Part shown: in pieces, positions 1 to 36,656 of the stretch
Layout: each line of letters opens with the position of its first letter
How positions within the stretch are numbered: the first letter of the stretch is position 1
From: Gemmatimonadota bacterium
GTDB lineage: Bacteria > Gemmatimonadota > Gemmatimonadetes > Gemmatimonadales > Gemmatimonadaceae
Assembly (NCBI GenBank): GCA_016871855.1
Contig: VHBQ01000029.1
Location: 1 to 36,656 of the forward strand
DNA: 36,656 bases
Direction of reading: 5' to 3'
Translations under genes and position numbers: made by a program
The notes under the pieces: model-generated
Database searches by the model: none
What the model was told of the DNA's origin: nothing
What the model saw: only the letters and a program-made list of their open reading frames with translations

Positions 1-222
1 CGTGCCGGCGCTGGCGCCGGGGTAGACCGTCTGCACTGCGACGATCGGGAAGTCGACCTCGGGGAACTGGTCGATGGGGAGGCGCCGGTAGCTGAAGAAG
101 CCCAGCACGATCAGCGCCAGCATCACCATCGAGGTGAAGACGGGGCGCCGGATGGCGAGGGCGCTGAGACCGCCGCCCGCTTGATCCGAGGCTCGGCGGC
201 CTCGGGCGCTTCGGGATTGCAT
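1..222 (-). CDS. RND efflux permease, N-terminal fragment (AcrB/MdtB-like)
   Basis: Only the first 74 codons are in the window; the gene runs off its left edge. The start is the ATG at 222, one base after the stop of the membrane fusion gene. After a short polar leader, the protein reads LSALAIRRPVFTSMVM, then a hydrophobic helix, then RRLPIDQFPEVDFPIV. This is the classic start of RND inner-membrane pumps: a cytoplasmic helix, TM1, and the periplasmic porter domain. Such pumps use proton flux to drive drugs, metals or lipids through a TolC-type channel. It is the last visible gene of tetR-tolC-MFP-RND, so it is the pump of that tripartite system. The substrate cannot be judged from this fragment. 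Confidence 0.9.
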   Translation of the reverse strand, partial: MQSRSARGRRASDQAGGGLSALAIRRPVFTSMVMLALIVLGFFSYRRLPIDQFPEVDFPIVAVQTVYPGASAGT

Positions 223-223
223 C

Positions 224-1342
224 CTACTTCTCCTTCGCCGTCGACACCTTGGTGCCGTCGGCCAACTCGATGCCCGCGCTCACGACGACGCGCTCGCCGG
301 CCTTGAGTCCACTGGTGAGGGTCACGATGCCCGCGTCGTCGTCGCGCGTGCCGGCGACCACGGGGCGGCGGCACGCTACGCCGCCGTCAATCACGAGCAC
401 GAACGGCGCGCCGGCGTCGCCGCGCACGGCGGCCACGGGCACGGCGATGGCCCTCATAGTCGCCGCCACCCGGATGCGCCCGTGTGCGAACTGGCCGGCG
501 ACGACCTTGCCGTCACCGTTGGGGATCCGCACGTACACGCCCACCTGCCGTGTCGCCGCGTTAGCCACGGGGTCGACGCGCGCGACCGTGCCACGGAACT
601 CGCGGTCCGGCGCGGCGTCGATCGTGAGCACAACGGGCTGACCAACGCGCACCCGCGCGGCATCTACCGCGCCCACCTGGCCCTTGAGCTCGAGCGTGCG
701 CGGATCCACCACCGTGAAGACGGGATCATCACCGCGGATGGACTCGCCGGCCTCCGCCACGCGCTCGCTTACCCAGCCGTCGAACGGTGCGCGCAGTAGC
801 GTTCGTTCCGCGGCCTCGCTGGCTCCGGCCAGTCCCGCCTTGGCGGCGGCGAGTTGGGCGACGGCGGCGTCATACCCGGCCTGCGCAGCCTTCAGGTCGA
901 CAGCGGCCATCGCGCCGGCAGCGAAGAGCTTCTTCGCGCCATCGAGCCGCTGCTGAGCGACGGCGAGCCCGGCATCGGCGGCGGCGACGCCGGCCCTGGC
1001 GCTTTCGGCGCCGCTGGTCACGCCCTGTGCCTCGACGCGGGCGAGCACCTGGCCCTTGGTCACGTGGGCGCCGCGGTCGACGCGGACGTCGCGCAGCGTG
1101 CCGCCAGCCTGCGCGCGCACACGCACGACGTCGGCGGGATCGAGCGGCCCGCTGACGACCACACTGGGTGCAACATCGGCGGTCGCAGCGAGCGCGACGT
1201 CGGCCGCGCCGAGGACGACGGGCGGCGCGGCATCGGCGGTCTCAGACTTGCCGCCGCAGGCGCCGAGGCTCAGCGCTGCGACGAAGGGAAGAAGGCGCGC
1301 GGCTCCGCGGCCGCGGCGCGAGATGAGATCGAAAGAGGTCAT
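224..1342 (-). CDS. Efflux RND transporter periplasmic adaptor (membrane fusion lipoprotein)
   Basis: This 372-residue adaptor bridges the RND pump and the outer-membrane channel in the periplasm. The N-terminus has a basic region, a hydrophobic stretch and a lipobox ending LSLGAC, so it should be lipid-anchored. Next come a lipoyl/barrel-sandwich half (VRVRAQAGGTLRDVRVDRGAHVTKGQVLA), an Ala-rich coiled-coil hairpin (about residues 110-170), the second lipoyl half (LLRAPFDGWVSERVAEAGESI) and beta-barrel and membrane-proximal domains. This is the HlyD/AcrA order and a normal length. The ATG at 1342 lies 2 nt after the tolC-like stop, and the RND gene follows 1 nt after this stop, so the genes are almost certainly co-transcribed and translationally coupled. 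Confidence 0.93.
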   Translation of the reverse strand: MTSFDLISRRGRGAARLLPFVAALSLGACGGKSETADAAPPVVLGAADVALAATADVAPSVVVSGPLDPADVVRVRAQAGGTLRDVRVDRGAHVTKGQVLARVEAQGVTSGAESARAGVAAADAGLAVAQQRLDGAKKLFAAGAMAAVDLKAAQAGYDAAVAQLAAAKAGLAGASEAAERTLLRAPFDGWVSERVAEAGESIRGDDPVFTVVDPRTLELKGQVGAVDAARVRVGQPVVLTIDAAPDREFRGTVARVDPVANAATRQVGVYVRIPNGDGKVVAGQFAHGRIRVAATMRAIAVPVAAVRGDAGAPFVLVIDGGVACRRPVVAGTRDDDAGIVTLTSGLKAGERVVVSAGIELADGTKVSTAKEK

Positions 1343-1344
1343 GG

Positions 1345-2736
1345 TCAGCGAACCATTGAGAGTGCGGCGGAGCTCGCGCCCAGTGCGCGCTGCAGTCCCG
1401 CGTCGGCGATGTGATACTGGGCGACGGCTTGTGCGTAGTTGGTGCGGGCCATCAGGAGCCCAAGGCGCGCCTCGCTTACCTCGAGGTGCGTGGCGAGTCC
1501 CTGGTCGTAGCGTAGGACGGTGAGGTCGTAGACCTTCTGCGCCTGGTCCACCGTGCGCTGGCGCGCGCTGATGGCGGCGGCGGCGCGCGCCCGCTCGCCG
1601 AGCGCCTGCTGGTACTGCAACTGCACGGCCTCGCGCAGCTGCGCGAGCTTGTACTGCTCCTGCTGCAGGCCGATGCGCGCCTGCGAGAGCGTGGCATTGC
1701 GGCGGAACCCGCTGAACAGCGGCACCGAGACGGTGAGCGACGCATTCCAGTCGGTGAGCCAGTCGCGCCCGTTGAGCCCGAACGTCTCCTGCGGGTACAT
1801 CAGGCGACCGAGGCTCATCCGGAAGTCGAGCGAGGGGATGTACGCGGCGATCGCCTGCTTCACCATCTCGTTGGCGATGCGCACGTTCTGCTCCTCGGCC
1901 TGTACGGCGCCGCGCTGCGCGGCGACGGTGGTCGGGTCGAGCCGCTCCTCGGCCCGCGCGGGCGGCGCGGTGAGGCGCGTGGTGAGGATGATCGGCGCGG
2001 TGAGCGGCACGTTGATGAGCCGCTTGAGATCGAGCGCGGCGAGCGCAGCGGCATTCTGCGCGTCGATGAGCTGCGGCTTCAGGTTCTCGAGCCCGACCTC
2101 GGCGCGAAGGACGTCGAGCTCCGAGCCGGTGCCGGCCTGCAGGCGCAGGCGCTCCTGTTCGAGGAAGCGCGTCGCCTGCACCACGGCCTCGCGCGCGCTG
2201 GCCTCGAGCTCGGCGGCGAGCTGCGCGTTCACGTAGGCGGTGCGCACTTGATACTCCGACTCGGCGAGCTGCTCGCGCAGACCGAAGCGGGAAGCCGACT
2301 GGTAGAAGTTCGCGATGCGCAGGGCGCTCCCGAGTCGCGGCGAGAAGATCGCCTGCGTGGCGGTGAGCGACGCCGTGTACTGGTTGTCGCGGCCGAATGG
2401 CAGGTTGGAGAACAGCTTGGCAATCGGGGCAAGCGACGAATCCGGGGGCGCGCTGCTCGACGACTTCATGCGGAACGGCGACGCATAGGTGCGCACGTAC
2501 ATGAAGCTGCCGTCGAGCGCGGGGAGGGCGGCGGAGCGCGCCGCCTTCACCTGCGTGGCGGCGACGTCCACGGTCGCGCGGGCGATGCGGGCTTCCTCGC
2601 CCACCTGGCCGGCGCGTGCGAGCGCCTCGTCGAGGGAGATGCGGACGGTGTCGGTGGGCGGCGCCTGCTGGGCCGCGAGTGGCGCGGCGAGGCAGGCGAG
2701 CACGCCGAGGCGGGCGAGGTGCGTGGTCAGGGTCAC
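1345..2736 (-). CDS. TolC-family outer-membrane efflux protein
   Basis: A 463-residue OEP/TolC-family channel. A signal peptide (ending about LAAPLAAQQ) is followed by the two tandem helical OEP repeats typical of the family: long Ala/Gln/Glu-rich amphipathic helices such as ARIARATVDVAATQVKAARS, and a second copy from about residue 265. In the trimer these helices build the periplasmic tunnel and outer-membrane barrel. The start is a GTG at 2736 whose bases overlap the TGA of the tetR-like gene (GTGA), indicating coupling to the regulator. It supplies the exit duct for the adaptor and pump encoded next. Confidence 0.92.
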   Translation of the reverse strand: MTLTTHLARLGVLACLAAPLAAQQAPPTDTVRISLDEALARAGQVGEEARIARATVDVAATQVKAARSAALPALDGSFMYVRTYASPFRMKSSSSAPPDSSLAPIAKLFSNLPFGRDNQYTASLTATQAIFSPRLGSALRIANFYQSASRFGLREQLAESEYQVRTAYVNAQLAAELEASAREAVVQATRFLEQERLRLQAGTGSELDVLRAEVGLENLKPQLIDAQNAAALAALDLKRLINVPLTAPIILTTRLTAPPARAEERLDPTTVAAQRGAVQAEEQNVRIANEMVKQAIAAYIPSLDFRMSLGRLMYPQETFGLNGRDWLTDWNASLTVSVPLFSGFRRNATLSQARIGLQQEQYKLAQLREAVQLQYQQALGERARAAAAISARQRTVDQAQKVYDLTVLRYDQGLATHLEVSEARLGLLMARTNYAQAVAQYHIADAGLQRALGASSAALSMVR

Positions 2737-3431
2737 GAGTGGGTCCTGCGTGGGCCGCGGCCTGCGGTGACGCGGGCCGTCGGGCGGAGGCTGTGAAGGA
2801 AGAGGTCGATGGTGGAGTCCACCATCCGGTCCTGGTCGAACGGGTCAATCGCGTCGAGGTCCATCGACTGACGCCAGAGCTGCTGCAACAGGAGTCCTGA
2901 CGTGAAGATGCGTGCGGCGGTTTCCGCGTCGGCGTCGGCGCGGAACTCGCCGGTGGCCTTGCCGCGCTCGATGAGGGTGGCGATGAGCGCCCACCCCTCG
3001 GTGAGGATGCGCTGCACGATGCGGGCGAAGAGGTGCGGCGCGTCGGCGTGGAGGGCGAGATAGACGACGCGCAGCAGCCGGCGATCCTCGTCGTCGGGGG
3101 GCTCCACGAACCCGTTGCGCATCACGAGGCGTAGCTGGGCGGAGACCGGCCCCGGCGCGTCGCTCACGAGCGCGGCGATCCGCGCCACCTCGGCTTGCCC
3201 AATGGACTCCGCGAGCCGGGTCAGCAGCGCGTGCTTGTTCTTGAAGTAGTAGTAGATGGTGCCCTTGGTCACGCCAGCGGCGGCGGCGATGTCGTCGAGG
3301 CGCGCGGCGTTGTATCCGCGCTTGGCGAAGACCCGCAGGGCGGCGTCGAGGATCTCGCGGGGGCGCGCGTCGGGGCGGCGCGTCCACTTGGGGCGCGGCG
3401 CGCGTCGCGGCGTCGCCTTCTGCTTGCCCAT
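2733..3431 (-). CDS. TetR/AcrR-family transcriptional regulator
   Basis: This 232-residue protein has a basic N-terminal tail (MGKQKATPRRAPRPKWTRR) and then a clear TetR helix-turn-helix: REILDAALRVFAKRGYNAA, LDDIAAAAGVTKGTIYYYF and KNKHALL. The rest is the ligand-binding helical domain (about residues 75-225). I chose the ATG at 3431 because an in-frame extension upstream is basic and low-complexity, unlike family members. As first gene of the efflux operon it probably represses it until a pump substrate binds. A pseudo-palindrome lies 8 nt upstream of the start. The last codon overlaps the start of the tolC-like gene by 4 nt. Confidence 0.92.
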   Translation of the reverse strand: MGKQKATPRRAPRPKWTRRPDARPREILDAALRVFAKRGYNAARLDDIAAAAGVTKGTIYYYFKNKHALLTRLAESIGQAEVARIAALVSDAPGPVSAQLRLVMRNGFVEPPDDEDRRLLRVVYLALHADAPHLFARIVQRILTEGWALIATLIERGKATGEFRADADAETAARIFTSGLLLQQLWRQSMDLDAIDPFDQDRMVDSTIDLFLHSLRPTARVTAGRGPRRTHS

Positions 3432-3438
3432 CGAATCA

Positions 3439-3451
3439 GATATCCGGTATC
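3439..3451. promoter_or_regulatory. Possible TetR operator (13-bp pseudo-palindrome)
   Basis: The sequence GATATCCGGTATC matches its reverse complement at five of six symmetric pairs around a central C. It sits 8 nt upstream of the tetR-like start, a usual place for an autoregulatory operator. Only position and symmetry support this; no second copy was found, and such palindromes also occur by chance. Confidence 0.3.
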
Positions 3452-3540
3452 CCACCGCCGACCAGACCGGGGCCGCGCGAGGGTGACGGCGCGGCGGGGC
3501 GGGCAAGTGGCGTGAGCGAGTCGAGTAACTATCCGGCGAG

Positions 3541-3551
3541 TAAGATACTCC
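3541..3551 (+). promoter_or_regulatory. Candidate -10 promoter element (TAAGATACTCC)
   Basis: The 209-nt gap between the divergent tetR-like and glycosidase-like genes should hold promoters both ways. TAAGAT is an AT-rich hexamer in a GC-rich gap and resembles a sigma-70 -10 box facing the plus-strand gene, whose proposed start is about 90 nt downstream. The same 11-mer recurs on the minus strand at 9849-9859, six nucleotides from a start codon. No convincing -35 box was seen. I see no other gene in this gap. Confidence 0.35.
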
Positions 3552-3640
3552 TGGCGCGGCGACGCGGCAAGCTCGACGCTGGGAGCGTGGCACCAGCCGG
3601 AAAGTCGTACGTTCAAAGACACACTTCCTTCTCCCTGACC

Positions 3641-5893
3641 ATGCCGAACTTCACATCGACCGCGGTCCTTTGCGTGTCGTTGGCGGCCGTCTCTGCCGGC
3701 GCGCAGACGCCCACGCCCACCCTGACTGGCCGTGGGGTCCACCTTGTCCTTGACGCCACCCACGGCGGGATTCGGCGCCTGGAATCCGAGCGCGGCCAGG
3801 AAGTGGCCGTCCCGACCGGCGAGACACTCGCGTTGTTCCGCATCGAGCGCGCGCCGGGGCAGCCCTTCATCGATGCGACGAGCGCGGCGCGGTTCACGTG
3901 GTCGCGGATCGAGGGGGGGCGGCCGGGGCTCTCGCTCGCTTGGGAGGGATTCCGGGACTATCCAGCGCTCCGGGTCAAGGCGACCGTGCATCTCGAGGGC
4001 GACTCGACAGCGGCGTGGCACATTGCGCTCGACGGAATCGCCGGCGTCGGCGTGGAGCGCGTGCTCTTCCCGCGACTCGGCGGTGTTGGCCTCACTGAGA
4101 TGGCGTCGTTGGCGGTCCCGCTCTGGATGGGGCAACAGGCGAAGGATCCGCGCAGCCTGCTCTCGGGCGCGAACGACAAGGGACGCCGTTTCGAGTGGGA
4201 CTACCCGGGGCACCTGTCGTTCCAGATGATCGCGCTCACGCGGCCCAACGGCGCGGGGCTCTACGTGGCGGCGGATGACTCGCTCGCCTATCGCAAGCTG
4301 TTCATCCTCTCGGGAGACGGCGAAGGGTACGGGCGCGTCGAGGTGGGGCACCAACTCTCCGACCCGGCGAAGGCCACTCGGTACGCGCCGGCCTACGCGG
4401 TGAAGCTGGGTGTCATCCACGGCACGTGGATGCACGCCGCTGAGCGGTACCGCGCGTGGGGGGAACGGCAGGCGTGGGCGCGCGAGTCGCGCGTGGCGCG
4501 CGGCACGGCGACGAAGTGGATGCGTGAGACGGGCGTCTGGGTCTGGAATCGCGGACGGGCCGCCAATGTGCTCGATCCGGCGATCACACTCCGCCAGCAG
4601 GTGGGGCTGCCGGTGAGCGTCTTCTGGCACTGGTGGCATGCGGGGCCGTACGACACCTCGTTCCCCGACTACCTGCCGCCGCGCGACGGCGTGCCGACGT
4701 TCACGGCCGCGGTGAAGAAGGCGCACGCCGCCGATGTGCGCGCCATCGTCTACATGAATCAGCGGCTCTGGTGCGTGCAGACGCCGAGCTGGAAGAACGA
4801 GAATGCCGAGCGCTTTGCGGTGCGCGAGCGCGACGGCAAGGTGCGGCTCGAGACGTACATGGTGTTCGACCCGTCACCGTGCGCGCCGATGGACATCGCC
4901 ACGAAGTTCTGGCGCGACAAGTACGCGGGGATCGCTGATACCGTCGTGCAGCAATACGGCATTGACGGCATCTATATGGATCAGGCGGTGCTGAGCTTGG
5001 CCTGCTGGTCACCCGATCACGGGCATCCCGTCGGCGGGGGCCACTACTGGATGGACGGGTTCCGCGCGCTCGCCGCCGACATGCGCCGCCGCAACGGTGC
5101 GTCGCTGGGGCTCGCGGGTGAAGGAGGCGGCGAGAGCTGGCTCCCGGATCTCGACGCCTTCCTGACGCTGCAGGTGAGCCAGGAGCGATATGCGGATCCG
5201 GCGAGCGGCTGGGAGCCGCTGCCGATGTTCCAGGCGGTCTACCATCACCACGCCATCACGTACGGCACGTACGGTTCGCTCACGTATCCGCCGTACGACG
5301 AGATGTGGCCCGACTCCACGCGCCCGGCGAACGCGCTGACGCTGCTGGACGCGAAGTACCGTCGGCAGTTCCTGATGGAGCAGGCGCGGATGTTTGTGTG
5401 GGGGATGCAGCCGACCATCGCCAACCTGCTGCCTGAGCAGTTCGAGAAGCGCGCCGGCGAGATCGCCTATCTCAGCCGCCTCGCGCAGCTGCGCCACGCA
5501 CATCGTGAGTGGCTGCAGGACGGCACGTTTGAGATCCCGCCGGTGTCGAACGCGCCGGAGTTGGCGTTTACCGGCTCGCGTATCAGCATCTACGCGGCGC
5601 GGCGCGGCGGAGCCACGGAGGTGCCGCTGCGCGCGCCGGCGGTGCTGACCGGCGCGTGGCGGGCCGCGAACGGGCAGGTGGGGATCGCGCTGGCGAGCAT
5701 CGATGACGCGCCGCACACCGTGACGCTGACGCTTGATCCCGCGCGGCACGGCACGGCGCGTGGGGCAACGCTCTGGCGCGTGGACGCGTCGGGCCGCAAG
5801 CAAGTCGGCGCACTGCCCGCTGGCGCGCGTTCACTCACCGTTGACGTGGCGGCGCTGGAAGGAGTGCTGCTGATCGTCGAGCCGGGGAGGTAG
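3641..5893 (+). CDS. Exported TIM-barrel glycoside-hydrolase-like protein (DUF6259-type)
   Basis: A 750-residue protein with a signal peptide (cleavage near AVSAGAQ). The N-terminal third is beta-rich, like the sugar-binding sandwich of many glycosidases. The centre is Trp/Tyr-rich and barrel-like: VFWHWWHAGPYDTSFPDYLPP, VRAIVYMNQRLW, YGIDGIYMDQ (Asp near residue 447) and LAGEGGGESW (Glu near 494), followed by a C-terminal beta domain. An Asp after a GIY strand and a Glu on a later strand fit a retaining glycosidase, but this is inferred, not shown. The overall look matches DUF6259-type proteins. The ATG at 3641 gives a clean signal peptide; no good ribosome site precedes it, and GTG at 3587 is an alternative. 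It stands alone, with no polysaccharide-utilisation neighbours. Confidence 0.65.
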   Translation: MPNFTSTAVLCVSLAAVSAGAQTPTPTLTGRGVHLVLDATHGGIRRLESERGQEVAVPTGETLALFRIERAPGQPFIDATSAARFTWSRIEGGRPGLSLAWEGFRDYPALRVKATVHLEGDSTAAWHIALDGIAGVGVERVLFPRLGGVGLTEMASLAVPLWMGQQAKDPRSLLSGANDKGRRFEWDYPGHLSFQMIALTRPNGAGLYVAADDSLAYRKLFILSGDGEGYGRVEVGHQLSDPAKATRYAPAYAVKLGVIHGTWMHAAERYRAWGERQAWARESRVARGTATKWMRETGVWVWNRGRAANVLDPAITLRQQVGLPVSVFWHWWHAGPYDTSFPDYLPPRDGVPTFTAAVKKAHAADVRAIVYMNQRLWCVQTPSWKNENAERFAVRERDGKVRLETYMVFDPSPCAPMDIATKFWRDKYAGIADTVVQQYGIDGIYMDQAVLSLACWSPDHGHPVGGGHYWMDGFRALAADMRRRNGASLGLAGEGGGESWLPDLDAFLTLQVSQERYADPASGWEPLPMFQAVYHHHAITYGTYGSLTYPPYDEMWPDSTRPANALTLLDAKYRRQFLMEQARMFVWGMQPTIANLLPEQFEKRAGEIAYLSRLAQLRHAHREWLQDGTFEIPPVSNAPELAFTGSRISIYAARRGGATEVPLRAPAVLTGAWRAANGQVGIALASIDDAPHTVTLTLDPARHGTARGATLWRVDASGRKQVGALPAGARSLTVDVAALEGVLLIVEPGR

Positions 5894-5930
5894 GACGCGG
5901 CGCTCGGTGCTCGTTGCAGTTCAGAGATAA

Positions 5931-7064
5931 TCAGCGTGGCCCGTCCGGCGGCCGGCACATCGCCATCAACGAGTCGCTGGCGAGCACACCGCGGCGCAGA
6001 CGCCATCGACCATCGCCCTCCGCATCGGCCGTGCCCACGCGCGCGCGGCACTCGGGATCGGCGTTCGCCACCACGACACCAAAGAAGTCTGCAAGCGCCG
6101 CGCTCGCCCAGCGCACCGCGTGCCCGGGGCCGGCCACATTGAGCAGAAACGGCTCGGCCCTGGCGCCGCGCGTCTCGTCCACGCGCTCGATGCCGTGGAT
6201 CGACTGGCCGGTGCGCGTCACCAGCCCCGCCGCGCGCCGTTCACGGTTGAGCAGCGCCGCCGCGCCGAGCACGTAGTCGCGCGACGCGCCGTACAGCGCC
6301 ACGCGGTACGCGATGTCCGGAAGGTGCGGCGCGTATGACTCGCTGAACGTCGTCGCGCTCACGTCGGGCGAGAAGATCCCGATCGCGCGCAGGGGATGGG
6401 CGACGAGATACGCGTGCGTGTCGGCATCGTCGATGATCCCGCCCAGCGCGACGCGGCTTCCCATCGAGTGCGCGACGAGCACCGCGCCCCCCGCCGTCGA
6501 GTCCACCATCCGCATCACACGGGCGAAGGCCGGGGCGCTGCGCGCGGCGGCGCGCGCGTCGTCACGGTACACCTTCATCGGCGTGGGCACCACGTACAAC
6601 TCGTGGGTGGGCCAGAGGAAGAGCACCAGCGGCCCGTCATGTCCGCCGCGCGCCTTCACCTGCATCCCCTGCGCGAGCGCGGTGGCGGGGCTCGACGAGT
6701 AGCCATGCACGTAGATGAGCGCCGCGCGCCTCGCGGTCGTGTCCCGGACGGCGAGCGCGAGCCGCGTCCGCCACTCCGCCTCGTCGAGCGCCGCCGAATC
6801 CGCGCGCGTCACGCGCATGGGCGCGAGGGGCCGCGGATTGCGCGATGGCGACACCACCAGCCGCGCCACGTAAATGCCATACCAGAGGGAGTCGGTGGCC
6901 TCGCGCGCAAAATCACTGGGCGTGCGCCGCCGGTTGGTGACGACGAAGACGGTGTCGAAGGTGGTGTCTGCGCGGACGCCGGGCGGGCGATGCGCCGCCG
7001 CCGCGGGAACGACACGCGTCGCCGGCGCGAGGGCCAACGCAGCCCAGAGCGCGAGTGCGATCAT
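5931..7064 (-). CDS. Exported alpha/beta hydrolase, DUF900 type
   Basis: A 377-residue protein with an N-terminal signal peptide or anchor (MIALALWAALALAPATRVV). DTVFVVTNRRRTP opens the domain as in DUF900 proteins, followed by the strand-turn ALIYVHGYSSSP (oxyanion region), LVLFLWPTHE and the nucleophile elbow VLVAHSMGS with its Ser. IGIFSPDVSATTF is the later Asp strand, and a His near GPGHAVRW may complete the triad. Members are serine hydrolases of mostly unknown substrate; esterase or lipase activity is only a guess. Its ATG overlaps the TGA of the upstream kinase gene (ATGA). It converges on the glycosidase-like gene across a 37-nt gap. Confidence 0.82.
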   Translation of the reverse strand: MIALALWAALALAPATRVVPAAAAHRPPGVRADTTFDTVFVVTNRRRTPSDFAREATDSLWYGIYVARLVVSPSRNPRPLAPMRVTRADSAALDEAEWRTRLALAVRDTTARRAALIYVHGYSSSPATALAQGMQVKARGGHDGPLVLFLWPTHELYVVPTPMKVYRDDARAAARSAPAFARVMRMVDSTAGGAVLVAHSMGSRVALGGIIDDADTHAYLVAHPLRAIGIFSPDVSATTFSESYAPHLPDIAYRVALYGASRDYVLGAAALLNRERRAAGLVTRTGQSIHGIERVDETRGARAEPFLLNVAGPGHAVRWASAALADFFGVVVANADPECRARVGTADAEGDGRWRLRRGVLASDSLMAMCRPPDGPR

Positions 7065-8143
7065 GCGAGGTGCGACACGCGGTTCGCGTCAATCGCCTGA
7101 GACGCGAGGGCGCCCAGCGCGGCGACGGCCGCATCGAGTTGCGCGAAGCGGGCGTCCTTGGTGTGTCCAGCGACATACCGCGCGAAGATCTGCTGCGCGA
7201 TCACCGCCACCTTGAACAACCCGAAGGCGAACAGCCAGACGGGGTCACCCGCCGGCCGCCCCGTCGCGTGCTCCCAGGCGGCGATCACCTGCTCGCGCGT
7301 CCAGTTGCCGGGGAGTGCGGTGATGCCGATGCCGAGCTGCACCAGCGATGGTGGATCGGTGGGCTCAATCCAGTAGCCGAGGGTGGTGGCGAGGTCGAGC
7401 CGTGGATCGCCGATGGTGGCCATTTCCCAGTCGAGCACGGCGCGCACGCGCGTCGGGTCGGCGGGATCGAGCACGAGGTTGTCGAACTTGAAATCGTTGT
7501 GCACCAACGTGGCATCGCCCGTGGACGGCGCATGCGACGCCAGCCAGGCCAGCACGCGCTCGATGGCCGGCACGTCACCAGTGCGCGCCGCCTGCCATCG
7601 CTTGGTCCATCCGGCCACCTGGCGCTCGACGTATCCCTCGGGCTTGCCGAGTTCCTCGAGTCCCGGCACGCGCCAGTTCACGCGGTGCAAGCCGGCGAGC
7701 GTCTCGAGGGCCGCCGCGGACAGCGCGCGGAGCTGCGCCGCGCCGAAGGAGAGCGACTCGGGGAGCGCGCCGCGCACGATCAATCCGCGCACGCGTTCCA
7801 TCACCACGAATGGCGCGCCGATCACGCCGACATCGTCGCACAGCGCGATCACCGCGGGCACCCGCGGATACGCCGGGCGCAGGGCGGCGAGCAGGCGCCC
7901 CTCCCGCAGGACATCGTGCGCGATCCCCGGCTTCACGCCGAACGGCGGCCGGCGCAGCACGAACTCGTCGCCGCCGGCGCGCACGAGGTACGTCAGGTTC
8001 GAGAAGCCCCGCGGGAACTGCTCCACCTCGATGCCGTGCACGTGCCCAAGGGTCTCTTCCCACCACTCGCGCAACGCGTCGAGCGGGATGGACTCGCCAT
8101 CGCGGACGGGGGAGGAGGAGTCGATCAGAGTATCGAAAGACAC
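7061..8143 (-). CDS. APH-family phosphotransferase, ACAD10/11 kinase-domain type
   Basis: A 360-residue aminoglycoside-phosphotransferase-fold kinase. Visible motifs are FSNLTYLVRAGGDEFVLRR (glycine-loop region and the ATP Lys/Arg strand), the catalytic loop LVHNDFKFDN (HxDxxxxN, catalytic Asp), and the metal-binding strand AVLDWEMATIGDPRLDLA. GFSNLTY, the LRRPP segment and the DWE pattern resemble the kinase half of ACAD10/ACAD11, which phosphorylates 4-hydroxyacyl-CoAs. The acyl-CoA dehydrogenase that forms the other half lies 75 nt upstream on the same strand. The start is a GTG at 8143 without a strong ribosome site. The 75-nt gap is C-rich on the coding strand. An antibiotic-resistance role is unlikely in this context. 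Confidence 0.85.
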   Translation of the reverse strand: MSFDTLIDSSSPVRDGESIPLDALREWWEETLGHVHGIEVEQFPRGFSNLTYLVRAGGDEFVLRRPPFGVKPGIAHDVLREGRLLAALRPAYPRVPAVIALCDDVGVIGAPFVVMERVRGLIVRGALPESLSFGAAQLRALSAAALETLAGLHRVNWRVPGLEELGKPEGYVERQVAGWTKRWQAARTGDVPAIERVLAWLASHAPSTGDATLVHNDFKFDNLVLDPADPTRVRAVLDWEMATIGDPRLDLATTLGYWIEPTDPPSLVQLGIGITALPGNWTREQVIAAWEHATGRPAGDPVWLFAFGLFKVAVIAQQIFARYVAGHTKDARFAQLDAAVAALGALASQAIDANRVSHLA

Positions 8144-8218
8144 GGGGACGACATTCGGAACGAGGAGGAGGTAGGGGCGAACGGACGGGGCTGGGGGTGG
8201 GGGACGAGGGATGGGGCG

Positions 8219-9400
8219 TCAGCTTCGCGGCGGCAGGCACCGCGCCAGCGTGTGCTTGGCCACGGCGTCCTTGTGCACTTCGTCGGGACCGTCGTAGATG
8301 CGCGCGGCGCGTTCGTGCGCCCACCAGTTGGCGAGCGGCGTCGCATCGGTCAGGCCATACCCGCCGTGCACCTGCAGGGCGCGGTCAAGCACCTTCTGCA
8401 TCACCGCCGGCACGAAGTACTTGATCATCGAGATCTCGTCGCGCGCCTCGCGCTGCCCCACGCGCTCGAGCTTGGCGACGGTGTCGCGCACGAACAGCCG
8501 CGCCGCCTCGGTCTCGGCGCGGCTCTCGGCGATCCAGTGCCGCACCGCCTGCTTGTAGGCCAGCGGTTCGCCCGGCGCCAGCTCGCGGCGCAGCGCGTAG
8601 CGGCACATCAGGTCGATCGCGCGGTCGCAGATGCCGATCCACCGCATGCAGTGATGCACGCGTCCCGGGCCCAGCCGCTCCTGCGCGAGCAGGAAACCGG
8701 CCCCCTCCGCGCCGATCATTGCCGACGCGGGCACCCGGCAGTCGGTGAAGGTGAGCTCGCCGTGGCTCGCGTAGCCCGCGCCGACGTGCCCCATCACGGG
8801 GATGTTGCGGGCCAGCGCGTACCCCGGGGTGTCGGTGGGGACGATGAACATCGACGCGCGCTGATGTGGTTTGGCCGCGCCGGGCGTCGTCACCGCCAGC
8901 ACGACGCAGAACGACGCGCCCTCGGCCGATGTCGCAAACCACTTGCGGCCATTGATCACCCACCCATCGCCGTCACGCACCGCGGTCGTGTCGAGCCAGA
9001 CGGGATTCGACCCCGCGCGACCGGGTTCGGTCATCCCGAAGCACGACCGGATGGTCCCCGCGGCGAGCGGGCGCAGGAAGCGCTCCTGCTGCTCCGCCGA
9101 GCCGTGCGTGAGCAGCAGCTCCATGTTGCCGACGTCGGGGGCCTGCACGTTGCAGGCATAGTGGCCGACGGGCGTGCGGCCGAGGATGGCGCTCACCTCC
9201 GCGAACTCGGCCATCGGCATGGCGAGGCCGCCGTACGCGGCGGGGAGATGCGGCGCCCAGAGGCCGCGATCGCGCGCCGCCTGCCGCGCCGCGTTCAGCT
9301 CTGCCTCGATAGCCGTCCACGGCTGCGCGAGCGCCAGCGGTTCAAGGGGGAGCAGCATCTCGTTGACGAAGGCTTCGTACCGCGCGAGGAGCGTTGTCAT
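8219..9400 (-). CDS. Acyl-CoA dehydrogenase, ACAD11-like
   Basis: A 393-residue FAD enzyme of the acyl-CoA dehydrogenase family. The order is standard: an N-terminal helical domain (LWAPHLPAAYGGLAMPMAE), the middle beta domain with the FAD/substrate segment FGMTEPGRAGSNP and WVINGRKWFATSA, and a C-terminal helical bundle with QVHGGYGLTDATPLANWW and RIYDGPDEVH near the end. YDGPDEVH is typical of the ACAD10/11 group and related bacterial enzymes. It probably desaturates an acyl-CoA made with the help of the neighbouring kinase, feeding 4-hydroxy acids or unusual fatty acids into beta-oxidation. The ATG at 9400 is preferred; a TTG two codons upstream is possible. Confidence 0.9.
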   Translation of the reverse strand: MTTLLARYEAFVNEMLLPLEPLALAQPWTAIEAELNAARQAARDRGLWAPHLPAAYGGLAMPMAEFAEVSAILGRTPVGHYACNVQAPDVGNMELLLTHGSAEQQERFLRPLAAGTIRSCFGMTEPGRAGSNPVWLDTTAVRDGDGWVINGRKWFATSAEGASFCVVLAVTTPGAAKPHQRASMFIVPTDTPGYALARNIPVMGHVGAGYASHGELTFTDCRVPASAMIGAEGAGFLLAQERLGPGRVHHCMRWIGICDRAIDLMCRYALRRELAPGEPLAYKQAVRHWIAESRAETEAARLFVRDTVAKLERVGQREARDEISMIKYFVPAVMQKVLDRALQVHGGYGLTDATPLANWWAHERAARIYDGPDEVHKDAVAKHTLARCLPPRS

Positions 9401-9409
9401 GATCAAGAC

Positions 9410-9847
9410 TTAGTCAGGGTCGGGAGGGCTGAGCGTGCGCCACGCGGGCATCCGGCGGCCGGGCTTGTTCGGCGCCTGCAAGGCGGCCATTCGGCGCTCC
9501 ACGTCGCTCAGCCGGATGCGCACCGCGCGCGTGGCGCGCCGCGTACGGTCCAGCCGCCAGAGGGCGAAGATGGCCAGGAGGAAGCTGCCCAGCGCGATCC
9601 ACGCGAGGGCGATCCTCTCGAGCAGGCGATGGGTCGCGGTGTCGTTGGGGACGACGAAGAAGAGAACCACCACGGTCACCGCCGTGGCGAGCGAGGCGAA
9701 CGCCATGGCGACAAACAGCCACTGCCGGAGCGCGCGCCGCGCCCAGCGCCGCCGGAGCCGGGCGCGCAGGCGCTTCAGCCGCGGCCCATCCTGTGGACGG
9801 ACGGCGCCGGGGAGCGGGCGGTGCGGCAGCGGGCGAAAGTCGGGCAT
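9410..9847 (-). CDS. Small two-helix membrane protein, unknown function
   Basis: A 145-residue protein with a very basic N-terminus (RLKRLRARLRRRWARRALRQ), a first transmembrane helix (about residues 43-67), a short loop FVVPNDTATHRLLER, a second helix (about 78-98) and a basic, probably coiled-coil tail (LDRTRRATRAVRIRLSDVERRMAAL). Both ends should be cytoplasmic. I recognise no family. The layout resembles the N-terminal half of the 296-residue membrane protein at 10671-11561. The gene starts 6 nt after a TAAGAT box, so its mRNA may be leaderless. Confidence 0.72.
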   Translation of the reverse strand: MPDFRPLPHRPLPGAVRPQDGPRLKRLRARLRRRWARRALRQWLFVAMAFASLATAVTVVVLFFVVPNDTATHRLLERIALAWIALGSFLLAIFALWRLDRTRRATRAVRIRLSDVERRMAALQAPNKPGRRMPAWRTLSPPDPD

Positions 9848-9848
9848 G

Positions 9849-9859
9849 GGAGTATCTTA
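9849..9859 (-). promoter_or_regulatory. Candidate -10 element for a leaderless transcript (TAAGATACTCC)
   Basis: On the minus strand TAAGAT is followed by ACTCCC and then the ATG at 9847. A -10 box six bases before the start codon places transcription start at or next to the ATG, the layout of leaderless mRNAs. The same 11-mer occurs at 3541-3551 on the plus strand. No clear -35 box is visible. Confidence 0.4.
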
Positions 9860-9896
9860 TCCGGTGAGGCACCCTTCGTCACGCGGGCTCCCCATC

Positions 9897-10703
9897 ATGC
9901 CGCACTTTACCGTCAACGGCGTTTCGTTCTTCTTCGAGGACACCGGCGGGCCAAACCCGGCGATCGTCTTCAGCCACGGGCTGCTGATGTCGTCGCGGAT
10001 GTTCGCGGCGCAGATCGCGGCGCTGAAGGACCGCTACCGCTGCGTGGCGTACGACCACCGCGGCCAAGGGCGCAGCAGCGATCCCGGCGGGCGTTCGCAC
10101 GACATGGACACCTGCTATCGCGACGCGGTGGCGGTGATCGAGGGGCTCGACGCGCGCCCGTGCCACTTCGTGGGCCTCTCGATGGGCGGCTTTGTGGGGA
10201 TGCGCCTCGCCGCGAGGCGCCCCGACCTGCTCTACTCCCTGACGCTCCTCGAGACCTCGGCGGAGCCCGAGCCGCTCGAGAACGTGCCCCGGTACCGCAA
10301 GATGGCGTTCGTCGCGCAGACGCTCGGCACACGATGGGTCGTTGACCGGGTGATGCCCATCCTGTTTGGACGCACGTTCATGTCGGATCCCGCGCGCGCG
10401 GCGCAGCGCGCCGATTGGCGTGCGGAGATCGCTTCCCGTCCGCGGTCCATCGTGCGAGCGGTACGCGGGGTCATCGAGCGTGAGGGGGTAATGGAGGAGA
10501 TTCGCTCCATCCACGTGCCCACGCTGGTGGCGGTGGGAGAGGAGGACACCGCCACGGCGCCGCCCAAGGCGCGGCGCATCCACGAGCAGATCCCGCACTC
10601 GCGCCTCGCCCGAATCGCGGCGGCCGGCCACTCGAGCACCGTCGAGCAGCCGGCCGTGGTCACGCAGCTGCTACTGGACTTTTTCGCGACGCTCCCGCAG
10701 TAG
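9897..10703 (+). CDS. Alpha/beta-fold hydrolase (3-oxoadipate enol-lactonase-like)
   Basis: A 268-residue cytoplasmic hydrolase without a signal peptide. The fold reads MPHFTVNGVSFFFEDTGG, PAIVFSHGLLMSSRMF (HG oxyanion strand), YRCVAYDHRGQGRS, CHFVGLSMGGFVGMRLA (nucleophile Ser in GLSMGG), PTLVAVGEEDTATAPP (acid Asp strand) and IAAAGHSSTVEQP (catalytic His). It resembles PcaD/haloalkane-dehalogenase-type enzymes; the substrate is unknown. The ATG at 9897 lies 50 nt from the divergent membrane-protein gene. Its last 33 nt overlap the 3' end of the opposite-strand gene at 10671. Confidence 0.88.
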   Translation: MPHFTVNGVSFFFEDTGGPNPAIVFSHGLLMSSRMFAAQIAALKDRYRCVAYDHRGQGRSSDPGGRSHDMDTCYRDAVAVIEGLDARPCHFVGLSMGGFVGMRLAARRPDLLYSLTLLETSAEPEPLENVPRYRKMAFVAQTLGTRWVVDRVMPILFGRTFMSDPARAAQRADWRAEIASRPRSIVRAVRGVIEREGVMEEIRSIHVPTLVAVGEEDTATAPPKARRIHEQIPHSRLARIAAAGHSSTVEQPAVVTQLLLDFFATLPQ

Positions 10704-11561
10704 CGACCGCGCGTCCCAGAGCGCGCGCTCCACGGCGGCCAGCCGATCGTGGTAGGCGCGCGCATGGCGCAGCAAGACGGTGACGCGATGCGTGCCGAGG
10801 CCACCAAGGACGACCAGCGTGATTGTCAGCGTCAACCAGAACAGCAACGGATCCGGGCCGCCGCTGCCGCCCCACTGGCGCCCACCGAGGAAGTCGCTGA
10901 GGTAACGCGGGCCGGCGAACGTCATGACGAAGCCGAGGACGATCGCCACGCCGCCGGTCAGCCAGGCATGCGCGTAGGCCAGCGCCCGCCACGCCCGCTC
11001 CTCGGTCAACTGGCTCCCGAGCTGGTCGGCCGTCTCCACGAGGTCGGCGGTGACCATGCTCTCGAGCGGTGGGCGGTTGAACGGCGTCGGGTGGGCGATG
11101 CGCCACGCCCATGAGCGCTTGTTCCGCCGCCGCCGCCGGCGCCGGCCCGTGACGCCCATCTCATCGAGCTGGGCGAGCCGGCCGAGCACTTCCCGCTGGC
11201 GCGTGCGGGCGAGCTTCGCGCGCTCACGCTGGCGGTCGAACCGGCCGGCGAAGTACGCCCCGAGCGGCGTCGCGACGGCGACGAGCAGCACGAGCGTGGT
11301 CATCTGCGTGAATCGTGACTGCTGGCTCGAGGTCCACTCCGCGGGCGACAGCACGAACATCGCGACGGAGATGAAAACAAGGACCGTGAAGATGAGCAGC
11401 GCGAGGAACAGCCAGCCGCGCCGCGTGCGGAAATTGATGCGGCCGACGAGGCGGCGGTATTCGACACGCAACGCCTCGACTTCCCGCACGCGCATCGCGC
11501 GCTCGTCCTCGTTCTGGAGGGGCAGGAAGGTGACGGTCGTGCTGGATCGGCTGAATCTCAC
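10671..11561 (-). CDS. Four-helix membrane protein with Arg-rich loop, unknown function
   Basis: A 296-residue protein that may be two copies of a two-helix unit. Unit one has TM helices at about residues 50-72 and 88-106, then a basic helix RFDRQRERAKLARTRQREVL. A strongly basic loop (GRRRRRRRNKRSWAWR, about 137-152) follows, then unit two with helices at about 198-218 and 240-262 and a terminal amphipathic helix ending REKVQ. The small protein at 9410-9847 has the same helix-loop-helix-basic-tail layout. No known domain was recognised. Its 3' end overlaps the convergent hydrolase gene by 33 nt, so the two transcripts are complementary there. Confidence 0.75.
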   Translation of the reverse strand: MRFSRSSTTVTFLPLQNEDERAMRVREVEALRVEYRRLVGRINFRTRRGWLFLALLIFTVLVFISVAMFVLSPAEWTSSQQSRFTQMTTLVLLVAVATPLGAYFAGRFDRQRERAKLARTRQREVLGRLAQLDEMGVTGRRRRRRRNKRSWAWRIAHPTPFNRPPLESMVTADLVETADQLGSQLTEERAWRALAYAHAWLTGGVAIVLGFVMTFAGPRYLSDFLGGRQWGGSGGPDPLLFWLTLTITLVVLGGLGTHRVTVLLRHARAYHDRLAAVERALWDARSLLRERREKVQ

Positions 11562-11664
11562 GAAGCGCTCGCAGTGAGGGCGCGCGCCCGCCGTCCCAGC
11601 CGTGGGAGGCGTGACGGGCCCGGTTCATTCAACTTTCTAGACGGATGTGCCGAAGTCAACGAAA

Positions 11665-11687
11665 CAGCTGTCACAATGTGACAGCTG
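11665..11687 (-). terminator. Probable Rho-independent terminator of the acyltransferase gene
   Basis: A perfect inverted repeat: CAGCTGTCACA, one central base, then its exact complement TGTGACAGCTG. On the minus strand it begins 18 nt after the acyltransferase stop and is followed by TTTCGTTG, so it can fold as a 10-bp stem with a 3-nt loop and a short U-rich tail. Its core also resembles a regulator operator (TGTCAC-AAT-GTGACA), so a dual role cannot be excluded. Confidence 0.6.
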
Positions 11688-11704
11688 GAGGCTGTTCTGT
11701 CCGC

Positions 11705-12301
11705 CTACTCCACGTAGAACGACGGGCGATACGCCTGCGCTGACTTGAAGAAGGTGCGCAGGTGGGCGATGTCGCGGTCCACGTCGCCGGTCATCTGCTG
11801 CGGTTCGTGAATGACGAAGCGCTTGCGCGGGAAGTCGAAGGCGACTGGAACGATGGGGACCTTGGCGCCGAGCGCAACCCAGTAGAAGCCGGTGCGCCAT
11901 TTCTCAGTGCGCTTGCGGGTTCCCTCAGGTGAGATGGCGAGGATCATCTTCTCGCGCGCGTTGAAGAGCGCGATGGTCTGGTCGACGACGTTGTTCTTGG
12001 AGGAGCGGTCCACGGGGACGCCGCCAAGCCAGCGAAAGAGGTAGCCGAACGGCCACTTGAAGAGCGTGTCCTTGCCGAGGAATGTGCCGCGCAGGCCCAG
12101 CGCGTACATCGCCATCACGCCGGTGGGGAAGTCCCAGTTGGACGTGTGGGGGGCGACAATGAGGACGAACTTGCGGAGGTTGGGGAGCTGTCCCTCGAAC
12201 CGCCATCCCGTGACCAGCAGGAAGAACGAGGCGATGGCCTTGCTGATGAAGTTGCCGCGGCGGTGGACGTGGTCGCCGACGGGCGGGATGAGAGCGGTCA
12301 C
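11705..12301 (-). CDS. PlsC-like 1-acyl-glycerol-phosphate acyltransferase family protein
   Basis: A 198-residue membrane-associated acyltransferase. Motif I is PHTSNWD (HxxxxD, catalytic His/Asp), the FLGKDTLFKWPFG segment with GGVPVDR gives motif II, AISPEGTRKRTEKW contains the EGTR motif III that binds the phosphate, and VPIVPVAFDF is motif IV. One hydrophobic segment near residues 20-35 should hold it to the inner membrane. It is shorter than typical PlsC (about 240) but complete in motifs, matching short lysophospholipid-acyltransferase-like proteins. The start is a GTG at 12301. Likely role: acylation in phospholipid or glycolipid synthesis. Confidence 0.87.
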   Translation of the reverse strand: MTALIPPVGDHVHRRGNFISKAIASFFLLVTGWRFEGQLPNLRKFVLIVAPHTSNWDFPTGVMAMYALGLRGTFLGKDTLFKWPFGYLFRWLGGVPVDRSSKNNVVDQTIALFNAREKMILAISPEGTRKRTEKWRTGFYWVALGAKVPIVPVAFDFPRKRFVIHEPQQMTGDVDRDIAHLRTFFKSAQAYRPSFYVE

Positions 12302-12390
12302 TGGGGGTGCAGGGAACAGGGAACAGAGTGGGGTGCAGGGGGAGGGGAGCAGAGTGGGGTGCAGGGTGCAGGGTGCGGCGGGGGGCTGGA
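12302..12390. repeat. G-rich degenerate repeat (GGGTGCAGGG / GGGAACAGAGT words)
   Basis: Between the divergent acyltransferase and BNR-protein genes, the plus strand repeats the words GGGTGCAGGG, GGGAACAG and AGAGTGGGGTGC several times with little conservation of period. The 19-mer AGGGAACAGAGTGGGGTGC (12318-12336) recurs exactly at 29609-29627 in another gap. The G-runs could form quadruplex structures. The rest of the 204-nt gap (12391-12505) holds no gene; CATATTAG near 12471-12478 may be part of a promoter. Confidence 0.6.
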
Positions 12391-12505
12391 GGGAGTGAAC
12401 CTCGCCGGTGAGGGCGGCTCCGGCAAGTCGGAGTGCGCTGCTGGGGACTCGCGCCGGGCCCGGCTACAACCATATTAGTCGCCCTGTCGCCTCGGTCGAG
12501 GCCTC

Positions 12506-15500
12506 ATGAATCCGCGCACGCTCTTGGGGACCCTTTGTATGCCGCCCATTCTCCATCGCCTCCTCCCCGCCGCGGCGCTCTGCGCTGCGAGCCTCTCCGC
12601 CCAAGCCCCCACCGCCGCCACCGCAGCGGCCAGCCTCACCTGGCGCGGCATCGGCCCCGCCGTGATGAGCGGGCGCATCAGCGACCTCGCCGTGCATCCG
12701 AAGGACAAGGCGACGTGGTATGTCGCCGCCGGCTCCGGCGGCGTCTGGAAGACCACGAACGCGGGGACGACGTTCACGCCGATCTTTGACGACCAGCCGT
12801 CGTACTCAATCGGTGTGATCACCATTGACCCGACCAACCCGGAAGTGGTTTGGGTGGGCACGGGCGAGAACGTCAGCGGCCGGCACGTCGGCTGGGGCGA
12901 CGGCATCTATCGCAGCCGCGACGCGGGCCGGACGTGGCAGCGAATGGGGCTCGCCGCGTCGCAGCACATCGGCCGCATCCTCATTGATCCGCGCAACAGC
13001 GACGTGGTGCTGGTAGCCGCCGAGGGCTCGCTGTGGGCAGCGGGTGGTGAGCGCGGCGTGTACCGAACCATGGACGGCGGGCGCACGTGGAGCGCGGCGC
13101 TCCAGATCGACGAGAACACCGGCGTCACCGACCTGGAGTTCGATCCGTCGAATCCGGATGTGGTGTACGCGGCCGCCTATCAGCGGCGGCGCCACGTCTG
13201 CTGCTTCCTCGCCGGAGGGCCAAGCTCCGGGATCTACAAGTCCACCGACAACGGCAAGACATGGCGCAAGGTGACCACCGGCCTGCCGAAGGGGGACATG
13301 GGGAAGATCGGACTCGCCGTCACGCCCGCCGATCCGTCGCGCGTGTACGCGACTATCGAGGCCTCCGCCGGAGAGCAGGGCTTCTATCGGTCAAATGACC
13401 GCGGCGAAAGCTGGGAGCGGCGGAACGAGTACATCTCGGGCGGCACGGGACCGCACTACTACCAGGAACTCGAGGCCTCACCGCACGACGCGGACCTCGT
13501 GTACCAGATGGACGTGTTCCTGCACGTCACCCGCGACGGCGGCAAGACGATCGGCATGCTCGAGACGGGACGCGACAAGCACAGCGACAACCATGCCCTG
13601 TGGATCGACCCGGACAACGGCCGGCACCTGATCGTCGGCACCGACGCAGGAGTCTACGAGAGCTTCGACCAAGGCGTGCGCTGGCGCCACTTCCCCAACC
13701 TGCCGCTCTCGCAGTTCTACAAGGTCGCGCTGAACAACCGCGAGCCGTTCTACGACCTGCTGGGCGGCGCGCAGGACTTGGGCACGCTGCACGGCCCGTC
13801 GCGCACGTCGAACCGCGACGGCATCCGCAACCAGGACTGGTACGTGCCGATGGGCGCCGATGGCTACGGCGTCGCCTTCGACCCGAATGACCCGGACCTG
13901 ATGTACTTCATGTGGCAGGGCGGCAACATCTTCCGAAAGGATCGCCGGAACGAGGAAGCGGTGGACATCAAGCCACGGCCAGCCGACGGCGACGCGCCCG
14001 AACGCTGGAACTGGGATTCGCCGATCCTCGTGAGCCCGCACAATCCAAACCGCATCTACTTCGCGTCGCAGCGTGTCTGGCGCAGCGACGACCGGGGCGA
14101 TTCGTGGACGCCGATCAGCGGCGACCTGACGCTCGGCCAGAACCGCTACGAGCAGCGCATCTTGGGACGCGTCTGGAGCGTGGACGCGCTGTTCGATCAC
14201 GGCGCGATGTCGAAGTTCGCGACCACGACGTCCATCGCCGAGTCGCCGAAGGAAGCGGGCGTGCTCGTGGTGGGGACCGACGACGGGCTCGTGCAGGTGA
14301 CCGCCAACGGCGGCGGGGCGTGGACGCGCACCGCGCCGATGCCGGGATTGCCGGCGGGGTCCTTCATCAACTCCGTCGAGACATCGCAGTTCGACGCGCG
14401 CACGATCTTCGTGGTCGCCGACAACCACAAGCAGGGCGACTTCGCCCCATACGTCTACGTGAGCACCGACCTCGGCAAGACGTGGCGCTCGATTGCCGGC
14501 GACCTGCCGAAGGGGACCATCGTCTGGGCCATCCGGCAGGATCACGTGCGCCCCGAGCTGCTGTTCGTCGCGACGGAGTTCGGTGTCTACTGGACGCCGA
14601 ACGGCGGCGCGAACTGGCACAAGCTGAGCGGCGGCGTGCCGACGATCTCGTTCCGCGACCTCAAGATCCAGCGTCGCGACAACGACCTCGTCGGCGCAAC
14701 CTTCGGACGCGGCTTCTATGTGCTCGACGACTACTCGGCGCTGCGCGACATCGCCGCAGGCGCGCTGAGCAGCGACGGCGGAATGTTCCCGGTGCGCGAC
14801 GCGTGGTGGTACGTGCCGTATCAAGTGGCGCAGGCGCTGAACCGCCCGGAGTTGGGGAGCGACGACTTCACGGCGAAGAACCCGCCGTTCGGCGCACTGC
14901 TCACCTACTATCTGAAGGAAGCGCCGACCACGACGAAGGAGGCGCGTCAGGCGCAGGAGAAGGCGCTGCGCGAACGCAACGCCGACGCGCCCTTCCCGGG
15001 CTACGATCGGCTGCGCGCAGAGTCGCTGGAACAGGGGCCGAAGGCGCTGCTGATCATCAGCGACGCCACCGGCCGACGCGTGCGCGTGATCGAGGCGCCG
15101 GCGAAGGCGGGACTCAATCGCGTAAGCTGGGATCTGCGTGGCCCGAACCCCGACGCCATCGACCTGCGCCCCGCTGGCTTCCAGGCACCGTGGTCCGCGC
15201 CCGTGGAGGGTCCGCTCGTGGCGCCGGGGCGCTACACCGTCGCACTCAACGTCGTGTCAGCGAGCGGCGTCCGCCAGCTTGGCGCGGCGCAGTCGTTCAC
15301 GGTGAAGTCCGTGCCCAACCTGCCGGCGGGGACGAACGTCGCCGACGTCGCGGCATTCCATGGGCAGATCGCTGAGCTCGCGCGTCGCGCCTCGTCGGTG
15401 GGCGAGGAGCTCTCCCGCGTGCGCGAGGAACTGCGTCATATGCGGGCGGCGATCGTGGTGACGCCGAAGGCCGAAATGGCCCTCTTCGCGCGCATTGATT

Positions 15501-15796
15501 CGGCGAATGTCGCGGTGGCGGCGCTGAGCCGCCGCCTGCATGGCGATCCGATCCGCCAGCGCCTGGACGAAGACGAGGTGCCGTCCATCAACGCTCGGCT
15601 CGGCACGGCGATGAGCGCGTGGGAGACGCGCCTGCCGCCAACGGCAACGCAGCGGCGGAGCGCCGAGCTGGCCGCGACCGCCCTCGCGGCGCTGACCCGC
15701 GATGTCGAAGCATTGGTCAGCGGCGAGATGGTGAAGCTGCGCGCCGCGCTTGATGCGGCGGGGGCGCCGTACACCCCGGGGCGGCGGCCGGAGTGA
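12506..15796 (+). CDS. Exported BNR/sortilin (VPS10)-type repeat protein
   Basis: A protein of about 1096 residues with a signal peptide (ending near AASLSAQAP) and many Asp-box repeats of the form S/T-x-D-x-G-x-x-W/F: YRSRDAGRTWQR, YRTMDGGRTWSA, YKSTDNGKTWRK, YRSNDRGESWER, WRSDDRGDSWTP, VSTDLGKTWRS and others. These build one or two large beta-propellers (about residues 45-750), followed by a beta-sandwich and a helical C-terminal region. Such proteins are often labelled glycosyl hydrolase, but the fold alone does not prove catalysis; binding or surface protein processing is as likely. Start is ATG 12506 (GAGG five bases upstream) or ATG 12539, which gives a shorter signal peptide. The next gene starts 2 nt after this stop. 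Confidence 0.88.
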   Translation: MNPRTLLGTLCMPPILHRLLPAAALCAASLSAQAPTAATAAASLTWRGIGPAVMSGRISDLAVHPKDKATWYVAAGSGGVWKTTNAGTTFTPIFDDQPSYSIGVITIDPTNPEVVWVGTGENVSGRHVGWGDGIYRSRDAGRTWQRMGLAASQHIGRILIDPRNSDVVLVAAEGSLWAAGGERGVYRTMDGGRTWSAALQIDENTGVTDLEFDPSNPDVVYAAAYQRRRHVCCFLAGGPSSGIYKSTDNGKTWRKVTTGLPKGDMGKIGLAVTPADPSRVYATIEASAGEQGFYRSNDRGESWERRNEYISGGTGPHYYQELEASPHDADLVYQMDVFLHVTRDGGKTIGMLETGRDKHSDNHALWIDPDNGRHLIVGTDAGVYESFDQGVRWRHFPNLPLSQFYKVALNNREPFYDLLGGAQDLGTLHGPSRTSNRDGIRNQDWYVPMGADGYGVAFDPNDPDLMYFMWQGGNIFRKDRRNEEAVDIKPRPADGDAPERWNWDSPILVSPHNPNRIYFASQRVWRSDDRGDSWTPISGDLTLGQNRYEQRILGRVWSVDALFDHGAMSKFATTTSIAESPKEAGVLVVGTDDGLVQVTANGGGAWTRTAPMPGLPAGSFINSVETSQFDARTIFVVADNHKQGDFAPYVYVSTDLGKTWRSIAGDLPKGTIVWAIRQDHVRPELLFVATEFGVYWTPNGGANWHKLSGGVPTISFRDLKIQRRDNDLVGATFGRGFYVLDDYSALRDIAAGALSSDGGMFPVRDAWWYVPYQVAQALNRPELGSDDFTAKNPPFGALLTYYLKEAPTTTKEARQAQEKALRERNADAPFPGYDRLRAESLEQGPKALLIISDATGRRVRVIEAPAKAGLNRVSWDLRGPNPDAIDLRPAGFQAPWSAPVEGPLVAPGRYTVALNVVSASGVRQLGAAQSFTVKSVPNLPAGTNVADVAAFHGQIAELARRASSVGEELSRVREELRHMRAAIVVTPKAEMALFARIDSANVAVAALSRRLHGDPIRQRLDEDEVPSINARLGTAMSAWETRLPPTATQRRSAELAATALAALTRDVEALVSGEMVKLRAALDAAGAPYTPGRRPE

Positions 15797-15798
15797 CC

Positions 15799-16872
15799 AT
15801 GCATACCTGCACCTCACCGAAGCCGGGCAGTATGTGGCGCTGCGCTACACGTCACGCGCTGTTCGCGCTTGCCTTTTCCGCCGGGGCGGCCGTCGCCCAG
15901 ACCGACACTTCTCTCGTCGCCCCCGGCGGCAAGCTCGAGCGCGTCTTCTGCTGCGGCGTCTTTCTCGAGGGGCCAGCCGCCGCCCCCGATGGCTCGATCT
16001 ACTTCACGGACATCACCGCCACGTACAACTACGTGGGGCGGCCGCTGGACCAGCAGGGCGGCGTGATCCGCCGCTACGACCCGAAGACGGGCAAGACGAC
16101 GGTCTTTCAGTCGCCGAGCGCGATGGCGACGGGAATAGAGTTCGGGCCGAACGGGCAGATGTACGTGACGCACGCGGCGCACTTGGGCACGCGGCTCGTC
16201 ACGCGGATCGATCTCGCGACCGGGCTTGGCTACGTGTCGGCGTACCGGTTCAACGGGCGACCATTCAACTCGCCTAACGACCTCGCCGCCGACCATCAGG
16301 GGCGCATCTTCTTCTCGGATCCGCGCTACATCGGCGACGAGTCGATTGATCAGCCGGTGATGGGCGTCTACCGCATTGACACCGACGGCAAGGTCTCCAT
16401 CGTCACGGCCGACCTCGGCAAGCCGAACGGCGTCGCGATCTCGCCCGACCAGAAGACGCTGTACGTGGCGAGCATCGGCAAGTCGGAGATCGATCGCCTG
16501 CCACAGCCCGTGCCGACGCGCAGCGCGCTCGAGGCGATCGTCGCGTATGACATCCAGCCGGACGGTTCGGTGAAGTTCAACCGGCTGGTCGTGGACTACC
16601 TGGCGGCGCCCGCGCGTCCGGAGAAGAACGGGCCGGACGGGATCGACACCGACATCCACGGCAACATCTGGGGGGCGCAGCTCGCGTGGAAGGCGGTGGT
16701 AGCGTACAGCCCGGACGGGAACGAACTCGGCCGCATCCCGATTGAGGAAGGGGCGACGAACGTCGAGTTCGGACGTGGGACGGAGGCGGACGTGCTGTAC
16801 ATCACCGGGCGCACGGGGCTGTACCGCGTGAAGGTGAAGACGCGCGGGTGGCATGCGGGGGAAACGCGCTAG
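15799..16872 (+). CDS. Exported SMP-30/gluconolactonase/LRE-like beta-propeller protein
   Basis: A 357-residue secreted protein with a signal peptide ending near GAAVAQ. The domain shows the SMP-30 pattern: EGPAAAPDGSIYFTDI near the start (metal-ligand Glu), RFNGRPFNSPNDLAADHQGRIFFSD (conserved Asn/Asp ligands), KPNGVAISPDQKTLYVA and GPDGIDTDIHGNIWGA. These six-bladed propellers bind Ca/Zn and open sugar lactones or related esters. The exact substrate is unknown. The ATG at 15799 is 2 nt after the BNR gene stop; a GTG at 15793 overlapping that stop is possible. The two exported propeller proteins form one transcription unit. Confidence 0.87.
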   Translation: MHTCTSPKPGSMWRCATRHALFALAFSAGAAVAQTDTSLVAPGGKLERVFCCGVFLEGPAAAPDGSIYFTDITATYNYVGRPLDQQGGVIRRYDPKTGKTTVFQSPSAMATGIEFGPNGQMYVTHAAHLGTRLVTRIDLATGLGYVSAYRFNGRPFNSPNDLAADHQGRIFFSDPRYIGDESIDQPVMGVYRIDTDGKVSIVTADLGKPNGVAISPDQKTLYVASIGKSEIDRLPQPVPTRSALEAIVAYDIQPDGSVKFNRLVVDYLAAPARPEKNGPDGIDTDIHGNIWGAQLAWKAVVAYSPDGNELGRIPIEEGATNVEFGRGTEADVLYITGRTGLYRVKVKTRGWHAGETR

Positions 16873-16902
16873 CAGGATGTGGCTGTGACGGCTCGCACGG
16901 CG

Positions 16903-17061
16903 CACTGCTTCACCACGGAGGCACGGAGGACACAGAGAAGTGCGACAGCAACTTCTTGGGGGAACTGCGTGCGCCACTCAGTAGTCTGAGTGGCGCGCTG
17001 TTGTTACCCCCAGGGTCGTCGCCCTACTTCGTGTCCTCCGTGCCTCCGTGGTGAAGTAGTG
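16903..17061. repeat. Long inverted repeat, 31-nt arms with one mismatch
   Basis: The left arm (16903-16933) and right arm (17031-17061) are reverse complements at 30 of 31 positions, with about 97 nt between. The arms contain CACCACGGAGGCACGGAGGA, a word type that turns up as dispersed intergenic repeats in several uncultured bacterial groups (from memory, not searched). A second perfect hairpin is nested inside. It fills most of the 219-nt gap between convergent genes; no coding potential is evident. Confidence 0.85.
16971..16996. terminator. Hairpin terminator between convergent genes
   Basis: GCGCCACTCAG, loop TAGT, CTGAGTGGCGC: a perfect 11-bp stem with a 4-nt loop. The plus-strand tail is GCTGTTGTTAC, only weakly T-rich. 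It lies about 100 nt after the SMP-30-like gene and about 95 nt from the MFS gene stop, so it could stop transcription from both sides. Confidence 0.6.
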
Positions 17062-17091
17062 CCCGTCTCCGCGTACACCCCCTAACGCCCG

Positions 17092-18294
17092 TCAGCGCCC
17101 CTCGTGCCACGCGCGCGCCACGGGCGCCAGCACGGCACCGGCGAACAGGCCGATGACAACCACCGTCGTGCCGACGCCAATGAAGATCGCGTCGTAGTCG
17201 GGCACGCCACTGCCGCGGCGGGTGATCTCCACCGCGATGCCGCCGGCGATGGGACCGGTGAGGAAGCCGAAGCTTCCCGCCACTTGGAAGGCCCCGAACA
17301 ACCCTTCGCCGGATCCGTGCCGCGCGAACTCGGAGACGAGCAGGAGGTTCGGCGCGAACATCAACGCGCTGGTCACGCCGGAGAGCAGCATGGCCCAGGG
17401 GAGGGCCCCGTGCGGCACCAGGCCGTACGTGGAGTAGACGACGCCGAACGCCACCGTGCCGCCGATAATCGGCCAGAACCAGCCCACGCGATCAGCGAGC
17501 CGCCCGACGGGCCAGCACAGCACTGCGAACGGCACGAGGAAGAGCGCCATCAGCAGGCCGCGCTCCGACGGCGAGACTTTCTGAACCTCGCTGAGGTACA
17601 GCGTAAACGTCGAGACGAACACGCCGACCGTGAACCGGTCAATGAAGCCGAACACCAGCGGCATCCAGACGGCCAGCGAGGTGCGCTTCCATTCGTAGCG
17701 ATGGCGCGTGACCGCCGCTTGGCCGGCGGGGAGAGGCGGAATGGCCAGCGACGCGAGCGCGGCCAACGCGAGCAGCGCCGCGCCGGAGTAGTAGACCACC
17801 TCGACGCCGCGCTCGACAAGCCAGCCGCCGAGCGGCGAGCCGACGGCGACGCCGGCCATCAGCGCGGTGGCCACCAATCCCAGCGTGGCCCCGCGACGCT
17901 CCCCGCCCAGTCGATTCGCGGCGACCATCAGCAGCGTCACTGCGGGGAGGTGCGCGACGCCGTCAATCGCGCGCCAAATGAGCAGCACGGTCACCGACGG
18001 CGCCGCGTTCATCCCGAGAAACGCGACCGCGTTGATGAGCAGCGAACCGACAAGCCACGCGCGCAGATTGGGCCAGCGGCGGAACAGCACCATCACAATG
18101 GGCACCGCCACGATGCCGGTGGCCATGTTGATGGCCGTGAACGCGTGGGCGTCGGCGCGCGAGCCGCCGAGGTGCACGATCACCAGCTCGTTCAACCCGG
18201 CGACGACCAGCGTGAGGGGGACGAGCGTGAGGAATGTGGCGAGTGCAATCGCGCGCCGCGCGTACCGGGCCTCGGGCGTATACGCCGGCGTCAT
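17092..18294 (-). CDS. Major facilitator superfamily transporter
   Basis: A 400-residue integral membrane protein with about 12 predicted helices in two halves. Family marks include the loop 2-3 region VMVLFRRWPNLRAW, GLVATALMAGVAVGSPLGGWLVERG (the helix 5 region common in exporters) and PVGRLADRVGWFWP in the second half, the repeated motif A-like loop. The type is closest to drug or metabolite exporters of the DHA group, but no substrate can be named. Its ATG overlaps the TGA of the GspF-like gene by one base (TGATG), so the two are translated together. Confidence 0.88.
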   Translation of the reverse strand: MTPAYTPEARYARRAIALATFLTLVPLTLVVAGLNELVIVHLGGSRADAHAFTAINMATGIVAVPIVMVLFRRWPNLRAWLVGSLLINAVAFLGMNAAPSVTVLLIWRAIDGVAHLPAVTLLMVAANRLGGERRGATLGLVATALMAGVAVGSPLGGWLVERGVEVVYYSGAALLALAALASLAIPPLPAGQAAVTRHRYEWKRTSLAVWMPLVFGFIDRFTVGVFVSTFTLYLSEVQKVSPSERGLLMALFLVPFAVLCWPVGRLADRVGWFWPIIGGTVAFGVVYSTYGLVPHGALPWAMLLSGVTSALMFAPNLLLVSEFARHGSGEGLFGAFQVAGSFGFLTGPIAGGIAVEITRRGSGVPDYDAIFIGVGTTVVVIGLFAGAVLAPVARAWHEGR

Positions 18295-19115
18295 CAGCGG
18301 AACCCATCCTCGTAGAGGTCGGCGATCTTGCGCAGGGTGGTGCTGAAGTCGCCCGTGCGGTCGGCCACGGCCATCGCGCCGATGAGATCGGCGGTCATGT
18401 GCGGCGCCGTGGAGAAGACCTCGTGCAGCCCACCGGCGGCGAGTTGGTGCTCGTCCATCGCGTTCACGAATGCGGTGAGCTCCGGATCGGCGGCGGCCTC
18501 GGCGGCCAGCCGAATAGCGCGGGGGAGGGGCAGGCCGGCCTCCACGCCGGTGGCGAGGGCGCGCGCGAAGCGGGCTCGGACAAGCGGCGGTTTCTTGCCG
18601 TAGTTCTCGGCGACCATCATCAGGAATGACCCGCCCGAGGTGATCCAGGCGATGGTCCCGGTGGTGACGAACCCGACATACGCGCCGACGTGGCCGAAGT
18701 ACAGGAGAGGAAAGGGGGCGATGAAAACCGCGCAGATGGCGGTAAACATGGGATACGCCATCTGCTTCTTGATCCAGAGGATGAGGCGGTGCTTGGACTG
18801 GTAGAACTGCCCTAGCAGGTGCAACGCCTCCTCGAAGGTCCCGGTTTCCTCGCCGAGGACGAGGAGGGCACGCTCCATCGGCTCGAAGCGCTTGCCACCG
18901 GTGCGCACGAGGTAGGTGACCCGCTGGCCGCGGCGCGCGCCGTCGAGCAGCCAGTCGCGCATCTCCTCCACGTGCGGCGCGCCGCGCGGCCCCATGGTGC
19001 GCAGAGCGTGTTCGTTGGTGAGCCCGGCATGCACCGCCGCCCGCCACATGCGGTAGAACTCCTCGCGATGGCGGCCGTCGTCGAGGGCGCGGTAGGCGGA
19101 GAGGAAACTGGGCAC
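18294..19115 (-). CDS. Short GspF/PilC-like type II secretion F-domain protein
   Basis: A 273-residue protein with two F-domain-like helical regions. The first contains ERALLVLGEETGTFEEALHLLGQFYQ, leading into two membrane helices (about residues 105-155). The second starts FARALATGVEAGLPLPRAIRLAAEA and ends GAMAVADRTGDFSTTLRKIADLYED. The GE-x-TG-x-F/L pattern is the GspF/PilC signature. Canonical GspF is about 400 residues and ends with a third membrane helix; here the chain stops right after the second F domain. No other secretion or pilus genes are nearby, so its role is unclear. The start is a GTG at 19115, six bases after TATCTT, which may be a -10 box. Confidence 0.75.
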   Translation of the reverse strand: MPSFLSAYRALDDGRHREEFYRMWRAAVHAGLTNEHALRTMGPRGAPHVEEMRDWLLDGARRGQRVTYLVRTGGKRFEPMERALLVLGEETGTFEEALHLLGQFYQSKHRLILWIKKQMAYPMFTAICAVFIAPFPLLYFGHVGAYVGFVTTGTIAWITSGGSFLMMVAENYGKKPPLVRARFARALATGVEAGLPLPRAIRLAAEAAADPELTAFVNAMDEHQLAAGGLHEVFSTAPHMTADLIGAMAVADRTGDFSTTLRKIADLYEDGFR

Positions 19116-19119
19116 GCGG

Positions 19120-19297
19120 GGAAGATAGTGGGACGGGGGACGAGGGCGGAGTGCGGTGGGTTGGTGCGGAGGGAGGAGTGGGGTGCGGCGGGAGGAGGGA
19201 CGAGGCGGATGCGTGGAGCCCTTCGTACATTCTCCCTCGTCCCCCCTCTCTCCTCCCTCCACTCCTCCCTCCGCACCCCGCACTCGTCCCTCCTCCC
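19120..19297. repeat. Purine/pyrimidine imperfect palindrome between divergent genes
   Basis: The left half of this 178-nt gap is G/A-rich (for example GGAGGGAGGAGTGGGGTGCGG) and the right half is C/T-rich (CTCCTCCCTCCACTCCTCCC, CCGCACCCCGCACTCGTCCC). The halves are imperfect reverse complements over roughly 60 nt. About 35 nt of mixed sequence in the middle includes CCTTCGTACATTCTC, a possible promoter for the AAA gene. The region could form a large hairpin, a triplex or a quadruplex. No gene is visible. Confidence 0.7.
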
Positions 19298-20794
19298 ATG
19301 CCACTCGACTCCGACTTCGACGAACTCGAGCTCCTGATTCGCGCCAAGTACGCGCTGATCGTCCTGGACACGGTGGAAGTAGAGCGCGCCGAGCAGGGGC
19401 TGGCGATGTGTGCCTCGCGGCTGAACCTGCTGTACTTCACGTGGAGCCGATCGCGCGGACTGCGCCGCGGTGTGCTCGCCTCCGACCCGGTGATGAACAA
19501 CAGCGAGGAACCGGCGCGTGCGCTGGCCGCCGCGGTCGAGGAAGGCGCGGGGCTCTTCCACTTCCGCGGCCTCGGCGAACACCTGGACGATGCGGCGGTG
19601 GTGAGCCATGTGCTCGATGTTGTGCAGCAGTTCGGCACGCGACGCGGCGCGCTGGTGCTCACGGGGCACAACATCCGGCTCCCGGACGCGCTGCGTCCCC
19701 ACGCGACGGTGATCCGGCTGGCCGGCGCCACATACGACGACCACCGCCAGCTGCTGGAGAAGCTGATCCGCGAGTACTCCGCGAAGATGCCGGTGCGCGT
19801 GGAGCTCTCGCGTGAGGATCGCGTGCGCTTCATCAACAACCTGATGGGACTGACGCTCACTGAGTCGGAGAAGATCATCACCCGCCTGATCGTCGAGGAC
19901 GGCGCGCTTGACGCGAAGGACATCGAGCGGGTGAACGCCGCCAAGCGGCAGATCGTGGAGCAAGACGGCCTGCTGGAGTTCTATCCGCACACCTCGGGGC
20001 TCGACCAGGTAGCCGGCCTCGGCGGGCTCAAGGCCTGGTTGCAGCGTCGTCGCGCCGTGGTGACCGACCCGCGACGCGCCGAGGAATTTGGGCTCGGATT
20101 CCCAAAGGGCGTGCTGCTCCTTGGCGTGCCCGGCTGCGGCAAGAGCCTGTGCGCCAAGTCGGTGGCGCACGAGTGGGGGCTGCCGCTGCTCAAGCTCGAT
20201 CCGTCGAACCTTTACGACAAGTACGTCGGCGAAAGCGAGCACAACTTCAAGCGGGCAATGCTCACCGCAGAGCGGCTCGCTCCGATTGTGCTGTGGATCG
20301 ACGAACTGGAGAAGGCCTTCGCGTCGGCGAGCGCGGACGCCGACGGCGGCGTGTCGCACCGCATCTTTGGCACGTTCTTGAGCTGGTTGCAGGACCGCCG
20401 CGGCGATGTCTTCGTGGTGGCGACGTCGAACGACGTGGCCAAGCTTCCGCCGGAGTTCATCCGCAAGGGGCGCTTCGACGAGATCTTCTTCGTGGACCTG
20501 CCGGGCGACGCGGCGCGAGCGGAGATCCTGCGCATCCACCTGCGGAAGCGAAAGCAGGATCCCGAGAAGCTCGACCTGGCCGATCTGGTCGCCGCCACCA
20601 AGGGATTCAGCGGCGCGGAGATCGAGGAGAGCATCGTGAGCGCGATGTACGCCGCGTTCGCCAAGGGGACCACGGTGGACACGGACGCGCTGCTCGCGGA
20701 AATCTCGGCGACCCGGCCGCTGTCCAAGACGATGCCCGAGCGGCTGGATGCGCTGCGGCGGTGGGCGTCGCATCGGACGGTGGGAGCGGAGTGA
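19298..20794 (+). CDS. Ycf46-like AAA ATPase
   Basis: A 498-residue protein. The N-terminal half (1-220) has the Ycf46 pattern: ELELLIRAKYALIVLDTVEVERAEQ and a degenerate RecA-like fold. The C-terminal half is a complete AAA module: Walker A GVPGCGKS, the pore-loop segment LYDKYVGESE, Walker B IVLWIDELEKAF, sensor 1 FVVATSNDV, the arginine-finger region RKGRFDEIFFVDLP and a lid with the GFSGAEIEES sensor 2. Ycf46-type proteins occur in cyanobacteria, plastids and many bacteria, with poorly defined roles in stress or carbon uptake. The ATG at 19298 gives the usual family length. It is divergent from the GspF-like gene. Confidence 0.88.
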   Translation: MPLDSDFDELELLIRAKYALIVLDTVEVERAEQGLAMCASRLNLLYFTWSRSRGLRRGVLASDPVMNNSEEPARALAAAVEEGAGLFHFRGLGEHLDDAAVVSHVLDVVQQFGTRRGALVLTGHNIRLPDALRPHATVIRLAGATYDDHRQLLEKLIREYSAKMPVRVELSREDRVRFINNLMGLTLTESEKIITRLIVEDGALDAKDIERVNAAKRQIVEQDGLLEFYPHTSGLDQVAGLGGLKAWLQRRRAVVTDPRRAEEFGLGFPKGVLLLGVPGCGKSLCAKSVAHEWGLPLLKLDPSNLYDKYVGESEHNFKRAMLTAERLAPIVLWIDELEKAFASASADADGGVSHRIFGTFLSWLQDRRGDVFVVATSNDVAKLPPEFIRKGRFDEIFFVDLPGDAARAEILRIHLRKRKQDPEKLDLADLVAATKGFSGAEIEESIVSAMYAAFAKGTTVDTDALLAEISATRPLSKTMPERLDALRRWASHRTVGAE

Positions 20795-20800
20795 GCAGCG

Positions 20801-20916
20801 CGGAACGGGGAGGAGGCAGGGGCGAAGGAACGAGGGCTGAGGAGTGGAACGGGGTACGCGTGCCTCGTTCCGAATCCCGGTTCTCGTTCCTTCGCCTCTA
20901 CCCCCTCCCTGTTCCG
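20801..20916. repeat. Long inverted repeat between convergent genes (34-nt arms)
   Basis: The arms 20801-20834 and 20883-20916 are reverse complements at 30 of 34 positions; both contain GGCGAAGGAACGAG on one strand. A short inner pair, GGAACG (20846-20851) and CGTTCC (20866-20871), can stack inside the loop. The element starts 6 nt after the AAA stop and ends at the base next to the lactate permease stop, so it exactly fills the gap and probably works as a bidirectional terminator. Confidence 0.8.
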
Positions 20917-22668
20917 TCACGCCAGCATCATCACCCAAAGCCCCACCAGGCTCGCCAGCACCACCGAGTGCCAGAAGACCCGGCGCAGGATGAGGCCTTC
21001 GTGCCCGACGAAGTCGGTGGCCGCGCCGGCGACGACGATGCTCTGGGCGTCGATCATCTTCCCCATCACGCCGCCAGCGCTGTTGGCGGCGGCCATGAGC
21101 ACCGCGCTCACGCCGACTTGCGTGGCGGTGAGCACCTGCAGCGAGCCGAAGAGGACGTTGCTCGACGTGTCGCTGCCGGTGAGGGCGACGCCGAGCCAGC
21201 CGAGCATCGTGCCGAAGTACGGATACGCGCGGCCCGTGTGCGCAAAGGCCAGGCCAAGGATGGCGTCGAGGCCCGAGTAGCGCATGACGAACCCGATGCC
21301 GAACATCGCGGCGATGGTCAGCAGCGGAATGCGTGCGCGCCGGAGCGCGTCCGCATACGCTGACGTGATGGCGCGGCGGCCGGCGCGCATCGCGAGGGCG
21401 GCGACGAGGCCGGACAGGAGAATCGCCGTCCCGGTGGCCGAGAGCCAGTTGAACGTGTAGAGCGCGGCCTCCGGCTTCGCCGCTGCAACCACGGGCGGTG
21501 TGCGCTCCACGATGTTGTGCAGGCCGGGCACCTGCACGACGGGGGCGGAGAGCGCGTTCAGTCCGCTCTTCACCGTCGGCACGCCCCAGGCGAAAACGAA
21601 GACGGCGAGGATGAGCCAGGGGAGCCAGGCGCGCATTACGTCGATGGGAGGTGCAGGGACCGGGGAGGCAGGGTGTGGTTCAGGGACCTGGGAGGCAGGG
21701 TGTGGTTCAGGGACCAGGGAGGCAGGGTGTCGTTCAGGGACCAGGGAGGCAGGGTGTGGTTCAGGGACCGAGGTGGCAGAGTGTGGTACAGGGGCAAGGG
21801 GCGTTTCCGGCGCACCCTGCACTTCGCTCTGCCTCCCTGCTCCTTGCACCTCGTCTCTGGGTTTCCAAACCCGAAGGAACACCCCCAACGCCCCCATCGA
21901 GCATATCGCCGCGACGATGTCCACCAGCCACGGGCCGTGGTACGTGGCCATGAGGTACTGCGGGATCGCGAATGCGCCGCCGGCGACTGCGAGCGCCGGC
22001 CAGACGGCCAGCGTGCGCCGGAGGCCCGCGTAGGCCGCGACGAGCCAGAACGGGACGATGACGCTGAACGGCGGCAGGATGCGTCCGACCATGGCCGAGA
22101 GTTCCTGCACGTCGAGTCCCGTGACGCCGCTGAGTGCGATGATGGGCGTGCCGAGCGCACCGAACGCGACCGGGGCGGTATTCGCCAGGAGCGACAGCAC
22201 CGCGCTCTCGAGCGGGGCGAAGCCGAGTCCGACCAGCAGCGCCGAGGTGATGGCGACTGGCGTGCCGAACCCCGCGGCGCCCTCGAAAAAGGCGCCAAGG
22301 GAGAAGGCAACGAGCACCAACTGCAGGCGGCGGTCGGTGGTGACGTCGGCGATGTGTTCGCGCAGCGCGTCAAACGCGCCGTGCTCCACCGCCAGCCGGT
22401 AGAGGAAGAGGACGTTGATGAGGATCCAGCCGATGGGGAACAGGCCGTAGGCGGCGCCGAGCGCAGCCGAGGCGGCGGCGGCGGCGAGCGGCATTCCGGA
22501 GACGGCGATGGCGATACCGAGCGCCGAGCACAGCCCGAGCACAGCGGCCCAGTGCGCCTGGACCTTCTGCGAGGCGAGCGCGCCGAGCAGCAACACCACC
22601 GGGATCGCGGCGACGAGCGTTGAAACCACGGCGTTGCCGAGCGGGTCGTACGGTTGCGGCCAGGTCAC
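20917..22668 (-). CDS. lctP: L-lactate permease (LctP family) with a repeat-bearing loop
   Basis: A 583-residue, many-helix transporter. Family marks include the GAFFEGAAGFGTPVAI segment, ANTAPVAFGALGTPIIAL, FGIGFVMRYSGLD, LGWLGVALTGSDTSSNVLFG and MAAANSAGGVMGKMIDAQSI, all typical of LctP/GlcA permeases that take up lactate or glycolate with protons. The start is a GTG at 22668, just before the first helix, with no evident ribosome site. The cytoplasmic loop before AWLPWLIL is expanded: about residues 294-338 are five near-copies of a nine-residue unit (VPEPHPASL-like), preceded by more Gln/Gly/Pro-rich sequence. The helices on both sides look intact, so the protein is probably functional. 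The gene stands alone between inverted repeats. Confidence 0.9.
   Translation of the reverse strand: MTWPQPYDPLGNAVVSTLVAAIPVVLLLGALASQKVQAHWAAVLGLCSALGIAIAVSGMPLAAAAASAALGAAYGLFPIGWILINVLFLYRLAVEHGAFDALREHIADVTTDRRLQLVLVAFSLGAFFEGAAGFGTPVAITSALLVGLGFAPLESAVLSLLANTAPVAFGALGTPIIALSGVTGLDVQELSAMVGRILPPFSVIVPFWLVAAYAGLRRTLAVWPALAVAGGAFAIPQYLMATYHGPWLVDIVAAICSMGALGVFLRVWKPRDEVQGAGRQSEVQGAPETPLAPVPHSATSVPEPHPASLVPERHPASLVPEPHPASQVPEPHPASPVPAPPIDVMRAWLPWLILAVFVFAWGVPTVKSGLNALSAPVVQVPGLHNIVERTPPVVAAAKPEAALYTFNWLSATGTAILLSGLVAALAMRAGRRAITSAYADALRRARIPLLTIAAMFGIGFVMRYSGLDAILGLAFAHTGRAYPYFGTMLGWLGVALTGSDTSSNVLFGSLQVLTATQVGVSAVLMAAANSAGGVMGKMIDAQSIVVAGAATDFVGHEGLILRRVFWHSVVLASLVGLWVMMLA
21654..21788. 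repeat. Five tandem 27-bp units inside the lactate permease gene
   Basis: Units start at 21654, 21681, 21708, 21735 and 21762 with the form CAGGGACCxGGGAGGCAGGG-TGTGGTT; the first four differ at only one to three positions, and the fifth is more diverged. Because 27 is a multiple of three, the array keeps the reading frame and encodes a Pro/His/Ser-rich nonapeptide repeat. The words GCAGGG and GGGTG resemble those of the G-rich intergenic repeats in this window. Confidence 0.92.
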
Positions 22669-22842
22669 GGGCAGAGGGGAAGGGAAGGCGTGAAGATGCC
22701 GCGTGCGAGGCCGGCCCGCTACCGTGGCACTTCTGGCGCGCGCGGGGTATTCTCTATCGGTCACCGAGGAGCTGGAGCCAGCGAGTGCCAGCCGTCCACG
22801 GTGCGATGCCACGTCTCCACATTCGCTGAGGATGCCCCGCCC

Positions 22843-23226
22843 ATGAAGATCCGTCTCCTTGCCGCCGCCGTCGTTGCCCTCGTGCTGCCAAGCGCCTTGG
22901 CCGCGCAGGACGCACCGAAGCCGGCCCTCGATCCCGTCGGCAAGTACCAGGTACAGGCCGTCGTGCAGGGCCAAACCGCCGCCTTCGAGATGATCGTCGA
23001 GAAGAAGGACGACGGAACATACACGGGCACGCTCGCGAACCCGGATTTCGGCACGTCGATCATCGCGTCGCTCAAGGTCGAGGGGCGGACGGTCAAGATC
23101 GTGCTCGCCACGCCGCAGGGGACGGAGGCAACGATCGAGTGCACGGTTGCAGAGGACGGCACCGTGGACGGGAGCTGGGCGATGCAGGGAGATGGGGGGA
23201 AGATCACTGGCAAGAAGTTGCCGTAG
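22843..23226 (+). CDS. Small exported protein, unknown function
   Basis: A 127-residue protein with a good signal peptide (MKIRLLAAAVVALVLPSALA, cleaved near AAQ). The mature part of about 105 residues is all beta-like, alternating polar and hydrophobic residues: GKYQVQAVVQGQTAAFEMIV, DGTYTGTLANP, GTVDGSWAMQGDGGKITGKKLP. This looks like a small periplasmic beta-barrel or sandwich; I do not recognise a family name with confidence. GAGGA lies 10 bases upstream of the ATG. A promoter may lie near GGGTATTCTCTATC (22745-22758). The stop is followed at once by the repeat and hairpin region. Confidence 0.8.
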   Translation: MKIRLLAAAVVALVLPSALAAQDAPKPALDPVGKYQVQAVVQGQTAAFEMIVEKKDDGTYTGTLANPDFGTSIIASLKVEGRTVKIVLATPQGTEATIECTVAEDGTVDGSWAMQGDGGKITGKKLP

Positions 23227-23228
23227 CG

Positions 23229-23503
23229 ACAGAGAACGACAGAAAACGACAGAGAACTACAGAGAACGACAGGAATCCACAGAGGCCCGGCGGCGATCAT
23301 CGCACCGGGCCTCTGTCGTATTCTGTCGTATTCTGTCGTATTCTGTCGTATTCTGTCGTATTCTGTCGTATTCTGTCGTATTCTGTCGTATTCTGTCGTT
23401 CTCTGTCGTTCTCTGTCGTTCTCTGTCGTTCTCTGTCGTTCTCTGTCGTTCTCTGTCGTTCTCTGTCGTTCTCTGTCGTTCTCTGTCGTTCTCTGTCGTC
23501 CTC
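23229..23503. repeat. 10-bp tandem array flanking a hairpin; arms complementary
   Basis: Left of a GC-rich hairpin, about five units of type AGAGAACGAC run to 23280. Right of it, about eight copies of TTCTGTCGTA and then about ten copies of CTCTGTCGTT run to about 23500. The right units are the reverse complement of the left units, so the left arm can pair in any register with the right array, making a long slippable stem. Period 10 is near one helical turn. The element fills the gap between the small exported protein and the convergent ABC gene. Reading frames across it are repeat artefacts. Confidence 0.93.
23281..23314 (+). terminator. Bidirectional hairpin terminator at the core of the 10-bp array
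   Basis: AGAGGCCCGG pairs perfectly with CCGGGCCTCT, and inside it GCGAT pairs with ATCGC, so nearly the whole 34 nt folds. On the plus strand the tail is GTCGTATTCTGTCGTATT, rich in T. It lies 54 nt after the small exported protein and in the gap before the convergent ABC gene end. Confidence 0.75.
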
Positions 23504-23505
23504 TC

Positions 23506-25317
23506 CTATTCCACCCTCGCGATCTCCTCGCCCGGGTTGATAAACTGATCCATCGCCGTATGGTACTGCGTGTCGTAGAGCTGTTTGTAGCGGCCGTTGA
23601 GTCGAAGGAGTTCCCGGTGAGAGCCGCGCTCCACGATCTCGCCGTGCTCGAGCACGAGGATCTGGTCGGCGCTCTGGATGGTGCTCAGGCGGTGGGCGAT
23701 GACAAACGTGGTGCGCCCGGCGCGCAGGGCGCGCAGGCCAGACTTGATCTGCTGCTCGCTCTCGCTGTCCAGACTTGAGGTCGCTTCGTCGAGCAGCAGG
23801 ATGCGCGGGTCGCTGAGGATGGCGCGGGCGATCGCCACGCGCTGGCGCTGGCCTCCGCTGAGCTTCACGCCGCGTTCGCCGACCACGGTGTCATAGCCAT
23901 CCGGAAACTGGCTCACGAACTCGTCGCAGTGCGCGACGCGCGCCGCAGCGAGCACCTCGTCTTTGGTGGCGCCGGGCTTGGAGAAGGCGATGTTCTCGAG
24001 GACGGTGCCGTCAAACAGGAAGTTGTCCTGCAGCACAACGCCGAGATGCGCGCGGTAGTCGCGCAGGCGCAGGGTATTCAGGTCCTTGCCGTCCACAAGC
24101 ACCCGCCCGCCCTTCGGGCGCGCGAAGGCCATGATCAGAGAGATCATGGTGCTCTTGCCCGATCCGCTCGAGCCCACCAGGGCGGTGGTTGTCCCGGCCG
24201 GCGCGTGGAACGAGACCTCCTTCAGCACCGGAACCGCCTCGCGGTACTCGAAGCTCACGCGGTCGAACCCGATCTCGCCGCGCAGCGCGGTCACCCGCTC
24301 GTTGTTCGCGTCGTGTTCGTCCTCGGTGGGCGTGGCCATGATCTCGCGGATGCGGTCGAGCCCGGCGAACGCCTCGGTGATCTGCGTGCCGATGCTGGCG
24401 ATCTGCACCACCGGGAAGGCGACCATCACGACGAAGAAGACATACATCAGCAGCTCGCCGGTCGTCATCTGGCCGCTGATCATCGCGCGGCCGCCGAAGA
24501 CGATGAGCACCACATAGATGGCGCCGATGATCACGGTGCTGAGCGCGCCGATGGCCGACGTGCCGGTGATCGTCTTGGCGATGTTGCGGAACAGCCGGTG
24601 CGCCCCGAGCGTGAAGACCTTCTCCTCCCGCTTCTCCGCGGTGTACACCTTGACCACACGCGCGCCGCCGAACGCCTGGCCGAGGCGCCCGCTGACCTCC
24701 GCGGTAATCACGCTGCGCTCCCGGAACACGGGCCGCAGCGTGGCGAACGCGTACGCCATCCCGGCGCCGAAGATGGCCAGGAAGAGGAGCGTGGCCAGCG
24801 TCATCTGCCAGTTCAGGTAGAAGAGCACCACGAGCGCCACGATGGCCGTGAGAAGCCCACCGATTAGCTGGATGATCCCCGTGCCGATCAGGTTCCGGAT
24901 GCCTTCGGCGTCGTTCATCACGCGGTTGATGAGCACGCCGCTCTGCGTCTCGTCGAAGAACGCCACCGGCAGGCGCAGGAGCCGGGCGTGCACGCGGCGG
25001 CGCAGCTCGGTGATCGCGCGCTGGCCGGCGACGCTGATGACCTGGGACAGGGCGAACGACGTCGCCGCCGAGACAAGTGCAGCGGCGCCAACCGCGAGCG
25101 CGAGCGGCCAGAGAAGATCGTACCGCTGCTTGCCCACCACGTCGTCCACGAGCCACTTCGTGCTCGTCGGGCCCACGAATCCTGCCGCGCGACTCAGCAG
25201 CATCAACGCAAAGCCGATGCCCAGCGTGCGGCGATGCGTCCACATCAGCGCCCGCGTCTCGGCCCACGCGAGCTTGTAGTTGGTTGGCTTCTTCGCAGGC
25301 GGCTTCGGGGCCGTCAT
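23506..25317 (-). CDS. MsbA-type ABC transporter, fused permease and ATPase
   Basis: A 603-residue half-transporter that should work as a homodimer exporting lipids or drugs. The membrane domain (about residues 25-310, six helices) has the coupling-helix region RRRVHARLLRLPVAFFDETQSGVLINRVMND. The nucleotide-binding domain (about 360-595) shows Walker A GSSGSGKST, Q-loop VVLQDNFLFDGTV, signature LSGGQRQRVAIARA, Walker B ILLLDEATSSLD and the H-loop FVIAHRLST. All key residues are present. The ATG at 25317 has GGAGCAGAG just upstream; a longer in-frame reading goes into the 24-bp repeats and is rejected. Convergent with the small exported protein gene. Confidence 0.94.
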   Translation of the reverse strand: MTAPKPPAKKPTNYKLAWAETRALMWTHRRTLGIGFALMLLSRAAGFVGPTSTKWLVDDVVGKQRYDLLWPLALAVGAAALVSAATSFALSQVISVAGQRAITELRRRVHARLLRLPVAFFDETQSGVLINRVMNDAEGIRNLIGTGIIQLIGGLLTAIVALVVLFYLNWQMTLATLLFLAIFGAGMAYAFATLRPVFRERSVITAEVSGRLGQAFGGARVVKVYTAEKREEKVFTLGAHRLFRNIAKTITGTSAIGALSTVIIGAIYVVLIVFGGRAMISGQMTTGELLMYVFFVVMVAFPVVQIASIGTQITEAFAGLDRIREIMATPTEDEHDANNERVTALRGEIGFDRVSFEYREAVPVLKEVSFHAPAGTTTALVGSSGSGKSTMISLIMAFARPKGGRVLVDGKDLNTLRLRDYRAHLGVVLQDNFLFDGTVLENIAFSKPGATKDEVLAAARVAHCDEFVSQFPDGYDTVVGERGVKLSGGQRQRVAIARAILSDPRILLLDEATSSLDSESEQQIKSGLRALRAGRTTFVIAHRLSTIQSADQILVLEHGEIVERGSHRELLRLNGRYKQLYDTQYHTAMDQFINPGEEIARVE

Positions 25318-25441
25318 CTCTGCTCCACGGGAACTGGCGACGGGGCCGCGGCGGCGCCACGCGCCCCACGTCCCCGGACCAACGGAAACTACCGCCGCAG
25401 GCCACGGAATCCAAAGGGGCCTGACCGACCGTTGGTCGGGG

Positions 25442-25513
25442 CACGGGAACGGGCACAGTGGAGTGCACGGGAACGGGCACGGTGGAGTGCACGGGAACAG
25501 GCACAGTGGGGTG
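25442..25513. repeat. Three tandem 24-bp units upstream of the ABC gene
   Basis: The units CACGGGAACGGGCACAGTGG-AGTG begin at 25442, 25466 and 25490 and differ at one to three positions. They are G-rich on the plus strand and lie in the 292-nt gap between the ABC gene start and the TonB receptor stop. The rest of this gap (25318-25441) shows no gene. Confidence 0.88.
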
Positions 25514-25533
25514 CAGGGGCACAGCACAAAGGC

Positions 25534-25609
25534 AGAGCGGCGAGGCATTTCTGCCCCGCCGCTCTGTTGTTTCTCTGTTGTCTTTCTGTTGTCTCTCTGT
25601 TGTTTCTCT
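25534..25609 (-). terminator. Hairpin terminator with TCTGTTGT repeats after the TonB receptor gene
   Basis: AGAGCGGCG (25534-25542) pairs with CGCCGCTCT (25557-25565); inside, GGCA pairs with TGCC around the loop TTTC, giving 13 bp with one mismatch. Between the hairpin and the TonB receptor stop there are about five copies of a TTCTCTGTTGT-like unit of 10-11 bp. This is the same layout, hairpin plus TCTGTYGT repeats, as the element at 23229-23503. It lies directly after the receptor gene. Confidence 0.7.
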
Positions 25610-28399
25610 TTAGAAGTTGTATTGGAGGCGCGTAATCACCAGCCGCCCCAGCGCCGCGCCGCCGATGAACTGGACGTTCTTCGTGTCGAGCAGGTTCTGC
25701 GCCATCACCGAGAACATCGCGCCGCCCAGGAAGTTCGGGCGGAACGTCATCGAGGCGTCGTACAGGTTGTACGCGCGCACCGTGCCAATATACACGCCCG
25801 AGTTCCCCGGGAACTCGGCCGCGTGGCGGAACCGCGCCTCGGCGCCGAAGCCCTTGGCGTCGTCGCGCCAACGGACCGCCACCGTGCTCTTCTTATGCGG
25901 GGCGTTGAGGGCGATGTCCGACACGCCGCCGACGCTTGCGCGCGAGAAGAAGTCGCGGCTGACCCAGCTGTACGTGCCGAACAGCGAGAGCCGGTCGGCC
26001 AGCATGTACGTGGCGCTGAGGTCCACGCCGCTCAGTCTCACACGGCCGAAGTTGCGGTAGGCGAGCACGATGTCGGTGCTGCCCGAGAGCGCGTTATCCG
26101 GGTTGACGACGCCGAGCGGAACGCCCGTCGTGGCCGAGCCCGAGACGCCGCCCAGACCGCCGGCAAGCGTCGGGGCCAGGTTGCCGGCGACGGCAGTCGC
26201 CGTCGGACCAGCCGCCGGGCCAAGCGCTGGCGTCAGCGCCGCCGTCAGGGCCGGGATGAGGTTCGCTCCGAGGTACGGAGCCAGCGTGGCCGCGTCGAGG
26301 AAGACGTTGGGCGTTTCGACGATCAGCGGGCCCACGAAGTCCGTGCGCTCCGAATACCACCAGTCAATCGTGCCATACAGCTTCTTGGTGACCTGACCCT
26401 TCCAGCCGGCTTCCCAGCTGGTGGTGATCGTCGGGCGGATCTGGTCGATGTCGCGCACGTCACCCGCGGCAACGTCCGTGAAGCGCGCCGTGGTCGGGTT
26501 GAGGACGCGGAGCTTCGTGCCCACCTGCGTGGTCGGCTGCAAGCCCGCGAGCGTCTGCATCACGACGTTGGAGAGCGCCGCTGCCGTCGCCGAGCCGAAG
26601 CTCGGGGTCAGCGCCGCCGTGACGGCGTTGCCCATGCCGCCCGCGGCGGCGGCAGCCACCGCCGCCTTGTAGTACATCGCCGCGTTCGCCGGCGTGAACG
26701 AGCCCTTGCCGGCCGGGTTGAACGGCGACTTCATGCACAGGTTGCCGACGCCGCCGACGCAGTCGCGCTTGAAGTGGAACCCGTCCTGCGGGGTGCCCAG
26801 CGCGCGGACCGTGTACAGCGAGTTCGTGGCGTTCGTCCCGCCGATGTAGCCGGCGGCGAGGTCCAGGAACTGGTTGTTCGTGGACGGGTTCGAGAAGCCG
26901 CGGTTGTACGATACGCGGAAGGCCTGGAAGTCGTTCGGCGTGTAGACGATCGCGGCGCGCGGCGACCAGCTCCCCTCGTCGAGGCGGCTGTGCTTGTCGT
27001 AGCGGATGGCGGCGACCGCCTGCCACCACTGATTGAGGTGGGTGATCGAGTGGACGTAGCTACCCATCTCCGTGAAGTTGTCGTCGCCCTCGTTGCGGCC
27101 GTTGATCGTGCCGCCGGTCGCCGGGTTCGTGGCGAGATAGTCACCGCCGTACACGAACGTCTGCTTGCCGTCCTTGCCCAGCACGACCGAGTGCTGGAAC
27201 TGCCCAACCGTCTGGTTGGACTTGTCGACCATAACCTGGCCGGTGCGCAGGAGGTACGTGTCGCCAGCGTCGCTCTCGTTGCGGAAGACCTGAGCGAACA
27301 GGCGGCCGCGCTTGGCGCGCAGTTGGTACGCGCGGAAGGTCCAGTCCTGAATCTGGCCGGCGCCGAGGCCCGTGGGCTCCACCGCGCTGCCGATCAGCGT
27401 CTGGCCGAAATTGGCCACGATTTCCGTCTTCGCGTCCGGGCGGAAGTCCGCGCGGAAGTCCATCGCCGTACGCTCGATGTCAAACAGGCGCTGACGGCCG
27501 GCCTTGAGCTCGACGCTGTCCACGCTGGTGAAGTCGGTGGCGGTCAGCCGCTCTGCCGAGAGCTTGTAGCCGAACTTCTCGCCCACCGTGCCGGCATAGC
27601 GCCCAGAGATACGGCGCAGGTCCTGCTCGCCGGCGTCCACCGTGATCGTCGCGCCCTTCGACTGGAACGGCGACTTCGTGATCACGTGCATCACGCCCTG
27701 GGTGGCGTTCGGGCCGTACAGCGCCGCCGCCGGGCCAAGGACGACTTCGATGCGATCGATGTCGTCATTCGTCGTCGGGGCCATGTATGACACGTTGACG
27801 CGGAGCGACGGGACGAAGTTGAAGCGGTTGTCCGTCAGCGTCAGGAGGGAGCCCGAGAAGATGTTGTTGAAGCCGCGGGCCACCACGTTGGTCTGCACCA
27901 CGCCGCCGGCGGTGATGTCGATGCCGGGCACGTCGCGGAGCTGGTCCACCGGCGTCGCCGTCACCGTCTCGTTGATCTTCTCCTGGCTCAGCACGCTGAT
28001 CGCGGCCGGCGCCTTGTTGATCTTCTCCTCCTCGGCGATGCCGGTGACGGCCACCGTGTTCAGCTGAGTCGGCATCTCGCTGAGCTTGAAGTCGACCGTG
28101 ACCGGCGCGCTGGCCACCGCCACCCCGTCACGACGGGTGGCCTTGAAGCCGATACGCGTCACGCGCACCGCGACGTTTCCGGCCCGGGGAATGGCGACCG
28201 AGTACCGGCCATCCTCGCCCGTAGTCGCGACGCCCACCGTGCGCAGGCCTTCGATGACCTGCACCGTCGCGGCGGCCACCGCGGCGCCTGCTTCGTCGGT
28301 CACCTTGCCGACGATGCGTCCTTGCTGTGCGGCTGCGGTTCCCGCCACGGCGAAGAACCCGATGGCCGCGAGCAACCTGCCGACGAATCGAACAACCAT
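25610..28399 (-). CDS. TonB-dependent outer-membrane receptor with N-terminal carboxypeptidase-regulatory-like domain
   Basis: A 929-residue outer-membrane protein. Signal peptide 1-25 (ending GTAAAQQ), then a beta-sandwich domain (GRIVGKVTDEAGAAVAAATV ... DGRYSVAIPRAG, about 27-112), then the plug (about 120-250): PAAISVLSQEKINET, VDQLRDVPGIDI, RIEVVLGPAAALYGPNATQGVM. The rest is a 22-strand barrel ending with an aromatic residue (LVITRLQYNF), as the assembly machinery needs. Two Ala/Gly/Pro-rich barrel loops, about 570-620 and 710-770, are unusually long and low in complexity. It likely imports a siderophore, vitamin or oligosaccharide; the ligand is unknown. GAGGTG precedes the ATG. Confidence 0.92.
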   Translation of the reverse strand: MVVRFVGRLLAAIGFFAVAGTAAAQQGRIVGKVTDEAGAAVAAATVQVIEGLRTVGVATTGEDGRYSVAIPRAGNVAVRVTRIGFKATRRDGVAVASAPVTVDFKLSEMPTQLNTVAVTGIAEEEKINKAPAAISVLSQEKINETVTATPVDQLRDVPGIDITAGGVVQTNVVARGFNNIFSGSLLTLTDNRFNFVPSLRVNVSYMAPTTNDDIDRIEVVLGPAAALYGPNATQGVMHVITKSPFQSKGATITVDAGEQDLRRISGRYAGTVGEKFGYKLSAERLTATDFTSVDSVELKAGRQRLFDIERTAMDFRADFRPDAKTEIVANFGQTLIGSAVEPTGLGAGQIQDWTFRAYQLRAKRGRLFAQVFRNESDAGDTYLLRTGQVMVDKSNQTVGQFQHSVVLGKDGKQTFVYGGDYLATNPATGGTINGRNEGDDNFTEMGSYVHSITHLNQWWQAVAAIRYDKHSRLDEGSWSPRAAIVYTPNDFQAFRVSYNRGFSNPSTNNQFLDLAAGYIGGTNATNSLYTVRALGTPQDGFHFKRDCVGGVGNLCMKSPFNPAGKGSFTPANAAMYYKAAVAAAAAGGMGNAVTAALTPSFGSATAAALSNVVMQTLAGLQPTTQVGTKLRVLNPTTARFTDVAAGDVRDIDQIRPTITTSWEAGWKGQVTKKLYGTIDWWYSERTDFVGPLIVETPNVFLDAATLAPYLGANLIPALTAALTPALGPAAGPTATAVAGNLAPTLAGGLGGVSGSATTGVPLGVVNPDNALSGSTDIVLAYRNFGRVRLSGVDLSATYMLADRLSLFGTYSWVSRDFFSRASVGGVSDIALNAPHKKSTVAVRWRDDAKGFGAEARFRHAAEFPGNSGVYIGTVRAYNLYDASMTFRPNFLGGAMFSVMAQNLLDTKNVQFIGGAALGRLVITRLQYNF

Positions 28400-28625
28400 A
28401 AGATGGCACCTCGTGGAGTGGGGTATTGCGCCTGCCGCCGCCCCCGGCTGGTCGGCACGGAGAAAGCTGTACAGACAAGTCCGCTAAAACTTCGACACAC
28501 AGCCCGCAAACGTCAATGCGTGGGGCGGGACTTTCGGCGCCCACGCTCGGAGCAGCCGGGGGTCCCGACAGGGGACGCGGACGCCCTTCCGCGTGCTCCG
28601 GACCGTCCTCAGACGACCGACCGGC

Positions 28626-29189
28626 CTAGTTGGCACGCGCTGGAACTGTGGTGGAATCCCTGAGCACGCGACGCACGCCACGCAACGTCAGCGACGAGCC
28701 TCGGGTGGGGACCTTGGCCTCGATCACGCGACGCTGGCTCGTGCTGGCGTGGATCATACGGCCGTCGCCGACGTAGATCCCGACGTGAGAGATCCGCGTG
28801 CTGCGCCCGCGCCCGAACATCAGCAAGTCCCCCGGACGCATCGGCGTGGAATCGGGATTCACCGCCTCCCCTTCCCGGGCGATGCGCGCCGCATTGTGGG
28901 GGACGTCCACACCCACCGAACGGAGCACGAACTTGACGAGGCCACTGCAGTCGAAGCCGCGCTCCGGCGACGCGGCCGCCCAGCGGTAGCGCTTGCCGAG
29001 CTGCGCTCGCGCCCGCTCGACCACCGAATCGGAGGCGACCAGGCCGCGCTTGGCGAACGGGCCCTCCGGATTGGCGCCCCGCGAGAGCACCGACGCCACG
29101 GCGCCGTCACCCGCCGCTTGCGCGGAGGCGAGCCGCACCGGGGCGGCGAGCAGGAGGCCGATCAGGACGGCGGGAACGAGGGCGCGCAT
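28626..29189 (-). CDS. Exported NlpC/P60 (C40) peptidoglycan endopeptidase
   Basis: A 187-residue protein with a signal peptide (MRALVPAVLIGLLLAAPVRL, cleaved near ASA). After a linker comes the C40 domain: ARAQLGKRYRWAAASPERGFDCSGLVKFV carries the nucleophile Cys in FDCSG, MRPGDLLMFGRG precedes RISHVGIYVGDGRMIHAST with the catalytic His in SHVG, and the following HAS His is the third polar residue. Such enzymes cut cell-wall stem peptides. It lies 45 nt after queD and may share the transcript, without an obvious functional link. The 226-nt gap to the TonB receptor start (28400-28625) holds no gene that I can see. Confidence 0.92.
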   Translation of the reverse strand: MRALVPAVLIGLLLAAPVRLASAQAAGDGAVASVLSRGANPEGPFAKRGLVASDSVVERARAQLGKRYRWAAASPERGFDCSGLVKFVLRSVGVDVPHNAARIAREGEAVNPDSTPMRPGDLLMFGRGRSTRISHVGIYVGDGRMIHASTSQRRVIEAKVPTRGSSLTLRGVRRVLRDSTTVPARAN

Positions 29190-29234
29190 GACCGTCGAAA
29201 CCTAGCGGGCCAGCGGGGGCGCTGGAACCACCGG

Positions 29235-29588
29235 TCACCCGCGATAGACCACCCCGGACGCCCCGGTCTCGGTGATCTCCACGGCGCTCAGCGCAGCGAG
29301 TGTCGGGCGCAGGTGATTCCAGATCCAGATGGCCAGGTGCTCGCTCGTCGGATTCTCCAGTCCCGGCACGTCATTGAGGAAGCGATGATCGAGCGCCTCG
29401 TGCACCGGCGCGAACGCACGTTGCACCTCGGCGAAATCGAGCACAAAGCCGGTCGCGGGATCGACGGGCCCAGAGACCGTGAGGCGCACGCGAAACGTGT
29501 GGCCGTGGACGCGGGCGCACGGGTGCTCAGTGGGCACACCGGTCAATCGGCGGCCGGCGGCGATGGAGAACTCGCAATAGGCGTCCAT
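29235..29588 (-). CDS. queD: 6-carboxy-5,6,7,8-tetrahydropterin synthase QueD
   Basis: A 117-residue enzyme of the tunnelling-fold family that turns dihydroneopterin triphosphate into 6-carboxytetrahydropterin, the first specific step of queuosine synthesis. The zinc site is visible: a conserved Cys/His set with CARVHGHTFRVRLTVSG (HGH) and an upstream residue in the AYCEFSIAAGRRL segment, where most QueD proteins have a His (typically FxAAH); here the Arg-Arg in that place is unusual. FVLDFAEVQ, LDHRFLND and NPTSEHLAIWIW are typical, and the catalytic Glu is in ITETGASGVVY. The start is the ATG at 29588. It lies in a row with queE and queC. Confidence 0.85.
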   Translation of the reverse strand: MDAYCEFSIAAGRRLTGVPTEHPCARVHGHTFRVRLTVSGPVDPATGFVLDFAEVQRAFAPVHEALDHRFLNDVPGLENPTSEHLAIWIWNHLRPTLAALSAVEITETGASGVVYRG

Positions 29589-29593
29589 GACAC

Positions 29594-29664
29594 TCTGAGT
29601 GCAGGGGAAGGGAACAGAGTGGGGTGCGGGGGAAGGGTGCAGGGTGGGGTGCAGGGGCAGGGAC
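29594..29664. repeat. G-rich degenerate repeat between queE and queD
   Basis: The 76-nt gap repeats GTGCAGGGG, GGAACAGAGTGGGGTGC and GGGTGCAGGG on the plus strand. The 19-mer at 29609-29627 is identical to that at 12318-12336. On the coding (minus) strand it is C-rich and contains no gene. Confidence 0.75.
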
Positions 29665-30300
29665 CTACCGAAGACCCAGCAGCTTGTGGGTCTGCAGGCT
29701 CAGGCGCCACTGGGGGTGGGCGAGACAGTAGGCTGCGGCTGCTTGGGTGTTCGCCTCGCGCGCGGGGCCGTCCATCGGCTGCAGCAGGAAATGGCGGAAA
29801 TCGAGCGACGTGAATCGCTCGGGCTCCGCGCCGACCTGCGGGAAGACCAGCTTGAGTTCGTCGCCGCCGCGCAACGTGAGTGGCGCGCCGGCCTTCGGGC
29901 TTACGCAGATCCAGTCAATCCCGCGCGGCGCGGGTAGGGTGCCATTGCTCTCGATCGCCACCGTGAAGCCGCGCGCGTGCAGCGCTTCGACGAGCGGCTC
30001 GTCGAGTTGAAGCAGCGGCTCCCCGCCGGTGCAGACAACGAAGCGCGATCCCGACGATTCCCCTGAAGCGGGCCAGGCCGACTCGACGGCAGCGGCCAGC
30101 GCGTCGGGCGTGTCGAAGCGTCCGCCATCGGGCCCCACGCCCACAAAGTCCGTGTCGCAGAAGCGGCAAATCGCGCTCGCTCGGTCCTCGTCACGCCCCG
30201 ACCAGAGATTGCACCCGGCGAAGCGGCAGAATACAGCCGGTCGGCCAGCATGCATCCCCTCGCCCTGGAGGGTGAAGAAGAGTTCCTTGACTGAATACAA
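29665..30300 (-). CDS. queE: 7-carboxy-7-deazaguanine synthase QueE (radical SAM)
   Basis: A 211-residue radical S-adenosylmethionine enzyme that converts 6-carboxytetrahydropterin to 7-carboxy-7-deazaguanine. The start region YSVKELFFTLQGEGMHAGRP is typical. The cluster motif is AGC-N-L-W-S-G ... ICRFCDTDF: the cysteines are spaced C-x14-C-x2-C, the unusual spacing known for the Burkholderia-type QueE. VVCTGGEPLLQ is the SAM-binding GGE motif. I chose TTG at 30300 because it gives the usual family length; longer in-frame reading is basic and overlaps queC. It lies 50 nt after queC. Confidence 0.92.
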   Translation of the reverse strand: MYSVKELFFTLQGEGMHAGRPAVFCRFAGCNLWSGRDEDRASAICRFCDTDFVGVGPDGGRFDTPDALAAAVESAWPASGESSGSRFVVCTGGEPLLQLDEPLVEALHARGFTVAIESNGTLPAPRGIDWICVSPKAGAPLTLRGGDELKLVFPQVGAEPERFTSLDFRHFLLQPMDGPAREANTQAAAAYCLAHPQWRLSLQTHKLLGLR

Positions 30301-30350
30301 ACGAGGACGCGGACGGTGGACGGTGGATGGAACGGGCAGGCGACCAGCTT

Positions 30351-31067
30351 CTACACGTACCGCGCGGGGTCCTTCATTCCTGCTTGTTCGAAGCCGCGGA
30401 GCCGGAGCTGGCAGGCGTCGCAATGACCGCAGGCCGCCCCATCGCTCGCGGGGTCGTAGCAACTCGTCGTCAGGGCGTAGTCGACACCGAGCGACACACC
30501 GAGCTGAATGATCTCGCGCTTGGTCAACTGCATCAGCGGCGTGTGCACGGTCAGCCGCGTCGTTCCTTCAACGCCCGCGCGCGTGGCGACGTTCGCCATC
30601 CGCTCGAATGCCTCGATGAAGGCCGGTCGGCAGTCGGGGTAGCCGCTGTAGTCGAGCGCGTTGACGCCGATGAACACATCCTGCGCGCCGAGCACTTCGG
30701 CGAACGCCGTCGCGAACGCGAGGAAGATGGTGTTGCGGGCCGGGACGTACGTGATGGGAATTCCCGCGGCCAGGCTCTGCTCGTCGCGATCCTTCGGCAC
30801 CGCGATGTCCGCGGTGAGCGCCGAACCGCCAAATGGCCGCAGGTCGATGTCGCACACGACGTGCTTCGCCACCCGCCACTGCGACGCGAGCGCGCGGGCG
30901 CGCTCGAGTTCATGCGCGTGGCGCTGGCCGTAGCGGAACGAGAGCGCGTGCACGGCGTAGCCGGCGCGCGTCGCCCACGCGAGGACGGTCGCCGAGTCGA
31001 GGCCGCCGCTCAGCAGCAGCACCGCCGGCGTGCCCGCGGGAACGGACGGAACGGCGGGCACGGTCAC
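30351..31067 (-). CDS. queC: 7-cyano-7-deazaguanine synthase QueC
   Basis: A 238-residue ATP-dependent enzyme that makes preQ0 from 7-carboxy-7-deazaguanine and ammonia. [18 protein letters not shown] is the PP-loop (SGGxDS) for AMP transfer, and [17 protein letters not shown] follows as in the family. The C-terminal zinc site is [24 protein letters not shown] with four Cys. The start is a GTG at 31067 that overlaps the TGA of aguA (GTGA). With queD and queE it completes the route to preQ0; queF (to preQ1) and later queuosine genes are not in the window. Confidence 0.95.
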
Positions 31068-32095
31068 GCGGGCTGCTGCTGCGTGAGGCAGTGCAGCGTG
31101 CCAAGTCCCCAGACGAGATCGACCGCGTGGATGCCGACCACCGGACGGTCGGGGATCAACTCGGCGATCGTGTTGAGGGCCACGCGGTCATTGGCGTCGT
31201 TGAACGTCGGCACGAGCACCGCGCCGTTGGCGATGTAGAAATTCGCGTAGCTCGCGGGCAGGCGCTGGCCGTCCATCATGACGGCGCGCGGATACGGCAG
31301 GGTCACCACGCGCAGCGGCTCGCCGTGCGCATCATGCGCGGCGCGCAAGCGGTGCAGGTTGTCGAGCGACCGGCGGTGGTTTTCGTCGGCGGGGTCCTCC
31401 TCGTGCGCAAGCACCACCACGCCCGGCGCGACGAAACGGGCGATGTCGTCCACGTGCCCGTGCGTGTCGTCGCCGACGCACCCTTCCCCGAGCCAGACGG
31501 TGTGCGGGCAGCCAAGCTCCTCGGCGAAGACCTTCTCGTAGTCGGCGCGGCCCAGCCCGGGGTTGCGGTCCTGCACGCCGGACAGCAGCCACTCCTCCGT
31601 CACGAGGATCGTGCCGCGCCCGTCGGTCTCGATGCCGCCGCCCTCGAGCATCACGGGCCCGCGACCATCGGGACGCATCGGGACGCGGCGCGCATGCCCA
31701 GTGACGCCCGCCACGAACTCGCCCACCGTCGCGTCGAGCGCGAAGTTTTCGTACTTGGCCCAGGCGTTGAACCCCCAGTTGCACCACGAGAGCGCGCCGT
31801 CGTCGCCGATGACTCCCGTGGGGGCGCTGTCGCGCAGCCAGACGCGGTCGCAGGGCTTGTGGTGGAGGCGCAGGCGCCCGCCCACGTGATGCGCAGCAAG
31901 GCAGGCCTCGGCGTCCTCGAGCACCGTCTCGTCGTGGCAGAGGATCTCCACCTGCTCCGAGTCAGCCAGGGCGCGCGCGATCTCCGCGTAGACCCACGGG
32001 ATCGGTTCGAACTTCCCGGGCCAGTCCGGCTCGTGATGCGGCCAGGCGATCCAGGTCGCCGCGTGCGGCTCCCACTCGGCAGGGAAGCGGGGCAT
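31064..32095 (-). CDS. aguA: Agmatine deiminase
   Basis: A 343-residue amidinotransferase-fold enzyme that hydrolyses agmatine to N-carbamoylputrescine and ammonia. [20 protein letters not shown] is the standard start. Catalytic parts visible are the [12 protein letters not shown] region, the [10 protein letters not shown] His/Asp pair and the nucleophile Cys in [11 protein letters not shown] near the C-terminus (many family members read GGGxxHC there; the second Gly is Leu here). The ATG lies 3 nt after the aguB stop and the gene end overlaps queC, so the polyamine and queuosine genes are joined. Confidence 0.94.
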
Positions 32096-32098
32096 GGC

Positions 32099-33043
32099 TC
32101 AGCGCTCGCGCGGGCCGATCCAGCGGTTCAGGATCGGACCGTAGGCGTCAATGCGACGGTCGCGCAGGAACGGCCAGTTGCGGCGCGTCTCCTCGATGCG
32201 ACTCGGGTCGCACGTCGCCATCAGGATGGTGGGCTCGGTCCCCGCTTCGGCGAGCGGGCGCCCGAAGGGATCGTACACGAACGAGTGACCGAAGAACTCA
32301 AGTCCCTTCGTTCCGTCCTCCGCCTCGAACCCCACGCGATTGGCCGCCGCGACAAAGACGCCGTTGGCGATGGCGTGCGCGCGCTGCGCCGTGCGCCAGG
32401 CATTCACCTGCGCCTCGCCCCACTCGGCCTTTTCCGCCGGATGCCAGCCGATGGCCGTGGGGTAGAGCAGGATGTCCGCGCCGAGCAGCGCCGTGGCGCG
32501 CGCCGCCTCGGGATACCACTGGTCCCAGCAGATGAGCACGCCGATCGTCGCGTAGCGCGTCTTCCAGACCATGAAGCCGCCGGCTTCGCCGGCCGGCCCG
32601 CGCGAGCCCGAGGGCTGGACGGGATCGTGCGACTCGCCCGGCGCGAAGTAGTACTTCTCCTCGAAGAGCGGATCGTGCGGGATGTGCATCTTGCGGTAGA
32701 CGCCCTGCACGCTGCCGTCGGCGTCAATGACCGCGGCGGAGTTGCGGTAGACGCCCGCCGCCTGGCGTTCGTACATCGGGACGACGAGCACCACTTCGAG
32801 CTCGCGCGCGAGCGCTGCCAGCCGGGTGACGGTCGGTCCCGGAATAGGCTCGGCGAGGTCGAAGCGCTCGAGGTCGAGTTTCTTGCAGAAGTACGGCGCG
32901 TCGAACAGCTCCTTGAGGCAGATCACCTGGGCGCCGCGGGCGCGCGCGTCCCGGATGCCCGCGATAGTCTGCTCAAGGGTCTCGGCCTTCGAGGGCGCGA
33001 CGCCGTCCTGAATGAGGGCGACGGTGAACGGAGCGTTTGCCAT
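32099..33043 (-). CDS. aguB: N-carbamoylputrescine amidase
   Basis: A 314-residue nitrilase-superfamily amidase that turns N-carbamoylputrescine into putrescine, CO2 and ammonia, the step after AguA. The catalytic triad is visible: Glu in ICLKELFDAPYF, Lys in VYRKMHIPHDP and the nucleophile Cys in VLICWDQWYPEAAR. The C-terminal part RRNWPFLRDRRIDAYGPI is typical of AguB. The ATG at 33043 gives MANAPFTVALIQ, the usual start; a longer reading begins in unlikely basic sequence. It is preceded by a 165-nt gap (33044-33208) that holds no visible gene or riboswitch. Confidence 0.94.
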   Translation of the reverse strand: MANAPFTVALIQDGVAPSKAETLEQTIAGIRDARARGAQVICLKELFDAPYFCKKLDLERFDLAEPIPGPTVTRLAALARELEVVLVVPMYERQAAGVYRNSAAVIDADGSVQGVYRKMHIPHDPLFEEKYYFAPGESHDPVQPSGSRGPAGEAGGFMVWKTRYATIGVLICWDQWYPEAARATALLGADILLYPTAIGWHPAEKAEWGEAQVNAWRTAQRAHAIANGVFVAAANRVGFEAEDGTKGLEFFGHSFVYDPFGRPLAEAGTEPTILMATCDPSRIEETRRNWPFLRDRRIDAYGPILNRWIGPRER

Positions 33044-33208
33044 GGGGGCAATTTCACTTCGCCGCCGATGCGGCGCCACCGGGTGAACGACTTCTGAGGC
33101 GCCGAAACGCCAGCGCGGGATCCCGGATTCGCGCCGTGGACTGCCGTCCGCGACCGAACCTTGGGACCCCGCGCTGCGACTCCCGTGCTACACTGCCGCT
33201 CCGCTCCG

Positions 33209-34573
33209 CTACATCCTCACGGCGATGACCACATCGGCGACGTTGGTGCCCGTCAGCCCCGTCTTGAGCAACGCCCCGGCCAAGTGCAGCGCCTCGTAGC
33301 TGTCGTGCTTGAGGAGCGCGGCGGCCGGGTCGATGCCGGCTTCCGTGATGCGCGCTGCCGTCCCGGGATCCACGATCGCGCCGGCCGCGTCGGTCGGGCC
33401 GTCGCGCCCGTCGGTGCCGGCGGCGAGCAGGGTGATGCCACTCGCCCCGGGGCCGGCCTTCGCGAGATCAATCGCCGCGGCGAGCATCATCTCCTGACAG
33501 CGTCCACCCGCCGGTTCCCCGCCGCGCATCGTGACCGTCGTCTCGCCTCCCCAGAAGGCGGCCCCGCCGCGCGGCAGGGCCATCGCGGCCGCGGCGATGC
33601 GGGACCCCGCGTGGGCCGCCTCTCCATGGAGCGGCTCCCCGACGATGACCACCGGGTCGAACCCGAGCACGCGGGCGCGGAGCGCCCCGGCGTCGAGCAC
33701 CCCGCCGTTGCCCTGCACCGCCGGGACGCCCGCGAAAAGGAAGGCAGGCGCATCAGACTTCGGCGTCTCCTCTTCGTCGCCCCGCATGGCGCGATCCAGG
33801 TACCGAAGCAGGGCCGGCGGCGTATGCGCCGTCAGGTTCGTTTCGTCGAGCAGGAGACGCACGTCCGTGGCGGTGGACGGATCCGGCACGCACGGTCCTG
33901 AAGCGATCTGGGCGAGGGAGTCTCCAATCACGTCGGACAGCACGATGAGTTCGATGCGCGCGGGGGCCAGTGCGGTGGCCAGGCGGCCGGCGCCCCAGCG
34001 CAGGAACCGCTTCCGAATCGCGTTGACGCGTCCGATGTCGAGTCCGGAGCGCAGGAGCGCCTCGCACAACACGATCAGGTCCGCCTCTTCGAGGCCATCC
34101 GCCGGTGCGCCAATGAGACTCGACGCGCCCCCGGAAAGCAGCACGAAGACCTGGTCGCCGCCGGGAATGCGTTGACACAGGGCCTCGAGCGCCCGAGCGG
34201 CCGCGAAGGACTGTGCCCCGGGCACCGGGTGGTTGCCCGCGTACACCGACACGAGCGGATGCGGCGACGCCCCCGCCATCGGGCTGACGATCAAGCCGCC
34301 GGCGATCTCGGCGCGACGCTCGTCCAGTTCCTGCAACGCCGCCCGCGCCATCGTCGCGGCCGCCTTGCCCACCGCGATGATCCAGTTGCGACGCGTCGGC
34401 GTCCGGCTTGCGGGCAGGCGCAGTCGGACGGCGCGGGCGGTGAACGCGGTGGGATCGGCCGCGATGAGCGACGCGGCGAACAGGTCGCGCACCGTGACCG
34501 CGCCGGTGCGAACGGACGGGATGGACTGTCGGGTCGCCGCGGGATGCATGTCGGACCTACTGTCGAAATTCAT
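33209..34573 (-). CDS. Glycerate 2-kinase, MOFRL family
   Basis: A 454-residue protein of the GckA/TtuD group, which phosphorylates glycerate to 2-phosphoglycerate. The N-terminal DUF4147 domain contains WIIAVGKAAATMARAA, NHPVPGAQSFAAARAL, VFVLLSGGASSLIGAPADG (phosphate-binding loop) and VIGDSLAQIASGPCVPDPST. The C-terminal MOFRL domain has the string GGRCQEMMLAAAIDL and LLAAGTDGRDGPTDAAGAIVD. All characteristic residues are present. The ATG at 34573 has AGAGGC close upstream; ATG 34549 is an alternative. The gene is in the same direction as aguB and may lead its transcript. It links glyoxylate or serine breakdown to glycolysis. Confidence 0.92.
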   Translation of the reverse strand: MNFDSRSDMHPAATRQSIPSVRTGAVTVRDLFAASLIAADPTAFTARAVRLRLPASRTPTRRNWIIAVGKAAATMARAALQELDERRAEIAGGLIVSPMAGASPHPLVSVYAGNHPVPGAQSFAAARALEALCQRIPGGDQVFVLLSGGASSLIGAPADGLEEADLIVLCEALLRSGLDIGRVNAIRKRFLRWGAGRLATALAPARIELIVLSDVIGDSLAQIASGPCVPDPSTATDVRLLLDETNLTAHTPPALLRYLDRAMRGDEEETPKSDAPAFLFAGVPAVQGNGGVLDAGALRARVLGFDPVVIVGEPLHGEAAHAGSRIAAAAMALPRGGAAFWGGETTVTMRGGEPAGGRCQEMMLAAAIDLAKAGPGASGITLLAAGTDGRDGPTDAAGAIVDPGTAARITEAGIDPAAALLKHDSYEALHLAGALLKTGLTGTNVADVVIAVRM

Positions 34574-34671
34574 GACGCCTCTGGCGCGGGAGGCACCGGA
34601 CGGGCGTGGACACTGCGAACCAGAAGAGTTCTCCTGGACCGTCAGATTGCCGTCGCGGACTGACAAACGAC

Positions 34672-34710
34672 GAGGCGGCGGGTGCCGCAGCACCCGCCGC
34701 CCCTCGTTTT
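34672..34710. terminator. Strong GC-rich hairpin terminator after the peroxiredoxin gene
   Basis: GGCGGCGGGTGC pairs perfectly with GCACCCGCCGCC around the loop CGCA (12 bp). The plus-strand side ends in CTCGTTTT; the minus-strand side ends in TCGTCGTTTGTC. It lies 55 nt after the peroxiredoxin stop and about 100 nt before the glycerate kinase start, both on the minus strand, so it probably separates the two transcripts. Confidence 0.72.
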
Positions 34711-34764
34711 GACGTTCTGTTGACGCGCCCCGTCGACCGGCGCGTCCCCGTCTCTCGCCCCTCG

Positions 34765-35346
34765 CTACCGCGCGCCCGTGCTGACCCGGTCGACAATCGA
34801 GTCGAGTTGCGCGTACTGATCCTGCGACAGCGCGGAAAACGGACGGAAGACGTGCGCCACGCGCCCGTCGGGTCCCACAACGAACACCACCCGCTTGTAG
34901 AACTTCTTCAACGGGCCGATGCCGCTGCCGGTCGTCGCGTACTTCTCGGCGATCTCGCCCGTCGTGTCGCTGGCGAAGAGCATCGGGAAGTTCGCGTCCT
35001 TGGCCCACGACGCGAGTTCGTCCGCGCCGTCGGAGCTGATCGAGAGGGCGATGACGCCCTTGCCGCTGTTGAAGATCGTGGCGTACTGATCCCGGTACGC
35101 CTCATGTTGGACCGTTCAGCCCTTGGTCCTGGCCTTGGGGAAGAACGAGATGACGACGGTTTGCCCACGGAAGTCGGCGAGGCGCAGCGCCTTCTCGGTC
35201 ACCCCGGCCTTGGAGGCGCCGGGAAGCGAGAAGTCGGGGGCCATATCGCCAACCTGGGGACCCTCGCCCTGAGCCCACGCGCGCGATGCCGCCAGCCCGA
35301 CGAGGGCCAGGGCGATCACGGTGAGCGTTGCGGCACGCCATGGCAT
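34765..35346 (-). CDS. Exported peroxiredoxin, candidate selenoprotein (in-frame TGA at the catalytic Cys)
   Basis: Reading through one TGA (35118-35116) gives 193 residues: a signal peptide (ending near SRAWAQ), then VGDMAPDFSLPG, FRGQTVVISFFPKARTKG-TGA-TVQHEAYRDQYA, VIALSISSDGADELASW, FPMLFASDTTGEIAEKY, YKRVVFVVGPDGRVAHVF and the C-terminus. This is a full AhpC/TSA fold, with codon 77 at the exact catalytic position of PxxxTxxC (PKARTKG-U). The protein has no cysteine, so without selenocysteine it lacks its peroxidatic residue. A perfect hairpin lies just downstream of the TGA. The second half has no independent start with a ribosome site. Alternatives are a TGC-to-TGA mutation (pseudogene) or a sequencing error. 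GAGGAG lies upstream of the ATG at 35346. Selenocysteine machinery is not in the window. Confidence 0.78.
35080..35101 (-). promoter_or_regulatory. Candidate bacterial SECIS hairpin
   Basis: On the coding strand GGCGTAC, loop CGGGATCA, GTACGCC form a perfect 7-bp stem with an 8-nt loop. The stem begins 14 nt and the loop begins 21 nt after the TGA at 35116-35118. Bacterial SECIS elements are short hairpins inside the coding region right after the UGA, with a G among the first loop bases; the second loop base here is G. It also codes for the EAYRDQYA segment, so it is part of the gene. SelB binding cannot be shown from sequence. Confidence 0.6.
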
Positions 35347-35504
35347 GCGGGGGACTCCTCTGGTCTGGGAACGCGTTTCGACTGACCTTCTTATCTACTG
35401 CTGGAACACCAGAACAGGCAACCCGGGTTCCCTGCGGCGTGGTTGGCCATCCGCTAACGGCGCCAGCAACTTCGTCGTACCATCCAGAGAGTCCACTCGC
35501 CACG

Positions 35505-36656
35505 ATGACCGACCAGCCGAACTACCCCACCCCGCGCGACGCCGCAACGACGCCGGCGGGGATCACCACCATCTGCCCCCAGTGCGGCGCGACGCTCGAC
35601 GCGCTGACGACGTCGTGCGGGCGCTGTGGCGCGGTGATCACGGGTGGCGGCGCCGGTGGCGAGCGTGAGGAGCGCCTGCGGGTGCGTCTGCAGGGACAGA
35701 TCGGCGCGGCGTATCAGCTGGGGCCGATGATCGGACGCGGCGGCATGGGCATCGTCTTCCGGGCCCGCGAGGTGGCGCTCGACCGCGAAGTCGCGCTGAA
35801 GGTGCTGGCCTTCGATCCTGTGCTGAATCCGGACGCGTTCGAGCGCTTTGAGCGCGAGGCGCGGCTCGCCGCACGGCTCGACCATCCGAACATCGTCCCG
35901 ATCTTCGCGGTGGGACAGGGCGACGGGGCCGCGTTCTACACGATGCGCTTCGTGCGCGGCGGGAGTCTGGAGACGACCATCGCAGACCACGGCGCGCTCG
36001 CGCTCGACACGGCGGTCAAGCTGCTGCAGGAGATCGCCGCCGCGCTGGACTACGCGCACGCGCAGGGCATTGTCCACCGGGACATCAAGCCCGCGAACAT
36101 CCTGCTCTCCGAGACCGGGCACGCGATGGTCGCCGACTTCGGCATCGCTCGCGCGTTCACGGGTGACGCGGTCACGTCCACCTCCGGGTCGCACACGGGA
36201 GTGGTCGGCTCACCCGCGTACATGGCCCCCGAGCAGTGGCGCGGCGACAAGCCGGACGGTCGGGCCGACCAGTACGCGCTGGGCGTGCTCGCGTTCGAGA
36301 TGCTCAGCGGATTGCGCCCCTTCCGCGAGGTGTCCATGCAGGAGCTCCTGCGCATGCACCTCAACGAGGAACCGCCCGAACTCAGGACACTGCGGAAGGA
36401 CCTGCCGTCGTACATCGGCGACGCGATTCGTCGAGCGATGGCGAAGGAACCGAGTGACCGCTTTGCCTCGACGACCGCGTTCGTAGCGGCGCTGGCCGGG
36501 GAGGGTGGGACCATCGCCGCGGCCCCGGCCCGCGGCGCGGGCCGCCGGCCCGCTCGGCGACGGCTCGCAGAACCCGTTCTACCTCCCGGTGCGCATCTGG
36601 CAGAACATGTCACCGCAAGAGCAGGAGATGCTCCGCCAGCGGTGGAATCGCATGAC
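35505..36656 (+). CDS. Serine/threonine protein kinase (incomplete at the window end)
   Basis: At least 384 codons; no stop is reached before the right edge. An N-terminal zinc ribbon has Cys24, Cys27, Cys38 and Cys41 (CPQC ... CGRC). The kinase domain (about 67-325) has the glycine loop IGRGGMGIVF, VALKVL (ATP Lys), the catalytic loop IVHRDIKPANILL, DFGIAR, SPAYMAPEQW and a late segment AMAKEPSDRFAS. This is a bacterial Hanks-type kinase, expected at or near the membrane. After GEGGTIAAAPARGAG the frame becomes Arg/Pro-rich and odd, while another frame reads QNPFYLPVRIWQNMSPQEQE, so a frameshift is suspected between about 36490 and 36565. The gene is divergent from the peroxiredoxin gene. 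Confidence 0.9.
   Translation, partial: MTDQPNYPTPRDAATTPAGITTICPQCGATLDALTTSCGRCGAVITGGGAGGEREERLRVRLQGQIGAAYQLGPMIGRGGMGIVFRAREVALDREVALKVLAFDPVLNPDAFERFEREARLAARLDHPNIVPIFAVGQGDGAAFYTMRFVRGGSLETTIADHGALALDTAVKLLQEIAAALDYAHAQGIVHRDIKPANILLSETGHAMVADFGIARAFTGDAVTSTSGSHTGVVGSPAYMAPEQWRGDKPDGRADQYALGVLAFEMLSGLRPFREVSMQELLRMHLNEEPPELRTLRKDLPSYIGDAIRRAMAKEPSDRFASTTAFVAALAGEGGTIAAAPARGAGRRPARRRLAEPVLPPGAHLAEHVTARAGDAPPAVESHD

Follow-up and report, generated by a model that had tools for sequence, protein, structure and literature searches.

In Caulobacter, the envelope peroxiredoxin PRP is fed by ScsB, a transporter of the DsbD family. Peroxiredoxins carrying selenocysteine (Sec) in the motif TxxU are, according to the available portions of PMC13188914 and PMC9312934, an accepted bacterial family first known from Eubacterium acidaminophilum (PrxU); the preliminary description of our locus likewise stated that such enzymes occur in some bacteria. 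The available part of PMC5029168, a survey from 2016, tabulates 91 Sec peroxiredoxins from 78 organisms. SelA and SelB were reported from sponge-symbiont bins of various phyla in the available part of PMC5649159, where Gemmatimonadetes bins were present and were not stated to hold them. Here, we describe a candidate Sec peroxiredoxin gene in a stretch of 36,656 nucleotides from a Gemmatimonadota bacterium (contig VHBQ01000029.1), which in its full length is referred to as the window.

The gene is read as 76 codons, an in-frame TGA, 116 codons, and a terminal TAG (Table 1). The position of the TGA at codon 77, which is the peroxidatic site of the motif PxxxTxxC, and the reading frame were as given in the preliminary description; its count of 116 open codons after the TGA was also correct, whereas the 77 codons counted before it are 76. 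The residues around the TGA (F-F-P-K-A-R-T-K-G-U-T) form the full PxxxTxxU motif with its proline kept. Zero encoded Cys was found in the protein and the family has one redox residue, in agreement with the earlier proposal that Sec would be the sole redox residue. When the TGA was translated as a residue, the protein matched AhpC-TSA (PF00578) with 85.1 bits (cut-off of 26) over residues 32–165, a span that includes the TGA, and the Redoxin domain with 61.6 bits. A six-frame search of the genome returned the same frame with 78.8 bits and one TGA inside. Two sites matching the terminator consensus were present in the region, compared with a mean of 0.4 in shuffled sequences (sd 0.8). The observation of a TGA in a peroxiredoxin frame was thus confirmed, and the comparisons below support its interpretation as a putative selenoprotein: the gene is apparently broken by a stop and is almost certainly intact, with the stop read as Sec. 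Taken by itself, Sec insertion at this TGA is predicted with a confidence close to certainty, and the whole statement, that this is a real selenoprotein gene encoding an exported one-Sec peroxiredoxin, is judged from the sequence comparisons to be highly probable.

Table 1. Positions of the Sec peroxiredoxin gene and its associated features in the window.
Feature	Position	Strand	Remarks
Sec peroxiredoxin gene (predicted)	34765..35346	−	193 aa with Sec77; stop codon TAG
TGA read as Sec (predicted), peroxidatic position of PxxxTxxU	35116..35118	−	Codon 77; from sequence and homologue alignment
GAGGAG, ribosome-binding-site-like	35355..35360	−	8 nt upstream of ATG; read from sequence
Predicted signal peptide, residues 1–25	35272..35346	−	Likely cleavage after A-W-A; without twin Arg; read from sequence
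SECIS-type hairpin (predicted)	35080..35101	−	Stem 35101–35095 with 35086–35080, loop 35094–35087; starts 14 nt past the TGA
Terminator-like inverted repeat, 3' of the gene	34672..34703	−	Consensus match alone; repeat also matches the + strand

A single TGA in an otherwise open frame could also be produced by a pseudogene or an assembly error, in which TGC or TGT was mutated or misread as TGA, and the window's genome is a draft (2.99 Mb, 85.6% complete) in 159 contigs. The relatives argue strongly against this. In a set of 60 genomes (the window's genome and 59 relatives), a family member with a single TGA was identified in 40, including the window's genome, and the TGA occupied exactly the same codon in the fetched loci. 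Scattered stops, which the preliminary description had named as a sign of decay, were absent: none of the 40 TGA copies contained a second internal stop within the match. Chance or damage as the cause of the TGA is excluded by these two observations. Nine of the ten other genomes of the genus carried the TGA form, and the tenth (81% complete) had no close copy. A scan of named genomes yielded 313 relatives, and in the best 80 of them codon 77 was TGA in 75 loci and Cys in five; the record titles named Gemmatimonadota taxa for 79, including Palauibacter and Longimicrobiales, and 'bacterium' for one. As the codons after the TGA are further constrained at the level of both the protein and the RNA (see below), a pseudogene is hardly conceivable, and it was rejected together with sequencing error on the conservation of the TGA. 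The fetched homologues without an internal stop had Cys at the site of codon 77, with the exception of one distant row with Ala, and the alignment with homologues proposed earlier therefore showed a conserved TGA alternating with Cys.

Other peroxiredoxin genes were observed in these genomes. The distant row (L090 in G057) is a peroxiredoxin-like gene whose peroxidatic Cys is replaced by Ala (DGATAEM); it is located in a genome with selA and tRNA-Sec, and its product is perhaps inactive. Tandem copies of the family were found as a Cys form followed by a Sec form (L033/L062 in G028) and as two Cys forms (L045/L084 in G027), and neither selA nor tRNA-Sec was found in G027. A second Sec peroxiredoxin family, BCP-like, was represented by L091, L093, L094, L096, and L097 (G022, G015, G021, G019, and G023, respectively), with the motif DT[PS]GUTxEA and no apparent signal peptide; four of its members have a Cys located five residues past Sec. 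A third family (L095, L098, L099, and L100 in G030, G037, G051, and G043, respectively) shared the motif TPGUNxQL, lacked Cys, and had a hairpin of another form 3' of the TGA.

The search for sel genes suggested in the preliminary description yielded selA (530 bits), selD (372 bits, with its own in-frame TGA in CAGUAS), the tRNA-Sec gene selC (76.8 bits, anticodon TCA), which adjoins selD, and the C-terminal part of selB. Neither a full SelB nor the GTPase half of selB was retrieved over the cut-off in the assembly of the window's genome. A 332-aa frame, cut by the start of contig C19, gave SelB winged-helix matches; it corresponds to the C-terminal part and was 62% identical to residues 328–659 of the SelB frame (659 aa) found in a congener. 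In all five congeners searched, selB was over the cut-off. The contig end is the best explanation for the missing half. Among the 60 genomes, selA or tRNA-Sec was found in 39 of the 40 with a TGA-containing peroxiredoxin (34 had both), compared with 7 of the 20 others, and the lone TGA genome with neither was 78% complete.

These genes also bear on a possible genome-wide reassignment of TGA to a standard residue (Trp or Gly), of the kind known from codes 4 and 25. Such a reassignment would account for the open frame and for nothing more. The residue in the homologues was Cys (Ala in one) and never Trp or Gly, several orthologues of the peroxiredoxin gene terminate in TGA, of the eight matches to the peroxiredoxin family in the window's genome seven contain no TGA, and the genome has a tRNA-Sec with the matching anticodon. 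Reassignment was rejected on the basis of the alternation with Cys and the tRNA-Sec, and its probability is negligible.

The RNA downstream of the TGA was compared using 78 distinct 45-nt stretches of Sec forms. A hairpin spanning +15 to +36 relative to the UGA was identified, consisting of a stem of seven pairs (columns 18–24 with 33–39) and an 8-nt loop that reads CGUGAUCA in most sequences and CGGGAUCA in the window's genus. Of the 546 stem cells, 98.2% were paired, compared with 91.3% in shuffles (sd 0.7), and the covariation score of the stem was 0.130 compared with 0.026; none of 500 shuffles was as high in either measure. The outer pair was G-C in 42 sequences, C-G in 17, U-A in eight, A-U in one, and unpaired in ten, and the second pair was G-C in 77 and A-U in one. 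Stem pairs with both sides changed numbered two, compared with 1.0 in shuffles (reached in 7 of 500), and further pair types over the 78 sequences numbered five, without excess over the 5.4 in shuffles. Shifting the partner by one to three columns decreased the pairing to 47.3% or less. The 21 Cys homologues, examined for the same structure, were paired at 60.5%, which was no better than their shuffles (59.8%). The stretch of the window folded alone was not significant (z of −1.0; 31 of 200 shuffles were as good), and thus the SECIS assignment rests on the alignment. Neither Rfam (gathering scores) nor a tRNA scan gave a match in the window. The alignment supports a predicted SECIS-type element, a stem-loop that lies in the coding sequence immediately downstream of the UGA, and the covarying hairpin adds an RNA-level indication of Sec reading that went beyond the preliminary description. 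An A-A mismatch at the outer pair (columns 18 and 39, alignment A2) was observed in 9 of the 78 sequences, for which a stem of six pairs is presumably enough.

Codon use around the TGA differed between the Sec forms (107 sequences) and the Cys forms (21 sequences). The third-base G+C fractions of codons 80, 85, and 86 were 0.15, 0.10, and 0.03 in the Sec forms versus 0.90, 0.95, and 0.81 in the Cys forms, while the shift was 0.35 or less at all other codons compared. All three codons are located less than 30 nt from the TGA; codons 85 and 86 make up most of the hairpin loop, and codon 80 falls in the stretch that separates the stem from the TGA. Arg85 was encoded by CGT in 91 of 101 Sec forms, CGG in ten, and CGC in none, whereas 18 of the 21 Cys forms used CGC. 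Because these shifts are synonymous, they indicate a constraint on the RNA and not on the protein. It was also observed that Arg73 (35130–35128), just upstream of the TGA, was CGC in 6 of 101 Sec forms versus 17 of 21 Cys forms, and that Gln80 (35109–35107) was CAA in 86 of 101 Sec forms; judging from codons 73 and 80, the RNA constraint may reach past the hairpin.

A pattern of the TGA and the hairpin, written from the window's genus and allowing up to three mismatches, matched at least 130 of 298 Gemmatimonadota genomes, which is a lower bound because of its origin in that genus; other genera matched with two or three mismatches, and the reversed pattern used as a control gave none among the matches listed. 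At E ≤ 1e-40, selA was detected in 221 of the 298 genomes: 122 of the 130 with the pattern (none found in the other eight) and 99 of the 168 without it. In these counts, which are uncorrected for kinship, selA is common beyond the pattern genomes, and thus the use of Sec in the phylum seems wider than the peroxiredoxin gene. A tree from a quick search, with SH-aLRT as its only support measure and a warning of long branches, required six changes between Sec and Cys, three of which were forced by well-supported branches. The Cys rows of four genomes (G040, G052, G054, and G056) fell among Sec rows, to which they were joined by branches with SH-aLRT values of 88 to 97, and these genomes had no selA over the cut-off and no tRNA-Sec. 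This is as expected if Sec reverted to Cys upon loss of the machinery. One further genome (G031), a single contig of 4,636,964 bases, has the Cys form, and no Sec machinery was found in it.

From the APxF motif onward, none of the 115 Sec rows (107 distinct proteins) contained Cys, and each of the 21 Cys rows contained exactly one; in 15 Sec rows, one Cys was found within the first 22 residues, which is inside the predicted signal peptide. With a single redox residue in the family, an external reductant would be needed. The N-terminus of the window protein, read by eye, resembles a signal peptide of the Sec export pathway without twin Arg. A simple hydrophobicity rule was passed by 102 of the 115 Sec rows, 97 of which also had AxA; the 13 failing rows all had 27 or fewer residues ahead of APxF and are probably late start choices in the script. 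The window protein is probably exported, as predicted from these N-termini. Its AlphaFold model (pLDDT of 87, pTM of 0.80) contained a helix at residues 8–23, with low confidence over residues 1–30. In the fold comparison with this model, the top four chains were of the BCP type or a Burkholderia AhpC/TSA protein; typical 2-Cys enzymes and further proteins of the BCP/PrxQ group came next, and the best sequence matches in the PDB were BCP/PrxQ thiol peroxidases.

As Sec insertion is often inefficient, the UGA might act mostly as a true stop that yields a short exported peptide, with the remainder made only at a low level or under abundant selenium, in which case the gene would sense selenium instead of supplying a constant enzyme. 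Such a role is very unlikely, as the part after the TGA is as conserved as the part before it (19 and 11 invariant columns, respectively, in 40 aligned sequences). A Sec-dependent thiol-disulfide or signalling protein, instead of a peroxidase, is less improbable but still unlikely. The single redox residue would fit such a protein, and so would the fate of the motif Pro (codon 70, 35139–35137), which was present in all 21 Cys forms versus 46 of the 107 distinct Sec forms and was replaced in 61 (Phe in 36, Tyr in 18, Val in three, Ile in two, and Ser in two). Sec may relax the need for Pro, or a single clade may merely have lost it; the window protein keeps the full PxxxTxxU motif. The residue three positions ahead of Sec was Thr in 103 and Ser in four of the 107 Sec forms, and in the 40 aligned sequences, Arg152 was invariant and Thr74 nearly so; a catalytic role for Thr74 and Arg152 is suggested by analogy with other peroxiredoxins. 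No CxxC or UxxC pair is present, and the neighbours in sequence and fold are peroxidases. A peroxidase with Sec is the preferred reading.

The window gene is flanked by a Ser/Thr kinase on one side and a DUF4147/MOFRL protein on the other, and no reductant gene was found among these neighbours. In 23 of the 80 named loci (the best 80 of 313 relatives), genes for a TlpA-like thioredoxin and a CcdA-like protein were located downstream in convergent orientation; 74 of the 80 loci extend at least 1.3 kb downstream. The TlpA-like thioredoxin has WCxxC and an N-terminus resembling a signal peptide (seen in L149 and L177), and the CcdA-like DsbD_TM protein scored 154.9 bits in L177. The genome of the window has a TlpA/CcdA-like pair on another contig (C4), unlinked to the peroxiredoxin. 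Within the same 80 loci, other neighbours recurred, namely a kinase similar to that of the window (19 loci) and a PAD-type deiminase (18 loci); because unrelated genes recur about equally often, adjacency was not taken as proof of the reductant. Loci with the TlpA-CcdA pair were mostly in neighbouring clades of the tree, and the linkage may be one inherited arrangement. An electron path through TlpA-like and CcdA-like proteins to the Sec peroxiredoxin is a plausible hypothesis from gene neighbourhood in other genomes. In the window, an agmatine-deiminase-type (PAD_porph) gene adjoins a carbon-nitrogen hydrolase gene at 31064–33079; a gene of the PAD_porph type is the one found downstream of the peroxiredoxin in the cluster of 18 loci.

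In the mechanism we propose, SelB with Sec-tRNA (anticodon UCA) would bind the hairpin just past the UGA and insert Sec, and the signal peptide would direct the product to the periplasm. Aided by Thr74 and Arg152, the Sec selenolate would reduce hydroperoxides and become selenenic acid, which, a second Cys or Sec being absent, would be returned to selenolate by an outside thiol. The likeliest reductant would be an exported TlpA-like thioredoxin kept reduced by a CcdA/DsbD-type membrane protein. Tentatively, and as a scheme that is less likely than not to hold in full, Gemmatimonadota might possess a selenium-based peroxide defence of the envelope, in which electrons pass from cytoplasmic thioredoxin through the CcdA-like protein and the exported TlpA-like protein to a one-Sec peroxiredoxin that contains no Cys. 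Without Cys, the exported chain would stay outside disulfide traffic, Sec would free the site from the otherwise fixed Pro, and the trait would be old in the phylum, with reversion to Cys upon loss of the machinery.

The stem Gemmatimona- had no occurrence in the text of PMC13188914, PMC1794560, PMC5029168, PMC9312934, and PMC5330540, and no description of an exported Cys-free Sec peroxiredoxin subfamily in Gemmatimonadota was found in the available portions of open-licence PMC texts. The finding places predicted selenoproteins in a phylum unnamed in those five papers and would probably locate a bacterial Sec peroxidase outside the cytoplasm. The gene is split whenever it is annotated without Sec, and many records may therefore contain the family as unrecognized fragments; the conserved hairpin is a ready-made search motif. 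The natural pairs of Sec and Cys forms among relatives offer a way to test what Sec costs an exported enzyme and what the enzyme gains from it. More speculatively, a Sec peroxiredoxin is a possible reason for the enrichment of Gemmatimonadetes in high-selenium soils described in the available part of PMC6070768.

Four known systems were compared with the locus. The Prx-like thiol:disulfide oxidoreductase selenoprotein (UxxC or UxxU), as described in the available part of PMC9312934, shares PF00578 and an active-site Sec; in contrast, the motif of the window protein is TxxU without a partner Cys or Sec. In ScsB/PRP of Caulobacter, the likeness is an exported peroxiredoxin that would take electrons from a DsbD-type membrane protein; however, the Gemmatimonadota enzyme has Sec instead of Cys, and the transporter here would be a short DsbD_TM protein resembling CcdA and partnered by a TlpA-like protein, a link suggested by gene neighbourhood alone. 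The 1-Cys members of the BCP/PrxQ thiol peroxidases resemble the window protein in having one catalytic residue and give its best PDB sequence matches and some of its best fold matches, whereas the Gemmatimonadota family has Sec in most members seen and is probably exported; for the thioredoxin-dependent thiol peroxidase BCP (NF006960), the window protein scored 76.5 bits against a cut-off of 140. The Sec peroxiredoxin family (PF00578/COG1225, PrxU), as characterized in the available literature, is alike in the peroxiredoxin fold, the TxxU motif with Sec for the peroxidatic Cys, and bacterial UGA decoding. It differs in that the window protein has a predicted signal peptide and a Cys-free mature part and scored 38.5 bits for the NCBIfam PrxU model (NF040737; cut-off of 270), that most Sec forms of its subfamily (61 of 107) lack the motif Pro kept by the window protein itself, and that the host phylum is absent by name from the main text of PMC13188914 and PMC9312934. 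The Sec peroxiredoxin is of an already known kind and belongs to a probably exported, Cys-free subfamily in a phylum unnamed in the surveys.
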